This document shows positions 1 through 64,000 of a DNA stretch of 64,000 bases, piece after piece (position 1 is the first letter of the stretch; every line of letters starts with the position of its first letter). The notes under the pieces were generated by a model. It did not search any database. It saw only the letters and a list, made by a program, of their open reading frames with translations, and was not told the DNA's origin. The stretch covers positions 620,001-684,000 of the forward strand of contig NZ_JAHBGB010000002.1 of NCBI RefSeq assembly GCF_018390555.1, in the 5' to 3' direction. Origin of the DNA: Ancylobacter oerskovii (GTDB lineage Bacteria; Pseudomonadota; Alphaproteobacteria; Rhizobiales; Xanthobacteraceae). A program made the translations under genes and the position numbers.

Positions 1-1055
1 GCGGCAGCCGCTGGAGCGAGAAGGCCATCGCCAGCGTGAAGCGCTTCGCCGCGCGCTTCGACCTGCCGGTCTGCGTCAGCTTCCGCCGGCAGATGCTGTT
101 TCCCGCCGACCATGCCTGCTATGCCGGCGATGTCGGGCTCGGCATCAACCCCAAGCTGGTGGCGCGCTTGAGGGCGGCCGACCTCGTCATCCTCGCCGGC
201 GGGCGGCTGGGCGAGGTGCCCTCGCAGGGCTATTCGCTGTTCCCCATTCCCGATCCCGGCGTCGACATCGTGCATGTGCATGCCGATGCCGACGAGCTCG
301 GCCGGGTGTTCCAGCCCGCGCTCGCCATCAACGCCTCGCCGCAGGCCTTCGCCGCGGCGCTGGAAGGCGTGCAGCCGCCGCAGGCGATCCGCTGGAGCGG
401 CTGGCGGGAGGAGGCGCGGGCCGACTTCCGCGCCTGGAGCGACCAGCCGCCGGCCAATCCCGGCGCGGTGCAGATGGCGACGCTGGTGCATTGGCTGCGG
501 GCGCTGCCGGCGGACACCGCGATCTGCAACGGCGCGGGGAACTTCGCCACCTGGGTGCATCGCTTCCACCATTTCCGCGCCCATGGCAGCCAGCTGGCCC
601 CGACCTCGGGCTCGATGGGCTACGGCTTCCCGGCGGCGATCGCCGCCCGGCGGACCCATCCCGAACGGCTCGCCGTGGCGGTGTGCGGCGACGGCGACTT
701 CCTGATGACCGGGCAGGAACTCGCCACCGCCGTGCAGCACGAGATCCCGGTGCTGGCGGTGGTGATCGACAACGGCATGTACGGCACCATCCGCATGCAC
801 CAGGAACGGGAATTCCCGACGCGGGTGTTCGGCACCTCGCTGGTGAACCCCGATTTCGCCGCCTATGCCAGGGCTTTCGGGGCCTTCGGGGCGCGGGTGG
901 AGCGCGACGACCTGCTGGTGCCGGCGCTCGACGCGGCGCTGGCCTCCGGCCGGCCGGCGGTGGTGCATGTGCTGCTCGACCCGGAAGCGATCACCCCCAC
1001 CACGACGCTGACCGCCCTGAGGGAGAAGGCGCTGGGGGACCGCTCGCTGAGCTGA
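1..1055 (+). CDS. Thiamine-diphosphate-dependent enzyme, acetolactate synthase-like (5' end cut off)
   Basis: The reading frame is open from the window edge, so only the middle and C-terminal parts are present. The first residues belong to the central nucleotide-binding-like domain (Gly-Gly-Ser-Arg-Trp near the edge). The last 190 or so residues form the pyrophosphate-binding domain, with the classic GDG motif (GDGDFLMTGQEL) followed about 27 residues later by the Asn of DNGMYGT, which together hold Mg and thiamine diphosphate. The family includes acetolactate synthase, benzoylformate decarboxylase and glyoxylate carboligase. The visible part does not fix the substrate, and no small regulatory subunit follows. 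The family and the truncation are clear; the exact reaction is unknown. Confidence 0.88.
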   Translation, partial: GSRWSEKAIASVKRFAARFDLPVCVSFRRQMLFPADHACYAGDVGLGINPKLVARLRAADLVILAGGRLGEVPSQGYSLFPIPDPGVDIVHVHADADELGRVFQPALAINASPQAFAAALEGVQPPQAIRWSGWREEARADFRAWSDQPPANPGAVQMATLVHWLRALPADTAICNGAGNFATWVHRFHHFRAHGSQLAPTSGSMGYGFPAAIAARRTHPERLAVAVCGDGDFLMTGQELATAVQHEIPVLAVVIDNGMYGTIRMHQEREFPTRVFGTSLVNPDFAAYARAFGAFGARVERDDLLVPALDAALASGRPAVVHVLLDPEAITPTTTLTALREKALGDRSLS

Positions 1056-1180
1056 ACCGGGGGCGGGCACGCCCCGCACCCGCAAGGGGACGGCGGGAGC
1101 CGCTCGCCAGTCGATATCGACCGGCGGCATTCCGGCGGTCGGGCGTTGGCGGTCGGGGTAATGCCTTTCCGCGGTGATAA

Positions 1181-1633
1181 TCAGCGGCAGGTGAGCCGGC
1201 CATCGACATTGGCGATGTCGCGGCCGGTGCACCAGCTGGCCGCCGTGGTGGCGTCGACCCAGCGGCCCTTCATGTCCTGGCAGCTCGCCTTGAGCCAGCC
1301 CGCCGACATGCGCACATCGCGGCAGGTGCCCATATAGGAGCCCTGCGGCGAACGCTCGCCGAAGCCGGAGGAACCGGAAGAACCCGGCTTGCAGACGAGG
1401 CGGCCATCCTCGTTGGAGATGTCGTTGCCGGGCGCGCACCAGGAGATCGCCAGCGTGGCCTCGACCCAGCGCCCCGAACGGTCGCGGCAGGAGGCGCGAA
1501 GCCAGCCGGCGACATTGCGAACATCCTGGCAGGATTGCTGATAGCTGCCCGGCGGCACCGATTGGGCGCTCGCCGCCCCGGCAACACAGAACAGCGTACA
1601 CGCCGCCGCGACGGCTCCCCCAAAGCGCGACAT
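1181..1633 (-). CDS. Secreted protein with two CVNH (cyanovirin-N homology) domains
   Basis: A protein of about 150 residues. It has a signal peptide (hydrophobic stretch ending Ala-Ser-Ala-Gln near residue 25) followed by two copies of one unit. Each unit begins Gly-Ser-Tyr, has Cys-x-Asp-Val-Arg, then an Ala-Ser-Cys step, a GRWV(E/D)AT segment and ends Asp-Gly-Arg-Leu-x-Cys. These are the hallmarks of the CVNH fold, which often binds high-mannose or other glycans. Four regularly placed cysteines per unit suggest disulfides and hence a periplasmic or extracellular location. The start is ATG at 1633 because AGGAG lies 5 bases before it; two ATGs further upstream lack such a site. The gene stands alone, and its ligand is unknown. 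Confidence 0.72.
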   Translation of the reverse strand: MSRFGGAVAAACTLFCVAGAASAQSVPPGSYQQSCQDVRNVAGWLRASCRDRSGRWVEATLAISWCAPGNDISNEDGRLVCKPGSSGSSGFGERSPQGSYMGTCRDVRMSAGWLKASCQDMKGRWVDATTAASWCTGRDIANVDGRLTCR

Positions 1634-1678
1634 AGTTCTCCTCATCCGGCCCATCCGGCGGCAGGCTAGTATCCGGCA

Positions 1679-2230
1679 TCAATGGGCGGCAAGGTCGGCT
1701 CGCGCCGCAGTACCGGTTCTCCACCAGCGGATCGGCGCGCCATATGCCGAAGCCGGAACACCGTCACGACACCGCCGAGCCTGTCCGCGGGAGCGAAGGC
1801 GATACCGGGATGCCGATCCGGCGGCGCGCGTCGCAGCAGTTGCTCTTCCACCGACTCCCCGATCCGTATGCCGAGCCGGAACATCCTTCCGGCACCGCAG
1901 CACCGCCGGGCCCGCTCCCGGCAGGCGAGCCGATAGCGGGACGCCGGCGGGTAGCCCAAATCGCGGCTGCGGCTCTCCATCGAAGGGCGCCGCGCCGCAT
2001 GCCAAAACCGATACATCGTCACGGAACGCCACACCGCCGAGCATCCTTCGGGCCAGCGAGCCGGCAGCGGCGCGTCGGCGGAGGCTACATCGCGGCAGCG
2101 GCTCTTCATCGATGGGCGCCGCGGCGCATGCCGAGACCGACACATCGTCACGGAACGCCGCACCGCCAAGCCCGCCGGACAGCGAAGGCGGGACGCCGAT
2201 CCGGCGCCCCATAGCGGCCGGCCGCAGGCA
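1679..2230. repeat. Degenerate tandem repeat array, about 123-132 bp period
   Basis: No convincing gene lies between the CVNH gene and lysK. The space holds at least four diverged units. A shared segment around CATCGTCACGGAACGCC recurs near 1759, 1882, 2014 and 2143, spaced about 123, 132 and 129 bp. The last two units are the most alike. Open frames crossing this area on both strands merely reflect the repeat and the GC content. The function is unknown. Confidence 0.6.
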
Positions 2231-2262
2231 CTCCCGCGTGCCGGACGCAGAGGCCGCCGTCG

Positions 2263-3921
2263 CTACGCCGCGCCCCTCGCCAGCTCGCCGGACAATGCCC
2301 GGGCGATCAGCGCCCGCGTCTCCGGGATGCCATAGGCCGCGACGAAGGTGCCGAAGCGCGGCCCTTCCTTCTCGCCGAGCAGCAACTCGTACAGCGCGCT
2401 GAACCAGGCGAAGGAGACGCCCGGCCCGCCATCGGGACCCTTGCGCTTGAGGTCCTGATAGCGCGGCACCGGACGGGCGACGTCGAGCACCGCGTTCTGG
2501 ATCGCCTCGCGGTCGGTGCCGTCGAGCGGCGCCAGCGCGGCGTCGAGGCGGGCGAGCGCATCGGCCTCCACCTCGTCGGCCAGGCGGAAGACGCGGCGCG
2601 GCTTCACCCGGTCGATGAAATAGCGCACCGCATAGCCGGCGAGCGCGTCCATATGCGGATGGGTTTCCACCGTCACGCCGGGCGCATAGCGGCTGATCAT
2701 CCGCCACAGCACGCCCTTGTCCTCGGCGTTGGAGGCCGAGGCGAGCTTGAGCAGCAGGCCGAAGGAGAGCGGCAGGTCGATCGCCGGCGGGTTGCCGGAA
2801 TGGATGTGCCACACCGGGTTGCCGAGCCGGTTCTTCCAGTCCTGCGTCGGGTAGCGGGCGAGGAAGCCGTAATATTCGTCGACCGCCTTGGGAATGACGT
2901 CGAAATGCAGCTTCTTCGCCGAGCGCGGCGACTGGAACATGTAGAGCGCCAGGCTCTCCGGGCTGGCATAGGTGAGCCACTCGTCGATGGTCAGGCCATT
3001 GCCCTTCGACTTCGAGATCTTCTGGCCGATCTCGTCGAGGAACAGCTCATAGACGAAATGCTCCGGCGCCACGCCGCCAAGGATCTCGCAGATGCGGTCA
3101 TAGATCGGCGCGTTGGTCTGGTGGTCCTTGCCGAACATCTCGAAATCGACGTCGAGCGCCGCCCAGCGGGCGCCGAAATCCGGCTTCCACTGCAGCTTCA
3201 CCTGGCCGCCGGTGACGGGAAGCGTCTTGTCCACCCCGTCCTCGTCGGTGAAGGTGATGGTGCCGGCCTTGGCGTCCACTGCCTTCAAGGGCACGTAGAG
3301 CACGCGCCCGGAGGTCGGCGAGATCGGCAGGAAGGGCGAATAGGTCGCCTGCCGCTCCTCCCCGAGGGTGGGCAGCATTACCTCCATGATGGCGTCGTAC
3401 TTCTCGGCGGCCTTGAGCAGCACCGCGTCGAGCTTGCCCGACTTGTAGTAGTCGGTCGCCGAGGCGAACTCGTATTCGAAGCCGAACGTGTCGAGGAAGC
3501 GGCGCAGCATGGCGTTGTTGTGGTCGCCGAAGCTGGCATAGCCGCCGCCGAACGGGTTGGGCACCACGGTGAGCGGCATCTGCAGATAGGGCTTCAGCGC
3601 GGCGGGATCCGGCACGTTGTCCGGGATCTTGCGCATGCCGTCCATATCGTCGGAGAAGCACAGCAGCCGCGTCGGAATCCTGCCTTCGGTGAGCACATGG
3701 AAGGCGTGGCGCACCATGGTGGTGCGCGCCACCTCGCCGAAGGTGCCGATATGCGGCAGGCCGGACGGGCCGTAGCCGGTCTCGAACAGGACCTCGGCCT
3801 TGGGTTTCCGCGTCAGGCGCTCGACGATCTTGCGGGCTTCCTCGAACGGCCAGGCGCCGGCGGTCTCCGCCAGCGTACGCAGTTCGGCAGCAAAATCCTC
3901 GACCGGAGCGGTCGCCGTCAT
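2263..3921 (-). CDS. lysK: Lysyl-tRNA synthetase, class I
   Basis: Charges tRNA-Lys with lysine in the cytoplasm. At 552 residues it has the usual length for the class I enzyme. The HIGH-type signature is PHIGTF (residues 56-61) and the KMSKS-type signature is KISKS (301-305), both typical of class I LysRS, the form used by archaea and most alphaproteobacteria in place of the class II enzyme. The C-terminal part is the helical anticodon-binding region. The start ATG at 3921 is preceded by GGGAGAG. The gene stands alone, with the repeat array downstream. Confidence 0.95.
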
Positions 3922-4023
3922 GATGGGTCTCTCCCGACCTTGAAAGAATGGGCGCGGACACTAGGCAGTCGCACCCGCAGCGTCAATCGAAGCGCACCTC
4001 CCCAACCGGGTTCTTGCATCGAT

Positions 4024-4038
4024 GTTCGCTTTATGTTC
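4024..4038. promoter_or_regulatory. Possible LexA (SOS) box, GTTC-N7-GTTC
   Basis: The intergenic space between lysK and the gene at 4126 contains an exact match to the alphaproteobacterial LexA operator GTTC-N7-GTTC with an AT-rich centre. It lies about 100 bp upstream of lysK. On the plus strand it lies about 30 bp upstream of a GTG at 4069 that has a strong GGGGAGG ribosome site but opens only an antisense frame. A match by chance is quite possible, so this is tentative. Confidence 0.25.
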
Positions 4039-4125
4039 TCATCGCGTCAAGCGGATGGGGAGGCCGGGGTGACGCTTTTGGTGCTTTTCGCGATGGCGGC
4101 GCCGTGGTGGAGGCGGGCGACCGCT

Positions 4126-5070
4126 TCAATAGACGCCGATGGGGAACCAGCGCAGATAGAGATCGACATAGGCGCCGTTCTCCCAGATCTGCGCCAGCGC
4201 ATAGTTCAGCGACTGGCGCAGCGCATCGTCGCCGCGCCGCACCGCGATGCCCATGCCCTCGCCGAAATAGAGGCTCTCGGTGAACGGCCCGCCGGCGAAG
4301 GCGCAGCAGGCCTCCGAGGACGACCCGTTGAGCCAGAAGGCAAGCTGCACGCCGTCGCCGAAGACGAGATCCACCTCGCGTCGGAGCAGGGCGGCGCGCG
4401 CCTCCTCCGGCGTCGGATAGGAGCGGATGGCGGCCTCCGCGAAGAAATCGCGCAGATAGGCCTCATGCGCGGTGCCGGCGACGACGCCGACCGTCTTCGA
4501 CGCCACGAGGTCGGGAGTGACCGCCGGGAGGACATCCGCCTTGCGGGCGACGAAACGGGCGGGCGAGCGGAAATAGCGATCGGAAAAATCGACCGCCTCG
4601 CGGCTGGCGGGGGAAATGGCGAGGCCGGCGATGGCGGCGTCCGCCTTGCCGCCGGCCAGCGCCTCGGTCAGCGCCTCGAAGGGGACCACCTCCAGCGAGC
4701 AGGTGATGGCGAGCTCGGAGCAGATGGCGCGGGCGAGGTCGATATTGAAGCCGGCCGGGCGCCCGTCCTCGCCGCGAAAGCTGAAGGGCGGGTAGTCCTC
4801 GGTGGTGACGAAGCGGATCTGCACCGGCACGCGGGTGACATCCGGCTTCTCCGGCTGGCGCCGGGGATCCCAGAAACCCGGCACCGGGACGTCAGGAGCC
4901 GTCCGGGCGGAACCGGATGCGGCAGCCGGCGGCGAAGCGGATGCCGGCGGGGTGGGGGAGCGTTGCGCCTCCTGCGCCGCCGCGCCGGCGAGCCCGCCCG
5001 CGGCCGCACAAGCCACGAGAAGCGCGGCCGCAAGGCCACAGACACTGGATTTCCACGTCGCGTCTGGCAA
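4126..5070 (-). CDS. Extracellular solute-binding protein, family 3 (amino-acid type), orphan
   Basis: A periplasmic binding protein of about 314 residues. It has an N-terminal hydrophobic signal segment, a Pro/Ala/Ser-rich linker (about residues 33-60), then the family 3 binding domain beginning near VTTEDYPPFSFRGEDG and including the GFNIDLARAICSEL segment that contacts amino-acid ligands. No permease or ATPase gene adjoins it, so it may share another transporter or act in sensing. The likely start is TTG at 5070, because AGAGG sits 7 bases upstream and no better ATG or GTG precedes the signal peptide. It is divergent from the glycosyltransferase gene. The ligand is not predictable. Confidence 0.78.
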   Translation of the reverse strand: MPDATWKSSVCGLAAALLVACAAAGGLAGAAAQEAQRSPTPPASASPPAAASGSARTAPDVPVPGFWDPRRQPEKPDVTRVPVQIRFVTTEDYPPFSFRGEDGRPAGFNIDLARAICSELAITCSLEVVPFEALTEALAGGKADAAIAGLAISPASREAVDFSDRYFRSPARFVARKADVLPAVTPDLVASKTVGVVAGTAHEAYLRDFFAEAAIRSYPTPEEARAALLRREVDLVFGDGVQLAFWLNGSSSEACCAFAGGPFTESLYFGEGMGIAVRRGDDALRQSLNYALAQIWENGAYVDLYLRWFPIGVY

Positions 5071-5157
5071 CTGGCGCCTCTAATCCGCTCCGGTCGATTG
5101 AAGACCGATCCCGATCTTGTAGCGTCTTCGCGGGGCTAGGGCGAGGGGCGGCACGGC

Positions 5158-7245
5158 GTGGACGGGAGTGCGGCGGAGCAGGGGATGGCGAACGCGACGG
5201 GGCCGGCGGCAGGTGCCGCGGCGGCCCTGATCGCGGCCCGGATCATGGTGGAGGCGGACGAAGGGCCTGCCGGGGAACCTGTCGGCGGGCCGTTTGGCGG
5301 ATATCCGGCCGGATATCCCGAAAGCCTTGCCGGAGGGCCCGCCGCGCCGCTCTTCACAGCGGACGCCGAAGAGGATGTCGACCTGCCGGTCGAGATCGCC
5401 GGGCTCGCCGGCCAGCTGCCGAAAGCACGGCTGGAGGCGGCGCGGGAGCGCGCGGCCCGCCTCGGCATCGGCGCCGACGAGGTGCTGCTCGCCGCCGCCG
5501 CGGCGACGCCGGACCGTCTCGCCGCCGCCGTCGCGACCCGGCTCGGCCTCGCGACGGAGCCGCTCGACGCGGATACTCCCGTCACCGTGCCTTCACCCGG
5601 GACGTTGCACGGCATGATGCGCAGCGGCCTGTTGCGCCAGCCCGACGGCACTCTCGTCACCGCCGAGCGCGGCCTGCGGCTGCGCCGTCTCGCCGCGGCG
5701 CTGGAAGCGCGGCCGGAGCTGCGCCTCCGCCTGCGGCTGACCACGCCGGAACGGCTGGCGGAACTGGTGCGCCGGCGCTTCGCCGAACCGCTCGGCCGGC
5801 TCGCGGCATTCTCGCTGCGCGACGAGAAGCCGGAACAGAGCGCGGCGACGCTCGGCCTCTCGCGCCACCTCCTGGTGCTCGGCGCGCTCACCTGCGTGGT
5901 GCTCGCCGGCCTGGCGCTGATCTCGCCGGCGCTGCTGCTGATCGGCCCGGTGCTGCTCGTCTCGCTGCTGCTGCTCGGCTGGTCGTGCCTGCGGCTGGTC
6001 GCCTCGACCCAGACGCCGGAAGTCGCGCCCCCGCCGCCACGCGACGATGCCGGCCTGCCGGCCTACAGCCTGATCGTCCCGCTCTACCGCGAGGCGCGGG
6101 TGGTGCCGCAGCTGATCGAGGCGCTCGCCGCGCTGGACTACCCGCTCGAGAAGCTGCAGGTGCTGCTGGTGATCGAGCCCGACGACGGCGAGACCGCCGC
6201 GGCGCTGGCGCGCCATGCCGCCCGCCCCGGCTTCGACATCCTCACCGCCCCCGATGTCGGGCCCCGCACCAAGCCGAAGGCGCTGAACGCCGCCCTGCCC
6301 TTCGCGCGTGGCGAGATCATCGGCATCTACGATGCAGAGGACGTCCCCGATCCGCAGCAATTGCGGCGGGCCTGCGCCGTCTTCGCCACGCCGGGCAACC
6401 GGCGGGTCGGCTGCGTGCAGGCGCGGCTCGCCATCGACAATGTCGCCGACAGCTGGATCACCCGCCAGTTCGCGGCGGAATATGCGGCGCATTTCGACGT
6501 GGTGCTGCCGCTGCTCTCCGCCGCCGACCTGCCGCTGCCGCTCGGCGGCACCTCCAATCATTTCCGCCGCGCGGCGCTCGACCGCGTCGGCGCCTGGGAC
6601 CCTTTCAACGTCGCCGAGGACGCCGATCTCGGCGTGCGGCTCGCCCGCGGCGGCTGGCACACGCGGATCATCGCCTCCACCACCGACGAGGAGGCCCCGC
6701 GCACGGCCGGCGCCTGGCTGCGCCAGCGCACCCGCTGGTACAAGGGCTGGATGCAGACCCTGCTGGTGCACGGGCGCACCCCGCGCCGGCTGATCGCCGA
6801 GATCGGCTGGAGCGGCATGCTGAGCTTCCTGCTGCTGCTCGGCGGCGGGCTCGTCTCGGCGCTCATGCATCCGGTGTTCGTGCTCGCCCTGGCGCTGCGC
6901 TGGAGCCTCGGCGATCCGAGCGGCACCACGCTCGCCAGCCTGCTGCTCGACGGGCTCGGCATTCTCGTGCTGCTCGTCGGCTACGGCGCCACCATGCTCT
7001 GCACGGTGGTCGGCATGCGCCATCGCCGGCTGTCCGGGCTGTGGCGGGTATTGCCGCTGATCCCGGTCTACTGGCTGATGCTTTCCATCGCCGGCTGGCG
7101 GGCCCTGTTCCAGCTCATCGCCGCGCCGCAGCGCTGGGAGAAGACCGAACACGGCCTGGCCCGCACCTCGCGCCGGCGGCCGGTGCGCCTGCGCGTGCGC
7201 CGCGTGCGGACCACGAGGGCGAGACGGCCGGCGCCGTCGGGCTGA
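5158..7245 (+). CDS. Membrane glycosyltransferase family 2 with N-terminal GspE/MshE-like domain
   Basis: Predicted to transfer a sugar from a nucleotide-sugar at the inner face of the membrane, like cellulose- or glucan-synthase relatives. The 695 residues divide into: a low-complexity start (1-70); an all-helical region (about 75-215) resembling the N-terminal domain of type II secretion ATPases; two membrane helices (about 236-282); the GT-A domain with DAED (392-395), GTSNHF, EDAD (487-490) and QRTRW (523-527); then three or four further membrane helices and a basic tail. These are the D, D, D and QxxRW residues of processive family 2 enzymes. The start is taken as GTG at 5158 (GAGGGG upstream); ATG at 5185 is an alternative. 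The polymer or acceptor is unknown. Confidence 0.82.
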   Translation: MDGSAAEQGMANATGPAAGAAAALIAARIMVEADEGPAGEPVGGPFGGYPAGYPESLAGGPAAPLFTADAEEDVDLPVEIAGLAGQLPKARLEAARERAARLGIGADEVLLAAAAATPDRLAAAVATRLGLATEPLDADTPVTVPSPGTLHGMMRSGLLRQPDGTLVTAERGLRLRRLAAALEARPELRLRLRLTTPERLAELVRRRFAEPLGRLAAFSLRDEKPEQSAATLGLSRHLLVLGALTCVVLAGLALISPALLLIGPVLLVSLLLLGWSCLRLVASTQTPEVAPPPPRDDAGLPAYSLIVPLYREARVVPQLIEALAALDYPLEKLQVLLVIEPDDGETAAALARHAARPGFDILTAPDVGPRTKPKALNAALPFARGEIIGIYDAEDVPDPQQLRRACAVFATPGNRRVGCVQARLAIDNVADSWITRQFAAEYAAHFDVVLPLLSAADLPLPLGGTSNHFRRAALDRVGAWDPFNVAEDADLGVRLARGGWHTRIIASTTDEEAPRTAGAWLRQRTRWYKGWMQTLLVHGRTPRRLIAEIGWSGMLSFLLLLGGGLVSALMHPVFVLALALRWSLGDPSGTTLASLLLDGLGILVLLVGYGATMLCTVVGMRHRRLSGLWRVLPLIPVYWLMLSIAGWRALFQLIAAPQRWEKTEHGLARTSRRRPVRLRVRRVRTTRARRPAPSG

Positions 7246-8017
7246 CACGCCTCGCCGGCCGCTGGGACGGGGAGCCATTCGGGAAGCGGGGCGGGGGGAG
7301 CGGATTGCCTGCGCATCGGTCGTACGGAGACAGATCACCGCATTGCGGATGATCGGTGCGGGTCACCGGGATGCGGAGCCCCGGGAGCGGAACGCCGGGA
7401 AGCGGACTACCGCACATGGATGGCGACGGCACGCCTTCCACCGGCGGCCGGCCTGTGATGGCTCGCCGCGAGATATCGGACGGGGCGCCCCCGCCAGCAT
7501 CCCGCCCCGTCGTCGCTCCGGCGGGATGACACCGCTCCCGTTGCCCAGCCGGCACTCCCGTGTCAGCCACCCCGGCACTCTCTCTTCGACACCAACAGAG
7601 AAGCCGGTTGGAAGCTGGCAGGGCCTCGTCGCGGGTGAGCCTGGCAGCGTCCGGGCAGGAGGACGCTTGCCAGCGCATCCCGTGCCGCATCCTGTCGCAT
7701 CCTGCCGTGATCGAGCCGCGACGACGCCGAGCGTCCGTCCTTTGTCGGCCGGGCGGCATCATTGGCTACCGTCGCGCAGCGCGGAGAAGGGAACGCGACT
7801 TCCGGGAAGAAGTCGGAGTGCCTGGGCCAGTGAAGGCAGCCGGAGAGGGGGCCGAAGGGGTCGGCGAGGGCGGAGCAGATGTGGGCCACGCCTTCTCCTT
7901 CTTCCGATCTGCCCGGTCTTCGTCACTTATGGGATAGCTGGGTGGTTCGCTTCACCCTGAATTGATCGGTCGCCTCGCCCTTGCGAACGTGCCTAAGCCC
8001 TGTCACTCGACCGTGCT

Positions 8018-8760
8018 CGCGGGTCTTGATCCCTTAACAGCTTCGACCCAGCAGACGACCTGCGGCGCTCCCAAATAACGGACATCTCACCGCATCGATG
8101 CCCGGAGAAAGCGTGGAGCTTAGGGACGCCTGCTATCCATGACTGGCGGCATGCGCCCTTTCCGCCGAGCCGCCACGGCGTATGAGAATGATCCAACGGT
8201 TATCGCCGCGGTCGTCCTGCTCCGCGCGGAACCGCGCGGGCTCCGTCGCGGTGCGGTGTTTGCGGGTCTCGATCCCTCTTGGCAGCTCCGACTCAGCAGA
8301 CGGTGGCCGTGCCCCCGAAAACATCTCACCGGATCGATGGCCGGAAGCATGCGCCTTCCCGCCGAGCCGGCCCAACAGGGCAGAAGGCTCCAGATGTCAT
8401 CGCCGCGGGCGTCCTGCCCTGCGGAACTGCGGAAGTCCCGTCGTCCTGCGGGGCTTGCGGGACTCGATCCGCTTGGGCGGCTGCGGCCCATCAATCGGCA
8501 TGCGACGCTCCCCGACGAGGCGCGCATCTCACCGTAGCGATGCCCAGAGAAGACGCGGAAACTCGTGGGGGACGCCTGCTATCCATGGCCGGAAGCATGC
8601 GCCCTTCCGCCGATCCCGCCCGGCCAGGGTGTGACACCCACTACTCATCGCCGCGATCGGCGGGGCATGGGCGTCTGCTTGAGCCCCTTCGTGTGGCGAT
8701 ACTTGCGTGTCTTGCCTCTTATATCCTTGGGCAGCTTTTACCCACCGGACGGCTTGCCGC
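8018..8760. repeat. Degenerate tandem repeats, about 200-250 bp units
   Basis: A segment reading roughly GCGGGTCTCGATCC, then CTTGGCAGCT, then CAGCAGACGG recurs near 8018, 8262, 8456 and 8703 (spacings about 244, 194 and 247 bp). A second shared segment, GCATGCGCCCTTCCGCCGA and variants, recurs near 8149, 8347 and 8595. The copies are well diverged and have unequal lengths, so the array is old or tolerant of insertions. No conserved reading frame runs through it. Confidence 0.6.
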
Positions 8761-9148
8761 GCTTCCGAACGCATGCGCGGCGGACCGGCAAGCGGTTTCG
8801 GGATAAGCCCGAGCCGAAAGCCGGTGCGGGTTGTGCACCGGCTTCTGCCATCGACCACCGCGAGGATCCGGGCGTTCAATCCTCTCCTGAGACCGCCGAT
8901 GTCGTTGTCGCCTCGCGGTCCACGTTGCCGCAAACATTCCCTGCGCCGCCGGACGCGCGGACGGGCGCAGGCGAAGGGAAAAGCGATCGGGTGAACGACC
9001 GGCCCGCCCTTTCGCCGGGGTGTCGGGCGGCCGGAGCCTGGCTTTCGCCGATCCTGCGGGGGCCGCGGGCGGCAGCATCCCCCGAGCGCGCCGGCGGGTC
9101 GCGCTGGAGCAAGCCCGTTGACGATCCGGGGCGCGGCACAGGGGAGAT

Positions 9149-9383
9149 GTCGTCGAGCACCCGTCGATCGGCGGCATGCCGCTTACGGGGTCGATACCCG
9201 CTCCGATCCGCTGCTGCAGCCGTGGAGCGTCCACCAATCTGCGCCATGCCTCTTCGTCGAGGTCGTGACACCCGCTCCGGCCCGCTGCGACAGCCGTAAA
9301 GCGCCCCCCCCGATCCGCCGCGATACCGCTTCGCCGGGGTCGAGACGCCTGCCCGAGCTCGTTGCGGCTGCCGTGACGCTCCC
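9149..9383. repeat. Short degenerate tandem repeats, about 72-77 bp units
   Basis: Three recognisable copies begin near 9191 (TCGATACCCGCTCCGATCC), 9263 (TCGTGACACCCGCTCCGGC) and 9340 (TCGAGACGCCTGCCCGAGC). A weaker one lies near 9149. Each copy continues into a GCTGC(G/A)(A/G)CAGCCGT-type segment. They lie just upstream of the hairpin that follows the SCO gene. Confidence 0.5.
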
Positions 9384-9395
9384 ATCTCTTCCCAC

Positions 9396-9431
9396 GGCAC
9401 GGACGGTTTCAGGAACCGAGCCGTCCGTGCC
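9396..9431 (-). terminator. Hairpin downstream of the SCO gene
   Basis: The inverted repeat GGCACGGACGG / CCGTCCGTGCC forms an 11-bp stem with a 14-base loop, about 32 bases after the end of the SCO gene. There is no T tract, so it may be a weak terminator or an mRNA-stabilising stem. Confidence 0.4.
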
Positions 9432-9462
9432 GCAGGTTGGAAAGCAGCCGCAGCCGCCGGTT

Positions 9463-10053
9463 TCAGAAATACGGGCGCAGCGCCGTGGCGGCGTCGGCGG
9501 GGGGGCGCTTGAGATCGAAAGGCGCGACGAAGGTGCCGTTCTTGTCCATCAGATAGACGATGGCGGTGTGGTTCATGGTGTAGTCGCCATCCTGCCCCGG
9601 CACCTTCTGCGCATAGGCGCGGAACGCCTTGATCGCCGCCGTCACCTGCTCGGGCGTGCCGGTGAGGCCCTGTATGCTCGGGTGGAAGCTGCCGATATAG
9701 GACTTCATCACCTCGGGCGTATCGCGCTCGGGATCGACGGTGATGAACAGGCCCTGCACCTTGCGGGCATCCTCACCGAGATATTCGAACAGCTGCGACA
9801 TCTCGAACAGCGTGGTCGGGCAGATGTCCGGGCAGTGGGTGAAGCCGAAGAAGATGAGGGTCGGCTCGCCCTTGAAGGTCTCCTCATTGACCGGCTGACC
9901 GTCCTGGTCGACGAGGGAGAAGGCGCCGCCGACGCTCGCCTGCGTCGCGACCGGCGCCGGCGGCGGCAACAGCGCGAAGACCGAGACGGCGACGGCCGCC
10001 GCTCCCACGAGGAAGGCAGCGAGCACGAGAAGCAGGCGACGGCGAGCGGGCAT
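9463..10053 (-). CDS. SCO1/SenC family copper chaperone
   Basis: Delivers copper to the Cu-A site of cytochrome c oxidase, or acts as a thiol reductase, on the periplasmic side of the inner membrane. From ATG at 10053 the protein has 196 residues: one N-terminal membrane anchor (about residues 6-28) and a thioredoxin-fold domain. The copper ligands are visible as the CPDIC pair in TH-CPDIC-P and the distant His in YTMNHTA. A GTG 39 bases upstream would add a short extension, but the ATG places the anchor normally. A small membrane protein gene lies directly upstream on the same strand. No oxidase genes are in view. Confidence 0.92.
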   Translation of the reverse strand: MPARRRLLLVLAAFLVGAAAVAVSVFALLPPPAPVATQASVGGAFSLVDQDGQPVNEETFKGEPTLIFFGFTHCPDICPTTLFEMSQLFEYLGEDARKVQGLFITVDPERDTPEVMKSYIGSFHPSIQGLTGTPEQVTAAIKAFRAYAQKVPGQDGDYTMNHTAIVYLMDKNGTFVAPFDLKRPPADAATALRPYF

Positions 10054-10140
10054 GCACAGTCCACAGATCAAGAGCCAAGGCCGAGGGCGCACCGCCGCCG
10101 ACCCGCGCGAGCCCGCCCGCCCGAGGCGGCCGGTCCCGCC

Positions 10141-10338
10141 TCAGAAGCAATAGGCGATGCCGCTGGCAATCAGGTCAAAGAAAACGGCCGAACCGTGGCG
10201 CGCCCACAGGCCGATCGCCGCAGCCAGGAGCGCCGCGGCGAGAAGCGCACATCCGATCCGCACGGCCGAAGAAAACCAGTCCCGATTTCGCGGTGCCCCC
10301 GCCAGCGCGGGTATCGGCGTCCGCATTTTCTCGCCCAT
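10141..10338 (-). CDS. Small membrane protein, hypothetical (65 aa)
   Basis: From ATG at 10338 (GGGAG about 11 bases upstream) the product has 65 residues, with one clear hydrophobic helix (about 22-42) and a second hydrophobic end segment finishing Ile-Ala-Tyr-Cys-Phe. It precedes the SCO copper chaperone on the same strand, about 90 bp away, so the two may be co-transcribed and linked to respiratory-chain assembly. This is inferred from position only; no domain is recognised. Confidence 0.5.
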   Translation of the reverse strand: MGEKMRTPIPALAGAPRNRDWFSSAVRIGCALLAAALLAAAIGLWARHGSAVFFDLIASGIAYCF

Positions 10339-10509
10339 CTGCAGGAACTCCCGCCGGAACTTCGCGCGCCGGTCGGATTTTTTATACCATCCGCGACGCC
10401 GCTTCGTCACGGGAGGTCTTGCTCAACAGCTTCTTCACATTTGATCGACTATTGACTTTAGGCTCGCCGCCGTCGTCGATAATGGGCGTTGCGAGGGAGA
10501 CCGCATCCG

Positions 10510-12651
10510 ATGGCCAAGGCTGGCGCTTCCGACGAACCGAGCCCGCGCGGCCAGGCGCCCCTGGCGCGGCTGTCGCCCTGGGGCGAGGACGCGGACCTGC
10601 GCACCTCCCTCGATTTCCTCAGCGACGGCTTCGCCCTGTTCGACGACAATGACCGCCTCGTCATCCACAATGCCCGCTTTCTCGAGCTGTTTCCCTTCCT
10701 CTCGGTGCTCGGCGACCTCGAGGGCCTGAACTTCTTCGCGCTCGCCTCGGTCCCCTGCGGCGAATGGAGCCGGGTGGGCGACCCCGACGCCTATGTTGCC
10801 GAACGCATGCGCCGCCACCACCTCGCCGATGGCGAGGCCTTCGACATCCCGCTGGAAAACGGCGGCTGGGCCCGGGTGCGCGAACGCCGCACCCCCGCCG
10901 GCGGCATCGTCTCCACCTGGACCGACATCAGCGAGCTCAAGACCGTCGAGCAGAAGCTGCGCGACGCCATCAACGGCATCGGCGAGGGCTTCGTGCTGCT
11001 CGATCCCAACGGATCGATCATCCTCGCCAACGCCTCGATGAACCGCCTCTTCGCCACGGCGGACGTGACGCTGCGGAATGGAGGGCGCTTCGGCACCGCC
11101 ATAGAGACCGCGCAGCAGGCCGGCCTGTTCGGTCCCGGCACCAGCCCCGAGACACTCGCCCTTCTCGCCGGCAGCGCCGACAGCGATGCCGAGCCGCGGG
11201 TGGAGATCGAGCTCGGCAACGGCTCCTGGCTGCTCGCCGGCCACCGGCGCATGGAGGATGGCTGCCTCGCCGCCATCTGGACCGACGTCACCGTGCAGAA
11301 GCGCCGCGAGCAGGAGCTCATCGAGGCGCGGGCGCAGCTCGAGCAGCAGGCCGCCGCGCTCGCCGACTTCGCCCGGCTGGTGTCGCGGCAGGCCCGCAGC
11401 GACGCCCTGACCGGGCTACCCAACCGCTTCGCGCTGGAAGAGCGCCTCGACCTGCTGCTCACCGAGGAAACCCAGCCGGAACTCTGGCTGAGCTTCATCG
11501 ACATCGACCACTTCAAGACCGTCAACGACCTGGTCGGCCATGCCGCCGGCGACCGGCTGCTCATCGACTTCGCCCAGTTCCTGCGCAGCCAGATGCGCGC
11601 CGACGACCTGATCGTCCGCATCGGCGGCGACAGTTTCGCGGTGCTGCTGATCGACCTCGACGAGACCGAGGCGCAGCGCATCGCCTCGCGCATCGCCACC
11701 GCCGCCCGCAGCCATCCGTTCCTGATCGACGGGCACAGCTTCGCGCTCAGCGTCAGCATCGGCCTCGCACGCGCCGGCGGGCCGGGTTCCTCGGCGAGCG
11801 CCCTGCTGGTGCGCGCCGATACCGCCTGCTGCGTGGCCAAGGAATCCGGCCGCGACCGGGTGCAGATCTACGACACCGGCGACCCCAAGGTCTCCGACAC
11901 CCATGACCGGACCGGCTGGGCGGAGCGGATCCGCAGCGCGCTCGAACTCGACCGGCTCATCCTCGAATTGCAGGCCATCGTCGACGCGGAGGGCGAGACG
12001 CTCGGCTATGAGGCGCTGATCCGGCTCGGCGACGACGAGGGCGAGGTGCACGGCCCCGGCCATTTCCTGCCCGCCGCCCGCCGGCTGGGCCTGATGCGGC
12101 GGATCGACAGCTGGGTGTGCCGGCGCGCCGTCTCCTATGCCGCCCGCCTGCAGCGGCGTGGCGTGGCGCGCTATATTTCGGTCAATATCGGCGCGCGCAC
12201 CCTCGCCGATCCCGGCTTCCAGAAGGAGCTGGTGCAGCTGCTGGACCTGCATCCCGGCTGCGAGCCGGCGCTGCGGGTCGAGATCACCGAGACCGAGGCC
12301 GTGCACAGCCTCAACGAGATCACCGAGTTCCTCGCGCTGCTGCGTGGGCGCGGCATCCGCACCTATCTCGACGATTTCGGCAATGGCTACAATTCCTTCG
12401 ACTCGCTCAAGCAGCTGCCGGTCGACGGCATCAAGATCGACTGGCGCGTCACCCGCGACCTGCTGGAAGACCCGATCGACGAGGCGCTGATGAAGGCGGC
12501 GATCTCCATCGCCCATTCGCTCGACCTCGAGCTCGTCGCCGAAGGCGTGGAGACCGACGCCCAGCTCGGCAAGCTGCGCGAGCTCGGCGTCACGAAATAT
12601 CAGGGCTTCTATTTCCATCGCCCGCAGGTGGCCGAGGCGACCCTCGGCTGA
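10510..12651 (+). CDS. PAS-PAS-GGDEF-EAL protein, probably a c-di-GMP phosphodiesterase
   Basis: A signalling protein of 713 residues. Two PAS-like sensor domains (about 30-140 and 150-265) are followed by a coiled linker, a GGDEF domain (about 295-455) and an EAL domain (about 470-710). The GGDEF site reads GGDSF, so the catalytic glutamate is replaced by serine and cyclase activity is unlikely. The EAL domain keeps its metal and catalytic residues: Glu of YEALIRL, Asn of SVNIG, Glu of EITETE, the DD of LDDFGNGY, Lys of GIKID and Glu of AEGVET. No membrane segment is seen, so it is probably cytoplasmic. The start is ATG at 10510, ten bases after GCGAGGGAG. It converges on the ABC operon. Confidence 0.9.
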   Translation: MAKAGASDEPSPRGQAPLARLSPWGEDADLRTSLDFLSDGFALFDDNDRLVIHNARFLELFPFLSVLGDLEGLNFFALASVPCGEWSRVGDPDAYVAERMRRHHLADGEAFDIPLENGGWARVRERRTPAGGIVSTWTDISELKTVEQKLRDAINGIGEGFVLLDPNGSIILANASMNRLFATADVTLRNGGRFGTAIETAQQAGLFGPGTSPETLALLAGSADSDAEPRVEIELGNGSWLLAGHRRMEDGCLAAIWTDVTVQKRREQELIEARAQLEQQAAALADFARLVSRQARSDALTGLPNRFALEERLDLLLTEETQPELWLSFIDIDHFKTVNDLVGHAAGDRLLIDFAQFLRSQMRADDLIVRIGGDSFAVLLIDLDETEAQRIASRIATAARSHPFLIDGHSFALSVSIGLARAGGPGSSASALLVRADTACCVAKESGRDRVQIYDTGDPKVSDTHDRTGWAERIRSALELDRLILELQAIVDAEGETLGYEALIRLGDDEGEVHGPGHFLPAARRLGLMRRIDSWVCRRAVSYAARLQRRGVARYISVNIGARTLADPGFQKELVQLLDLHPGCEPALRVEITETEAVHSLNEITEFLALLRGRGIRTYLDDFGNGYNSFDSLKQLPVDGIKIDWRVTRDLLEDPIDEALMKAAISIAHSLDLELVAEGVETDAQLGKLRELGVTKYQGFYFHRPQVAEATLG

Positions 12652-12695
12652 CGCCGCGCGCGCCGATCCTCTCCTTCGGGCGCGTCACTCCCGCA

Positions 12696-13835
12696 TCACT
12701 CCGAGGCGTCGAGCAGCACCGCCTCGCCGAGATCGAAGGCCAGCGCCAGCGGCGCGCCGACCGGGGCGCCGGCCACGATGTCGGAGCCGGTCACCCGCGT
12801 CTCGACCAGGCCGATCCCCTCCACCACCACGCGGGTGATGGTGTGCGAGCCCTGGTAGATGTGGGCGTCCACCTTGCCGGTGACGATGTTCGGCCCGGCC
12901 TCGCCGGGCGCGGCCGGGCGCACATGCTCCGGCCGCAGGAAGGCGCGCACCTGCCGGCCCGGCGCGAAGCCGGCGGCGGGCATCGCCGGGAAGACCAGCG
13001 GACCGGCGCCGGGCAGCACCAGCGACGCGATGCCGTCCTTCACCTCGCAGCGGCCCGGCGGCAGGGCGTTGATCTCGCCGATGAAGGAGGCGACGAAGCC
13101 GTTGGCCGGCTGGCGGTAGAGCTCGATCGGCGTCGCGACCTGCTGCACCGAGCCCTTGTTCATCACCACGATGCGGTCGGAGAGCGACAGCGCCTCGCCC
13201 TGGTCGTGGGTGACGAAGATGGTGGTGAGCCCGGTCTTGCGGTGCAGCTCGGAGAGCTCGACCTGCATCTGGGCGCGCAGGTTCTTGTCGAGCGCCGAGA
13301 GCGGCTCGTCGAGCAGGAGCACCTTGGGCCGGATGACGATGGCGCGGGCCAGCGCCACGCGTTGCTGCTGGCCGCCGGACAGCTGGCGCACGCGGCGATT
13401 CTCGAAGCCGTCGAGCTTCATCATCGCGATGGCGCGGGCGACCTCCTGCTCCACCTGCGCCGCCGGCAGCTTACGCATCTTCAGGCCGAAGGCGATGTTG
13501 TCGCGGACGTTCATATGCGGGAACAGCGCATAGGACTGGAACACCATGCCGATGTCGCGCCGGTAGGGCTCGAGACCGGTGATGTCGGCGCCGTCGACGA
13601 CGATCCTGCCAGCGGTGGGGGTGACGAAGCCGGCGATCATGCCGAGCAGGGTCGACTTGCCGCAGCCGGACGGGCCGAGCAGGGTGACGAACTCGCCCTT
13701 GGCGATGGTGAGCGACACGTCGGCGACGCCGACCGCCGCGCCGAAATCCTTGCGCACCCGCACGATGTCGACGGCGCTGCCGGCCTCCGGCGACGGGTTG
13801 AAGGTGTTCGCTTGCTGGGTGGGCGTGGCAGTCAT
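12696..13835 (-). CDS. ABC transporter ATP-binding protein, spermidine/putrescine type (PotA-like)
   Basis: The energising subunit of an importer. The 379-residue protein has Walker A GPSGCGKST, the Q-loop FQSYALFPH, the signature LSGGQQQR, Walker B VLLLDEP and the switch His in VTHDQ. A TOBE domain in the last 100 residues is typical of polyamine and iron types. It is the last gene of a leftward run: binding protein (16003), two permeases (14662, 13859), then this gene. The gap to the upstream permease is only 23 bp. The substrate class is inferred from family membership and gene set, and could be any small cation or organic amine. Confidence 0.92.
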   Translation of the reverse strand: MTATPTQQANTFNPSPEAGSAVDIVRVRKDFGAAVGVADVSLTIAKGEFVTLLGPSGCGKSTLLGMIAGFVTPTAGRIVVDGADITGLEPYRRDIGMVFQSYALFPHMNVRDNIAFGLKMRKLPAAQVEQEVARAIAMMKLDGFENRRVRQLSGGQQQRVALARAIVIRPKVLLLDEPLSALDKNLRAQMQVELSELHRKTGLTTIFVTHDQGEALSLSDRIVVMNKGSVQQVATPIELYRQPANGFVASFIGEINALPPGRCEVKDGIASLVLPGAGPLVFPAMPAAGFAPGRQVRAFLRPEHVRPAAPGEAGPNIVTGKVDAHIYQGSHTITRVVVEGIGLVETRVTGSDIVAGAPVGAPLALAFDLGEAVLLDASE

Positions 13836-13858
13836 GGGATCAGGCGTCTCCGGCAGTT

Positions 13859-14650
13859 TCAGTGCGTGTCGATGGCGAGGACGCGGCGCAGACCGATGGT
13901 GCGGTCGGCCACCAGCATGATGAGCGTGGTGGCGATGATGAGCAGCGCCGAGATCGCCGACACGGTGGGGTCGGCATATTCGCGGATGTAGTTGTACATG
14001 GCGACCGGCAGCGTCTGGGTGCGCGAGCCGGTGACATAGAGCGAGGCGGTGAACTCGGTGAGCGACAGCACCGCGGCGATCAGCCAGCCGCCCGCCATGC
14101 CCGGCACCACCAGCGGCAGGGTGATCCTTGTGAGCACCTGCCACGGCGAGGCGCCGAGATTGGCGGCGGCGCGCGCCAGCGCCGGGTCGATATTGGCGAG
14201 GCTGACATGCACCGCCCGCGTGACGAACGGCATGACCAGCACCATGTGGGCCAGCACGATCATCACATAGCCCTGCTGCAGCCGGAAGGCGCCGCCGAGC
14301 AGCAGGAAGCCGAAGCCGAGGGTGAAGTGCGGGATGATCAGCGGCGACCACAGCACGCCTTCCAGCAGGCCGCGGCCGCGGAACTCGTAGTGATGGATCA
14401 GCCAGGCGAAGGCGGAGCCGACGATCAGCGCCAGCGTCGAGGCGCAGGCGGTGACGATCAGCCCGTTCTTGAAGGCGAGCTGGAAGTCCGGGTAGCTCAC
14501 CGCCTTGGCGTACCAGTCGAACGAGACGCCCTGCGGCGGGAAGGCGAGGATCTCGGTGGGGTTCACCGAGGTCATCAGCACGACGATGGTCGGCAGCGTC
14601 ATATAGGTCAGCAGCGCGACCACCAGGCTCCAGAAGGCGAAAGAGCGCAT
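13859..14650 (-). CDS. ABC transporter permease, PotC/YdcV type
   Basis: An inner-membrane channel subunit of 263 residues with about six hydrophobic helices. The coupling motif AANLGASPWQVLTRITLPLVVPG (EAA loop), near residues 165-187, contacts the ATPase. The start ATG is at 14650, 11 bp downstream of the end of the other permease, so the two are surely co-transcribed and form the heterodimeric channel. Confidence 0.92.
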   Translation of the reverse strand: MRSFAFWSLVVALLTYMTLPTIVVLMTSVNPTEILAFPPQGVSFDWYAKAVSYPDFQLAFKNGLIVTACASTLALIVGSAFAWLIHHYEFRGRGLLEGVLWSPLIIPHFTLGFGFLLLGGAFRLQQGYVMIVLAHMVLVMPFVTRAVHVSLANIDPALARAAANLGASPWQVLTRITLPLVVPGMAGGWLIAAVLSLTEFTASLYVTGSRTQTLPVAMYNYIREYADPTVSAISALLIIATTLIMLVADRTIGLRRVLAIDTH

Positions 14651-14661
14651 CGGCTTGCTCC

Positions 14662-15519
14662 TCAATGAACCGCGAGGCGCCGCTCGATGCGGCTGGTGAC
14701 GCCCTTCATCAGCGCGAGGCTGCCGAGGGCGCAGACGAGGGCGATCAGGCTCAGCGTCGCGGCGAAGGGCAGGTTCAGCACCGAGAAGCCCTGCAGATAG
14801 GCGAGGTTGGAGATCATCAGGATCTTGCCGCCGCCGATCAGCTGCGGGGTGGAGAAGGCGCTCATGGTCCAGGCGAACACCACCACGATGCCCGACAGGA
14901 TGCCCGGCACGGTCAGCGGCAGGGTGATGCGCCAGAACACCGCCGTCGGCGAGGCGCCGAGATTGGCGGCGGCCTTCTCGCAGTCGCGGTCGACATGGGC
15001 GATGGCGGTGGCGAGCAGGATGATCATCACCGGCATGGAGAACTGCACCAGCGCCACCACCACGCCGAAGCGGGTGTACATGAGCTGGATCGGCATATCG
15101 ATGAGGCCGAGCTTGCGCAGGATCGAATTGATGAAGCCGTCGGTGCCCAGCGTGAGCATCCACGAGAAGGTGCGCACGATCTCGCCGGTGAACAACGGGG
15201 TGATGGAAAGCGAGACGAGGGCCGAGCGCACCCAGTCCCGCTTCGCCCGCACCAGCGCATAGGCGACCGGATAGGACGCGAGCAGCGAGAAGATGGCGGT
15301 GAGCAGGCTGATGAAGAAGGTGTCGGCCAGCACCCACCAGTAGATCGGCTTGTTGAGGGCGGCGAAATTGGCCAGCGTGAAGCCGCCGACATTCAGCGAG
15401 CCGGGAATGAACTCGCGCACGCTGTATTGCAGCACCTCGAAGATGGCGGCGGCAAGGATCACCGCGGTGAGCACCGCCGGCGCCAGGAAGGTGATGAAGA
15501 AGGGGCGTTTGGCGAGCAT
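14662..15519 (-). CDS. ABC transporter permease, PotB type
   Basis: The first permease of the polyamine-type importer, with 285 residues. An N-terminal helix at about 9-30 is followed by five more. The EAA coupling loop reads AAANLGASPTAVFWRITLP near residue 190. It lies between the binding-protein gene, about 480 bp away across a repeat-rich gap, and the second permease 11 bp downstream. Confidence 0.92.
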   Translation of the reverse strand: MLAKRPFFITFLAPAVLTAVILAAAIFEVLQYSVREFIPGSLNVGGFTLANFAALNKPIYWWVLADTFFISLLTAIFSLLASYPVAYALVRAKRDWVRSALVSLSITPLFTGEIVRTFSWMLTLGTDGFINSILRKLGLIDMPIQLMYTRFGVVVALVQFSMPVMIILLATAIAHVDRDCEKAAANLGASPTAVFWRITLPLTVPGILSGIVVVFAWTMSAFSTPQLIGGGKILMISNLAYLQGFSVLNLPFAATLSLIALVCALGSLALMKGVTSRIERRLAVH

Positions 15520-15590
15520 CGGGCCTTCGGTCGGGTTGGGGCGGACGGGTGGCGGATGGGCGGGCGGCGGTCGGGAGAGTACGGCACGTT

Positions 15591-15883
15591 CCCTCTCCCC
15601 GTCGGGAGAGGGGTCTTCAACGCTTCCCGGTCGCGTCTCCCCTCACCGGCCCGCTTTGCGGGCCACCTCTCCGTCGAAACCGGACATTTCCGGTTTCGAC
15701 CTTGCAGGAACCGAACTCGGCAACAGCCGGGTTCGGGCGGGGAGAGGAAAGGAAAGCGGCGGCGGAATGGAGCCCTCCCTCCGCGACAGCGTCGTCATGC
15801 CCGGGCTTACCCCGGGCATCCACGTCCTGGGCCCGGAGTACCGGGAGGAAGTCGTGGATGGCCGGGTCAAGCCCGGCCATGAC
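15591..15883. repeat. Mosaic of palindromic intergenic repeats
   Basis: The 480-bp gap between the binding-protein and permease genes carries several dyads. These are CCCTCTCCC-GTC-GGGAGAGGG-type at 15591-15613, CCCGC-TTTG-CGGG near 15650, GAAACCGGA-CAT-TTCCGGTTTC near 15676, ATGCCCGGG-CTTAC-CCCGGGCAT near 15796, and GGATGGCCGGG-TCAAG-CCCGGCCATGA near 15854. The last two are inverted relatives of each other, both flanked by (C)GTC and CACG. Such mosaics are common intergenic elements in Rhizobiales and may form mRNA stems that lower permease expression relative to the binding protein. Confidence 0.7.
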
Positions 15884-16002
15884 GTCGTTCTCGTCGGGCG
15901 ATCGCCCAGAGCGACCTCCCGGCGGTGACCGGGAGCCGGCCCGGGCGACGAGCCAGTGATGGCAGCCGGCAGCGCGACGCCGCCGGCCGTCCTCTCCGCG
16001 GA

Positions 16003-17028
16003 TCAGTGCATCATGTTCTCGGTGAACCACGCCTTCCACTGCGGCAGCAGGGTGGCGTAGGTCTTGTCGTCGAGGACGATGGCACCCTTCTCGATCGCCT
16101 CCTGGCTGGTGAAGATGCCGGGCAGCTTGGCGATTTCCGGGTCCAGTTTGGCTTCGCCGCTCATCGGCGAGCACTTGTGGAAGTTGCACAGCTTGGCCAG
16201 CATTTCCGGCTCGAGCGCGATGTTGAGGAACTGCTCGGCCAGCGCCTTCTTCTTCGAGTTCTTGTTGATGCCCCACACATCGGTGCCGGCAACCGCGCCT
16301 TCCTTCGGCACGTCGATCTGGATCGGGATACCGAGCTTCTGGATGTGGTAGCCGTTGATGTTGAGCAGCACCTGCACCGGGGTCTCGCCGGTGCGGATGA
16401 GGTTCTGGCTGGTGGCGTCCGACTGGTAGAAGGCCTTGATGCTCTTCTTCAGCTCGAGCAGCTTCGGCTTCACCTTGTCCCACTCCTCCGGCTTCACGCC
16501 GGCGAGCTTGGTGGCGGCGATGATGACGTGGCTCGGGTCGAAGTCGGGCAGGCCGAGCTTGCCGGCGACTTCCGCCCCCCACAGGGCCTCCCAGCTGTCG
16601 ATCTTGAAATCCTTCGGCATCAGATCCGTGCGGAAGGCCGGCGTATAGACATAGACATAATCCGCGACCGTGTAGTCGGAACGCTTCGCCATCGGGTAGA
16701 GCTTGGCGGCGTTCGGGATCTTCGACCAGTCCAGCTTCTCCATCAGCCCGTCGGAATGATAGAGATAGCCGACATGAGCGGTGGTGTTGACGAGGTCGGA
16801 CTCGGGGTTGTCGCGGGCGACCTTCGCCTTGGCGAGACGGTCCAGCGTGCCGCCGGTGATGTACTCCACCTCGACGCCGGTGCGCTTGGTGAACTCCTTG
16901 CCGACGATGGCGACGCCTTCCTTCCAGTTGCCACCCCAGGTGCTGATCACCAGCTTCTCCTGGGCCGAGGCGACGGTCGCCGACGCTACGACCGCCAACG
17001 CGCCGAGCGCGAGTGCAAGCTTCTTCAT
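16003..17028 (-). CDS. Periplasmic binding protein of polyamine-type ABC importer (PotD-like)
   Basis: Captures the substrate for the importer encoded downstream. The 341-residue protein has a signal peptide ending Ala-Ser-Ala-Gln near residue 20, then the family 1/PotD-type fold (ISTWGGNWKEG near the start of the mature protein; the TDVWGINKNSKKK segment later). ATG at 17028 has GAGGTGG 5-6 bases upstream. It lies downstream of the D-2-hydroxyacid dehydrogenase gene and upstream of the permeases. The ligand is unknown, but the neighbourhood suggests the compound degraded by the adjoining catabolic genes rather than a general polyamine. Confidence 0.9.
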   Translation of the reverse strand: MKKLALALGALAVVASATVASAQEKLVISTWGGNWKEGVAIVGKEFTKRTGVEVEYITGGTLDRLAKAKVARDNPESDLVNTTAHVGYLYHSDGLMEKLDWSKIPNAAKLYPMAKRSDYTVADYVYVYTPAFRTDLMPKDFKIDSWEALWGAEVAGKLGLPDFDPSHVIIAATKLAGVKPEEWDKVKPKLLELKKSIKAFYQSDATSQNLIRTGETPVQVLLNINGYHIQKLGIPIQIDVPKEGAVAGTDVWGINKNSKKKALAEQFLNIALEPEMLAKLCNFHKCSPMSGEAKLDPEIAKLPGIFTSQEAIEKGAIVLDDKTYATLLPQWKAWFTENMMH

Positions 17029-17113
17029 AGTTCCACCTCTCTTCATTGGGCGGCTTGAGCCGCCGGATTTTCCGGCCGCGACATCGTTGGCCGCGGCACC
17101 TCCCGCACGCGGC

Positions 17114-18049
17114 CTAGTAGCCGCGGGCGGGATCGATCTCGTGCAGCGGCGGCCGGCCGGCGCGCACGCGGCGTATGCTCTCGGCGACGTCGCGGGCGGC
17201 CAGCGCCGGCACGGTGATGCTCGCCATGTGCGGGGTGATGAACACGTTGTCCAAGGCCCAGAACGGGTGCCCGGGCGGCAGCGGCTCGACATTGAACACG
17301 TCGAGCGTCGCCTCGGCGAGGCGGCCGGAGGTGAGCGCGGCGACCAGCGCGTCCTCGTCGACCACCGGCCCGCGCGAGGCGTTGACGAATTTGGCGCCCT
17401 TCGGCATCAGCGCCAGCTCGGCGGCGCCGAGGAGACCGCGCGACTCTTTCGTCAGCGGGATGAGGCTGACGAGGATCTCGCTTTCCTTCAGGATGGTCTC
17501 CAGCCCCTCGCGGCCGGTGAGCGAGCGCACGCCGGGGATGGACTTTTGTGAGCGCGACCAGCCGGAAACCGTGTAGCCCATCTGCGCCAGCATGGCGGCG
17601 GCGGGCGCGCCGAGCTCGCCGAGGCCGAGCACGCCGACCTTGATGTCGGCGAGCGGGCGGGGATGCACATATTCCCACTCGCCGCGCCGCTTGGCGCGCT
17701 CGAAGACGTGCATGTCGCGGGCGTAGCGGGTGACGGCGAACACGACGTAGCTCGTCATCATCGCCGTCATGCCGGTGTCGTTGAGGCGCGAGAAATACAC
17801 CGGCACCAGATCGTCGCGATTGACCAGCCGGTCGACGCCGGCACCGAGATTGGTGACCAGCTTCAGGTTGGGAAAGCGGGCGAAGAAACCGTCCGGCGGC
17901 GTCCAGGCGAGGACGTAATGCACCTCGGCGGGGTCGCCGACCTCGGGATCGACGCGGAAATCGAGATCCGGCAGTTCGGCCGCGAGCGCCGCGCGCCACT
18001 CCTCGGCGCTGTCGACAGGGCTGTAGAAGACGAGCGCATCGCGTCCCAT
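17114..18049 (-). CDS. D-2-hydroxyacid dehydrogenase (GhrA-like)
   Basis: An NAD(P)H-dependent reductase or dehydrogenase of 2-keto/2-hydroxy acids such as glyoxylate, hydroxypyruvate or longer keto acids. Of 311 residues, the Rossmann motif GLGELG lies near residue 143. The catalytic triad is an Arg in NASRGPVVDED, a Glu in FNVEPLPPGHP and a His in TPHMAS, all in their usual order. The ATG at 18049 overlaps the stop of a 15-codon frame (TGATG), and its ribosome site GGAGG lies inside that frame, so translation is probably coupled. In the locus it could interconvert a keto acid released by the pathway. Confidence 0.9.
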   Translation of the reverse strand: MGRDALVFYSPVDSAEEWRAALAAELPDLDFRVDPEVGDPAEVHYVLAWTPPDGFFARFPNLKLVTNLGAGVDRLVNRDDLVPVYFSRLNDTGMTAMMTSYVVFAVTRYARDMHVFERAKRRGEWEYVHPRPLADIKVGVLGLGELGAPAAAMLAQMGYTVSGWSRSQKSIPGVRSLTGREGLETILKESEILVSLIPLTKESRGLLGAAELALMPKGAKFVNASRGPVVDEDALVAALTSGRLAEATLDVFNVEPLPPGHPFWALDNVFITPHMASITVPALAARDVAESIRRVRAGRPPLHEIDPARGY

Positions 18050-18096
18050 CAGAAGGCCTCCATGGTGAGGCGCACAGGGTCGGCGAAGCGCTGCAT
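18049..18096 (-). CDS. Possible 15-residue leader peptide coupled to the dehydrogenase
   Basis: A tiny frame, MQRFADPVRLTMEAF, begins at ATG 18096 after a GACAGGAG ribosome site and ends in TGATG, which overlaps the dehydrogenase start. It is the first translatable frame after the probable promoter and palindrome at 18121. It may serve translational coupling. There is no run of regulatory codons, so classical attenuation is not indicated. Confidence 0.35.
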   Translation of the reverse strand: MQRFADPVRLTMEAF

Positions 18097-18120
18097 CGGG
18101 GGCAACTCCTGTCGGTGCTT

Positions 18121-18135
18121 TTTCCTGTCAGGAAA
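18121..18135. promoter_or_regulatory. Perfect palindrome, LysR-type T-N11-A box
   Basis: TTTCCTGTCAGGAAA is a perfect dyad (7+1+7) containing the T-N11-A spacing typical of LysR-family operators. It lies about 25 bp upstream of the leader frame, downstream of an AT-rich stretch (18155-18170) that could be the promoter of the dehydrogenase-importer operon. A near copy stands before the monooxygenase gene at 20368. Confidence 0.55.
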
Positions 18136-18169
18136 TGTTGCGACTGCCGGCTGAATAGAAAAATACTTT

Positions 18170-18793
18170 TTACTGTTCCCCAAGATTGGAAAAATCAATC
18201 TTCGCTTCGGGACGACGGGTCGGCGACAGGAAGGCCACGATCGCCTCGCCGTCACGCTGCGAGGACGCGCGCAGGGTCGCCTCCTCGCGCGAGACCAGCG
18301 TCTCGCCGGGGCGCACGATCGCCGAGCCGACGCGATCGCCGACCTGCCAGGTGCCGCTGACGGCGTGGAGCACGACGAAGCCGCCATCCGGCACCGCCAG
18401 CAGCGGCTCGGTGGCGCCGACCACCGGCATGACCTGCGCGTTCCAGCGCCCGCGCCGCGTCATCACGTTGAGCACCTGCGCCGGCCCTTCCGCCAGCACC
18501 GAGCGCGGCTGCAGCACGCTGTCGAAATAGAGCGGCTCCAGCCGCTTCAGCTCGCGCGTCTCGGTGCCGAAGGCGAGGCCGAGCGACGCCGCGCTCAGGC
18601 GGGTGATGTGGCGGTCGATGCCGGGGAAGGAGGAGAATGCGCCCTCCGTCACGATCGGCGCCAGGCTGAGGCGGATGTCGAAGCTCTCATGCGTCGCTCC
18701 CTCCGGGAAGAGGAACACGTCCCGGGTGATGCCGCCGCCGTTCTTCCACGGCGTGACGGCATAGTCGGACATGGTGAGGACTTTCAGCGACAT
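18170..18793 (-). CDS. hutD: HutD/Ves family cupin protein
   Basis: A small cytoplasmic cupin-fold protein (207 residues from ATG 18793). HutD proteins accompany histidine-utilisation genes and are thought to regulate flux or intermediate levels; the biochemical role is not settled. Family marks here are TPWKNGGGITRD near the N-terminus and the FSSFPGIDRHITRLSA segment. No hut genes are in the window, so it probably serves the adjoining catabolic locus. An upstream ATG would give a 16-residue extension but lies in unlikely sequence. It ends just before the promoter region of the dehydrogenase operon. Confidence 0.85.
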   Translation of the reverse strand: MSLKVLTMSDYAVTPWKNGGGITRDVFLFPEGATHESFDIRLSLAPIVTEGAFSSFPGIDRHITRLSAASLGLAFGTETRELKRLEPLYFDSVLQPRSVLAEGPAQVLNVMTRRGRWNAQVMPVVGATEPLLAVPDGGFVVLHAVSGTWQVGDRVGSAIVRPGETLVSREEATLRASSQRDGEAIVAFLSPTRRPEAKIDFSNLGEQ

Positions 18794-18841
18794 GATGCAC
18801 TCCCGCGCCCCCGGCCCGGCCGGCGACGCCCCTTCGGTCAA

Positions 18842-19315
18842 AGAGGCGGGAGACTAGCGAGCGTCCTCCTCCCCCGGCAATCGGAAGAAGTGACGCCGTG
18901 GCAACAGTTTGCCGATGGATTGCATAGGGCGCGCTTATGGAGGGGAAGCGGCCGCCTCCGTCATCCCGGCGGGAAGCGGCAGCCGGAGCGCGGGATCGGC
19001 CGACCCTGGCGAGGCGGCACGGATCGGGCTGCGGCCGTCCGGGGTGACGGTGACGGCCGCTGCCGGCGACCTCGATATGTTGCGGGGCGGCCTGTCGTTG
19101 CCCCTCCCCGTCCGACTGCTGCGGGGCGGGTTTCGGCGCTGCCGAAGCCGGCGACGTTCTACCTGCCGGGAGGGCCGCGTGGCGGGTTCGGTGAAGGGCG
19201 ACAACATTATGGGCGAAGAAGGCCCCTCACCCCACCCCTCTCCCCGACGGGGAGAGGGAGCAGGTCGCTCCGGTGACGTGTGTTGCTGGAATGTCTTCCA
19301 GGAAGGGGACGGGCC
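18842..19315. other. Intergenic space with a CCCTCTCCCC hairpin repeat
   Basis: About 470 bp without a gene, between hutD and the LysR gene. It contains a 10-bp stem, CCCTCTCCCC-GAC-GGGGAGAGGG, at 19236-19258, preceded by CCCCTCACCCC. This is the same repeat family as at 15591 and lies in the 3' region of the LysR gene, where it may end or protect that transcript. Nothing else is recognised. Confidence 0.6.
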
Positions 19316-20260
19316 TCAGCGCATCGTCACCTGCGGCGAGAGGGTGCCGGGGGCGAAGACGCCGCCGGCGGAGAACGATTCCTTCAGGTGGCGGGCGAAC
19401 ACCTCCACCGCCGGACGCGGCGCCTGGCGCCGCAGCCGCAGGCTGACGAGGTGCACCGGCTCCAGCCGTTCCACCAGCGGCACCGCCGCCACCCGGCCAC
19501 CATCATGCGTGGTCTGGGTGCGCGGCATGACGTTCTGGATGGTGTAGCCGCGCCCATGCCCGACCAGGCCGCGGGTGAGCTCATAGGCCTTGGAACGGAA
19601 GGCGATGCGCGGCTCGATGCCGACCGAGCGGAACAGGCCGAGGAAATAGTCGCGCGAATGCGGCAGGTCGAGCAGGATGAAGGGCTCGTCCTTGAGATCG
19701 GCGAGCCGGACATTGTCGCGCTGGGCGAGCGGGTGGTCGGGATGCAGCACCACATAGGGCGGCAGCTCCGCCAGCGGCTCGGCCACCACATCCTCCGGCA
19801 CGGCGAATTCATAGGAGAAGGCGAGCTCGGTGCGGCCGGAGATGATGGCGTCGAGGATCTGCGCCTGATCGCCCTCATCGAGGCTGACGGAGATGCCGGG
19901 ATGCCCCTCGGCGAAATCGGATAGCAGGCTCGGCATGAAATGGGTGGCCAGTGTCCAGAAGCAGCCCACCGTGATCTCGCCGCGCACCTCGTCCGCCATG
20001 GCGCGGGCGTTCTGGCCGAAATCGCGGGCATGGTTCAGCAAGAGGCGCGCCTCGTTGATGATGCGGGTGCCGGCGATGGTGGTGGTGACGCCCTTGGCAT
20101 GGTGGCGCACGAAGATCTGCACGCCGCACTCGGCCTCGAACTGAGCGACGGCGGCGGAAATCGAGGGCTGCGACACGTTCAGATATTTCGCCGCCTCGGT
20201 GAGATTGCCGAAATCGGCGGTGGCGACGACATAGCGCAGCGCCCGGAGCGAGACGTTCAT
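19316..20260 (-). CDS. LysR-family transcriptional regulator
   Basis: The probable regulator of the surrounding catabolic genes. The 314 residues begin with the winged helix-turn-helix domain (NVSQPSISAAVAQFEAECG, about 28-46), followed by the effector domain. It is transcribed divergently from the monooxygenase gene with 133 bp between them, the usual layout for a LysR protein acting on its target. Possible operators are the palindromes at 20368 and 18121. The effector is probably the substrate or an intermediate of the HpaB pathway (inference). Confidence 0.93.
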   Translation of the reverse strand: MNVSLRALRYVVATADFGNLTEAAKYLNVSQPSISAAVAQFEAECGVQIFVRHHAKGVTTTIAGTRIINEARLLLNHARDFGQNARAMADEVRGEITVGCFWTLATHFMPSLLSDFAEGHPGISVSLDEGDQAQILDAIISGRTELAFSYEFAVPEDVVAEPLAELPPYVVLHPDHPLAQRDNVRLADLKDEPFILLDLPHSRDYFLGLFRSVGIEPRIAFRSKAYELTRGLVGHGRGYTIQNVMPRTQTTHDGGRVAAVPLVERLEPVHLVSLRLRRQAPRPAVEVFARHLKESFSAGGVFAPGTLSPQVTMR

Positions 20261-20367
20261 CGGCCCATCCGCATCGGTTCACCCGGATCATTGCGCTTCA
20301 GCATCGGATTTTCTTATCCCAAAAAATGAATGAAAATATTTTACCGATCTATCGGCGCAACGCAATA

Positions 20368-20382
20368 TTTCCTCACAGGAAA
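20368..20382. promoter_or_regulatory. Palindrome matching the 18121 element, in front of the monooxygenase
   Basis: TTTCCTCACAGGAAA differs from the perfect palindrome at 18121 only in two central bases and keeps the T-N11-A spacing. Its right arm also serves as the ribosome site of the monooxygenase gene (AGGAAAAGG). Binding here would therefore block rather than activate, unless RNA polymerase starts downstream. A second loose dyad, AATATT...AATATT, spans 20335-20370. Confidence 0.45.
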
Positions 20383-20393
20383 AGGATGGAACC

Positions 20394-21848
20394 ATGATCC
20401 GTACCGGCGACCAGTATCGTGAGGGACTTCAGGACGGCCGTGAGGTCTGGATGGACGGCGAGCGGGTGAAGGACGTCACCCAGCACCCGTCCTTCAAGCC
20501 GATCGTCGACGTCCGGGCCCGCATGTACGACATGGCCCATGAGGCGAAGTACCAGGACCGCCTCACCTATGTCGAAGACAACAAGCGCAACACGATCTTC
20601 TACAAGCCGCCGCGCGAGACCAAGGACTGGACCGACAAGCTCGAGGCCGTCGACGCGGTGATGCAGGACATCGGCGGCGTCGTCACCCGCGTCGGCGACG
20701 AGACCATCGGCGAGGTGTGGTCGCTGATCGACGGGCGCGACGTGCTCGCCGAATTCGACCCGCGCTTCGCCGACAATGTCGACCGGCACGTGCAGAACAT
20801 CTTCGACAACGACATCTTCCACATCTCCGCCAATACCGACCCGAAGGGCGACCGTTCCCTGCCGCCGCAGGAGCAGGACCCCGACATGATGGTGCATGTG
20901 GTCAAGGAGACCGATGCCGGCATCGTCATCCGCGGCGCCAAATACGAGACCGCCGCGGCTTACGCCGACCAGGCCTTCCTGAAGCCGACCGTCGGCGCCT
21001 GGACCAACGAGACGCTGTCCGACTACGCGGTGGGCGGCATCATCGACATGGGCGCGCCGGGGGTGAAGCAGATCTGCCGCTCCTCCTTCGCCGGCCGCAA
21101 CAACCCGAAGGACTACCCGCTCGCCAACAAGTTCGACGAGGTGGAATCCCTCGTGATCTTCGACAATGTGCTGATCCCCTGGGAGAACGTGTTCTTCTAC
21201 CGGCACACCAAGGCGGCGCAGTTCATCCGCGCCACGCTGCACCGCTACTCGGCCTTCCCCTATGTGCACCGCCTGCTCTACGTCGCCGACATGATGATCG
21301 GCGCGGCGATGTGGAACGCCAAGCAGACCGGCCTCGACAAGCTGCAATCGGTGCGCGAGAAGCTGGCCGACCTCGTCTGCTACCGCGAGGGCATCAACGC
21401 GCATCTCACCGCCTCGATCACGCTGGCGGAGAAGAGCCCCGGCGGGCTCTTGATGCCCAACCAGTCCATCCTCTATGCCGGCCGCGTGCATGGCTGCGCC
21501 AACCTGCCGGCGATGATGCACATCGCCCGCGAATTGTGCGGCGGGCAGATCTGCGTCACCCCGAACTCGGCGGCGTTCGAGTCGGAAGGCTCGGGCCCGT
21601 GGCTGCAGAAGTTCTACTCGCTGAACAAGCAGTGGGAGAGCGAGGACCGGCGCAAGCTGCTCGCCTTCGCCCGCGACCTGCTCAATTCCGACTATGCCGG
21701 CCACCGGCTGACCTTCGTGCAGTTCGCGCAGGCGCCGCACTTCAATCATCTCAATGCGGTGTACAACAGCTTCGACTTCTCCGGCCCGCTCGACTTCGTG
21801 CGCAAGGCGGCGGGCCTGTCGGACAAGGTGATGGGAACCGGAAAATGA
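20394..21848 (+). CDS. HpaB-family flavin-dependent monooxygenase, large component
   Basis: A 484-residue oxygenase of the 4-hydroxyphenylacetate 3-hydroxylase/pyrrole-2-carboxylate monooxygenase family, which hydroxylates aromatic or heteroaromatic rings using reduced flavin supplied by a partner. Family features are the N-terminal GDQYREGLQDGR, DPDMMVHVVKETD in the central barrel, IPWENVFFYRH, and a C-terminal helical domain of acyl-CoA dehydrogenase type. The gene overlaps the flavin reductase start (ATGA), confirming a two-component system. No homoprotocatechuate genes follow, so 4-hydroxyphenylacetate is an unlikely substrate. The downstream amidohydrolase and RidA point to a nitrogen-containing ring (inference). 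Confidence 0.9.
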   Translation: MIRTGDQYREGLQDGREVWMDGERVKDVTQHPSFKPIVDVRARMYDMAHEAKYQDRLTYVEDNKRNTIFYKPPRETKDWTDKLEAVDAVMQDIGGVVTRVGDETIGEVWSLIDGRDVLAEFDPRFADNVDRHVQNIFDNDIFHISANTDPKGDRSLPPQEQDPDMMVHVVKETDAGIVIRGAKYETAAAYADQAFLKPTVGAWTNETLSDYAVGGIIDMGAPGVKQICRSSFAGRNNPKDYPLANKFDEVESLVIFDNVLIPWENVFFYRHTKAAQFIRATLHRYSAFPYVHRLLYVADMMIGAAMWNAKQTGLDKLQSVREKLADLVCYREGINAHLTASITLAEKSPGGLLMPNQSILYAGRVHGCANLPAMMHIARELCGGQICVTPNSAAFESEGSGPWLQKFYSLNKQWESEDRRKLLAFARDLLNSDYAGHRLTFVQFAQAPHFNHLNAVYNSFDFSGPLDFVRKAAGLSDKVMGTGK

Positions 21849-22348
21849 GTGAAACGGGACACGGGATCGACACGGCCCTCTTCCGCCAGGCCATGGGGCG
21901 CACCGCCTCCGGCGTGACGGTGGTAACGACTGACGGCGACGCCGGACGTGGCGGCGTCACCGTGTCCTCGCTCTGCTCCCTGTCGATGGAGCCGCCCTCG
22001 GTGCTGTTCTGCCTGCACAAGGGCAGCCGCATCCTCGACACGCTGATGAGCAACGGCGTGTTCGCCGCCAACATCCTCGCCCATGACCAGCACCGGGTGG
22101 CCGACAGCTTTGCCGGCCTGATCCCCGAGCTGCGCGAGGACCGCTTCGCGGTCGCCGAATGGGACGCCCTTCATACCGGCTCGCCGGTGCTGCCGGGCGC
22201 CCTGTGCCGCTTCGACTGCAAGATCGCCAGCGTGTTCGAGTTCGGCACCCACCACATCATCGCCGGCGAGGTGGTGGCGCTGGAAAGCTTCGAGACCAAG
22301 CCGCTGATCTATTCCAATCGCGGCTACCACAAGCTGCACATGGTCTGA
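21845..22348 (+). CDS. Flavin reductase, HpaC/RutF type
   Basis: Supplies reduced FMN or FAD to the monooxygenase. The 167-residue split-barrel protein starts at ATG 21845, overlapping the upstream stop. Conserved features are FRQAMGRTASGVTVVTT, the flavin-contacting TVSSLCSLSMEPPSVLFCL stretch and a C-terminal GTHHIIAGEV segment. Its size and order match the reductases of two-component flavin monooxygenases. Confidence 0.93.
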   Translation: MSETGHGIDTALFRQAMGRTASGVTVVTTDGDAGRGGVTVSSLCSLSMEPPSVLFCLHKGSRILDTLMSNGVFAANILAHDQHRVADSFAGLIPELREDRFAVAEWDALHTGSPVLPGALCRFDCKIASVFEFGTHHIIAGEVVALESFETKPLIYSNRGYHKLHMV

Positions 22349-22351
22349 GGC

Positions 22352-23581
22352 ATGAACGTGGGGGCGGTGGGGCATGCCGAGAACGGGTTGGTAGCGGGGG
22401 AGCGGCTTGAACCCACGCCGGAGCTGCTGCGCCTCGCCGCCGACCTGATCGCCATTCCCTCGATCAGCGCCGTCTCCAACCTGCCGGTCATCGACTATAT
22501 CGCCGCCTATCTCGCCAAGCATGGCGTCGACAGCCGGCGGATCCCCAATGCCGCCGGCGACAAGGCCTCGCTGCTCGCCACCATCGGGCCGGCGGAGGCG
22601 CCGGGGCTCGCCCTCTCCGCCCATACCGACGTGGTGCCGGTGGAGGGACAGGACTGGTCCACCCCGCCCTTCGCCGCGACGATCCGCGACGGCCGGCTCT
22701 ACGGGCGCGGCTCCTCCGACATGAAGGGCTTCCTCGCCACCGTGCTGGCGACGGTGCCGCATTTCGTGCGCCACGCCACCACCCGGCCGGTGCATCTGTG
22801 CTTCTCCTATGACGAGGAAGTCGGCTGCGCCGGCGCGCCGGACCTCGTCGCCGCAACCGCAGCGCTGGCGGTGCCCCCAGCGCTGTGCCTCGTGGGCGAG
22901 CCGAGCTCGCTGAAGGTGGCGCGGGCGCATAAGGGCAAGTTCGCCAATCGCCTTGTCGTCACCGGCAAGGGCGGGCATTCCGCCCTGCCCCATCGCGCCG
23001 CCAATGCGGTGGCGGCCGCCGCGAGGATCGTTGTCGGGCTGGAGGCGATCGGCGCCTCGCTGAAGACGATCACCGACGACGCCTTCGAGCCGCCCTACAC
23101 CACCGTGCATGTCGGCGCGCTGCATGGCGGCACGGCGCTGAACCTGGTGCCGGACCGCGCGGTGCTGGACTATGAGGTGCGCACCATTCCCGGCGCCGAC
23201 GCCGTCGCGATCAAGGCCCGCATAGATGCGCTGGTCGCCGAGGTGCGCGCGAACCTGAAGGCGCAGGCGCCGGAGGCCGACATCGCCGTCGAGCCGATCA
23301 GCGCCTATCCCGGCCTCGACACCCCCGCCGACCTGCCCGCCGCCGCCCGGCTCGCCCGGCTCGCCGGCTCCAACGAGGCGCCGATCACGCTGGCCTACGG
23401 CACCGAGGCCGGCCTTTACGACGAAGCCGGCATCCCGACACTGGTGTGCGGGCCGGGCGACATCGCCCGCGCGCACAAGGCCGACGAATGGATCGGCCTC
23501 GACGAACTCACCCGCGCCGAACAGCTGATGCGCCGGCTGGCGCTCGCGCTCGGCGACACCCCTTCCGACCCGCTTTTCTAA
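22352..23581 (+). CDS. M20-family amidohydrolase (ArgE-like)
   Basis: A zinc-dependent hydrolase of N-acyl amino acids, carbamoyl compounds or similar amides (409 residues). Metal and catalytic residues are visible: His in SAHTDVVPV with its following Asp, Asp in GRGSSDMKG, the Glu pair in SYDEEVGCAG, Glu in VGEPSS and His in ARAHKADE. The dimerisation (lid) domain lies at about 180-300. Three bases separate it from the flavin reductase. Although ArgE-like, it sits away from arginine synthesis genes and probably opens or deacylates an intermediate of the monooxygenase pathway (inference). Confidence 0.9.
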   Translation: MNVGAVGHAENGLVAGERLEPTPELLRLAADLIAIPSISAVSNLPVIDYIAAYLAKHGVDSRRIPNAAGDKASLLATIGPAEAPGLALSAHTDVVPVEGQDWSTPPFAATIRDGRLYGRGSSDMKGFLATVLATVPHFVRHATTRPVHLCFSYDEEVGCAGAPDLVAATAALAVPPALCLVGEPSSLKVARAHKGKFANRLVVTGKGGHSALPHRAANAVAAAARIVVGLEAIGASLKTITDDAFEPPYTTVHVGALHGGTALNLVPDRAVLDYEVRTIPGADAVAIKARIDALVAEVRANLKAQAPEADIAVEPISAYPGLDTPADLPAAARLARLAGSNEAPITLAYGTEAGLYDEAGIPTLVCGPGDIARAHKADEWIGLDELTRAEQLMRRLALALGDTPSDPLF

Positions 23582-23613
23582 CCCCCACCCTTTGCCCCAA
23601 CGAGGCTGCTCCC

Positions 23614-24036
23614 ATGGTCGTGCACACGCGTCTGCGCCCCTTCAACACCAAGGAAACCTATCCCGAGCAGAAGCTGGACAACGACCTGTCGCAGGGCGTG
23701 GTCGCCCGCGGCACCATGGTGTTCCTGCGCGGCCAGGTGGCGCAGGATCTCGACACCCGCGAGAGCCTGCATGTCGGCGACGCCGGCAAGCAGACCGAAA
23801 AGGCGATGGCCAACATCAAGATGCTGCTGGAGGAAGCCGGCAGCGAGATGAGTCATATCTGCCGCATCGTCGTCTATGTCACCGATATCCGCTACCGCGA
23901 GGCGGTCTATCAGGAGATGGGCAAGTGGCTGAAGGGCGTGTTCCCCTGCTCCACCGGGCTGGTGGTGCCGGCGCTCGCCCGCCCGGAATGGGTGGTGGAG
24001 ATCGAAGTCACCGCCGTCATTCCCGACGCCGCCTGA
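23614..24036 (+). CDS. RidA family protein (enamine/imine deaminase)
   Basis: Hydrolyses reactive enamine or imine intermediates to ketones plus ammonia; some members, such as 2-aminomuconate deaminase, are pathway enzymes. The protein has 140 residues from ATG 23614, with GAGG 9 bases upstream. The family core is visible: FLRGQVAQDLD, the QTEKAMANIKMLLEEAG helix, and a C-terminal ALARPEWVVEIEVTAV strand. The usual substrate-binding Arg of RidA (in xRxxVxV near the C-terminus) is not evident, since the segment reads ARPEWVVEIEV, so the substrate may differ. It lies 32 bp after the amidohydrolase. Confidence 0.88.
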   Translation: MVVHTRLRPFNTKETYPEQKLDNDLSQGVVARGTMVFLRGQVAQDLDTRESLHVGDAGKQTEKAMANIKMLLEEAGSEMSHICRIVVYVTDIRYREAVYQEMGKWLKGVFPCSTGLVVPALARPEWVVEIEVTAVIPDAA

Positions 24037-24040
24037 GCAG

Positions 24041-24073
24041 GTATTTCCGCGTTTCCCGGAACCGCAGAAATAC
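24041..24073 (+). terminator. Hairpin after the RidA gene
   Basis: GTATTTC-C-GCG pairs with CGC-A-GAAATAC to give an interrupted 10-bp stem starting 5 bases after the RidA stop. T-rich DNA (CTTTTGTTTTA) follows within 15 bases. It may attenuate transcription into the DUF1028 gene, splitting the locus into two expression levels. Confidence 0.4.
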
Positions 24074-24153
24074 ACCAACCTTTTGTTTTACCGCATTTTC
24101 TTTCACGCGACCCGACACCCGCTTCGCTTGAAAATGCTTTGAAAGGCGCCGAC

Positions 24154-24831
24154 GTGACCTTCTCCATCTCCGCACGCTGCGCCCGCACCGGGCGCTTCGG
24201 CATCGCGGTGTCCTCCTCCTCGCCGGCGGTGGCGGCGCGCTGCGCGCATGTCCGCGCCGGCGTCGGCGTGGTGGCGACGCAGAACATCACCGACCCGACG
24301 CTCGGCCCCAAGGGGCTCGACCTGATGGCGCAGGGTCTCTCCGCCGACGAGGTGATGGCGCGCTTCAGGGCCGAGGCGCCGCATTTCGACTACCGGCAGG
24401 TGGTGGTGCTGGACAGGACCGGCCATTCGGCCGGCCATTCCGGCGTGAAGACGCTGGGCACCCACACTATCGTCCACGCCCCCGACGTGGCGGCGGCGGG
24501 CAACCTCCTGTCCTCCACGGCGGTGCCGCAGGCGATGGTCGACAGCTTCCTGTCGATGCCCTCCGCCGACCTCGGCGACCGGCTGGTCGCCGCCATGCAG
24601 GCGGCGGTGAAGGCCGGCGGCGAGGAAGGCCCGGTGCATTCGGTGGGCCTGCTGATCGTCGACAAGGTGGCCTGGCCGGTCGCCGATTTGCGCATCGACT
24701 GGTCGGACGGCGACGTGATGGCGGAGCTGGCGAGCCTGTGGGAGCTGTGGAAGCCGCAGCTGGAGGCCTATGTCACCCGCGCCCTCGACCCGTCCACCGC
24801 GCCGTCCTACGGCGTGCCCGGCGACGAATAG
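24154..24831 (+). CDS. DUF1028 family protein (Ntn-hydrolase-like)
   Basis: A 225-residue protein of the DUF1028 family, related in fold to N-terminal nucleophile hydrolases. It begins at GTG 24154 (GAAAGG 7 bases upstream), giving MTFSISARCARTG. That places the conserved Thr/Ser near the N-terminus, followed by FGIAVSSSSPAV and the GVVATQ(N)ITDPTLG block. These motifs are diagnostic of the family, whose substrates are not established. It lies in the same direction as the monooxygenase genes and could hydrolyse an amide intermediate (inference). Confidence 0.82.
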   Translation: MTFSISARCARTGRFGIAVSSSSPAVAARCAHVRAGVGVVATQNITDPTLGPKGLDLMAQGLSADEVMARFRAEAPHFDYRQVVVLDRTGHSAGHSGVKTLGTHTIVHAPDVAAAGNLLSSTAVPQAMVDSFLSMPSADLGDRLVAAMQAAVKAGGEEGPVHSVGLLIVDKVAWPVADLRIDWSDGDVMAELASLWELWKPQLEAYVTRALDPSTAPSYGVPGDE

Positions 24832-24837
24832 AGGCGG

Positions 24838-24965
24838 CACGGCCCTGCGGGCTTCGAGACGCGGGGCCATGTCCCGCTGCGCAGCCTGAGGGAGAAAGGC
24901 CAGCATCCTTCGCCCCCTCATCGCGAGGCGCGAGTGAAGCGAGCCTCGAAAGACGCACCACGCCA
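24838..24965. repeat. Intergenic palindromic repeat of Rhizobiales type
   Basis: The space before the GlcG-like gene contains GCTTCGAGACGCG, CTGCGCAGCCTGAGG and, further on, CCTCATCGCGAGGCGCGAG followed by GCGAGCCTCGAAAGACGCACC. These are inverted relatives (CTTCGAGACGC against GCCTCGAAAGACGC). The arrangement resembles the dispersed repeats found between genes in Bradyrhizobium and relatives. Confidence 0.55.
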
Positions 24966-25004
24966 GCCGCTTTCGCTTTTTCAAGATCACTTTCGAGGTG
25001 CCGC

Positions 25005-25430
25005 ATGCCGATCACCCGCCCTGCCCTCAAGCTGACCCATGAAGGCGCGCTCAAGGCGCTCAATGGCGCGCTCGCCAAGGCCACCGAACTCGGCGTGCCG
25101 CAGAACATCACCATCGTCGACGAGGGCGGCAACCTGCTCGCCTATGTCCGCATGGACGGCGCCAAGCTGCTCTCCCGCGAGACCTCGATGTCGAAGGCCG
25201 TGACCGCCGCCTCGCATCGCCAGCCCTCATCGCGACTGAACCCGAAGGACGAGGTGAAGCTGTCGCTCGCCGCCGGCCAGCGGCTGACCAATCTCGAAGG
25301 CGGGCTACCGATCATCATCGACGGCCAGTGCCTCGGCGCCATCGGCGTGGGCTCCGGCAAGGGCGCCGAGGACGTGGAAGTGGCGCGGGCGGGGCTTGCC
25401 GCCATCGGCGCGGAGGACCAGATCCCGTGA
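25005..25430 (+). CDS. GlcG/HbpS family protein
   Basis: A 141-residue protein of the GlcG/HbpS (DUF336) family. Members bind haem or cobalamin or act as accessory proteins in catabolic operons; the role is rarely proven. Family features are LTHEGALKALNGALAKATELG at the start, IVDEGGNLLAYVRMDGA and GGLPIIIDGQCLGAIGVGSG. ATG 25005 follows CGAGGTG. It overlaps the next gene by 4 bases (GTGA). No signal peptide is seen, so it is cytoplasmic. Confidence 0.87.
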   Translation: MPITRPALKLTHEGALKALNGALAKATELGVPQNITIVDEGGNLLAYVRMDGAKLLSRETSMSKAVTAASHRQPSSRLNPKDEVKLSLAAGQRLTNLEGGLPIIIDGQCLGAIGVGSGKGAEDVEVARAGLAAIGAEDQIP

Positions 25431-26074
25431 AGCTCAAACCGATGAAGTTGATCTTCGCCCCGACCTCGCCCTTCGTCCGCAAGGTGATGGCGGTCGCCCA
25501 CGAGACCGGCCTCGCCGGTCGGCTCGAGATCGAGTTCAACCCGGCGAGCCCGCTGCAGCGCGATCCGGCCCTCGTCGGCCACAACCCGCTTGGCAAGATC
25601 CCGGCGCTGGTGCTCGACGACGGCCGCGTGCTGTTCGACAGCCCGGTGATCTGCGAATACCTCGCCACCACCGCCGGCGACACCGTGCTGTTCCCGCCCG
25701 CCGGCCCGGCGCGCTGGGCGGCGCTGACGCAGCAGGCGCTGGGCGACGGGCTGCTCGATGCCGCCATCGCCAACCGCTACGAGACGGTGCCGCGCCCGGC
25801 GGATCTGCGCTGGCCGGACTGGACGAAGGCGCAGCTCGCCAAGATCGCCGGCGCGCTCGACGCCATCGAGGCGCTGGCGCCGGAGCTGCCGCAGCAATCC
25901 GACCACCCGGCCACCATCGGCACGATCACGCTGGGCTGCGCGCTCGGCTATCTCGATTTCCGCTATGCCGAGCTGAACTGGCGCGAGGGACGGCCGCAGG
26001 CGGCGGTGTGGTTCGCCGCCTTCGACGCCCGCCCGTCCATGGCGGCGACGCGCCCGCGCGAGCACGTCGCCTGA
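25427..26074 (+). CDS. Glutathione S-transferase-like protein
   Basis: The 215-residue protein has a thioredoxin-like N-terminal domain (SPFVRKVMAVAHETGL, then NPLGKIPALVLDDG and the glutathione-contacting FDSPVICEYL) and an all-helical C-terminal domain. In catabolic operons such proteins often act as isomerases or ring-opening/dehalogenating enzymes using glutathione. GTG 25427 overlaps the stop of the GlcG-like gene; ATG 25442 is an alternative start that would trim five residues. The conserved Ser in the SPFVRK segment could be the catalytic residue. Confidence 0.88.
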   Translation: MKLKPMKLIFAPTSPFVRKVMAVAHETGLAGRLEIEFNPASPLQRDPALVGHNPLGKIPALVLDDGRVLFDSPVICEYLATTAGDTVLFPPAGPARWAALTQQALGDGLLDAAIANRYETVPRPADLRWPDWTKAQLAKIAGALDAIEALAPELPQQSDHPATIGTITLGCALGYLDFRYAELNWREGRPQAAVWFAAFDARPSMAATRPREHVA

Positions 26075-26156
26075 GGCGGCGGGCCTCCCGCCCCTCTTCG
26101 CCCCCCTGCGGCGTGGGCTGCCGCCCGCGCCTTTCCCCCGCAACCGGAGCCCGCCC

Positions 26157-26606
26157 GTGACCGCCCTGCGCCTCGACGTCGTCAACGGCCCCAATGCCAA
26201 TCTCTACGGGCTCGACCCCACCGGCCCCTATGGCAGCCTGACGCTGGCCGACATCGGCGCGCGCTGCGAGGCGAAGGCGGCGAGCCTCGGCGCCACGCTG
26301 CGCTTTCGCCAATCCAACCATGAGGGCGTGCTGATCGACTGGATCCAGGCGGCGCGCACCGAGGCCGACGGCTTGATCATCAACGCCGCCAGCCTGTCCT
26401 ACACCTCGATCGGCGTGCTCGACGCCCTCTCGGCGCTGGGCAAGCCGGCCTTCCAGGTGCATGTGAGCAATGTGTTCAAGCGCGAGAAGCTGCGGCATTT
26501 CTCGCCGCTTTCCGCTGCCGTGACCGGCTGCATCATCGGCGCCGGGCCGATGGGCTACGAGCTCGCCATCGAGGCGCTGGTGGCGCAGCTGAAGGGCGTG
26601 GTGTAG
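26157..26606 (+). CDS. Type II dehydroquinase paralogue with altered active site
   Basis: A 149-residue AroQ-fold protein, the last gene of the rightward catabolic run. NGPNANLYG, RQSNHEG and VHVSNVFKRE identify the family. However, the lid-loop Arg essential in dehydroquinases is Asp here (position 20) and the substrate-binding His of the NPGAYTHTS block is Tyr (82). The general base Tyr (25), Asn 76, His 102 and Arg 109 are kept. It is therefore probably not a shikimate enzyme but a lyase or hydrolase acting on an intermediate of this pathway. Such a shift would fit a second, housekeeping aroQ elsewhere in the genome (inference). Confidence 0.85.
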   Translation: MTALRLDVVNGPNANLYGLDPTGPYGSLTLADIGARCEAKAASLGATLRFRQSNHEGVLIDWIQAARTEADGLIINAASLSYTSIGVLDALSALGKPAFQVHVSNVFKREKLRHFSPLSAAVTGCIIGAGPMGYELAIEALVAQLKGVV

Positions 26607-26665
26607 CGACGGGGGCCTGAACTCGCGCGCCTTCTTGACGCGCAGAGAAGAAGGCCTGCCATCCG

Positions 26666-27271
26666 TCACAGATGCCGTCGCCAGTGCTCCTCGGACACGA
26701 TGGAGATCGGCAGGCCACTGCTCCGCCACTCGACGGCCTGCAGGATCTTGTTGCCGAAGGAAGAGTGTTTCCAGGATTCGGTGGCATAGGCACCGATGAC
26801 CAGCACCTGCGTCTTCTGTGTGATGCCGCCGACCTGCGCGCCGCGCTCCACCACGGCGGCTTCGCAATGCCGGCGCTGGCCGAAAGTGAAGGTGCCCGTG
26901 AAGCAGTAGCGCTGGCCGGCAAAGCTGAGAGCCGGCGCCGGCTGGCAAAGCGGCAGGCTGGTCGACTTGAGCACCTCGCCGAGCTCGAAATTGCCCGCAG
27001 TGAAACGCTCCAGCGTCTCCAACAGCTCTGTCTTCTCCTGTTCGTCCACCACGCTGTCGGCGAGGATCGCGGCAACACGCTCGTAGAGACCGTGAATCAG
27101 GGGCTCGGCGCTGATCGCCAGATTGGCGGCAAGCCACTTCTGGAGAAACTGAACCTCGGCCTCGTTAATCTGCCCGTCTGCGATGAGACCGCGGGAAATA
27201 CCGATCAATTCGTCGATCTGTCGACTAGTGAGACGATCGCCGTTCACGCGCGCAAGGAATGCCTCGTCCAT
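26666..27271 (-). CDS. BRCT-domain protein with N-terminal helical domain
   Basis: A 201-residue protein. The N-terminal half (about 1-95) is helical and acidic, resembling a TerB-like or similar bundle. The C-terminal half (about 110-195) is a BRCT domain beginning LSFAGQRYCFTGTFTFG, with VVERGAQVGG and TQVLVIG. BRCT domains of this kind are best known at the end of NAD-dependent DNA ligase and in DNA-repair or phage-defence proteins. The start ATG 27271 has AGGGAGG 6-7 bases upstream. It lies beside the tRNA gene with no partner. Function is unknown; a role in DNA metabolism is inferred from the domain. Confidence 0.75.
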   Translation of the reverse strand: MDEAFLARVNGDRLTSRQIDELIGISRGLIADGQINEAEVQFLQKWLAANLAISAEPLIHGLYERVAAILADSVVDEQEKTELLETLERFTAGNFELGEVLKSTSLPLCQPAPALSFAGQRYCFTGTFTFGQRRHCEAAVVERGAQVGGITQKTQVLVIGAYATESWKHSSFGNKILQAVEWRSSGLPISIVSEEHWRRHL

Positions 27272-27357
27272 CCACCCCTCCCTTTTCCGCAAGGGAATAG
27301 GAGGGAGCCGGCAACGTCAACCGAAGGTTGCGGGAAATCGAGAACATCGGGGGAGAC

Positions 27358-27431
27358 TGGAGCGGGCGAAGGGAATCGAACCCTCGTATGCAGCTTGGGA
27401 AGCTGCCGTTCTACCATTGAACTACGCCCGC
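27358..27431 (-). tRNA. tRNA-Gly, anticodon CCC
   Basis: The minus strand folds into a full cloverleaf. The acceptor stem is GCGGGCG/CGCCCGC, the D arm GTTC...GAAC, the anticodon stem GCAGC/GCTGC with loop TTCCCAA (anticodon CCC), and the T loop TTCGATT. The 3' CCA is encoded. It reads GGG codons. Confidence 0.97.
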
Positions 27432-27555
27432 ATCGACGCGGCGCACATTAGGGGGGCGCCGCGCGCGGTTCAAGGGGGTGCGGACGAGCATTCCGCGCAA
27501 CGCACAGGGTTCGCCACCCCACCATCCCGGCCCCGCCACGCTGCGGCACGGGCCC

Positions 27556-28425
27556 TCATATTCCCATCAACCGGAAGGCCGCCCGGCTGACGTCCGTGTC
27601 CGGCTGCGCGAGCCTCCCGGGCACCTGGAAATGATTGGCGTCGACCGCGACGGTTCGGCTCGCCAATCGTCCCATGCCCTCCAGCGCCCTCGCGAACACA
27701 TCCGACTGGCGCGCGAATTCCGGGCTGTCTCCATCCCCCGACGCGATGCCGATCGGGCAGGAGATCCGATCGAGATGCCGGATGGGGCTGAACTCCACGA
27801 CCTCCTCGGGCGTGACGTGCAGATATTCCCGGCGCGACGACAGCAGGACCGGATGCAGGTCGTACATGCCGCTCACCAGAAAGCCGCCCTTGACGGCATC
27901 CCGCGGCAGGCCGTGGGCCGTCCAATCGGTCGTGAGCACGCAGGCGGCCAGATGCGCGCCAGATGAATGCCCGGCGAGGAACACGCGGCCGGGATCGCCG
28001 CCGAAGCTGCCGGCGTTACGGATCGTCCACGCGACGGCGGCGCGGCACGATTCGACCATCTGCGGCAGGCGTACCGTCTTGAGGCTACCGAAATCGGGCG
28101 CGAGATAAGCGGCGCCGCGCCCCACGAAGGTCGGCGCCGGGTAGGACGCATCCTCCCTGGTGTTGCGGGTCCAGGCCCCGCCATGGATGAAGACCAGGAT
28201 CGGGGCCGCACGGGCTCCCTCCGGCACGAACACGTCGATCACGTCGCTCCCGGCCGGGCCGTATTGCTTCGTGAGCGGCGGCATGATCTTGCGGACCGCG
28301 GCGCTGGCGAGCCCGTCATCGGCTTCGAGCTGCGCCATTTGCGGCGCCCAGACCGACTGGTCATAGGCCCTGTCGAGTTCCTGCTGATCGTAGTTCAGGA
28401 ACACCCGTTTCGCGTCGGCGGACAT
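27556..28425 (-). CDS. Alpha/beta hydrolase (carboxylesterase / arylformamidase-like)
   Basis: A 289-residue hydrolase. The oxyanion-hole motif HGGAW (about residue 80) is followed by the nucleophile elbow GHSSGAH (Ser about 151) and a C-terminal His in DANHF. An Asp in ASGDGDSPEF is the probable third triad member. The family includes esterases of the hormone-sensitive-lipase type and kynurenine formamidases. It diverges from the CoA-transferase gene across about 300 bp in which no other gene is seen. No signal peptide is present. Confidence 0.85.
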   Translation of the reverse strand: MSADAKRVFLNYDQQELDRAYDQSVWAPQMAQLEADDGLASAAVRKIMPPLTKQYGPAGSDVIDVFVPEGARAAPILVFIHGGAWTRNTREDASYPAPTFVGRGAAYLAPDFGSLKTVRLPQMVESCRAAVAWTIRNAGSFGGDPGRVFLAGHSSGAHLAACVLTTDWTAHGLPRDAVKGGFLVSGMYDLHPVLLSSRREYLHVTPEEVVEFSPIRHLDRISCPIGIASGDGDSPEFARQSDVFARALEGMGRLASRTVAVDANHFQVPGRLAQPDTDVSRAAFRLMGI

Positions 28426-28722
28426 CGGCCTCTCCAGAAAAGCGATGGCCGGAAAGGATGGTGGAGCGCGGCATGGCGGTCAATCGACCCGCCCGGGGCC
28501 TCTTCCAACCGCCGGCCGGAACCGCTCGTGCCCGGACATCGCGCCGGCCCGGGCACCGTCGCGGCGCGGGCGTTTCCCTTCCGGGGCGTCTCGGGCGCGG
28601 CGGTGCCGTGGTGATGATTTCCGCCCGGGACTTGGTTATCGTGCCCTTGAGGAAACAGGCCTCGGGCAAGGCGGGCGCAGACCTGCGGCCCCGGAAAAGG
28701 CCGGCACAACGAGGAGCTTCGC

Positions 28723-29895
28723 GTGGCCGAATCCGCCCCTTCCACCCCGCTTTTGTCGGGCGTCACCATCATCGACCTGTCCCGCGTGCTGGCCGGGCCG
28801 TTCTGCACCATGACCCTCGCCAATCTGGGGGCGCGGGTGATCAAGGTGGAAATACCCGGCACCGGCGACGATTCCCGCGCCTTCGGCCCGTTCGCCAATG
28901 GCAAGTCGCTCTATTTCTCCGCCATCAACTGCAACAAGGAGAGCATCGCTCTCAACCTGAAGAACGCCGACGACCGCGCCATCTTCGAGACGCTGCTGGA
29001 GAAGGCGGACGTGCTGGTCGAGAACTACCGGCCGGGCACCATGGAGAAGCTCGGCTATGGCTGGGACGTGCTGCATCCGCGGTTTCCGCACCTGATCTAC
29101 GGCGCGGCCTCCGGCTTCGGCGACAGCGGCCCGATCTCCCAGCGCGCCGCCTACGACATGGTGGTGCAGGGCCTCGGCGGCATCATGAGCGTGACCGGCT
29201 ATCCCGGCCAGCCACCCGCCCGCGTCGGCATCTCCATCGGCGACATCGCCGCCGGCATCTATCTCGCGAACGGCATCACCGCCGCGCTCTACAGGCGCGC
29301 CATCTCCGGCGAAGCGAACAAGATCGACATCGCGATGCTCGATTGCCAGATCGCGATCATGGAAGACGCCGTCACCGCCTATGACAAGACCGGAGAGGTC
29401 CCCGGCCCCAAGGGCACCCGCCACCCCTCGATCGCCCCCTTCCAGTCCTTCGCCGCACAGGACGGCAACCTGGTCATCGCCGCCGGCAACGATCATCTGT
29501 ACCGGCTCATGACCGAGGCGCTGGAACGCCCCGACCTTGCGACCGACGCCCGCTTCGTCTCCAACGATCTGCGCCATCTCAACGTCGACGCGCTGCAGGC
29601 GGCGATGGAGACGACGCTCCGCACCCGCTCCGTCGCCGCCTGGCTCGACGCCCTGAACGCCAAGGGCGTGCCCTGCGCGCCGATCAACGACATCCCGCAC
29701 ATGATGCAGGAGCCGCAGGTCGCGGCGCGCAACATGATCGTCACCGTGCAGGATCCCGTCGCCGGCGCGATCAAGGTGGCTGGCAACCCGATCAAGGTGG
29801 TGGGCGCCGCCGAGCCGGCGAGCTTCGCGCCTCCCCCCGAGCTCGACGCCGACCGCGCCGCCATCCTCGCCGAGTTCGTGGGAGCGGGGCGATGA
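28723..29895 (+). CDS. CaiB/BaiF family (class III) CoA-transferase
   Basis: Moves coenzyme A between carboxylic acids. At 390 residues it has the family length. The family start is LSGVTIIDLSRVLAGPFCTMTLANLGA, and the catalytic Asp is in AAYDMVVQ (about 145). GTG 28723 follows GAGGAGC. It overlaps the decarboxylase gene (ATGA), so the two form one unit. The neighbour suggests that it activates malonate or methylmalonate, or a related dicarboxylate, as the CoA thioester (inference). Confidence 0.9.
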   Translation: MAESAPSTPLLSGVTIIDLSRVLAGPFCTMTLANLGARVIKVEIPGTGDDSRAFGPFANGKSLYFSAINCNKESIALNLKNADDRAIFETLLEKADVLVENYRPGTMEKLGYGWDVLHPRFPHLIYGAASGFGDSGPISQRAAYDMVVQGLGGIMSVTGYPGQPPARVGISIGDIAAGIYLANGITAALYRRAISGEANKIDIAMLDCQIAIMEDAVTAYDKTGEVPGPKGTRHPSIAPFQSFAAQDGNLVIAAGNDHLYRLMTEALERPDLATDARFVSNDLRHLNVDALQAAMETTLRTRSVAAWLDALNAKGVPCAPINDIPHMMQEPQVAARNMIVTVQDPVAGAIKVAGNPIKVVGAAEPASFAPPPELDADRAAILAEFVGAGR

Positions 29896-30689
29896 GCGAC
29901 ACGCCCCCCTCCGATCTGGTCACGGTCGGGATCGCCAACCGCGTGGCGACGCTGACCCTCAACAACGCCGCCAAGCGCAACGCGCTCAGCGCCGCCCTGC
30001 TCGATGCCCTCGTCGCCGGCTTGAAGAGCCTCGACACGCAGGAGGTGCGCGTCGTGATCCTGCGCGCCGCGGCGGGGCTTCCCGTATGGTCGGCCGGGCA
30101 CGACATCAAGGAACTGCCCAGGGGACACGAAGACCCCCTCGGCTATTCCGACCCGCTGGAGAAGGCGCTGCGCGCCATCCGCGAGCTGCCGGTGCCGGTC
30201 ATCGCCATGGTGCACGGAACCGTCTGGGGCGGGGCGTTCGACCTGGTCCTGTCCTGCGACATGATCGTCGCCGACGAGACCGCGAGCTTCGCCATCACGC
30301 CGGTCAATCTGGGCCTGCCCTACAACACCACCGGGCTGATGCACTTCATCGGGCGGCTGCCGATGAACCTGATCAAGGAGATGTTCTTCACCGCGGCGCC
30401 GCTCAAGGCGGCGGACGCCGAGCACTGGCACATCGTCAACCATCTCGTTCCCTCGGCCGAGCTCGAGGGCTTCACCCGGACGCTGGCGGAGGGAATGACC
30501 GCCAAGGCCCCCCTGGCGGTGGCGGTCATCAAGGAACAGCTCCGGGTGCTCAGCGACTACCAGCCGATCGCGGCGCAGGTGTTCGAACGGATCCAGGACA
30601 TGCGCCGGCAGGTCTATGAGAGCGCCGATTTCCAGGAGGGCATCGCCGCCTTCCTCGAAAAGCGGAAGGCGGTGTTTCGGGGGACCTGA
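29892..30689 (+). CDS. scpB: Methylmalonyl-CoA decarboxylase-like enoyl-CoA hydratase family protein
   Basis: A 265-residue crotonase-fold enzyme. It closely follows the E. coli methylmalonyl-CoA decarboxylase pattern: SAGHDIKELP with the active-site His (70), GTVWGGAF at the oxyanion hole, TPVNLGLPYN with the active-site Tyr (144), and the C-terminal FERIQDMRRQVYESADFQEG. The reaction would be loss of CO2 from methylmalonyl-CoA or malonyl-CoA to give propionyl- or acetyl-CoA. Unlike E. coli there is no methylmalonyl-CoA mutase here, and the CoA-transferase is of class III. Confidence 0.85.
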   Translation: MSDTPPSDLVTVGIANRVATLTLNNAAKRNALSAALLDALVAGLKSLDTQEVRVVILRAAAGLPVWSAGHDIKELPRGHEDPLGYSDPLEKALRAIRELPVPVIAMVHGTVWGGAFDLVLSCDMIVADETASFAITPVNLGLPYNTTGLMHFIGRLPMNLIKEMFFTAAPLKAADAEHWHIVNHLVPSAELEGFTRTLAEGMTAKAPLAVAVIKEQLRVLSDYQPIAAQVFERIQDMRRQVYESADFQEGIAAFLEKRKAVFRGT

Positions 30690-30774
30690 CCGGTGGTGCC
30701 GGCGGCCCGAGCTTCGCGGACGGTCCTGCCGGCTCGCGGCACGCACTTGACTTCCCGGAGCGGCCCCCAGGAGC

Positions 30775-31932
30775 ATGCGCGCGACAGCCGAGGAGGGCGC
30801 GAACGATGATCCCGATCAGCCCGAACAAGGTAGTGGCCCCGCGTGGATCGCACCCATGACCCCGACCGAAGCCGCCGATCTTCGGCTGCGCCGCGCTTTG
30901 CTCGAGAACATTCCCGACATGGCGTGGCTGAAGGACCGCGACTCGCGCTACCTCGCGGTGAGCGCCGCCTATCTCGAATTTCTCGGGCTCGCCGAGGCCG
31001 AGGTCATCGGCAAGCGGCCGGAAGACCTGTGGCCGCCGGAGATCGCCGAGGTTTATCTGCGGACCGACCATGCGGTGCTCCGCAGCGGCAAGCGCCGCCG
31101 CTACGAGGAGAGCCGTCCCATCCCCTCCGGCGAGCTGCGCTGGTACGACACCATCAAGTCGCCGATCCGCGACGAGGCCGGCCATATCATCGGCACGGTC
31201 GGCATCTCCCGCGACATCACGCAGCGCAAGGCGTCGGAGGACGAGCTGATCGCCTCGCGGGCGGAGTTGCGGCGGCTGTCCGGCGCCGAGCAGAAGGCCC
31301 GGGAAAGCGAGCGCGCCCGGATCGCGCGCGAGCTGCATGACGAGCTGGGCCAGACGCTGACGGCGATCAAGATGCAGCTGGTGTCGCTGAAGACGCGCGC
31401 CCTCGCCTCGCCCGAGGCCGCGGCGGCCCAGATCGACCGGCTGATCGCCATCGTCGACCGCTCCGTCTCCGACCTGCGCCGCATCGCCACCGAACTGCGG
31501 CCGCTGATCCTCGACGAGCTCGGCCTGCCCGCCGCGCTGGAATGGCTGACGCAGACGGTCGCCGACACCGCGCAGCTTCCGGTCGCGCTCGATATCGACG
31601 CCGCCGCCCAGCGCCTCGACGCGGAAGCCCGCACCGCCGCCTTCCGCATCGTGCAGGAGGCACTGACCAACGCCGTCCGCCATGGCGGCGCGTCCCGGAT
31701 AAGGGTATCCGGCCGCCGGTGGCGCCAGGACTTCGAGATCGAGGTCGCCGACGATGGCTGCGGCATCGATCCCTCCGCGACGCCGGGCGGCCGCCTCGGG
31801 CTCGCCGGCATGCGCGAGCGGGCCCGCCTCGTCGGCGGCTCGGTGGAAATCCTCGGCATCCCCGGCCGCGGCACGACGGTGACGGTGCGGCTGCCGCTGA
31901 CGCGCCGCCGCTCGGGGGAGGAGAAGCGATGA
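30775..31932 (+). CDS. PAS-domain sensor histidine kinase (NarL/DegS type)
   Basis: A soluble kinase of 385 residues. A PAS domain (about 38-150) is followed by the HisKA_3 dimerisation helix with the phospho-acceptor His in ARELHDELGQT (about 188), then an HATPase_c domain with the N-box EALTNAVRHG and the G-boxes DDGCGI and GLAGMRERARLVGG. It has no membrane segment, so it senses a cytoplasmic signal through the PAS domain. It overlaps its response regulator gene by 4 bases. ATG 30775 has AGGAG unusually close; ATG 30856 would remove an uninformative leader. Confidence 0.92.
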   Translation: MRATAEEGANDDPDQPEQGSGPAWIAPMTPTEAADLRLRRALLENIPDMAWLKDRDSRYLAVSAAYLEFLGLAEAEVIGKRPEDLWPPEIAEVYLRTDHAVLRSGKRRRYEESRPIPSGELRWYDTIKSPIRDEAGHIIGTVGISRDITQRKASEDELIASRAELRRLSGAEQKARESERARIARELHDELGQTLTAIKMQLVSLKTRALASPEAAAAQIDRLIAIVDRSVSDLRRIATELRPLILDELGLPAALEWLTQTVADTAQLPVALDIDAAAQRLDAEARTAAFRIVQEALTNAVRHGGASRIRVSGRRWRQDFEIEVADDGCGIDPSATPGGRLGLAGMRERARLVGGSVEILGIPGRGTTVTVRLPLTRRRSGEEKR

Positions 31933-32558
31933 TCCGCATCTGGATCGCCGACGACCACGCGATCTTCCGCGAGGGCCTGAAGCAGCTCCTCGGCGACCAG
32001 CCCGACTTCGCCATCGTCGGCGAGGCCACCAGCGGCGACGAGCTGCTGCGCCGCCTCGACGGGGCTCCCTGCGACGTGGTGCTGCTCGACCTGTCGATGC
32101 CGGGTGCCTCCGGCATCGCCCTCGTGCGCGAGGTCGCCGCGCATGGCGGCGGCCAGCGGGTGGTGGTGCTGTCCATGCACGAGGAGCGCCAATATGTGAT
32201 CGAGGCCCTGAAGGCCGGGGCCGCCGGCTACGTGACCAAGTCGAGCGCCTCGGACCAGCTGTTCGACGCCTTGCGCAAGGCCGCCGCCGGCGAGCTCGCG
32301 GTCAGCCCGGCCGCCTCGCAGGCGATGATCCGCCAGATGCTCGAACCGGAGGATCCCCGCCCGCATGAGCGGCTGACCGCGCGCGAGCGGCAGATCTTCG
32401 ACATGCTGGTGGCCGGCAAGACCGTTTCCGCCATCGCCCATGCGCTGGAACTCAGCGTGAAGACCGCCTCGACCCACAAATCGAACGTCCTGGTGAAGAT
32501 GGGCGCGAAGACCACCGCCGATCTCGTGCGTTACGCGCTCGCGAAGAAACTCGCCTGA
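31929..32558 (+). CDS. Response regulator, NarL/LuxR family
   Basis: The partner of the kinase just upstream (ATGA overlap). The 209 residues form a receiver domain with acidic pocket DD (8-9), phospho-acceptor Asp 54 in LLDLSMPG and Lys in VTKSS, then a LuxR-type helix-turn-helix (LTARERQIFDMLVAGK ... KTASTHKSNV). Targets are not shown; the adjoining CoA-transferase and amidohydrolase genes are the nearest candidates. Confidence 0.93.
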   Translation: MIRIWIADDHAIFREGLKQLLGDQPDFAIVGEATSGDELLRRLDGAPCDVVLLDLSMPGASGIALVREVAAHGGGQRVVVLSMHEERQYVIEALKAGAAGYVTKSSASDQLFDALRKAAAGELAVSPAASQAMIRQMLEPEDPRPHERLTARERQIFDMLVAGKTVSAIAHALELSVKTASTHKSNVLVKMGAKTTADLVRYALAKKLA

Positions 32559-32691
32559 CATACGCTGCGTCGCAGCTCGGAAAAGTCCTAGGCCGCCACC
32601 GGACGGCGCCGATTGGCATGACGTTCGGTCAGCGCCAGAGTTCCTCCCATAATGAGGACCCTGAATGGGTCACCGGAGGAGGAAGACGCTG

Positions 32692-34002
32692 ATGGACATC
32701 GTCCTGCGCCGTGTCCGTATCGACGACGAAAAGCCGCTGATGGACATCGGCGTCGAGAACGGCCGCATCGTGGAAATCGCCGAAACCATCGAGGAAAGCG
32801 GCGAGGAGGAGATCGATGCCGGCGGGCGCGCCGCGCTGCCGGGCTTCATCGAGCCTCACCTGCATCTCGACAAGGCCTTCCTGCATCGCCGGCTGCCGGC
32901 GCGCACCGGCACGCTCGAAGAGGCGATCCGCGTCACCGGCATCCTCAAGGCGAAGCAGGAGCGGGAGGACGTGCTGGAGCGCTCCCGCCGCGTGCTGGAC
33001 ATGGCGGTGGCCAACGGCACCACCCTGGTGCGGGCGCACCCGGACGTCGACCCGATCCAGGGGCTGATCGGCGTCGAGACGGCGCTCGCCCTGCGCGAGG
33101 AATATCGCGACCTCATCGACATCCAGATCGTCGCCTTCCCGCAGGAGGGCATCCTCAAGACCGAGGGCGTCGACGAGCTGATGGAGGAGGCGCTCGACAT
33201 GGGCGCCGACGTCGTCGGCGGCTGCCCCTATAACGAGCTGAGCTGGGACGACACCCGCAGCCATATCGACAAGGTCTTCGACCTCGCGATGAAGCGCGGC
33301 CTGCCGGTCGACATGCATGCCGACTTCGCCGACGACGTCGGCGACCAGCGCTTCGCCTCGGCGCGCTACATCGCCGAGAAGACCATCGCGACCGGCTATC
33401 AGGGCCGTGTCGCGCTCGGCCACGTCACCAGCCTCGGGGCGCTGCCGCCCGACGAGCTGGCGCCGGTGATCGAGCTGCTCCGGCGCGCCGACGTGCATAT
33501 CGTCACCCTGCCGGCGACCGACGTCTATCTCGGCGGCCGCAAGGACGAGGCGAAGCCCCGGCGCGGGCTCACCCCGGTGCGCGCGCTGCACGAGGCCGGC
33601 GTCAACGTCGCCTATTCGTCGAACAACATCCGCAACGCCTTCACGCCGTTCGGCAAGGCCGACCCGCTGGTGATCGGCAATCTGCTCGCGCATCTCGTCC
33701 AGTTCGGCACTCCCGAGCACCAGGTCGAGATCCTGAAGATGGGCACGGTGAACGCCGCGCGGGCGGTGGGCGTGTCCGACGATTACGGGCTGGCGGTCGG
33801 AAAGCAGGCCGACATCGTCATCCTCGACACGCTGTCGGTCGCCGACGCCCTGCTCGACCTGCCGGCCCGCTCCTGGGTGCTGAAGCGCGGGCGCGTGACC
33901 GTGGTGACCACGGTGGACAGCCGCATCTGCCGCGACTGCGGCCGGGAGCATTCGATGAACTACCGCGGGCGCCAACCCGCCAAACAAGGAATGACATCAT
34001 GA
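32692..34002 (+). CDS. Amidohydrolase-superfamily protein, cytosine-deaminase-like with altered active site
   Basis: A metal-dependent hydrolase or deaminase of 436 residues. The metal ligands PHLHLDK (His 56, 58), His 209 in MHADF and His 244 in GHVTS match cytosine deaminase. The catalytic Glu that follows the third ligand is Phe here (212), and the Asp ligand of the GHDD motif is Asn (SSNNIRNAFTPFG, 311-312). The reaction is therefore probably not cytosine deamination. The start is ATG 32692 with GGAGGAGG 8 bases upstream. Its stop overlaps the DUF1097 gene (ATGA). A C-terminal Cys-x-x-Cys pair is present. Confidence 0.82.
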   Translation: MDIVLRRVRIDDEKPLMDIGVENGRIVEIAETIEESGEEEIDAGGRAALPGFIEPHLHLDKAFLHRRLPARTGTLEEAIRVTGILKAKQEREDVLERSRRVLDMAVANGTTLVRAHPDVDPIQGLIGVETALALREEYRDLIDIQIVAFPQEGILKTEGVDELMEEALDMGADVVGGCPYNELSWDDTRSHIDKVFDLAMKRGLPVDMHADFADDVGDQRFASARYIAEKTIATGYQGRVALGHVTSLGALPPDELAPVIELLRRADVHIVTLPATDVYLGGRKDEAKPRRGLTPVRALHEAGVNVAYSSNNIRNAFTPFGKADPLVIGNLLAHLVQFGTPEHQVEILKMGTVNAARAVGVSDDYGLAVGKQADIVILDTLSVADALLDLPARSWVLKRGRVTVVTTVDSRICRDCGREHSMNYRGRQPAKQGMTS

Positions 34003-34526
34003 GGAAGCTGCCCGTCGAAATCGTCTCCTCCACCCTGGCGGTGACGACCCTGTTCTATCCCTGGCACCTGCCCGTCTGGGCGATCTTCGTCGGCTGGGCC
34101 GGCACCTTCGCCGCCGGCGGCCCCAAGCCCGAGATCCTCCGCAAGATCTGGCCGACCATGCTGCTCGGCAATGTCACCGCCTGCATCATCGTGGTGCTGT
34201 TCGGCGTCGCCGCGCAGAACCTCTCGGGGACGGCGCTGACGCTCGCGCAATGCGCCATCCTGTTCTGCCTGAACGGAAGCATGATGGCGCTCGGCCGCTT
34301 CGAGCCGCTGAGCCTGATCCCGGGAATGTTCTTCGGCTTCGCCTCCTATTTCGCCACCTATTTCGGCGGCTTCGGACCGGTGCCGAAGGACCCGCTGGTG
34401 GCGCTCGCCGCGGTGGCCGCCATGAACGCGCTCGGGCCGGTCTATGCCATCCTCACCGCCAAGTTCGGCGTGCACCACCACCCTGCGCCGCGTCCCGCGG
34501 CGGCCCCCGCGCCGGCGCGTCCCTGA
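33999..34526 (+). CDS. DUF1097 family membrane protein
   Basis: A 175-residue inner-membrane protein with about five hydrophobic helices (first at about 8-30) and a Pro/Ala-rich tail. The family (E. coli YcdZ) has no proven role; members are thought to be small transporters or channels. It is translationally coupled to the amidohydrolase gene and followed by a gamma-glutamyltransferase gene 39 bp on, so a role in moving the substrate or product of these enzymes is plausible (inference). Confidence 0.8.
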   Translation: MRKLPVEIVSSTLAVTTLFYPWHLPVWAIFVGWAGTFAAGGPKPEILRKIWPTMLLGNVTACIIVVLFGVAAQNLSGTALTLAQCAILFCLNGSMMALGRFEPLSLIPGMFFGFASYFATYFGGFGPVPKDPLVALAAVAAMNALGPVYAILTAKFGVHHHPAPRPAAAPAPARP

Positions 34527-34565
34527 GCGCCGCGTCCCAAGTGCTTCCCTGAAAGGTTGAAAGTC

Positions 34566-36251
34566 GTGTCCATGTCCCGCAGGTCCTTCCTCTCCGCCTC
34601 GGCGAGCGCCGCCTCGCTCGCCGCCCTCGGCCCCTCGGCGCAGGCCGAGGGGGATCCGGGTGCGGGCATCGTCCGGCCGCGCCTCGCGACATCCTCGAAG
34701 GGAATGGTCACCAGCCCGCACACCCTCGCCAGCGAAGCCGGCGCCAAGGTGCTGCGCGAAGGCGGCAACGCCATCGAGGCGGCGGTCGCGATCGGCGCCG
34801 CGATCGCCGTCACCTACCCGCATTTCTGCGGCATCGGCGGCGACGCGATCTGGATGATCGCCGACAGCGACGGCCGGCGCAGCACCATCATGGGCATCGG
34901 CCAGGCGCCGATGAAGGTGCCCGCCTATAGCGGCCCGATCCCGGTGCGCGGCCCGGCCTCGACCGCCTCCTCCGCCTGCGCCGTCGATGCCTGGCGCGTG
35001 GCGCTGGATTTCTCGGCCACCCATTGGGGCGGGCGCCGGAATCTCGCCGAACTGATGGACCCGGCCATCGGCTATGCCGAGAACGGCTTCGCCTATTCGC
35101 CCTCGCAGGCCTTCTGGACCGATTTCCGCAAGAACGACCTGCCCGCCTGGCCGGGCTTCGTGGAGACCTTCCTTCCCGGCGGCACGGCGCCGCGCACCGG
35201 CGACACCTTCGTGCAGAAGCAGCTCGCCGAGAGCCTGAAGCTCATCGCCCGCAACGGCGCCCGCGACTTCTACGAGGGCGAGCTCGCCGCGCGGCTGGCC
35301 AAGGGGCTCGCGCAAGCCGGCTCGCCGCTGACCGCCGAAGATCTGCGGGCCACCCGCGCGCTGCTCGAGGAGCCGGTGGCGCTCGACTATCGCGGCCTGA
35401 CGCTGCTGGCGCCGCCGCCGCCCACCCAGGGCATCTCGACGCTCGCCATCCTCGGCGTGCTGAACCGCTTCGACCTCGCCGCCGTCGAGGAAGGCAGCCC
35501 GGAATATTACCATCTCTGCGTCGAGGCGGTGAAACAGGCCTTCCTCGACCGCGGCCGGATCGCCGACCCGCATTTCGTCGACCTGCCGGCCGATCTGTGG
35601 CTCGACGCCGCGCTGCTCGACCGCAAGGCGGCGGCGATCGACCGCAAGCGCGCCATGCCGTGGCCGGCGGTGTTCAAGACCGGCGACACCGTGTTCTTCG
35701 GCGCCACCGATGCACAGGGCCGCAGCGTCAGCGTGCTGCAGAGCACCTATTTCGACTGGGGCAGCGGCGTGGTGGTCGGCGACACCGGCGTGCTCTGGCA
35801 GAATCGCGGCGCCGCCTTCAGCACCGATCCGAAGAGCCCGAACGCCATCGCCCCCGGCAAGCGGCCGTTCTACACCCTCAATCCCGGCATGGCGCTCAAG
35901 GGCGGCAAGCCGCATATCCTCTACGGGACCCAGGGCGCGGACGGCCAGCCGCAGACGCTCACCGTGGTGCTGACGCGCCTCATCGACTACGGGCTCGACC
36001 CGTCGGAGGCGCTGGCCCGGCCGCGCTTCCTGCTCGGCCGCACCTTCTCGGACAGCCGCGACACGCTCAAGCTGGAGCGGAGCATCAGCCCGGCGACCGT
36101 CGCGGCGCTGGAGCGGATGGGCCACCAGACCAGCCTCATCCCCGCCAACAGCGCCCTCGCCGGCCAGGCCGGGGCGATCGTGATCGGCGATGACGGGACG
36201 ATCACCGGCGCCCACGACCCGCGCAGCGACGGGATCGCCATCGGGATCTGA
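34566..36251 (+). CDS. ggt: Tat-exported gamma-glutamyltransferase family protein
   Basis: A 561-residue Ntn hydrolase precursor. The N-terminus carries a twin-arginine signal (SRRSFLSASASAA) ending Ala-Gln-Ala, so it folds in the cytoplasm and works in the periplasm. The GGT-like large subunit (TSSKGMVTSPHTLASEAG, GGNAIEAAVA, CGIGGD) is followed by the self-cleavage site before the catalytic Thr of GDTVFFGATDAQG (about residue 375); this site is less canonical than the TTH motif of E. coli GGT. It may split gamma-glutamyl or other acyl amides (acylase-like members exist). GTG 34566 has AAAGG 9 bases upstream; ATG 34572 is an alternative. Confidence 0.88.
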   Translation: MSMSRRSFLSASASAASLAALGPSAQAEGDPGAGIVRPRLATSSKGMVTSPHTLASEAGAKVLREGGNAIEAAVAIGAAIAVTYPHFCGIGGDAIWMIADSDGRRSTIMGIGQAPMKVPAYSGPIPVRGPASTASSACAVDAWRVALDFSATHWGGRRNLAELMDPAIGYAENGFAYSPSQAFWTDFRKNDLPAWPGFVETFLPGGTAPRTGDTFVQKQLAESLKLIARNGARDFYEGELAARLAKGLAQAGSPLTAEDLRATRALLEEPVALDYRGLTLLAPPPPTQGISTLAILGVLNRFDLAAVEEGSPEYYHLCVEAVKQAFLDRGRIADPHFVDLPADLWLDAALLDRKAAAIDRKRAMPWPAVFKTGDTVFFGATDAQGRSVSVLQSTYFDWGSGVVVGDTGVLWQNRGAAFSTDPKSPNAIAPGKRPFYTLNPGMALKGGKPHILYGTQGADGQPQTLTVVLTRLIDYGLDPSEALARPRFLLGRTFSDSRDTLKLERSISPATVAALERMGHQTSLIPANSALAGQAGAIVIGDDGTITGAHDPRSDGIAIGI

Positions 36252-36257
36252 GATACG

Positions 36258-36285
36258 ACCGCCGCGACGGGGACGTCGCGGCGGT
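36258..36285 (+). terminator. Strong GC hairpin after the gamma-glutamyltransferase gene
   Basis: ACCGCCGCGAC and GTCGCGGCGGT form an 11-bp stem with a 6-base loop starting 7 bases after the stop, followed by TGTCTTG. The T tract is poor, so termination may be partial. Confidence 0.6.
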
Positions 36286-36371
36286 TGTCTTGCCCAGGCG
36301 CATGAAGAGCGGCGTGAAAGAAGGCGCACCGCCGCCCACCGACGACATTCCTGCCTGCGCGGCGGGAGATC

Positions 36372-36656
36372 TTATTCGCCGAAGAGCGTATCGCTCGCGG
36401 TTATGAGGCCGATCTGGGGATTGGCGGCGCAATAGGTTCCGAGCTTCTCGGCATTGCTGACGAACTTCTCGGTATCGATGACCGGCGGCGCGTCCTCGTC
36501 CTTGTAATACGCATCCAGCCACGACAGGATGACGCCGATCGTCGACTTGTCGCTATTGATGAATTGCTGGCACGTCATCGTCGACAGGTCCCATTTTTCG
36601 GCAAGAACGGGACTTGTACCGAGCATCACGGCAATAATGGCGACCACATATTTCAT
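36372..36656 (-). CDS. HdeA-family acid-stress chaperone
   Basis: A small periplasmic protein of 94 residues with a signal peptide ending near Val-Leu-Ala-Glu (residue 19). The HdeA/HdeB pattern is TCQQFI near the mature N-terminus and a second Cys in GTYCAANP, expected to form the conserved disulfide. The family unfolds at low pH to hold periplasmic proteins. ATG 36656 is preceded by GGAGGG. It is transcribed away from the XapX genes across a 320-bp AT-richer spacer. Confidence 0.88.
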   Translation of the reverse strand: MKYVVAIIAVMLGTSPVLAEKWDLSTMTCQQFINSDKSTIGVILSWLDAYYKDEDAPPVIDTEKFVSNAEKLGTYCAANPQIGLITASDTLFGE

Positions 36657-36977
36657 GGTCGACCCTCCCTTTGTGTCGTTTGTTCTGGAATTCGAGCACG
36701 GCACGCATCGACGCCATCCCGCCTGCGCCCGCGACGGCCGGTTGCGGCTCGCGACACGCCGGGTGCAGGTCTTCGAATACCACATCGTCTCCGACATGCC
36801 CATCGACACGCAAGATCTCGTCCGCAATCGTCGTTTCAACGAAATATTTCAATTGCGCAATCTGACATGTCAGTTTATAACTTTGACGTATCACGACAGC
36901 GATTGAACGACTGACGTGCAATCATGGCGCCGCATATAAAAACAATGGCGCCGATGAATTATCGAGAGGAACGCCCC
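36657..36977. promoter_or_regulatory. Divergent promoter region with CTGACATGTCAG palindrome
   Basis: No gene is seen in this 320-bp space. A perfect 12-bp palindrome, CTGACATGTCAG, lies at 36862-36873, in AT-rich DNA about 105 bp before the first XapX gene and followed by TTTATAA and TTGACG. It could be the operator of the GntR regulator encoded at 38594 or of another factor. Confidence 0.45.
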
Positions 36978-37187
36978 ATGCACTACGTTTACGTAGGGCG
37001 CAACGAAGTCGTTGCGCTTGCCGTCGGCCTCATAACCGGCACGATCTACTCCTATCTCAACCTTCCGATCCCGGCCCCCAACGTTCTTGGTGGCATCTTC
37101 GCCATCATCTTTACGTTCATCGGCTACCTCATTGTGCAGAAAATGCGCGGCCAGATCGGCTTCGGCCGTCCGCCGCACAACAGCTGA
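36978..37187 (+). CDS. XapX-domain small membrane protein (first of a tandem pair)
   Basis: A 69-residue protein with two hydrophobic helices joined by the loop PIPAPNVLGG, the XapX (DUF1427) hallmark. The C-terminus is basic (QKMRGQIGFGR). ATG 36978 has GAGAGGA 8 bases upstream. A paralogue follows 15 bp later and then formamidase, suggesting that the pair forms a small transporter or channel for formamidase substrates (inference); the XapX family has no established biochemical role. Confidence 0.82.
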   Translation: MHYVYVGRNEVVALAVGLITGTIYSYLNLPIPAPNVLGGIFAIIFTFIGYLIVQKMRGQIGFGRPPHNS

Positions 37188-37202
37188 TCTCGGGAGGCAC
37201 GC

Positions 37203-37397
37203 ATGTTTGAAATCGGTATCGGCGCGGTCGAGATACAGGCCGCCGTCGTCGGGCTGGTCACCGGCCTCATCTACACCGCCGTCCGCGCGCCCATCCCGGC
37301 GCCCAACGTCCTCGGCGGCATCTTCGCCATCGTCGGGACCTTCATCGGCTTCGCCGCCGTCGCCGCGGCCCGCGGCCAGCTCACCTTTGCCTTCTGA
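37203..37397 (+). CDS. XapX-domain small membrane protein (second of a tandem pair)
   Basis: A 64-residue paralogue of the preceding protein. It shares GLITG(L/T)IYxxxxxPIPAPNVLGGIFAI and again has two helices, but carries acidic residues at the N-terminus and few charges at the C-terminus. The different charge pattern would allow the two to insert in opposite or complementary ways as a heterodimer. GGGAGG precedes ATG 37203, and formamidase starts 8 bp after its stop. Confidence 0.82.
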   Translation: MFEIGIGAVEIQAAVVGLVTGLIYTAVRAPIPAPNVLGGIFAIVGTFIGFAAVAAARGQLTFAF

Positions 37398-37405
37398 GGG
37401 ATGAC

Positions 37406-38467
37406 ATGAACAAGCACGCCAAATTCGCCACCGCGCCGTCCATCGCCTATCACGAGGTTCCCGCGACGCTGGAAACCGTGCAATGGGGCGCCTTCGACGG
37501 CAGCGTCGCCCCGGTCTGCACCATCGCCTCCGGCGACATCGTCCGCATCGAGTGCCTGTGCCATCACGCCGGCGACGCGCCGGACTACCTGATGGACGAC
37601 GCCATCCGCGCGATCTATGACGGCATCCCCGAAGACCAGCGCACCCCCGGCGTCCACATCCTCACCGGCCCGATCTATGTGGAAGGCGCCGAGCCGGGCG
37701 ACACGCTCGAATGCCGCGTCCTCAGCATGGAGCCGCGCCTCAACTACGGCGTGAACTTCCAGGGCCGGTGGGGCCTGCTCGACAAGGAGTTCGACAGCCA
37801 GGAACACGTCATCGTCTATGAGGCGGACGTGAAGAAGGGCACCGCCAAGGCGCTGTTCCAGTTTCCCTATGACAGCCCGCCGGAGCGCGGCATTCCCGGC
37901 CGCTACACGAAGGTGCCGACCTCCGAGCGCAAGCCGGCGCTGGACGGGATCGTCGTGCCGCTGCGCCTGCATTTCGGCACCGCCGGCGTCTGCCCGCCCT
38001 CGGACGAGCCGATCAGCACCGTGCCGCCCGGCGTCCATGGCGGCAATGTCGACAACCGCGAATTCGTGGCCGGCACCAGCATGTTCTACCCCGTCCACAA
38101 GAAGGGCGCGCTGTTCTGGGCCGGCGACACCCACTTCGCCGAGGGCGACGGCGAGGTGAACGGCACGGCGATCGAGGCGCATGTCAACGCCACCATCCAG
38201 CTCGTGCTGCACAAGGGCACGCGCAGCAAGAACCCGATCCTCGAGACCCCCGACCTGTGGATCTGCCACGGCTTCAGCGAGGATCTCGACGAGGCCACCA
38301 AGGAGGCGGTGCTGGAGATGATCGCGCTGCTCGGCCGGGAATGGGGCCTGTCGCGCGAGGAGGCCTACTCGCTGTGCAGCATCGCCGGCGACCTGCGCGT
38401 CACCCAGGTCGTCGACGGCGTGAAGGGCGCCCACATGGCGATCCGGCGCGACCTGAAGCGCGGCTGA
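37406..38467 (+). CDS. fmdA: Acetamidase/formamidase family protein
   Basis: Hydrolyses formamide or short amides to the acid and ammonia. The protein has 353 residues of the FmdA/AmdA family. Diagnostic stretches are GPIYVEGAEPGDTLE, VPPGVHGGNVDNREFVAGTSMFYPVHKKGALFWAGDTHFAEGDGE and the C-terminal SIAGDLRVTQVVDG. It lies 8 bp after the second XapX gene and is followed by a strong terminator, so the XapX pair and formamidase make one unit. Confidence 0.92.
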   Translation: MNKHAKFATAPSIAYHEVPATLETVQWGAFDGSVAPVCTIASGDIVRIECLCHHAGDAPDYLMDDAIRAIYDGIPEDQRTPGVHILTGPIYVEGAEPGDTLECRVLSMEPRLNYGVNFQGRWGLLDKEFDSQEHVIVYEADVKKGTAKALFQFPYDSPPERGIPGRYTKVPTSERKPALDGIVVPLRLHFGTAGVCPPSDEPISTVPPGVHGGNVDNREFVAGTSMFYPVHKKGALFWAGDTHFAEGDGEVNGTAIEAHVNATIQLVLHKGTRSKNPILETPDLWICHGFSEDLDEATKEAVLEMIALLGREWGLSREEAYSLCSIAGDLRVTQVVDGVKGAHMAIRRDLKRG

Positions 38468-38510
38468 CCGGCCGGTCATCCTGCCGTTCGTTTCTTCCAA
38501 TCGGCATCTG

Positions 38511-38538
38511 GCAGGCGCTGCGGCGCCTGCTTTTTTTT
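38511..38538 (+). terminator. Rho-independent terminator after formamidase
   Basis: A perfect stem, GCAGGCGC-TGCG-GCGCCTGC, is followed directly by eight T residues. This is the clearest intrinsic terminator in the window. It ends the XapX-formamidase unit about 45 bases after the stop codon. Confidence 0.93.
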
Positions 38539-38593
38539 CCCAGCGTTTGCCCTACATTGCCGCGAACGGGCCGGCGGTAGCCAAGGACAGGTA

Positions 38594-39265
38594 ATGGGCA
38601 AGCAGATCGAACAGCCGGAACTGTCCCAAGCCCGCCAGGCCTACCGGCTCATCGAGGAGATGATCGTCACCCTCAAGCTGCCGCCCGGCCACAAGATTTC
38701 CGAGATCTCGCTCAGCAAGACGCTCGGCATCGGCCGGACGCCCATTCGGGAGGCGCTGCAGCGCCTGTCCTTCGAGGGCACGGTGCGGGTCGTGCCCCGG
38801 TCCGGCGTCTTCGTTTCCGAGATCGACCTCGTCGAGCAACTCGGCATGCTGGAGGTCCGGCGCGGCATCGAAAGCGTCCTCGCCGGACGCGCCGCGCGCT
38901 TCGCCACCAATTCGTTGAAGCGGGAATTCGCCGCCGTCGCCGACGCCTTCGACAAGGTGGCGGCAAGCCGCGAAGGTGCGGCCTTCGTCGCCGCGGATCG
39001 CGAATTCAACACGCTGGTCATCCAAGCCGCCAACAGCAAATACGCCACCCAGGCCATCGGCCCGATCGAGGCACAGACGCGACGCTTCTGGTTTCTCTAC
39101 TTCAAGGAGTTCGGCGACCTGCAGCGCGTCTGCGAGCTTCACGCCGCCATCGCCCGGAAGATCGCGAGGGGCGACGAGGCCGGCGCCAAGCAGGCCTCGG
39201 ACGCGCTGATGGACTATGTCGAGGAATACACCAAGAAGACGCTGCGGGTTTACGGCGTCGCCTAG
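38594..39265 (+). CDS. GntR-family regulator, FCD (FadR-like) subfamily
   Basis: A 223-residue repressor-type regulator. The N-terminal winged helix has the family signature TLGIGRTPIREALQRLSFEG (about 43-62), and the C-terminal FCD all-helical ligand domain contains the metal-binding His/Asp set (ADREFNTLVIQAA, later ELHAAIARKIARGD). It follows the formamidase terminator and converges on the importer operon at 39271, so it probably controls formamidase, the importer or both. CTGACATGTCAG at 36862 is a possible site. Confidence 0.92.
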   Translation: MGKQIEQPELSQARQAYRLIEEMIVTLKLPPGHKISEISLSKTLGIGRTPIREALQRLSFEGTVRVVPRSGVFVSEIDLVEQLGMLEVRRGIESVLAGRAARFATNSLKREFAAVADAFDKVAASREGAAFVAADREFNTLVIQAANSKYATQAIGPIEAQTRRFWFLYFKEFGDLQRVCELHAAIARKIARGDEAGAKQASDALMDYVEEYTKKTLRVYGVA

Positions 39266-39270
39266 GCCGC

Positions 39271-40071
39271 TCAGCTGATGCCGCGCAGGCGCTGGCTGCG
39301 CCGCCGCAGCATCTCCGCCGTCAGCAGCAGGACGATGGCGAACACGATGAGCAGCGTGGCGGCGGCGAGGATGGTCGGGCTAATGTTCTCGCGGATGCCG
39401 TCGAACATCTGCCGCGGCAGGGTGCGTTGCAGCGGCCCGGTGAGGAACAGCGCCACCACCACCTCGTCGAAGGAAGTGACAAAGGCGAACAGCGCGCCGG
39501 AAATCACCCCCGGGGCGATGATCGGCAGCGTCACCCGCCGGAACACAGTGAGCGGGGCGGCGCCGAGGCTGGCGGCGGCGCGGGCGAAATTGGCGTCGAA
39601 GCCGGTCAACGTCGCGCTGACGGTGACCAGCACGAACGGTGCCCCGAGGGCGGCATGGGCGAGGCCGAGGCCCAGCAGCGAGCTCGACAGCCCGAGCGGC
39701 GCATAGAAGAAATAGCTGCCGAGCGCCACGATCACGATCGGCACGATCATCGGCGAGATCAGCAGCCCCATCAGCAGCGCCTTGCCGCGGAACTCGTTGC
39801 GGTGCAGCCCGATCGCGGCGAGCGTGCCGAGCGCGACGGCGATCACCGTGGCGATGGCGCCGACGATGAAACTGTTGAGGATCGCCCGCCCCCAGGCCGG
39901 GCTGGTCAGCAGCGCCTCGTACCAGCGCAGCGACACGCCGGGAATCGGCAGGCTGAGGAAGCTGGCCGAGGAGAAGGAGATCGGCACGATCACCAGCAGC
40001 GGCAGCACCAGGAAAGCGAGCACGAGGAGGCTCACGGTCCACAGGAGAATGCCGCGGATGCGCTGTCCCAT
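39271..40071 (-). CDS. ABC transporter permease, PotC type
   Basis: The second channel subunit of the importer encoded at 39271-43553 (266 residues, six helices). The coupling loop reads AAASLGAAPLTVFRRVTLPIIAPG near residue 180. It ends 5 bp from the stop of the convergent GntR gene. It starts 4 bp after the partner permease. Confidence 0.92.
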   Translation of the reverse strand: MGQRIRGILLWTVSLLVLAFLVLPLLVIVPISFSSASFLSLPIPGVSLRWYEALLTSPAWGRAILNSFIVGAIATVIAVALGTLAAIGLHRNEFRGKALLMGLLISPMIVPIVIVALGSYFFYAPLGLSSSLLGLGLAHAALGAPFVLVTVSATLTGFDANFARAAASLGAAPLTVFRRVTLPIIAPGVISGALFAFVTSFDEVVVALFLTGPLQRTLPRQMFDGIRENISPTILAAATLLIVFAIVLLLTAEMLRRRSQRLRGIS

Positions 40072-40075
40072 GGCG

Positions 40076-41320
40076 TCAGCCCAGCTTCACGCCGTCGGTG
40101 CCGACGACGCGCGTATAGACGAAATAGAGGGCGATGGTGATGACCAGCAGCACGGTGCCGAGCGCCGCCGCCAGCCCCCAGTTGAGCGTCTGCAGGGTGA
40201 GGAAGGCGATCAGCGCGCTGACCATCTGGTCATTGGCGCCGCCGATGAGCAGCGGCGTGATGTAGTAGCCGATGGCCAGGATGAAGACGAGCAGGCAGCC
40301 CGCGGTGACGCCCGGCAGCGACAGCGGGAAATAGACCCGCCGGAACGCGGTGAAGAAGGGCGCGCCGAGCGAGGTCGCCGCCCGCATGTAGTTGGGCGGG
40401 ATGCCCTTCATCACCGAATAGATCGGCAGCACCATGAAGGGCAGCAGCACATGCGTCATGGCGATGATGACGCCCGGCCGGTTGAACACCAGCTCAAGCG
40501 GCTGGTCGATGAGGCCGAGCCATTGCAGCATCTCGTTGATCGGCCCCTCGCGCTGCAGGATCACCAGCCAGCTCGCCGTCCGCACCAGCAGCGAGGTCCA
40601 GAATGGCAGCAGGACCAGGATCATCAGCAGATTGGCGGTGGATTCCGGCAGGGTGGCCAGCCGGTAGGCGAGCGGATAGGCCAGAACAAGGCAGATGAGC
40701 GTGACGATGGCGCTGATCTCGAGCGTGCGGAGCAGCGAGGCCACATAGATCGACCGGCTCGCATCGGTCGATTGCACGCGATCATTGTCGTCGCGCCGGT
40801 GATCCAGCGCGGCCAGCAGATAGCCGTCGGTCAGCCGGGTGGAGGCGCGGCCCAGCGCCGCCCAGATCCCGACCTCGCCCCATTGCGGGTTGAGGCCGAC
40901 CAGCGTGTCGCGCCAGCTGCCGGCGGGCGCCTCGGGAAGCCGGCGGGCGGTCGCCATCAGCAGCGATCGATAGCCGGCATTCTCGAAGTTGAGCCGGGTG
41001 GCGAGCTCGGGAAGCGTGCGGTCCTGCGAGGCGGTCCGCAACTCCCCGGCGAAGGCGGCGAAGACCGCCTCGTCGGGAAGGCCGCGCGGATCGGTGCCGC
41101 GCCATTGCTGCAGCAGCGCCGAGGTTTGCGGCATGATGGCCGGCATCGGGCCGTTCTGCACGCTCTTCACCAGCATGCCGGCGATCGGCAGCACGAAGAA
41201 GACCAGCGTGAACAGGACGAGCGGCAAGGCGAGGCCGAGCCCGCGCAGGCTGCGCGCGCGCTCGGCGCGACGCAGCGCCGTGCGCAGGCTCCGGCCATCG
41301 CCCGCCGTCATCGTCTCCAT
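40076..41320 (-). CDS. ABC transporter permease, PotB type with long periplasmic insert
   Basis: The first channel subunit, 414 residues against the usual 280-300. The extra length is a polar insert of about 120 residues between the first helix (about 27-50) and the rest, which otherwise has the normal six-helix core with coupling loop AATSLGAPFFTAFRRVYFPLSLPG. Such inserts occur in a subgroup of PotB-like permeases and may contact the binding protein. It lies 39 bp after the binding-protein gene. Confidence 0.9.
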   Translation of the reverse strand: METMTAGDGRSLRTALRRAERARSLRGLGLALPLVLFTLVFFVLPIAGMLVKSVQNGPMPAIMPQTSALLQQWRGTDPRGLPDEAVFAAFAGELRTASQDRTLPELATRLNFENAGYRSLLMATARRLPEAPAGSWRDTLVGLNPQWGEVGIWAALGRASTRLTDGYLLAALDHRRDDNDRVQSTDASRSIYVASLLRTLEISAIVTLICLVLAYPLAYRLATLPESTANLLMILVLLPFWTSLLVRTASWLVILQREGPINEMLQWLGLIDQPLELVFNRPGVIIAMTHVLLPFMVLPIYSVMKGIPPNYMRAATSLGAPFFTAFRRVYFPLSLPGVTAGCLLVFILAIGYYITPLLIGGANDQMVSALIAFLTLQTLNWGLAAALGTVLLVITIALYFVYTRVVGTDGVKLG

Positions 41321-41359
41321 CGCGCCGCCCTGCCCTTCCGGCTCACTACGCGGCCCGGG

Positions 41360-42415
41360 TCACTGCGCGGCCCAGGCGTTGAAGCGCTCGTTCAGCGCCT
41401 CGATATTGTCGACCCAGAAGGCGGTGTCGAAGGCGAGGCCGTGCTCGATCACGCCCGGCGCCGTCGGCAGATAGGGCAGCACGTTCGGGGCGATGCTGCC
41501 GGTGGAGTCCTTCAGCGTCGGACCATAGGCCAGCACATTGGCCACTTCCTGCTGCCGCGCCGAGGTCTGGATGAACTTCAGGAAGGCCTGCGCCTGGTCC
41601 TTGTTCGGCGAATTGGCGAGGATCACCCAGCTGTCGACCTGGTAGATGAAGCCGGCCGGCCAGGCGAGGGCGAAATTGGTCTTGTCGGCATTGTTCACGG
41701 CGAAGATGCGCCCGTTATAGACGCTGGTCATCGCCACCTCGCCGGACTGCAGCAGTTGCACCGGCTGCGAGCCCGCCTCCCACCAGACGATGTCCTTCTT
41801 GATGGTGTCGAGCTTCTTGAACGCGCGGTCCACGCCTTCCTTGGTCGCCAGCACCTTGTAGACGTCGCCCTGCGGCACGCCGTCCGCCAGCAGCGCGAAC
41901 TCCAGCGACTGGCGCGGGCCGCGGCGCAGCGAGCGCTTGCCGGGGAATTTCTTGGTGTCGAAGAAGTCGGCCCAGCTCTTGGGGCCGTTGTCGCCGAGCT
42001 TGGCCTTGTCATAGGCGAGCGCGGTGGACCACACGAAGGTGCCGGTGCCGCATTCGTCGGTCATGCCCGGCAGATACTGCTCCTGCCCGCCGAGCTTGGT
42101 CCAGTCGAGCTTGGCATAGATGCCTTCCTCGCAGCCGAGCACCAGCTCGTCCGCCTCGACCTGCACCACGTCCCAGGTCGAATCCCCCTGCGCCTTGGTG
42201 CGCAGCACGCCGATGCCGCCGTTCCAGCTGTCCTGCACCAGCTTGTTGCCGGTGTCCTTGACGTAAGGCTGGAACATCGCCTTGTCCTGCGCCGCCTGGG
42301 CGGTGCCGCCCCAGCCCACCACCGTCAGGTCGCGCGCCATCGCCGCGCCGGCCGCCATGGAAAGGCCGGCCGTCAGGCCGGCGGCAAGGATCAGTCGTCC
42401 GAAGGTGTTCTTCAC
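41360..42415 (-). CDS. Periplasmic binding protein, PotD/polyamine type
   Basis: A 351-residue binding protein with a signal peptide (hydrophobic stretch ending Ala-Ala-Met-Ala near residue 27), then the PotD-type fold: VGWGGTAQAAQD near the start, FVWSTALAYDK, and WVILANSPNKDQAQAFLKFI in the second lobe. It is encoded between the ATPase and permease genes of the same operon. The ligand is inferred only from the family. Confidence 0.9.
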   Translation of the reverse strand: MKNTFGRLILAAGLTAGLSMAAGAAMARDLTVVGWGGTAQAAQDKAMFQPYVKDTGNKLVQDSWNGGIGVLRTKAQGDSTWDVVQVEADELVLGCEEGIYAKLDWTKLGGQEQYLPGMTDECGTGTFVWSTALAYDKAKLGDNGPKSWADFFDTKKFPGKRSLRRGPRQSLEFALLADGVPQGDVYKVLATKEGVDRAFKKLDTIKKDIVWWEAGSQPVQLLQSGEVAMTSVYNGRIFAVNNADKTNFALAWPAGFIYQVDSWVILANSPNKDQAQAFLKFIQTSARQQEVANVLAYGPTLKDSTGSIAPNVLPYLPTAPGVIEHGLAFDTAFWVDNIEALNERFNAWAAQ

Positions 42416-42464
42416 GGTGGTTCCCCTCCCTTGTTGTCGTACGGCACGTCGCCCGGCCCGATCC

Positions 42465-43553
42465 TCAACGCGCGGGGGCGTCGAGGGCGAGGCAGTCGGA
42501 AATGTTGAAGCCGATCCGCAATTCCTGGCCGGCCACGAACTCGCGGCTGCTCTCGGCGTTCGGCACCTTGGCGATGAAGTCGCTGCTGCCCATGGTCGCC
42601 AGCCTCAGCCGGAGATGATCGCCATGATAGATCACCTCCTCGACCCGGGCAGGCATCACATTCGGATAGGTGGCGCCCGCCGCGGCGATATGCACCCGCT
42701 CCGGCCGGATGGAGACCAGCTTGCGCGCGCCGGGGCTCCGGTCGCCGAGCAGATCGCAGCGCAGCAGGCCGGCCGGGGTTTCCACCTCGCCGGCATTGCC
42801 GGCCACGCTCTTCAACGTGCCGTGCACGGCGTTGTTCTCGCCGATGAAGCTGGCCACGAAGGCATTCTGCGGATGCTCGTAGAGCTCCTTCGGGGTCGAG
42901 AGCTGCTGGATGCGCCCCTCGTTGAACACCGCCACGCGATTGGACATGGTCAGCGCCTCGCCCTGGTCGTGCGTGACATAGACGATGGTCACGCCGAGCC
43001 GCTCGTGCAGATGCTTGATCTCGTACTGCATCGCCTCGCGCAGCTGCTTGTCGAGGGCGCCGAGCGGCTCGTCCATGAGGATCAGCACCGGCTCGAACAC
43101 CAGGGCGCGCGCCAGCGCCACGCGCTGCTGCTGGCCGCCGGAGAGCTGGCCCGGCTTGCGGTCCGCCAGATGCTGCAGATGCACCATGCCGAGCGCCGCA
43201 CGCGCGCGCTGCTCCGTCTCCGCCGCCGACAGCTTCCGCACGTCGAGCGGGAAGGCGACGTTCTCCAGAACCGTCATGTGAGGGAACAGCGCGTAGTTCT
43301 GGAAGACGACGCCGATGTCGCGCTTGTGCGGCGGCACCCCGTCTATGGGGCGGCCGGCCAGGGTGATCCGCCCCGCCGTGGGATGCTCGAAGCCGGCGAG
43401 CATCATCAGGCAGGTGGTCTTGCCCGAGCCGGACGGGCCGAGCATCGTCAGGAACTCGCCCTTGGCGATCTCCAGATCGAGATCGGACACGACGAGCGTG
43501 CGCCCGTCATAGGTCTTGCGGACTTTCTCGAAGGTCACAAAGGCGTCGTTCAT
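42465..43553 (-). CDS. ABC transporter ATP-binding protein, PotA-like
   Basis: The ATPase of the 39-43 kb importer (362 residues). Walker [11 protein letters not shown]-loop FQNYALFPH, signature LSGGQQQR, Walker B LILMDEP, switch His in VTHDQ and a C-terminal TOBE domain are all intact. ATG 43553 gives the normal family N-terminus ([14 protein letters not shown]); a GTG 12 bases upstream is possible. It is the first gene of its operon. Confidence 0.92.
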
Positions 43554-43690
43554 GGAAGCATGCACTGCCGCTGATCGGATGACGTCGAGCGAGGAAATGC
43601 ACCCTAGCGGAGTCTGGGGGCGGCGGACCAGCCCCCTTCATGGAGGAGGGACGGCTCCACCTGTGCACAAGCCCCCGCCGATCGATACCG

Positions 43691-45121
43691 CTAGACGACG
43701 ATGCGCCCTGTCGCCAGGCCGTAGACGGCCAGCACCGCCCCCGCGGCGATGACGGCGAAAAGCATCAGCTCGGCAGGCGTGAAGACCTGCCGCCCCTGCT
43801 CCCGCCGGGTGATCACGAACAAGGCCGTCCCCGGCGCGTAGATCACCAGCGACAGCAGGAGGAAGGTCAGGCCGCCGGCATAGATCAGCCCCGCGGCATA
43901 GAGCGTCGCCAGCGCCGCACGCACGAGGTCGCCGCGGCGCTCCCGCGCCCCGGCCTCGTAGCTCTCGCCGGTCCAGGCGAGCTTGAGCGCATAGGCGGCG
44001 GTGAGCAGATAGGGCAGCAGGATCATCGAGGAGGTGAGCTTGAGCGCCAGCAGGAACGCCTGCTCGGCGAACAGCGTCAGGATCAGGAAGCACTGCACGA
44101 GAATGTTGGTGAGCCAGAGCGCCGCGAACGGCACCTTGTTGCGGTTCTCCGCCGACAGGAAGGCCGGCATGCTCTCCATCTTCGCCGCCGAGAACAGCAC
44201 CTCCGCCGCCAGCAGCGACCATGAGAGATAGGCGCCCAGCACCGAGACGATGAGCCCCACGCTGACGAACACCGCTCCCCACGGGCCGACCACCGCCCGC
44301 AGGACGCCGGCCATGGAAGGGTTGCGCAGCTCCGCGAGGTCCGGGCGCAGCATCACGCCATAGGACAGCATCGTCACCAGCACCAGCAGGCAGAGCACGC
44401 CGAGAAAGCCGAGCAGGGTGGCGAGCCCGACATCCGCGCGCCGGCGGGCATAGCGCGAATAGACGCTCGCTCCCTCGATGCCGACGAAGACGAACACCGT
44501 CACCAGCATGGTGCCGCGCACCTGCGCGAACAGCCCTTCCGCCTCCAGCCCCGGCCCGCCGTAGAAGTTCACCGCGAAGATGTCGGCCTGGAAGCCGAAG
44601 CCGACGAAGACGAGGAAGATCAGGATCGGGATGATCTTGGCGACGGTGACGACGGTGTTGATGAAGGCCGCCTGCCGGACACCGCGCAGGATGAGGAAAT
44701 GGACGATCCACACGCCGAGCGAGGAGACCGCCACCGCGGTGACGGTGTTGCCGTCGCCGAAGATGGGGAACAGCGCCCCGAGCGTGGACTTGATCAGCAC
44801 CCAGTAGGACACGTTGCCAAGGCAGCCGACGGTCCAGTAGCCCAAGGCCGAGAGGAAGCCGGGATATTCGCCGAAGCCCGCCTTGGCATAGGCGTAGACG
44901 CCGGCGTCGAGCTCCGGCCGGCGGCGGGCCAGGGTCTGGAACACCAGGGCCAGCATCAGCATGCCGCCGCCGGCGATGGCCCAGGCGGCGAGCGCGCCCA
45001 GGCCGCCGGTGACGCGGCCGAAGGTCTGCGGCAGGGAGAAGATGCCAGCCCCCACCATCGACCCCACCACCATGGCGGTCAGGGTGGGAAGGGCGAATTT
45101 CGCGTCCGTCGGCTGGCTCAT
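43691..45121 (-). CDS. arcD: Amino-acid permease/antiporter, arginine-ornithine type (first copy)
   Basis: A 476-residue APC-superfamily transporter with twelve or so helices. The family start is [24 protein letters not shown], with the substrate-site GAGIF, and later [16 protein letters not shown]. These features match basic-amino-acid/arginine-ornithine antiporters. It lies 73 bp downstream of arginine deiminase on the same strand; a second copy lies upstream of that gene. Together they would exchange external arginine for ornithine or citrulline. Confidence 0.87.
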   Translation of the reverse strand: MSQPTDAKFALPTLTAMVVGSMVGAGIFSLPQTFGRVTGGLGALAAWAIAGGGMLMLALVFQTLARRRPELDAGVYAYAKAGFGEYPGFLSALGYWTVGCLGNVSYWVLIKSTLGALFPIFGDGNTVTAVAVSSLGVWIVHFLILRGVRQAAFINTVVTVAKIIPILIFLVFVGFGFQADIFAVNFYGGPGLEAEGLFAQVRGTMLVTVFVFVGIEGASVYSRYARRRADVGLATLLGFLGVLCLLVLVTMLSYGVMLRPDLAELRNPSMAGVLRAVVGPWGAVFVSVGLIVSVLGAYLSWSLLAAEVLFSAAKMESMPAFLSAENRNKVPFAALWLTNILVQCFLILTLFAEQAFLLALKLTSSMILLPYLLTAAYALKLAWTGESYEAGARERRGDLVRAALATLYAAGLIYAGGLTFLLLSLVIYAPGTALFVITRREQGRQVFTPAELMLFAVIAAGAVLAVYGLATGRIVV

Positions 45122-45194
45122 TACGGCTATCGCCTATCGGCACGTGCGGCGGGACGGCGCGACCACGCCGCACCGCCCCGGGCGCCTCGCGCCA

Positions 45195-46430
45195 TCAGAA
45201 ATCCACCGCGTCGCGGATGATCGGGCAGGTCATGCAATGGCCGCCGCCGCGCCCGCGCCCGAGCTCGGACCCGTCGATGGTGATGACCTCGATGCCCGCC
45301 TTGCGCAGCAGCGTGTTGGCATAGGTGTTGCGGTCATAGGCGAAGACGACGCCCGGCGAGGCACAGACGAGGTTGGCGCCGGAATCCCACTGGGTACGCT
45401 CGCGCATGTAGTCGTTGCCGCCGGTTTCGACGACGCGGATCTCCTTGAGCCCGAGCGCCTCCCTCACCGTCTCGACGAGGCCCTTGTCCTTCGACAGCTC
45501 GATGCCGCCCTTGCCGTCCGGGCGGTAGGAGAAGCACTGGATGGCATTGACGATGTCGGGATAGAGCAGCACGCAGTCGCGGTCGGCGAAGGTGAAGACA
45601 GTGTCGAGATGCATCGCCGCGCGCAGCTTCGGCATGGCGGCGATGATCACCCGCTCGGCGGCGCCCTTGGCGAACAGCTCGCCGGCGAGCTGGCTGATCG
45701 CCTGCCGCGAGGTGCGCTCGCTCATGCCGATGAGCACGTTGCCCTTGCCGATCGGCATGACGTCGCCGCCCTCGAGGGTGGCGAGCCCCCAATCCTTGGT
45801 CGGATCGCCCCACCAGACATTCACCTTGCCGGCGAAATCGGGATGGAACTTGTAGATGGAGGTGGTGAGGATGGTCTCCTCGTGCCGCGCCGGCCAGTAG
45901 AGCGGGTTCAGCGTCACCCCGCCATAGATCCAGCAGGTGGTGTCGCGGGTGTAGAGGGTGTTGGGCAGCGGCGGCAGCAGATATTCGTTCACGCCGGCGG
46001 CGTCGCGGATCAGCGCCAGGGTCTCGCCGCCGATGGTCTCGGGAAACTCATAGGTCGACAGCCCGCCGATCAGCGTCTCGGCCAGCTGGCGGTCCGGCAA
46101 CCCTTCGAGATAGGCGCGCACCTCCTGGACGAAGCCGAGGCCGATCTGGTTCGGCACGACCTGGTTGTCGAGGATCCATTTCTTGGCCTCGGGAATGGCC
46201 AGGGTCTGGGTGAGCAGGTTGTGCATCTCGACGACCTCGATGCCGCGGTCGCGCATCTTGGTGATGAAGTCGAAATGGTCCCGCTTGGCGACGTCGACCC
46301 ACAGCACGTCGTCGAACAGCAGCGCGTCGCAATTGCTCGGGGTGAGGCGCTGATGGGCGCGTCCGGGCGCACAGACCATCACCTTGCGCAGCTGGCCGAC
46401 CTCGGAATGCACGCCGAAGGGAGTTTCCAT
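45195..46430 (-). CDS. arcA: Arginine deiminase
   Basis: Converts arginine to citrulline and ammonia in the cytoplasm. The 411-residue protein shows the guanidino-modifying catalytic set: Asp in ATLEGGDV, the His/Asp in AMHLDTVF, and the nucleophile Cys in [12 protein letters not shown] at the C-terminus. ATG 46430 has AAGGAG 7 bases upstream. No ornithine carbamoyltransferase (arcB) or carbamate kinase (arcC) gene adjoins it, so either they lie elsewhere or citrulline is exported. Confidence 0.96.
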
Positions 46431-46456
46431 GATGAGGCTCCTTGATGCCCTTCTTG

Positions 46457-47890
46457 TCAGGGAGTGATGAGGCCGGTCGCGAGACCATAGGCGCCGATGG
46501 CGCCGGCCAGCAAAGTGATGCCGAAGACGATGAGCTCGGCCGGCGCGAACAGCCGCGCCTTCTGCTCGCGCCGCGCCCAGAAATAGAGAATGGTGCTGGG
46601 AACATAGAGCACGGCGAGAAGCAGCACGTATTTCGGGCCGGCGGCGAAGAACATGAACAGCGTGTAGACGACGGCGATCCAGGCGAAGATCTGGTCGCGG
46701 ACCCGCTCATGCGGCGTCGTCTCGTAGCCGGTGCCGCGGCGCGCCAGCAGCACGCCGTAGCCCGCCACCAGCAGATAGGGCAGCAGCGCGGTCACGCTGG
46801 TCATGTCGAGCATGACGTTGAAGGCGTCGCGCGACCAATAAGTGGAGATGACGAACAGCGAGACGACGATGTTGGTCAGCCACAGCGCGTTGGCGGGCAC
46901 CCGGTTGCGGTTCTGCGCCGCGAAGAGCTTCGGCATGTCGTTCGACTTGGCGGCGGCGAACAGCACTTCGGCGCAGATGAGCGACCAGGCGAGATAGGCG
47001 CCGAGCACCGAGATCAGCACGCCGATGGAAATGAACACCGCGCCCCAATGGCCGACGACCAGTTCCAGCGCGCCGGCGAGCGAAGGATTCGACACCCCGG
47101 CGATCGCCGCCCGCGGCGCCGTCGCATAGGGGAGCAGCGTGACGGCCACCATGAGCCCGGTGACGGCGACGAAGCCGAGGATGGTCGCCGAGCCGACATC
47201 CGAGCGCGTCTTGGCATAGCGCGAATAGACGCTCGCCCCCTCGATGCCGAGGAACACGAAGACGGTGATGAGCATGGTGTCGCGCACCTGTGCCACCAGC
47301 GTCTTCTCCGGCATGCCGACGCCGCCGAAGAAATTCTCCGAGAACTGCGTGTAGTTGAAGAAGAAGATGAAGGCGAGCACCGCCACGATCAGCGGCACGA
47401 TCTTGGCGATGGTGACGATGGTGTTGATGAAGGTCGCCTGCTCCACCCCGCGCAGGATCATGAAGTGAAAGGCCCAGATGCCGACCAGCGACACGATGAT
47501 CGCGGTGGCGCTGCTGCCGTCCCCGAATATTTCCGGGAAGAAGCGCCCCAGCGTCGAGCCGATGAGCACCCAGTAGAAGACGTTGCCGAGGCAGCTGCCG
47601 AGCCAATAGCCGAAGGCCGACAGGAAGCCCGTATAGTCGCCGAAGCCCGCCTTGGCATAGGCGAAGACGCCGGCATCGATATCCGGCCGCTTCTCGGCCA
47701 GCGCCTGGAAGACACGCGCCAGCATGTACATGCCGGTACCGGCGATCGCCCAGGCGATGATGGCGCCGAACGGACCGGTGGCCGTCGCGAAGCGGCCCGG
47801 CAGATTGAAGATTCCCGCACCGACCATCGAACCGACGACCATGGCGGTAAGGGAAAACAGCGAAAGCTTACCGGTTGGCTGACTTGCCAT
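46457..47890 (-). CDS. arcD: Amino-acid permease/antiporter, arginine-ornithine type (second copy)
   Basis: A 477-residue paralogue of the transporter at 43691, with the same landmarks: [37 protein letters not shown] and [23 protein letters not shown]. The two are clearly similar but not recent duplicates. It is the first gene of the deiminase operon, 26 bp before arcA. ATG 47890 follows a G-rich stretch (TGGGGG); another start 18 bases upstream is possible. Confidence 0.87.
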
Positions 47891-48280
47891 GACGCCCCCA
47901 CACAGCACGAAGACTTCGATTGTATTACATATTTATGAGCATTGTATTCTATTAATCGATCCCACGCTGGAGACGATCATTTAATCCAAAATGCCCACAG
48001 GAGGTAAGCCCTTAAAGGATAATATTTTTGCTGCACATGCGAAATCGATGGCGATACGGGCGTGCGGCGGCGGATGGCGCCTTCATCTTTCGAAATCCCA
48101 CGCCGTAAATCTCCACACGACAGGACATGCTGCAGTGCGTGATGAATAAGGGCGCGGTGGAAGCCGGCTCACGACCGGCCGCCCCGCGACCGTCGGCGGC
48201 GCACCAGCCGAGGGACGCCTGCCGAATGCGGCACGACAGCCTTCGCCAAGCGCGGGAAGCGAGACCCGGTGATGCATATA
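47891..48280. promoter_or_regulatory. Promoter region of the arginine deiminase operon
   Basis: AT-rich DNA upstream of the antiporter carries a direct repeat, AATACAAT (minus strand), at about 47919-47926 and 47941-47948, 22 bp apart, or two helical turns. No FNR/Anr-type TTGAT-N4-ATCAA site was found. From 48030 to 48270 the sequence is ordinary and holds no recognisable gene. Confidence 0.4.
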
Positions 48281-48326
48281 TTCCATAATATGAAAATATT
48301 ATGATATGAAATTTCTGAATATGGAA
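48281..48326. promoter_or_regulatory. Two palindromic operators (IclR-type) before the FAD oxidoreductase gene
   Basis: TTCCATAATATGAAA at 48281-48295 and TTTCTGAATATGGAA at 48312-48326 fit the dyad TTYCATAWTATGRAA, the first fully and the second with two mismatches. They are 31 bp apart, about three helical turns. A third match lies in front of the IclR gene at 51228. They are about 80-125 bp upstream of the oxidoreductase start. Confidence 0.55.
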
Positions 48327-48405
48327 TTACTTGACGATTTTGCTTGGAGCGTGATCGGGTACGAAAAATAGGCACTAGCCCATCGCCTCACCTCACGGCA
48401 CGACA

Positions 48406-49728
48406 ATGAGCAAATTCTCTCCCTTCGACGCCACGCTGTGGTACGCCACCGCACGCCCCGCTCCCGAGACGCATCCGCTTGAAGAGCGACTGACCGCCGA
48501 CGTCTGCGTCGTCGGCGCCGGCTACACCGGGCTGACCACCGCGCTCGAACTCGCCAGGCAGGGCGTGAGGGTGGTGGTGCTGGAAGCCGAGGAGGCCGGC
48601 TTCGGCGGCTCCGGCCGCAATGCCGGCCACTGCACGCCGACCTTCAGCTATTACAGCATCGCCTCGTTGCGGAAGATGCTCGGCGAGCCCTGGGCGGAAC
48701 GGCTGATCCATCGCCAGACCCGCGCCAATGACCGGGTCAGCGCCATGATCCGCGACTACCAGATCGACTGCGAGTGGCAGCAGAACGGCTATGTGATGGG
48801 CGCGCTGCGGCCGGGCGCCCTCGACGTGCTGAAAGGCAAGGTCGAGAGCTACAACGCGGTGGGGGCGAAGACTCGCCTGATCGACCGCGAGGAGGTCGAG
48901 GCGCTCACCGGCAGCCCGCGCTTCCATGGCGGCTGGCTGCACACCGAGGCCGGCCACATGAACCCGCTCGGCTATGCCCGCGGCCTTGCCCGCGCGGTGA
49001 TGCAGGAAGGCGGCATCCTCCATACCGGCTCGCGAGTGGAGGGCGTGGAGAAGGAGGGCGGGCGCTGGAAGGTGAAGACCGCCAAGGGCGAGGTGGTCGC
49101 CGACAAGGTGGTGTTCGCCACCGGCGCCTACACGGTCGCCGGATGGCCCAAGCTCGACCAGAGCTTCAAGATCCTGCGGGTGTTCGTCTGCGCCACCCAG
49201 CCGCTCGACCCGGAGACGCGCGCCAAGGTGCTGCCCCACAACACCACCATGCATGACGGGCGCGGCGACATCTATGTCTACAAATACAATGCCGAAGGCC
49301 GCATCGTCGCCTCGATGTTCCCGATGGGCGCGCGCGGGCGCGACCTCGACTATACCCGCCAAGTGATGACCGACCGGCTGAAATGGCTGCATCCGCAGAT
49401 CAGGGAGCCGATCCGCTGGGAATATTTCTGGTTCGGCGAACTCGACATGCAGGTGAAGACCGTGCCGCGCCTCTACGGGCTCGCGCCCGGCGTGGCCGCC
49501 CTCACCGGCCTGTCCGGGCGCGGCGTGCCGACCGGCTCCATGCTCGGCGGCATCCTCGCCGAATGGGCGCTCGGCGTGCCGGAGAAGGACCTCGCCCTGA
49601 AGGTCGAGCCGCTGAAGCCGGCCCCCTTCTATATGAGCTACGCGCCGAAGCTGCGGCTGCGTTATTTCCGTCATCAGGACACCCGCGCCGCGCAGCGCGA
49701 GGGCGCCGACATTCCGCCGCATGCCTGA
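48406..49728 (+). CDS. FAD-dependent amine/amino-acid oxidoreductase (PuuB/DAO-like)
   Basis: Oxidises a C-N bond, probably of an amine or amino acid, with FAD. The 440-residue protein has the Rossmann signature VGAGYTGLTTALELARQG (about 37-54) followed by an E in VVLEAEEAG, the GGSGRNAGH segment typical of gamma-glutamylputrescine oxidase relatives, and C-terminal LTGLSGRGVPTGSMLGG. It forms a pair with the SDR gene 10 bp on. The family is certain; the substrate is not. Confidence 0.9.
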   Translation: MSKFSPFDATLWYATARPAPETHPLEERLTADVCVVGAGYTGLTTALELARQGVRVVVLEAEEAGFGGSGRNAGHCTPTFSYYSIASLRKMLGEPWAERLIHRQTRANDRVSAMIRDYQIDCEWQQNGYVMGALRPGALDVLKGKVESYNAVGAKTRLIDREEVEALTGSPRFHGGWLHTEAGHMNPLGYARGLARAVMQEGGILHTGSRVEGVEKEGGRWKVKTAKGEVVADKVVFATGAYTVAGWPKLDQSFKILRVFVCATQPLDPETRAKVLPHNTTMHDGRGDIYVYKYNAEGRIVASMFPMGARGRDLDYTRQVMTDRLKWLHPQIREPIRWEYFWFGELDMQVKTVPRLYGLAPGVAALTGLSGRGVPTGSMLGGILAEWALGVPEKDLALKVEPLKPAPFYMSYAPKLRLRYFRHQDTRAAQREGADIPPHA

Positions 49729-49738
49729 GGAGGAAAAG

Positions 49739-50440
49739 ATGGGCGCACGCACCGTTCTCATCTCCGGCGGCGGCCGCGGCATCGGCGCCGCGACCGCCAG
49801 GGTGATGGCCGCGGCGGGCTGGAACGTCTCGCTGGGCATGCGCAGCCCCGCCGTGCCCGACTGGGCAGGTGAGGTGGCCGGCACCGTCGAGGCACACCCC
49901 TACGATGCCCTGGACGCGCAATCGGCCGCCGACTGGGTGACGGCGGCACGCGCACGCTTCGGCGGCATCGATGCCGTGGTCGCCAATGCCGGCATCATGA
50001 TCCGCGGCACTGTGGTGGAGACCAGCGACGCGGATTTCGACGCGCTGATGGCGGTGAACGTCGCGGCCCCGCGCCGCCTGGTGAAGGCGGCCTGGGACGA
50101 TCTCGTCGCGAGCGGGCAAGGCCGGGTGATCATTGTGTCCTCGCTGTCCGGCAAGCGGGTGAAGTCGGCTGCCTCGGGCCTCTACGCGGTCTCGAAATTC
50201 GCCGCGACGGGGCTGGCCCACGCCATCCGCCATGCCGGCTTCGCACAGGGCATTCGCGCGACCGCGGTGTGCCCCGGCTTCGTCGCCACCGATATGGGCC
50301 TGCCGCTCACCGACCTCCCCGCCGAGGAACTGACCTTGCCGGAGGATCTCGCCCGCAGCATCGCCTTCCTCATCGAGCTGCCGAACACCTCGAGCGTGGC
50401 CGAGTTCGCGGTGAACTGTCGGCTGGAAGAATCGTTCTGA
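49739..50440 (+). CDS. Short-chain dehydrogenase/reductase
   Basis: A NAD(P)-dependent oxidoreductase of 233 residues. The cofactor motif GGGRGIG (residues 9-15), NAG in VVANAGI, and the catalytic Ser (SSLSG) and Tyr-x-x-x-Lys (YAVSKFA) are all present. ATG 49739 has GAGGAGG 6 bases upstream, better than the ATG 18 bases earlier. It is co-transcribed with the FAD oxidoreductase, so it may reduce or oxidise the carbonyl that enzyme releases (inference). Confidence 0.92.
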   Translation: MGARTVLISGGGRGIGAATARVMAAAGWNVSLGMRSPAVPDWAGEVAGTVEAHPYDALDAQSAADWVTAARARFGGIDAVVANAGIMIRGTVVETSDADFDALMAVNVAAPRRLVKAAWDDLVASGQGRVIIVSSLSGKRVKSAASGLYAVSKFAATGLAHAIRHAGFAQGIRATAVCPGFVATDMGLPLTDLPAEELTLPEDLARSIAFLIELPNTSSVAEFAVNCRLEESF

Positions 50441-50455
50441 GCCGGACGGAGAGGC

Positions 50456-51220
50456 TCAGTTCCGTCGCTCGATCAGGTCGATCTCGGCGCGCAGCAGCGC
50501 GGCGTAGTTCTCGACCAGCCCCGGTGTCATCTTGGCGCAGAGAAAGGTGAAGCCGAGCGAGGCGACCGGCACGCCGGCCTCGTTGCGGATCGGCATGGCG
50601 ACGCCGGCAATGCCGGGGATCAACTCGCCAATATCCACCGCATAGCCGCGGATGCGCGTCTCCTCGATCAGCCGCCAGGCCTTCTCGACCGGCAGATCGC
50701 GGAAATCCCCCAGCCGGGCGGCATTGGCGCGCAGGATGAACTCCTGCTCCTCGCGGTCGAGAAAGGCGAGCATGGAGATGCTGCCCGGCCCGGCGCCGAG
50801 CGGCACCGAGCCGCCGATGGAGCCGGTGAGCGTCTGCACCACGCATTCGCCGTCGCGACGGTCGAGGCAGATGGAATCGTGGTTGTGGCGCGCCATGAGA
50901 TGCGTGGTCTCGCCGGTCTTCTTGCGCAGCCGGGCCAGGCTCATCTCGCAGCGGCTGATCAGCCCCGGCCCGCGCGCGGCGCGGGCGCCATAGATGAACA
51001 TCTTGGCGCCGAGCCGGTAGCGCTTGCGCTTGTCGTCGCGCGCCAGCAGCCGATGGCCGACCAGCGTGTTGAGGATGCGATGGCAGGTCGCCGTGTTGAG
51101 GCCGGACAGGTCGACCAGTTCCTTCAGCGTCGCCCCCTCCGGGTTGCCGTCGGCGATGAGGTCGAGCAGCAGGGCGGCGCGATCCAGCAGCTGCGACCCA
51201 CCGGCACTGGAAACCGACAT
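50456..51220 (-). CDS. IclR-family transcriptional regulator
   Basis: A 254-residue regulator. The N-terminal winged helix (ATLKELVDLSGLNTATCHRILNTLVGHRLL, about 29-58) is followed by the IclR effector domain (PVASLGFTF near the end). It converges on the FAD oxidoreductase/SDR pair and diverges from the amino-acid importer operon. The start is ATG 51220; the palindrome at 51228 sits immediately upstream, suggesting autoregulation. An earlier start would run through that palindrome. Confidence 0.92.
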   Translation of the reverse strand: MSVSSAGGSQLLDRAALLLDLIADGNPEGATLKELVDLSGLNTATCHRILNTLVGHRLLARDDKRKRYRLGAKMFIYGARAARGPGLISRCEMSLARLRKKTGETTHLMARHNHDSICLDRRDGECVVQTLTGSIGGSVPLGAGPGSISMLAFLDREEQEFILRANAARLGDFRDLPVEKAWRLIEETRIRGYAVDIGELIPGIAGVAMPIRNEAGVPVASLGFTFLCAKMTPGLVENYAALLRAEIDLIERRN

Positions 51221-51227
51221 TTCATCT

Positions 51228-51242
51228 TTCCATATTATGATA
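51228..51242. promoter_or_regulatory. Palindromic operator next to the IclR gene start
   Basis: TTCCATATTATGATA matches TTYCATAWTATGRAA in 14 of 15 positions and agrees closely with the site at 48281. It lies 8 bp before the regulator start codon in an AT-rich divergent region that also serves the importer operon beginning at 51405. Confidence 0.55.
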
Positions 51243-51404
51243 AAATAACCTCCATACACTTGTAGTGTGAGAAAAACTGATAATCAATGTTCAAAATTCA
51301 AGCACAGGGGAAGCGGGCTAAATTTTAGCCATCAAACGCGATCGCGCGGCTCTGCGAGTCCCCTCAACGATACCTCACCAACCGCAACCAGACGGGGACC
51401 TACA

Positions 51405-52229
51405 GTGAAGACAACCATTCTGACGATTGCCTCTTCCCTGCTGCTGGCGCTCGGGCTGAGCGCGGCGCACGCCGACACGCTGGCGGATGTCAAATCCAAG
51501 GGCACCCTGACCATCGGCGTGAAGAACGACTATCCGCCCTATGGCCTGCTCAACGACAAGGGCGAGATCGTCGGCTTCGAGGTCGATCTCGGCAAGTACA
51601 TCGCCAAGGAGCTGCTCGGCCCCGACGGCAAGGTCGAGCTGGTGCCGGTGGTGGCGTCCAACCGCATCGAATTCCTGAATTCCGGCCGCATCGACATCAT
51701 CCTCGCCACGCTGGGCGTGACCCCGGAGCGCGCCAAGGTGATCGATTTCTCCGAGTATTACGTCTCGGCGCCCGGCCCCTCGATCCTGGCGCCGAAGAGC
51801 GCCACCTTCTCCAAATGGGAAGAGATGAAGGGCCTGACCCTGTGCGGCATCCAGGGCTCCTACTTCAACAAGCACCTGACCGAGGCCTACGGCATCAATC
51901 TCACCAACTTCAAGACCCAGCCGGAGGCCTATCGCGCGCTGAAGGACAATCGCTGCGTCGGCTTCGCCTTCGACGACATGACCCTGCGCAAGAAGACCGA
52001 GGAGGCCGACTGGGCCGGCTACAAGATCGCCATCGATCCCTATGAGTACATCCCGCAGGCCGCCGGCATCCGCAAGGACGACACCGCCTTCCGCGAGGCG
52101 GTGAACAAGGCGATCCTCAAGGCCGAGGCCGAGGGCAAGCTGATCGAGTGGGAGACCACCTACGGCATGCCGCACGCCAAGTACATCGCCGAGCGCGCCG
52201 AGGCCGCCAAGGCCAAGCTGAAGCCGTGA
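51405..52229 (+). CDS. Amino-acid ABC importer, periplasmic binding protein (family 3)
   Basis: A 274-residue binding protein. The signal peptide ends Ala-His-Ala-Asp near residue 24. The family 3 fold follows: GTLTIGVKNDYPPYG, IVGFEVDLGKYIAKEL with ligand-binding residues, and the second lobe after KGLTLCGIQGSYF. GTG 51405 has GGGGA about 8 bases upstream. It begins a four-gene importer operon with permeases at 52255 and 52973 and the ATPase at 53782, which then runs into an FAD oxidase. The ligand is probably a polar amino acid or amine (inference). Confidence 0.92.
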   Translation: MKTTILTIASSLLLALGLSAAHADTLADVKSKGTLTIGVKNDYPPYGLLNDKGEIVGFEVDLGKYIAKELLGPDGKVELVPVVASNRIEFLNSGRIDIILATLGVTPERAKVIDFSEYYVSAPGPSILAPKSATFSKWEEMKGLTLCGIQGSYFNKHLTEAYGINLTNFKTQPEAYRALKDNRCVGFAFDDMTLRKKTEEADWAGYKIAIDPYEYIPQAAGIRKDDTAFREAVNKAILKAEAEGKLIEWETTYGMPHAKYIAERAEAAKAKLKP

Positions 52230-52254
52230 CCTGACGTCCCGCGGGGGCCGAGCC

Positions 52255-52971
52255 GTGTTCAATCTCGATTATTCGTGGCTGGCCGACCCGGTCTATCAGG
52301 GTTGGCTGATCCGCGGGACGCTCACCACCATCGAGCTGGCGTTCGCCTCCTCGGCGATCTCCTTCGTGATCGGCCTGTTCGGCGCACTGGCGCTGACGCT
52401 GCGCATCGCCTGGCTGGATGCCTTCATCGAGCTGTTCGTGGAAGTGTTCCGCAACACGCCGCCGCTGCTGCAGATGCTGTTCTTCTACTTCACCCTCAGC
52501 ACCATCGGGCTGAGGGTGACCGACCCGGCGACGGGGGTGAGCGTGCCGCTCCTCTCCGCCTTCGCCTGCGCGCTGATCTCGTTGAGCCTGTTCGGCGGCG
52601 CGCTGTGCATCGAGGCCTTCCGCTCCGGGCTCGACAGCCTGCCGCGGGCGGTGACCGAGGCGGCGCGCTCGCTCGGCTACAGCCGCTGGCAGCGCTTCCG
52701 CCGCATCGAGGCGCCGATCGCCAGCCGCATCTGCCTGCCGGCGCTCACCAACATCATGACCAACCAGTTCAAGACCACCTCGCAGGCCTCGGTGATTACC
52801 GTGCCGGAGCTGATGTACTACGCCGGCCAGATCTACAACGACACCTTCCGCACCGCCGAGGTGATGATCCTGGTGCTGTTCATCTATGTCTCGCTGGTGA
52901 GCCTGCTCTCCTGGGGCATGGTGCGCATCGAGCGGGCACTGGCCTTCCCCGGCTATGGCAGGGCGCATTGA
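52255..52971 (+). CDS. Amino-acid ABC importer permease (HisM/GlnP type), first
   Basis: A 238-residue channel subunit with about five helices. GTLTTIELAFASSAISFVIG near the N-terminus and the coupling segment VTEAARSLGYSRWQRFRRIEAP (EAA loop) identify the polar amino-acid subfamily. GTG 52255 starts 25 bp after the binding protein. The next permease begins 1 bp after its stop. Confidence 0.9.
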   Translation: MFNLDYSWLADPVYQGWLIRGTLTTIELAFASSAISFVIGLFGALALTLRIAWLDAFIELFVEVFRNTPPLLQMLFFYFTLSTIGLRVTDPATGVSVPLLSAFACALISLSLFGGALCIEAFRSGLDSLPRAVTEAARSLGYSRWQRFRRIEAPIASRICLPALTNIMTNQFKTTSQASVITVPELMYYAGQIYNDTFRTAEVMILVLFIYVSLVSLLSWGMVRIERALAFPGYGRAH

Positions 52972-52972
52972 G

Positions 52973-53785
52973 ATGGCGCTGCTCGTGACCTATGCCGACA
53001 AGAAGCGCGCGGTGCAGCTGGGCATCGTGCTGGCCGTCGCGGCCTGGATCGGGCTCGATGCCGCCGCCGGCGGCGGCGAGGGGTGGGCGCGCGTCTGGGC
53101 GCGGCTGCCGATCTTGCTCACCGGCAACGGTTCGGGCTGGCCGCTCTCCGGCGGCTTCGCGCTGAACATCTTCCTCAGCCTGTGCGCCATGGCGCTGGCG
53201 GCGCTGCTCGGCACCGTGCTCGGCTTCGGCATGCTGGCGAAGAACCGGCTGGTGCGCGTGCCGTGCTTCTTCGTGATGAACTTCCTGCGCAACTCGCCCT
53301 GGCTCGTGCTGCTGTTCGCGATGCTCTACATCATCCCGTTCAACATCCGGCTGTTCGGGATCTCCATCGCCGTGCCGGCCTTCGTCAAGGCGGTGATCGG
53401 CCTCGCCTTGCCAACCGCGGCGAATTTCGCCGAGATCATCCGCGGCGCGGTGCAGTCGATCCATTCCGGCCAGTGGGAGGCCGCCCGCTCGCTCGGCTAC
53501 ATGCCGATGGCGATCTATTGGCGGATCATCCTGCCGCAGGCGCTGCGCCGCATGATCCCCGGCTGGATGAACCTCTACGCGCTGCTGATGATCGCCACCT
53601 CGCTCGCCACCGTCACCGGAATTCAGGACGTGATCACCACGCTGAATACACTGCTGGCGATGGAGAACGAACGGGTCATCGTCTATTTCTACATCACCGC
53701 GCTGTTCCTGTTCTTTGCCTTTTGCTACCCGCTGGCCCTGCTGGCGCGGCGCATGGAACAGTCGGTCAAGGGAGATTCCCTGTGA
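52973..53785 (+). CDS. Amino-acid ABC importer permease (HisM/GlnP type), second
   Basis: The second channel subunit (270 residues), with six hydrophobic segments. SLCAMALAALLGTVLGFG, FLRNSPWLVLLF and the coupling loop SLGYMPMAIYWRIILPQALRRMIPG are family marks. ATG 52973 directly follows the upstream stop; an ATG 18 bases earlier would overlap it but has no clear ribosome site. The stop overlaps the ATPase start (GTGA). Confidence 0.9.
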   Translation: MALLVTYADKKRAVQLGIVLAVAAWIGLDAAAGGGEGWARVWARLPILLTGNGSGWPLSGGFALNIFLSLCAMALAALLGTVLGFGMLAKNRLVRVPCFFVMNFLRNSPWLVLLFAMLYIIPFNIRLFGISIAVPAFVKAVIGLALPTAANFAEIIRGAVQSIHSGQWEAARSLGYMPMAIYWRIILPQALRRMIPGWMNLYALLMIATSLATVTGIQDVITTLNTLLAMENERVIVYFYITALFLFFAFCYPLALLARRMEQSVKGDSL

Positions 53786-54528
53786 ACCGCTCCGACGTCC
53801 TCATCGAGCTCGACCAGGTCAACAAGAGCTTCGGCGCCTTCCAGGTGCTGAAGGGCATCTCGCTCTCCGTCAAGGACGGCGAGGCGGTATGCATCATCGG
53901 CCCGTCGGGCTCGGGCAAGTCGACCATCCTGCGGTGCATCAACGGGCTGATCCCGATCGATTCCGGCTCCATTCGCGTCGGCACCCATGCGGTGCACAAG
54001 ATGAAGACCGAGAAGGAGATGCGCCCGCTGCGCCATCAGGTATCGATGGTGTTCCAGCAGTACAACCTGTTCCCCCACCGCACCGCCCTGCAAAACGTCA
54101 TGATGGCGCCCATCCAGGTGCTCGGCCACGACCCGAAGGAGGTCGAGGTACGGGCGCGGCGGCTGCTCGCCAAGGTGCGCCTGTCGGAGAAGGCGGATTC
54201 CTATCCCGGCCAGCTCTCGGGCGGCCAGCAGCAGCGCGTCGCCATCGCAAGGGCGCTGGCCATGGAACCGCAGGTGATCCTGTTCGACGAGGTCACCGCC
54301 GCGCTCGATCCCGAGACGGTGAAGGAAGTGCTCACCGCCATCCGCGAACTGGTGGATGAGGGCCTCACCTGCATCCTCGTCACCCATGAGATGAAATTCG
54401 CCCGCGAGGTCGCCGACCGGGTGTGTTTCACCGATCACGGACGCATCGTCGAAAGCGGCCCGCCGGCGCAGATCTTCGACGCGCCGCAGGACCCGCGCAC
54501 CCGCGAATTCCTCGGACAGGTGCTCTGA
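53782..54528 (+). CDS. Amino-acid ABC importer ATP-binding protein (GlnQ/HisP type)
   Basis: The 248-residue ATPase of the importer. Walker A GPSGSGKST, Q-loop FQQYNLFPH, signature LSGGQQQR, Walker B VILFDEV and switch His in VTHEMKFAREVADRV, all characteristic of the polar amino-acid class. GTG 53782 overlaps the permease stop by 4 bases. Confidence 0.94.
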   Translation: MNRSDVLIELDQVNKSFGAFQVLKGISLSVKDGEAVCIIGPSGSGKSTILRCINGLIPIDSGSIRVGTHAVHKMKTEKEMRPLRHQVSMVFQQYNLFPHRTALQNVMMAPIQVLGHDPKEVEVRARRLLAKVRLSEKADSYPGQLSGGQQQRVAIARALAMEPQVILFDEVTAALDPETVKEVLTAIRELVDEGLTCILVTHEMKFAREVADRVCFTDHGRIVESGPPAQIFDAPQDPRTREFLGQVL

Positions 54529-54631
54529 CAGACCCGGCGGACCGCGCGGCCCGCTTCCACGACCCGGACCGGCGCCCTGCCCTGCGCATTCGCGCGGGCG
54601 ACGGCCGGTGCACATAGAGAAGGCATGCGCC

Positions 54632-55945
54632 ATGGCGGCGAACGACATCTTCGCGGAAGGCTTCAAGGACCAGCCCTATTGGTGGGAGGCCGCCGAGCCG
54701 GAGACCGATCTCGACCCGCTGCCCGCGCGGGTCGACGTGGCGGTGATCGGCTCCGGCTATGCCGGGCTCAACGCCGCCACCGAGCTCGCCCGCGCCGGCA
54801 TGAGCGTGGTGGTGCTGGACGGCGAGCGCATCGGCGAGGGCGGCTCCACCCGCTCCGGCGGCATGGTGTCGAGCGGCCAGAAGCTGGTGGTGGGCGGTGC
54901 CATCAAGGGCATCGACCCCGAGCTGTTCGAGCGGATGATCGGCGACAGCATCGGCTCCTTCGACTATCTGCAGACGCTGATCAACGGCGAGGGCCTCGAC
55001 GCCGACCTGAAGATCACCGGCCGCTTCTTCGGCGCCCATGCGGCGAACCAGATGGAGGCGATCCATCGCAATGGTCGCATCCTCGCCGAGAAGACCGGCG
55101 TGACGGTGAGCTTCTTCGACCGCTCCAACCAGCGGGCGGCGATCGGCTCCGACTATTATTTCGGCGGCATGGTGATCGACCAGTATGGCGGCCTGCATCC
55201 CGGCAAATATCACCGGGCGCTGCGCCAGCGGGCACGGGCGAGCGGGGTGATGCTGCGCTCGCATGCGCGGGCGAAGCCGGTGCAGGACGGCCCGAACGGC
55301 CTCAAGCTGGTCTCGACGGCGCGCGGCGACGTGCTGGCCACCCATGTCGTCACCGCCACCAACGGCTACACCCGCAAGGACGCCGCGCCGGACATCGCCC
55401 GGCGCGTGGTGCCGGTGAAGAGCTACCAGATCGCCACCGAGCCGCTGCCCGCCGACCTGATCGAGACGCTGATCCCCGGGGGCCGGATGATCTCCGACAC
55501 CAGGCGCGACGTGATCTATACCCGCCCCTCGCCGGATGGCAGCCGCATCCTGTTCGGCTCGCGGCCCGGCCTCACCGAGGTCACCGACCGCGAGGCGGCA
55601 CCCGCCATCTATGCCCGCATGACCGAGATCTTCCCGGAACTGCGCGCCTACAGGATCAGCCATGCCTGGAGCGGCTTCGTCGCCATGACCGTCGACAAGG
55701 TCGCGCATATGGGCAAGCGCGACCTCAGCGACTTCGCGGTCGGCTGCAACGGCAACGGCGTCGCGCTGATGAGCTATCTCGGCTACCAGACGGCGCAGAA
55801 GATCCTCGGCCGGCAGAACCGTCCCACGGCGTTCGACCGCGAGGACTTCACCGCCGTGCCGTTCTATGACGGGCGGCCGAACCCGTGGTTCCTGCCGATC
55901 GCCGCCGCCTGGTACCGCCTGCAGGACTGGTACGAACGGCGCTGA
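54632..55945 (+). CDS. FAD-dependent oxidoreductase, gamma-glutamylputrescine oxidase-like (PuuB-like)
   Basis: A 437-residue DAO-family flavoenzyme. The FAD signature GSGYAGLNAATELARAG (about 35-51), VVLDGERIGEGGSTRSGGMVS and the C-terminal GCNGNGVALMSYLGYQ segment resemble PuuB and related amine oxidases. It is a second, diverged copy of the type encoded at 48406, placed at the end of the importer operon, about 100 bp after the ATPase. It would start degradation of the imported compound. ATG 54632 has GAGAAGG upstream; a GTG 24 bases earlier is less likely. Confidence 0.9.
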   Translation: MAANDIFAEGFKDQPYWWEAAEPETDLDPLPARVDVAVIGSGYAGLNAATELARAGMSVVVLDGERIGEGGSTRSGGMVSSGQKLVVGGAIKGIDPELFERMIGDSIGSFDYLQTLINGEGLDADLKITGRFFGAHAANQMEAIHRNGRILAEKTGVTVSFFDRSNQRAAIGSDYYFGGMVIDQYGGLHPGKYHRALRQRARASGVMLRSHARAKPVQDGPNGLKLVSTARGDVLATHVVTATNGYTRKDAAPDIARRVVPVKSYQIATEPLPADLIETLIPGGRMISDTRRDVIYTRPSPDGSRILFGSRPGLTEVTDREAAPAIYARMTEIFPELRAYRISHAWSGFVAMTVDKVAHMGKRDLSDFAVGCNGNGVALMSYLGYQTAQKILGRQNRPTAFDREDFTAVPFYDGRPNPWFLPIAAAWYRLQDWYERR

Positions 55946-55983
55946 GGCGCCATGCTGCGCCACGGATTCGGCGGGGAAGCGGC

Positions 55984-56625
55984 ATGGACCTCACACTGAC
56001 GGCGAAGCTGTTCGCGGCGTTGTTCGCCATCATGAATCCGCTCAGCACCATTCCGATCTTCCTCGCCCTGACCGGCGACCTCACGCCGGCCCAGCGGCGC
56101 AGCACCCTCCTCGCTATGATCGTCACGGTGACGGCCGGCGCGCTGGTCTGCGCGCTGGCCGGGCAGGCGGTGCTTTCGGCCTTCGGCATCGACGTGCCGC
56201 ATTTCCGGCTCGCCGGCGGGCTGATCGTGCTGATGATCGCGCTGTCCATGCTGAGCGGCGACGATCATTCCTCGCATCAGGGCACGGAGGCCGAGCAGCG
56301 GCAATTCGAGACGGTGGCCAATGTCGGCGTCTATCCGCTCGGCCTGCCCATCGCGCTCGGCCCCGGCACCATGGCGACGCTGATCGTCTTCGCGCAGGAG
56401 GCGCAGGGAACCGCCGGGATCGCGTCCTATTATGCCGGCCTGCTCGGCTATCTCGTCTTCTTCGCCGCCGCGATGGCACTGGCGCCGGTCATCGGCTCCA
56501 GGCTTTCGCCCACCGCCCTGTCCATCTCCAAGCGGCTGATGGGCATCATCCTCGCCGCCATCGCCATGGAAATGATCACCGACGCGCTCGGCGGCGTGTT
56601 TCCCGCCTGGCGGGCCGGCACCTAG
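55984..56625 (+). CDS. marC: MarC-family inner-membrane protein
   Basis: A 213-residue integral membrane protein with six helices, of the MarC/UPF0056 family. LFAALFAIMNPLSTIPIFLALTGDLTPAQRR at the start and PLGLPIALGPGTMATLIVF in the middle are diagnostic. No biochemical role is established; an early link to antibiotic resistance was not confirmed. ATG 55984 has GGGGAAG upstream, 38 bp after the FAD oxidase gene. Confidence 0.92.
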   Translation: MDLTLTAKLFAALFAIMNPLSTIPIFLALTGDLTPAQRRSTLLAMIVTVTAGALVCALAGQAVLSAFGIDVPHFRLAGGLIVLMIALSMLSGDDHSSHQGTEAEQRQFETVANVGVYPLGLPIALGPGTMATLIVFAQEAQGTAGIASYYAGLLGYLVFFAAAMALAPVIGSRLSPTALSISKRLMGIILAAIAMEMITDALGGVFPAWRAGT

Positions 56626-56638
56626 GGCGCCGGCCGGG

Positions 56639-59600
56639 CTATTCCGCGGGCGCCGGAGCGGGAACCGGCGTCGGAATCACCTCGGCGGCCGGGTGCGTGT
56701 GGATGCGGCCGATCAGCGAATAGACCGTCGGCACCACGAACAGCGTCAGCAGCGTGCCCAGCGTCATGCCGCCGACGATCACCCAGCCGATCTGCTGGCG
56801 GCTCTCGGCCCCCGCGCCGGTGGCAAGGGCGAGCGGCACCGCGCCCAGGACCATGGCGCCGGTGGTCATCAGGATCGGCCGCAGGCGCAGCACCGCCGCG
56901 TCGATCACCGCCGACAGGCGATCAAGACCGGCCTCCTGCTGCTGGTTGGCGAATTCGACGATCAGGATGCCGTGCTTGGTGATGAGGCCGACCAGTGTCA
57001 CCAGCCCGATCTGCGAATAGACGTTCAGCGTGCCGCCGGCATAGTAGAGCGCGGCCAGCGCCCCGGTCATCGAGAGCGGCACGGTGAGCATGATGATCAC
57101 CGGGTCGCGGAAGCTCTCGAACTGCGCCGCCAGCACCAGATAGATGAAGCCGAGCGCCAGCACGAAGACGATGGCGAGGCTCTGGCCGGCGGCACGGAAC
57201 TCACGGCTCTGGCCGGCGACGTCGGTGCGCGCGGTGTCCGGCAGGACCTCGCGGGCCGCCTGGTCGAGGAAGGCCAGCGCCTCGCCCTGCGAGAAGCCGG
57301 GGGCGAGGTTGGCGGAGATGGTCGCCGAGCGCAGCTGGTTGAAGCGCTTGAGCTCCTGCGGCGCCACGCTCTCGCGGACGGAGACGAGGTTGGCCAGCTG
57401 CACCATCTGTCCGCCCGCGGAACGCAGATAGATGGTGTCGAGCGTGGTGGGCGAGGCGCGGTCGCTGGCGTCCAGCTGGACATAGACGTCGTATTGCTCG
57501 CCGCCGACTTCGAAGCGCGTCACTTGCCGGCCGCCGAGCAGGCTCTCCAGCGTGCGGCCGAGCACCGCGACGTCGATGCCGAGATCCGCCGCCTTGGCCC
57601 GGTCGATGGTGACCGATATTTCCGGCTTGTTCAGCTTCAGGTCGCTGTCGAGGCTGACCAGGCCGGGATAATCGGCGATGCGGGCGAGGAACTGCTTCAC
57701 ATATTCGTCCAACTCCTCATAGGTGCCGGACGTCTGGATCACGAATTCGATCGGCCGCGAATTGTTGGAAGCCCCGAGCGAAGCCGGGTTGTTGGCATAG
57801 GCGTTGACGCCGGCGATGCGCCGCAGCTGCGGCGAGGTGGCGGCGACGATCTCCTGCTGGCGGCGCTCCCGCTCGTCCCAATCCTTCAGCCGGCCGATGA
57901 CGAGGAAGCGGTGGACCTCCGGCATGCCGTTGATGATCAGCACCGAATCCAGCTCGGGGATCTTGTCGAGAATGCCGTTGATCTGGCCGGTGTAGCGGGA
58001 GGTGTAGGCGAGCGTCGAGCCCTCCGGGGCGCTGCCGGTGACGCGCACCGTGCCCCGGTCCTCCACCGGCGACAGTTCCGAAGGCAGGACGGCGAAGAAA
58101 TAGCCGCTGGCGCCGGCGACCAGCAACGCCACCAGCAACACCAGCGCCCGCATCCGCAGCACGCCGCCGAGCAGGCGCCGGTAGCCGTCCTCCATCCCGC
58201 GCAGGCCGCGCTCGACAAAGGCGGAAATCCGCCCCGGATTGGCCTCGTGCCGGAGCAGGCGCGAGCACATCATCGGGGTGAGGGTCAGCGCCACGAAGCC
58301 GGACACCAGCACCGCGCCGGCCAGCGTCAGGGCGAATTCGGTGAACAGCCGCCCGGTGCGGCCGGCGGCGAAGGCGACCGGCGCATAGACCGCGGCGAGC
58401 GTCAGCGTCATGGCGATGACCGCGAAGCCGATCTCCCTGGCGCCGCGAATGGCGGCGGGGATCGGCTTCATGCCATGCTCGATGTGGCGGAAGATGTTCT
58501 CCAGAACGACGATGGCGTCGTCGACCACCAGGCCGATGGCGAGCACCATGGCGAGCAGGGTCAGCGTGTTGATGCTGAACCCCAGCGCGTACATCAGCGC
58601 GAAGGTGGTGATCAGCGAGATCGGGATGGTGATCACTGGGATCAGCGACGCCCGGAACGAGCGCAGGAAGACCACGATCACCAGCACCACCAGGACCACC
58701 GCCTCGACGATGGTGTGGAACACCGCCCGGATCGAGCGGTCGATGAACACCGAATTGTCGTTGCCGATGGTGGCGTTCATGCCTTCCGGCAAGGTGTCGT
58801 TGATCTCCGGCAGCACCGCCCGCACGCCGGACGATACGTCGAGCGGATTGGCGACCGCCTGCTTGATGATGCCGACGATGATCGCCTGCCCGCCGTCGAA
58901 GCGGCTGGAGCGCCGCTCGTCCGCCGCCCCGAGGGCAACGCGGGCGACGTCGGCGAGGCGCACCTGCGCGCCGTTGGCCCGCTTGACGATGATGTCGTTG
59001 AACTGGTCGACGGTGGCGAGCGCGGTGCGCGAGAGCACGGTGAACTCGCGATCCGTGCTCTCGATGCGCCCGGAGGGGATCTCGACATTCTGCCCCCGCA
59101 GCGAATCCTCGATGTCCTGCACCGTCAGTTCATAGGCGGCGAGACGCTCGCGATCGATCCAGATGCGCATGGCATAGCGACGCTCGCCATAGATCTGCAC
59201 ATCGGCGACGCCGGTGAGGTTCTTGAAGCGGTCGACGACGTAGCGGTCGATATAGTCGGACAGCTCCAGCGCGTTCATGCGGTCGGAGCGGAACACCACG
59301 AAGACGACCGGCTGGGCATCGGCCTCGACCTTGGAGATCACCGGCTCGTCGATCTCGTCCGGCAGGCGCTGGCGCACGCGGCTGACGCGGTCGCGCACGT
59401 CGCTGGCCGCCACGTCGGGATTCACCTCCAGCCGGAAGCGCACGGTGATGCGGCTCGATTCCGAGCGGCTGGTGGATTCGAGGACGTCGATGCCCTCGAT
59501 GCCGGCGATGGAGCCTTCCAGCACCTGCGTCACCTGGCTCTCGACGATGCTCGCCGAGGCGCCGGTATAGGTGGTGACGACGGAAACCACCGGCTCGTCG

Positions 59601-59719
59601 ATATTGGGATATTCGCGCACGGTGAGGCGGCTGTAGGAGACGATGCCGATGAGCACCATCAGAAGGCTCAGCACCGTGGCGAAGACCGGGCGGCGGATGC
59701 ACAGTTCGGAGATACCCAT
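56639..59719 (-). CDS. RND-family multidrug efflux transporter (HAE-1, AcrB/MexF-like)
   Basis: The inner-membrane proton-driven pump of a tripartite efflux system, 1026 residues. The order of twelve helices and two large periplasmic loops is normal. The proton-relay Asp pair lies in LVVDDAIVVLENI (about 407), and the N-terminus begins SELCIRRPVFATVLSLLMVLIG. The gene lies 9 bp downstream of its membrane-fusion partner. No TolC-like outer-membrane gene adjoins, so a shared channel is probably used. Substrates are unknown. Confidence 0.95.
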   Translation of the reverse strand: MGISELCIRRPVFATVLSLLMVLIGIVSYSRLTVREYPNIDEPVVSVVTTYTGASASIVESQVTQVLEGSIAGIEGIDVLESTSRSESSRITVRFRLEVNPDVAASDVRDRVSRVRQRLPDEIDEPVISKVEADAQPVVFVVFRSDRMNALELSDYIDRYVVDRFKNLTGVADVQIYGERRYAMRIWIDRERLAAYELTVQDIEDSLRGQNVEIPSGRIESTDREFTVLSRTALATVDQFNDIIVKRANGAQVRLADVARVALGAADERRSSRFDGGQAIIVGIIKQAVANPLDVSSGVRAVLPEINDTLPEGMNATIGNDNSVFIDRSIRAVFHTIVEAVVLVVLVIVVFLRSFRASLIPVITIPISLITTFALMYALGFSINTLTLLAMVLAIGLVVDDAIVVLENIFRHIEHGMKPIPAAIRGAREIGFAVIAMTLTLAAVYAPVAFAAGRTGRLFTEFALTLAGAVLVSGFVALTLTPMMCSRLLRHEANPGRISAFVERGLRGMEDGYRRLLGGVLRMRALVLLVALLVAGASGYFFAVLPSELSPVEDRGTVRVTGSAPEGSTLAYTSRYTGQINGILDKIPELDSVLIINGMPEVHRFLVIGRLKDWDERERRQQEIVAATSPQLRRIAGVNAYANNPASLGASNNSRPIEFVIQTSGTYEELDEYVKQFLARIADYPGLVSLDSDLKLNKPEISVTIDRAKAADLGIDVAVLGRTLESLLGGRQVTRFEVGGEQYDVYVQLDASDRASPTTLDTIYLRSAGGQMVQLANLVSVRESVAPQELKRFNQLRSATISANLAPGFSQGEALAFLDQAAREVLPDTARTDVAGQSREFRAAGQSLAIVFVLALGFIYLVLAAQFESFRDPVIIMLTVPLSMTGALAALYYAGGTLNVYSQIGLVTLVGLITKHGILIVEFANQQQEAGLDRLSAVIDAAVLRLRPILMTTGAMVLGAVPLALATGAGAESRQQIGWVIVGGMTLGTLLTLFVVPTVYSLIGRIHTHPAAEVIPTPVPAPAPAE

Positions 59720-59728
59720 CGCCGTGCC

Positions 59729-60829
59729 TCAGCTCTGCGTGGCCGGCGGGGTCGGCACCACCTCCACATCGACGCCGTTGCGCAACCGGCCCTGGCCGGC
59801 GATGACAACGCTGGCACCGGCCGGCACGCCCTTGATGACCTCCACCTCGCCGGCGCGGCGCTGGCCGAGCTCGACCTTGGCCTCCTTGGCCTTGCCGTCG
59901 GCGACCAGCCAGACGAAGCGCTCCTGCCCGCGCGGCACGATGGCGCTCTCCGGCACGAACACGGTCGGCCGGCTCTCCAGGCCCTTCACCACCACCCGCA
60001 CGAACAGGCCCGGCCGCAGCATCAGGCCGGGATTGGGCAGGTTGGCGCGCACGCTGAGCGAGCGCCCGTCGACATCGACCATCGGATCGAGGGCATAGAC
60101 GGCGCCGGTGAAGCTGCGGTCCGGCATGGCATCGACGGCGATCTCGACATTCTGTCCCGGCGCGATCTGGCGCAGGAACACCTCCGGCACCTTGAAGTCG
60201 ACCTTGAGCACGTCGATCTTCTCGAGGTTCACCAGCGCGGTGCCGACGGGAATATAGGCGCCGACGGAGACCGAGCGCAGGCCGACCACGCCGTCGAACG
60301 GCGCATGGATGGTGTGCTTGGCGGTCTGCACGCGCTGGGAATCGATCAGCGCCGAGGCGGTGTTCAGCTCGGCCTTCGCCTCGTCGAGCGCCCGGGCGGT
60401 CCCCGAGCCGCTCTGCTGCAGCCGCTGGGCGCGATCGAAATTGGCCTTGGCGAGTTCCAGCCGCGCCTCGGTTTCCTCCAGCGAGGCCTTCACCAACGCC
60501 GCATCGAGCTGGATCAGCACGTCGCCGGCCCGAACCTGCTGGCCTTCCTTGAAATTGATCTTCTCGATCCGGCCGGCCACCTCGGCGGCGACCTTGACGG
60601 ATTCATCCGACTGCAGCGTACCGATCGAACGGATGTCGGCGGTCACCTGCTCCTGGCGGGCGGCCGCGATCTCGACCGGGATGCGGGGGGCCGGGCGGGC
60701 CTCCGGCGCGGCGCGCGCCTCACCCTTTACGGCGGACAGACCGCTCGCGATCCAGCCCTGCCGATGAGCAAGCACTCCGGCTCCCGCCAGCACGGCCAGA
60801 CACACAAGCAGGCCCGTCACGCGTCGCAT
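59729..60829 (-). CDS. RND efflux periplasmic adaptor (membrane fusion protein)
   Basis: Links the pump to an outer-membrane channel. The 366-residue protein has an N-terminal membrane anchor (about 5-24), a beta-barrel/lipoyl pair (VAAEVAGRIEKINFKEGQQVRAGDVLIQLD and HTIHAPFDGVVG) around a coiled-coil hairpin (about 115-180), then barrel and membrane-proximal domains. ATG 60829 has GAGGAG 5 bases upstream. It is the first gene of the efflux operon, and no local regulator is seen. Confidence 0.94.
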   Translation of the reverse strand: MRRVTGLLVCLAVLAGAGVLAHRQGWIASGLSAVKGEARAAPEARPAPRIPVEIAAARQEQVTADIRSIGTLQSDESVKVAAEVAGRIEKINFKEGQQVRAGDVLIQLDAALVKASLEETEARLELAKANFDRAQRLQQSGSGTARALDEAKAELNTASALIDSQRVQTAKHTIHAPFDGVVGLRSVSVGAYIPVGTALVNLEKIDVLKVDFKVPEVFLRQIAPGQNVEIAVDAMPDRSFTGAVYALDPMVDVDGRSLSVRANLPNPGLMLRPGLFVRVVVKGLESRPTVFVPESAIVPRGQERFVWLVADGKAKEAKVELGQRRAGEVEVIKGVPAGASVVIAGQGRLRNGVDVEVVPTPPATQS

Positions 60830-60980
60830 ACAATCTCCTCGCCCGTCGCTGCGTCGCAAAATGACGCCAGAAAATCGACAGTGCCGAAGTGAGGAAAAGT
60901 TCCAACTTAAAACTTTGTCATATTCGCACGACATCGATCACAACGTCGCTGGCGTGCCGATCATATCACACACCGCTCCG

Positions 60981-61910
60981 TCAATCCGGCAGGGCTCTGA
61001 GGAAGCTGCGCATCACCGCTACGGAATTGTTGGCGGCGAGGTCCATGAAGACGTGCATCTCGTTCTCGCCCGGCCCGCCGCCGGCCAGGTCCGACAGGGC
61101 GCGGAACACGATGAACGGCACGCCGTTGGTGGTCGCCACCTGGGCGATGGCCGCGCTCTCCATGTCCAGCACATGGGCCTGGAAGGTATCGAAGGCATAG
61201 CTGCGGAAGGCCGCATTGTCGACGAAGGCCGCGCCGGACACGCCGTGGCCGCCGATGCGCACCTGCGGCGACTTCAGCAGGCAGACATTGGCGGCATTGC
61301 AGCGCTCGAGCGCACCGTCAGCCTGCGCCCCGACCTTGCGGGCGATCTCCAGCAGGGCGGGATCGACGTCGAACCAGAACTGGCGCGGCGACGACGCCTG
61401 CCCCTCGCGGAACACGCGCACCCCGCGCGGGAACATCATTCCGAAATTGGCGAATTCCTGCGTGTCGTCGGAAGGCAGCCGGAAGCCCTGCGGGGTCTCC
61501 CGCGCCATGATCACCTCGAGATATTGCCCCCAGCGCGCGGGCACCGCGATGTCGCCGATATTCAGCGAGGGATCGACGCCCCCGGCAATGCCCGACACCA
61601 CGAGGCGGGTCACCTTGTACCGGTCGAGCACCATCTGGGTGGTCATGGCGGCGTTCACCATGCTCACCCCGGTCATCGCCAGCACCACCGGCTTGCCGTC
61701 GATCTCGCCGGTGACGATGGGAACGCCCTTGTAGCTGTGCTCCTGCATGTGGGTGGCGACGGCGCGCAGCGACCTCCATTCCGGCTCGAAGGCGCAGAGC
61801 ACCGCGGTGCGCGGCACCGGATCGACGAGTTCCGCCCGCGCGGGCGAGAAAGCGGCAAGCAGCAACAGGGCGGCAAGCCAGAGGCGCAAGGTCGAGACGG
61901 CGGACGACAT
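60981..61910 (-). CDS. Exported nucleoside phosphorylase/nucleosidase family protein
   Basis: A 309-residue protein of the PNP_UDP_1/MTA-SAH nucleosidase superfamily with a clear signal peptide (hydrophobic helix ending Ala-Arg-Ala-Glu near residue 27). The fold marks are VLAMTGVSMVNAAMTTQ, VVSGIAGGVDPSLNIGDI and the C-terminal DMESAAIAQVATTNGVPFIVFRALSD, where Glu and Asp match the ribose- and base-binding residues. A periplasmic place is unusual for this family, which is mostly cytoplasmic. ATG 61910 is chosen because the earlier in-frame start is TTG. The real substrate is unknown. Confidence 0.82.
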   Translation of the reverse strand: MSSAVSTLRLWLAALLLLAAFSPARAELVDPVPRTAVLCAFEPEWRSLRAVATHMQEHSYKGVPIVTGEIDGKPVVLAMTGVSMVNAAMTTQMVLDRYKVTRLVVSGIAGGVDPSLNIGDIAVPARWGQYLEVIMARETPQGFRLPSDDTQEFANFGMMFPRGVRVFREGQASSPRQFWFDVDPALLEIARKVGAQADGALERCNAANVCLLKSPQVRIGGHGVSGAAFVDNAAFRSYAFDTFQAHVLDMESAAIAQVATTNGVPFIVFRALSDLAGGGPGENEMHVFMDLAANNSVAVMRSFLRALPD

Positions 61911-62001
61911 GAAGGCCCCCGGGATCGGCAACCGCGGCCATTCCGCGGAGCCTCGATCCTACAGGGCGGGCGGCATCCGCGCACCAGCCGGCTAAGCGTT
62001 C

Positions 62002-63441
62002 TCAGCCGTTCTTCACCATGACGTGGCGCACCACCGTGTAATCCTCCAGCGCATAGGCGGACAGGTCCTTGCCGTAGCCGGACTGCTTGAGGCCGCCATG
62101 CGGCATCTCGCTCACCAGCATGAAATGGCAGTTCACCCAGGTGCAGCCATATTGCAGCCGGGCGGCGGTGGCCATGCCGCGGGAGATGTCCTTGGTCCAC
62201 ACCGAGGAGGCGAGGCCGTAATCGCTGTCGTTGGCCCAGGCCACCGCGTCCTCGACCTCCTTGAACCGCGTCACCGAGACCACCGGGCCGAACACCTCGC
62301 GCCGGACGATCTCGTCCGATTGCAGCGCGCCGGCGACCACCGTCGGCTCATAGAAGAAGCCCTTGCCGGGGGCGAGCTTGCCGCCGGTGGCGATCTCGAT
62401 ATGGCCCACCTCCGAGGCGCGCTCGACGAAGGAGGCGACGCGGGCACGCTGGCGGGCGGAGATCAGCGGGCCGATGTCGTTCTCCTCGTCATTCGGCGAG
62501 GCGAATTTCAGCCCGGAGACGGCCGAGGCGAGATCGGCGACCAGCCTGTCATAGATGCGGTCCGCCGCGTAGATGCGGCAGGCGGCGGTGCAGTCCTGGC
62601 CGGCATTGTAGTAGCCGAACGCCTTCACGCCCTCAACCACCTCGGCGATGTCGGCATCGTCGAACACGATCACCGGCGCCTTGCCGCCGAGCTCGAGATG
62701 GGTGCGCTTCACGCTTCTTGCGGCGGCGGTCAGCACCTTCTTGCCGGTGGCGATGTCGCCGGTGAGCGAGACCATTGCCACCTTGGGATGGTTGATCAGC
62801 GCATTGCCGACGCTCTCGCCGCGCCCGACCACCACATTCACCACCCCTTCCGGGAAGATGTCGGCGATCAGCCGGGCCAGCTTCAGCGCGGTCAGCGGGG
62901 TCTGCTCGGAGGGCTTGATCACCACGGTATTGCCGCCGGCGAGTGCCGGCGCCAGCTTCCACGCCGCCATCATCAGCGGATAGTTCCACGGCGCGATGGA
63001 GGCGACGACGCCGATCGGGTCGCGGCGGATCATCGAGGTGTGGCCGGCGAGGTACTCGCCCGCCACCATGCCGTGCTGGGTGCGCACCGCGCCGGCGAAG
63101 AAGCGGAAGCAATCGACCACGCCGGGGATCTCGTCGCGCAGCACCGCGTGGCGCGGCTTGCCGCAGTTCAGCGCTTCCAGCGTGGCGAAGCTCTCGGCCT
63201 CCGCCTCGATGCGATCCGCGAGCTTCAGCAGCAGATAAGAGCGCTCCGCCGGCGTCGTGCGCGCCCAGCCGGCGAAGGCCTTGTCCGCCGCATTCACCGC
63301 CGCGTCGATCTGATCGGCTGAAGCTTCCGGCAGCTCGACCAGCGTTTCCTCGGTCTTCGGGTTGAGCACCGTCTCCGGGGCTTCGGTGCCGGCGGCGAAG
63401 GTGGCGCCGATCAGCATCTCGGTGTCGAGGGTGGCGGTCAT
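62002..63441 (-). CDS. patD: Gamma-aminobutyraldehyde dehydrogenase
   Basis: Oxidises 4-aminobutanal to GABA with NAD in putrescine degradation. The 479-residue aldehyde dehydrogenase has Glu in LELGGKAP (general base) and the nucleophile Cys in [14 protein letters not shown], the latter context being that of E. coli PatD (YdcW). The C-terminal [27 protein letters not shown] segment also matches. Nine bases separate it from the upstream importer permease, so it belongs to a polyamine-uptake operon like ydcSTUV-patD. Confidence 0.92.
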
Positions 63442-63450
63442 GGATTTCTC

Positions 63451-64000
63451 CTATTTGCCGGCCGCACCGGTTCCGCGCGCCGTTCCACCCTCGCGGGTGA
63501 GGTAATAGGCGGCGAGGATGGGCAGGAAGGTGACGAGGATGACGAGCACGGCGACGACGTTGGTCACCGGCCGCTGGCGGGGGCGGATCAGCTCGGACAG
63601 CATCCAGATCGGCAGCGTCGATTGCTGGCCGGCGGTGAAGGTGGTGACGATCACCTCGTCGAAGGACAGCGCGAAAGCGAGCATGCCGCCGGCGAGCAGC
63701 GCGGTGCCGATGTTCGGCAAGACGACGAGGCGGAAGGTCTGGAAGGCATCGGCACCGAGATCCATCGACGCCTCGATGAGCGAGGGCGACAGCCGGCGCA
63801 GCCGGGCGACCGCATTATTGTAGACGACGACGATGCAGAAGGTCGCGTGGCCGAGCACGATGGTCCAGAAGGAGAAGGGCATCTCCATCAGCCCGAAGGC
63901 CTGGCGCAGCGCGATGCCGGTGACGATGCCCGGCAGGGCGATGGGCAGCACGAAGAGCAGCGAAATCGGCTCGCGGCCGAAGAACTTCGCCCGCGCCAGC
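63451..64000 (-). CDS. ABC transporter permease, PotC/YdcV type (5' end beyond window)
   Basis: The C-terminal 180 or so residues of an importer permease. The frame stays open to the window edge ([24 protein letters not shown]...), so the start and remaining subunits lie outside. The coupling loop is [23 protein letters not shown]. Its tight link to patD suggests putrescine or a related polyamine as substrate. Confidence 0.9.

Follow-up and report, generated by a model that had tools for sequence, protein, structure and literature searches.

An HpaB-type monooxygenase cluster of Ancylobacter oerskovii as a candidate pathway for an imidazole carboxylic acid

Gene layout of the cluster

We analysed a 64,000-nucleotide stretch of the Ancylobacter oerskovii genome (contig NZ_JAHBGB010000002.1, positions 620,001 to 684,000; hereafter the window). 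The initial annotation had described eight same-strand genes next to a LysR gene, a hydroxyacid dehydrogenase, HutD and an importer. All eight were confirmed on the plus strand and these neighbours on the minus strand (Table 1). The HpaB and flavin reductase genes overlap by 4 bases, and the PotD-like binding protein has two candidate ATG starts, at 17028 or 17046. The HutD-like gene and the ABC genes are identified by their likeness to annotated Aminobacter MSH1 genes (48% and 63-71% identity, respectively).

Table 1. Genes of the cluster and its flanks, in window coordinates.
Feature	Position	Strand	Basis or remark
HpaB-type flavin monooxygenase (oxygenase component), AroQ-context clade	20394..21848	+	PF11794, PF03241; below HpaB equivalog cut-offs; tree
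Flavin reductase (HpaC/RutF-like)	21845..22348	+	PF01613; below RutF and HpaC cut-offs
M20 ArgE-type deacylase, predicted deformylase	22352..23581	+	TIGR01892, 380.1 against cut-off 297.7
Rid protein without the RidA arginine	23614..24036	+	Family comparison, solved Rid structures
DUF1028, predicted N-terminal threonine hydrolase	24154..24831	+	GTG start; PF06267
GlcG/HbpS-like protein	25005..25430	+	PF03928; PDB relatives NahX, EfgA
Glutathione S-transferase (YibF-like)	25442..26074	+	PDB 4ibp, 178 bits
AroQ (type II dehydroquinase) paralogue, altered lid	26157..26606	+	PF01220
LysR-type regulator	19316..20260	-	Domain search
HutD-like protein	18170..18793	-	48% identity to gene annotated HutD family, Aminobacter MSH1
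GhrA-like D-2-hydroxyacid dehydrogenase	17114..18049	-	209.1 bits, below GhrA cut-off 403
PotD-like solute-binding protein	16003..17028	-	72.7 bits, below PotD cut-off 582; 63% to MSH1
ABC permease 1	14662..15519	-	71% to MSH1 permease
ABC permease 2	13859..14650	-	69% to MSH1 permease
ABC ATPase	12696..13835	-	63% to MSH1 ATPase

Relation of the proteins to known families

The oxygenase carries HpaB_N and HpaB domains and has a flavin reductase partner, features that would place the pair among group D flavin monooxygenases, which include a two-component pyrrole-2-carboxylate monooxygenase according to PMC6165268. In NCBIfam comparisons, HpaB scores 230.5 against the 4-hydroxyphenylacetate equivalog cut-off of 480.2, and the reductase scores 129.1 against 205.95 for HpaC and 138.5 against 254.75 for RutF. 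We therefore rejected 4-hydroxyphenylacetate and Rut functions, two pathways that the initial annotation had also found not to match the gene set. Among the 4-hydroxyphenylacetate, Rut and acetylornithine cut-off tests, the M20 protein alone passed, consistent with an ArgE-type deacylase.

Imine hydrolysis by RidA requires an arginine (PMC4433059). This arginine, at RidA position 105, is absent from all 109 cluster Rid proteins (Ser in 104, Cys in 4, Phe in 1), and the same substitution is seen in the window protein against solved Rid structures. Enamine deamination, the role first proposed for this gene, was thus rejected, and any role given to the Rid protein is a guess since the only known catalytic arginine is missing. 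The DUF1028 protein has the N-terminal-nucleophile hydrolase fold, and in 92 of 97 sequences a Thr immediately follows the start codon, from which we predict hydrolase activity; the literature searched, which excluded most subscription journals, yielded no description of a DUF1028 function.

The AroQ paralogue scores 137.2 against a cut-off of 169.85 for type II 3-dehydroquinate dehydratase (TIGR01088). The catalytic Tyr and His are each kept in 55 of 55 aligned rows, and the position of the lid arginine holds Asp in 46 of the 55 and in the window protein. A shikimate-pathway enzyme has probably been reused in this cluster.

The cluster is conserved across genomes

Using search patterns derived from the window HpaB, which confine the set to its close relatives, we kept 80 of 95 confirmed HpaB loci and scored gene presence as tblastn matches of at least 60 bits. 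Rid is present in 62 of the 80, Rid together with DUF1028 in 51, the dehydrogenase in 46, AroQ in 43 and M20 in 34; among the 54 that reach 20 kb, the corresponding numbers are 48, 45, 40, 40 and 30. Fifteen of the 80 are from Ancylobacter or nearly so. The 40 loci of at least 20 kb from outside this group still contain Rid in 34, Rid with DUF1028 in 31, AroQ in 26, the dehydrogenase in 26 and M20 in 21. The clustering is not due to chance. The initial view of a catabolic cluster that is conserved and has a dedicated importer is supported. Within the DNA examined, M20 is absent from loci L009-L013, and M20, Rid, DUF1028 and the reductase are all absent from L018 and L020.

A search from DUF1028, biased to the FMO side by a query taken from an FMO cluster, gave 30 loci, of which 29 contain Rid, 24 an FMO-type monooxygenase, 3 HpaB, 1 the reductase only and 2 neither monooxygenase; one of these last two is the window itself, where the locus ended early. 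A class-wide FMO search found matches in 9 of 369 genomes. The best 120 of 8000 FMO protein matches include many FMO relatives from Pseudomonas at 75-79% identity, with PAO1 not among them. We found no FMO orthologue in the window genome, where the sole match (38% identity, 251.1 bits) lies on another contig.

A core shared with clusters that carry histamine-route gene types

The monooxygenase-Rid-DUF1028-M20 core elsewhere adjoins histamine dehydrogenase, an aminotransferase with an aldehyde dehydrogenase, or aspartate ammonia-lyase. Locus L088 encodes HpaB, M20, DUF1028, Rid, aldehyde dehydrogenase, FMO and aspartate ammonia-lyase, along with a protein that matches histamine dehydrogenase 6de6 at 1264.6 bits over residues 1-686 in a PDB comparison; its homologues lie in the same locus as HpaB, with no FMO, in L066, L076, L077, L080 and L081. 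In Klebsiella aerogenes (L100), an NCS1 permease, an aminotransferase, an aldehyde dehydrogenase and a LysR gene accompany FMO, Rid, DUF1028 and M20. The first four correspond in gene type to PAO1 hinDAC and hinK (PMC8231116), and FMO-Rid-DUF1028-M20 is a four-gene unit that may be equivalent to hinFLHG. This context points to a histamine/imidazoleacetate-to-aspartate route (hin). The window likewise holds the Rid-DUF1028-M20 core with a flavin monooxygenase, here HpaB and not FMO. Since both occur in L088 and L090, HpaB does not simply stand in for FMO everywhere.

The genes that would feed or drain such a route were not found beside the window core. The best match to histamine dehydrogenase in the genome has 31% identity, no aminotransferase or aldehyde dehydrogenase is among the cluster genes, and the best match to aspartate ammonia-lyase (42%, 371.8 bits) lies off the cluster and could be a fumarase.

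Several neighbouring genes were reassigned or set aside as substrate indicators. The FMN protein beside HpaB in L077 and L080, an ene-reductase by Pfam and NCBIfam, was reassigned since its L088 homologue is histamine dehydrogenase by PDB comparison. The L080 decarboxylase scores 56.2 against a histidine decarboxylase cut-off of 305, and the L017 enolase-superfamily gene gives no support for a mandelate-like substrate, its best, sub-cut-off scores being with acid-sugar dehydratases. L068 contains a HutH-like gene below its cut-off adjoining a HutI gene above its cut-off; these may serve ordinary histidine use.

The AroQ module marks a sister cluster type

A second module, consisting of the AroQ paralogue, GST, the PotD-type importer and usually the GhrA-like dehydrogenase, marks a sister type of cluster. 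It occurs with HpaB in the window, L083 and L089, and with FMO in Klebsiella (L091, L101), Pantoea (L093, L102), P. silvicola (L133), Shinella (L134) and genome G308 (L148). At least 99% identity to the dehydrogenase gene of the Klebsiella cluster was found in 109 records. The initial annotation stated that the gene set matches no known pathway. This holds for the AroQ module, for which no described pathway was found in the literature searched, and fails for the core, which is common to clusters of the histamine-route type. The full gene set was also not found described in that literature.

The HpaB tree contains a clade of 54 sequences (support 1.0; support values in both trees are from FastTree), of which 37 have AroQ in their locus and none has histamine dehydrogenase or aminotransferase; the other 29 have histamine dehydrogenase in 7 loci, aminotransferase in 6 and AroQ in 4. 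Six loci of the AroQ clade span 20 kb or more yet show no AroQ. This tree excludes near-identical Ancylobacter sequences (L004, L005, L007, L010-L013, L118) and loci whose HpaB is incomplete or read as two pieces (L036, L089, L120, L123). In the FMO tree (n = 41, most from about 3.7 kb of DNA), the four sequences with known AroQ context form one clade with support 1.0, and nine others (L088, L090, L094-L100) come from at least 16 kb of DNA with no AroQ. By sequence, the HpaBs of AroQ clusters and of histamine clusters, and likewise the FMOs, fall into separate clades with few exceptions.

These trees bear on whether the window is a plain imidazoleacetate (histamine) degradation cluster, in which HpaB/HpaC would be the imidazoleacetate monooxygenase, imidazoleacetate would be imported or made elsewhere, aspartate would be the product and the AroQ module an accessory. 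The core common to histamine dehydrogenase and aminotransferase clusters fits this explanation, as does the HutD-like gene in the window. So does MSH1 (L083), which joins the AroQ module with aspartate ammonia-lyase and an HpaB from outside the AroQ clade, a combination that counts against a strict two-substrate split. However, the HpaBs and FMOs from AroQ contexts group in clades of their own, G308 has the two cluster types some 40 kb from each other, L024, L028 and L032 each keep one HpaB per clade, and the window cluster has no histamine-converting gene. We consider a plain imidazoleacetate cluster unlikely. Since the clades are separate and both types occur in one genome, the window substrate would be distinct from imidazoleacetate though related; it is likely an imidazole acid.

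Proposed pathway and alternatives

Starting from the observed gene set, its conservation, the shared core and the presence of either HpaB/HpaC or an FMO-type flavoprotein in clusters that otherwise match, we infer a substrate, an order of steps and a role for each enzyme. Our preferred reading, with a probability of roughly 0.55, is that the cluster imports and degrades an imidazole carboxylic acid that is a close relative of imidazoleacetate. Uptake would fall to the PotD-type ABC system and regulation to LysR. HpaB/HpaC would oxidise the imidazole ring to an imidazolone, which the DUF1028 protein would open as an N-terminal threonine hydrolase; Rid may then release the formimino nitrogen and M20 deformylate the product. 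Together these three would open the ring and remove the one-carbon nitrogen group, leaving an ordinary amino acid. The AroQ paralogue, GST and the GhrA-like dehydrogenase, joined in many relatives by a quinone oxidoreductase, may act on an additional, hydroxylated side chain. As first suggested for this locus, the likely logic is that the ring is hydroxylated and an amide-type cleavage follows. Points against this reading are the loci with both FMO and HpaB, the histamine-route genes not found in the window cluster, the MSH1 combination, the AroQ-clade loci without AroQ, the loci without M20 or most of the core, the near absence of imidazole-specific genes from the AroQ-type loci examined and the missing Rid arginine.

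A more specific and speculative version, to which we attach low odds, is that the AroQ-type cluster degrades imidazole-lactate, or a similar imidazole 2-hydroxy acid, via 4-hydroxyglutamate in a pathway not described before. HpaB/HpaC (or FMO), DUF1028, Rid and M20 would convert the ring to 4-hydroxyglutamate, which a housekeeping enzyme would transaminate. The AroQ paralogue would dehydrate the resulting 4-hydroxy-2-oxoglutarate, which shares a HOOC-C(OH)-CH2-C(=O) unit with dehydroquinate; GST would isomerise the product and a quinone-oxidoreductase-type enzyme reduce it to 2-oxoglutarate. If so, a shikimate-pathway dehydratase fold would have been reused in catabolism and DUF1028 would for the first time be given a function, that of an imidazolone-type ring hydrolase.

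The substrate could instead be an N-heteroaromatic acid without an imidazole ring, for example pyrrole-2-carboxylate or a hydroxypyridine, with HpaB/HpaC hydroxylating the ring and a hydrolase opening the lactam. The group D pyrrole-2-carboxylate monooxygenase noted in PMC6165268 is a precedent, and the AroQ-type loci examined contain no imidazole-specific gene other than the HutD-like one, and so no proof of imidazole. We nevertheless hold this to be doubtful, as the same core accompanies histamine dehydrogenase, aldehyde dehydrogenase and aspartate ammonia-lyase; imidazoles are better supported than the substrates initially suggested (pyrrole, hydroxypyridine, proline betaine and N-acyl aromatic amines). 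The initial scheme of ring hydroxylation, M20 amide cleavage, RidA enamine deamination and then lyase steps read the gene families correctly, but it missed the link to histamine clusters and requires imine hydrolysis from a Rid group lacking the arginine in 109 of 109 relatives, making it very improbable. A 4-hydroxyphenylacetate or other phenol pathway, suggested by the HpaB and flavin reductase domains, is hardly credible given that both proteins fall far short of the HpaB and HpaC equivalog cut-offs and that the cluster contains no ring-cleavage dioxygenase.

The imidazole carboxylic acid pathway gives DUF1028, the arginine-less Rid group and a divergent dehydroquinase a testable common role in heteroaromatic ring opening. 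The clusters also show two flavin monooxygenases of different families occupying one position before the same hydrolases, and the proposal offers a candidate pathway for a gene set that is found on many plasmids and whose genes have so far been named singly.

Comparison with known systems

The window pair resembles 4-hydroxyphenylacetate 3-monooxygenase HpaB/HpaC in fold family and two-component design, but falls below the equivalog cut-offs and has different partner genes. In having a Rid protein and a flavin reductase like RutF, the cluster recalls the Rut pyrimidine pathway, whereas its oxygenase is of the HpaB family, the reductase is below the RutF cut-off and the Rid arginine is absent. 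Clusters with 6de6-like histamine dehydrogenase likewise combine HpaB with Rid, DUF1028 and M20 in one locus; however, none of the 8 such loci has AroQ, and the window genome lacks such a dehydrogenase. Compared with the Pseudomonas hin genes (PMC8231116), the window shares LysR and the core that in K. aerogenes and others is monooxygenase-Rid-DUF1028-M20 next to permease, aminotransferase and aldehyde dehydrogenase genes, but has HpaB/HpaC in place of FMO, has no histamine-converting enzyme and adds AroQ, the GhrA-like dehydrogenase, GST, GlcG and the PotD-type importer. The AroQ-type clusters on Klebsiella and Pantoea plasmids have FMO where the window has HpaB/HpaC, contain a quinone oxidoreductase, and share with the window AroQ, the GhrA-like dehydrogenase, GST, the PotD-type importer, Rid, DUF1028 and M20.

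Gene content and conservation of the cluster

Confirming the arrangement described in the initial annotation, we found eight consecutive genes on the plus strand (HpaB, flavin reductase, M20, Rid, DUF1028, GlcG-like, GST and AroQ), with LysR, a HutD-like gene, a GhrA-like dehydrogenase and a PotD-type ABC importer on the minus strand. The genome holding the window (G000) is 5.48 Mb. The HpaB has group D domains, and its closest named relatives, at 97% identity, are from Ancylobacter species with identical cluster gene order (L003-L005; L numbers denote fetched loci, G numbers genomes).

One scan of genome contigs yielded 95 confirmed HpaB relatives, and partner genes were counted as tblastn matches of at least 60 bits at the best 80 of these 95 loci, many of which are short contigs. 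Rid was present at 62 of the 80, DUF1028 at 51 (all with Rid), the reductase at 43 and M20 at 34; AroQ at 43, the dehydrogenase at 46, the binding protein at 41 and GST at 24; and GlcG at 32, HutD at 15 and a quinone oxidoreductase at 10. Among the 54 HpaB loci of at least 20 kb, the genes stay together (Rid 48, DUF1028 45, AroQ 40, dehydrogenase 40, M20 30), which is the comparison that the initial annotation had proposed as a check. The loci span alpha-, beta- and gammaproteobacteria and include one actinobacterial MAG; since gene order and strand differ between them, linkage appears to be kept despite rearrangement. M20 was not found in the fetched DNA of L009-L013, Ancylobacter-type loci otherwise retaining the cluster, and that of L018 and L020 showed neither M20 nor Rid, DUF1028 or the reductase.

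Two monooxygenases with one core

The core consists of a monooxygenase, Rid, DUF1028 and M20. Close relatives of the K. aerogenes DUF1028 occur in 44 of 398 Pseudomonadota genomes, from which we took 30 loci of ~3.7 kb each. Rid is present in 29 of the 30. The monooxygenase is an FMO-type flavoprotein in 24 and HpaB in 3, a ratio biased by a query taken from an FMO cluster; one locus has the reductase only and two have neither monooxygenase, one of these being the window itself, ending early. FMO was found at 0 of the best 80 of 95 HpaB loci (tblastn, at least 60 bits). FMO has flavoprotein domains other than those of HpaB, and the two thus occupy the same place. However, L088 and L090 each hold FMO and HpaB, which speaks against a simple exchange. 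The RibF/FAD-synthetase-like gene in two HpaB clusters (L083, L085; Table) perhaps supplies FAD.

Loci with histamine dehydrogenase or aspartate ammonia-lyase

The plasmid locus L088 holds HpaB, M20, DUF1028, Rid, an aldehyde dehydrogenase, FMO and an aspartate ammonia-lyase all together, and its 689-residue protein matches histamine dehydrogenase (structure 6de6) with 1264.6 bits over residues 1-686. Relatives of this protein accompany HpaB, without FMO, in five loci (L066, L076, L077, L080, L081); in L090 the relative lies with both monooxygenases and in L097 with FMO alone. AroQ was found in 0 of these 8 loci, L088 included. The aspartate ammonia-lyases of L083, L088 and L095, so named by NF008909 (655.1, 685.8 and 680.0 bits; cut-off 510) and below the stricter TIGR00839, are what would be expected if aspartate is the product.

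Four marine gammaproteobacterial loci (L068, L069, L071, L075) add HutH-like and HutI genes, and L068 besides has an amine oxidase, PhyH-type dioxygenases, an HDAC-like deacetylase and class III and V aminotransferases.

AroQ-type clusters

In AroQ-type clusters the core travels with AroQ and GST, usually with GhrA and a PotD-type importer, and often with a quinone oxidoreductase and GlcG. Shinella L134 has a TRAP importer, and no GhrA was seen there. Enterobacterial plasmids often carry such clusters: the Klebsiella GhrA-like gene has matches of at least 99% in 109 plasmid records, the Klebsiella plasmid copy (L091, L101) carries FMO and an LldD-like oxidase, and one E. coli plasmid (L092) has an AroQ-type cluster.

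In the HpaB tree, one clade with support 1.0 contains 54 of 83 sequences, including the window. AroQ is present in 37 of its loci, the other 17 (6 of them spanning 20 kb or more) having neither AroQ nor histamine dehydrogenase/aminotransferase; histamine dehydrogenase or a class III aminotransferase was found in 0 of the 54. The remaining 29 sequences lie with histamine dehydrogenase (7), aminotransferase (6), AroQ (4) or none of these (12). Three of these four AroQ loci have a second HpaB inside the clade (Table); the fourth, Aminobacter MSH1, is a true exception to the split. Twenty HpaB columns tell the groups apart, including 196, 200-202, 290 and several in 442-451. Likewise, the four known AroQ-context sequences in the 41-sequence FMO tree (L101, L102, L114, L134) form one clade with support 1.0, flanking DNA being too short to judge AroQ context for most of the others. 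Genome G308 holds both an AroQ-type cluster (L148) and a separate FMO-Rid-DUF1028 cluster (L149), ~40 kb apart. The same enzymes twice in one genome suggest two substrates. We regard the AroQ type as a probable sister pathway to histamine/imidazoleacetate degradation and as the most interesting part of the system.

Table. Clusters and individual features in the window and in fetched loci
Feature	Location	Strand	Remark
AroQ type with HpaB			Window, Bradyrhizobium, Acetobacteraceae, betaproteobacterial MAGs, Aminobacter MSH1 L083, Halomonas L089 (HpaB reads as two pieces)
AroQ type with FMO			Klebsiella L091/L101, Pantoea L093/L102, P. silvicola L133 (several genes as two pieces), Shinella L134, G308 L148
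ORF directly past cluster	window 26666-27292	-	Stretch resembling BRCT domain, judged by eye
Two HpaB, one inside and one outside AroQ clade	L024:3758-15700; L028:3144-15700; L032:3148-15700		Bradyrhizobium
TauD-family dioxygenase	L049:14198-15259; L056:11852-13624		Within betaproteobacterial AroQ-type clusters
RibF/FAD-synthetase-like	L083:8529-9503		Aminobacter MSH1, inside HpaB cluster; 173.7 bits, below cut-off 306
RibF/FAD-synthetase-like	L085:13487-14059		Bacillus badius, HpaB cluster; by annotation
DUF1028	L100:8010-8684		K. aerogenes NCTC10006; annotated 'major pilin protein fimA', looks misannotated

Proposed pathway and comparison with the hin genes

Three contexts place the core: the histamine dehydrogenase loci, the hin-like K. 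aerogenes locus L100 and the aspartate ammonia-lyase loci. The cluster would belong with histamine/imidazoleacetate degradation as a variant. The undescribed catabolic pathway of the initial annotation stands as a conserved catabolic cluster, but not as one unlike any known pathway, as its core is shared with histamine dehydrogenase loci.

We infer a route in which HpaB/HpaC would oxidize the imidazole ring to an imidazolone, DUF1028 would open this ring by hydrolysis, the Rid protein would cause loss of the formimino nitrogen, and M20 would deformylate the product, after which the amino acid would feed into central metabolism. For the AroQ type we propose a side chain with one additional oxygen, which the AroQ paralogue, GST, quinone oxidoreductase and GhrA-like enzyme would process. 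Two alpha-hydroxy-acid families in AroQ-type clusters, the GhrA-like dehydrogenase and the LldD-like oxidase of L101 (392.7 bits, cut-off 376), are compatible with a hydroxy-acid substrate such as imidazole-lactate.

In L100 the order is NCS1 permease, aminotransferase, aldehyde dehydrogenase, LysR, FMO, Rid, DUF1028 and M20. In P. aeruginosa, the hin genes comprise those for a transporter, aminotransferase, aldehyde dehydrogenase and LysR regulator, together with hinFLHG, whose products lead from imidazole-4-acetate to aspartate; hinG is described there as probably coding for a hydrolase of peptidic bonds (PMC8231116). On that description, the permease, aminotransferase, aldehyde dehydrogenase and LysR are common to both by gene type, and FMO-Rid-DUF1028-M20 may be the counterpart of hinFLHG.
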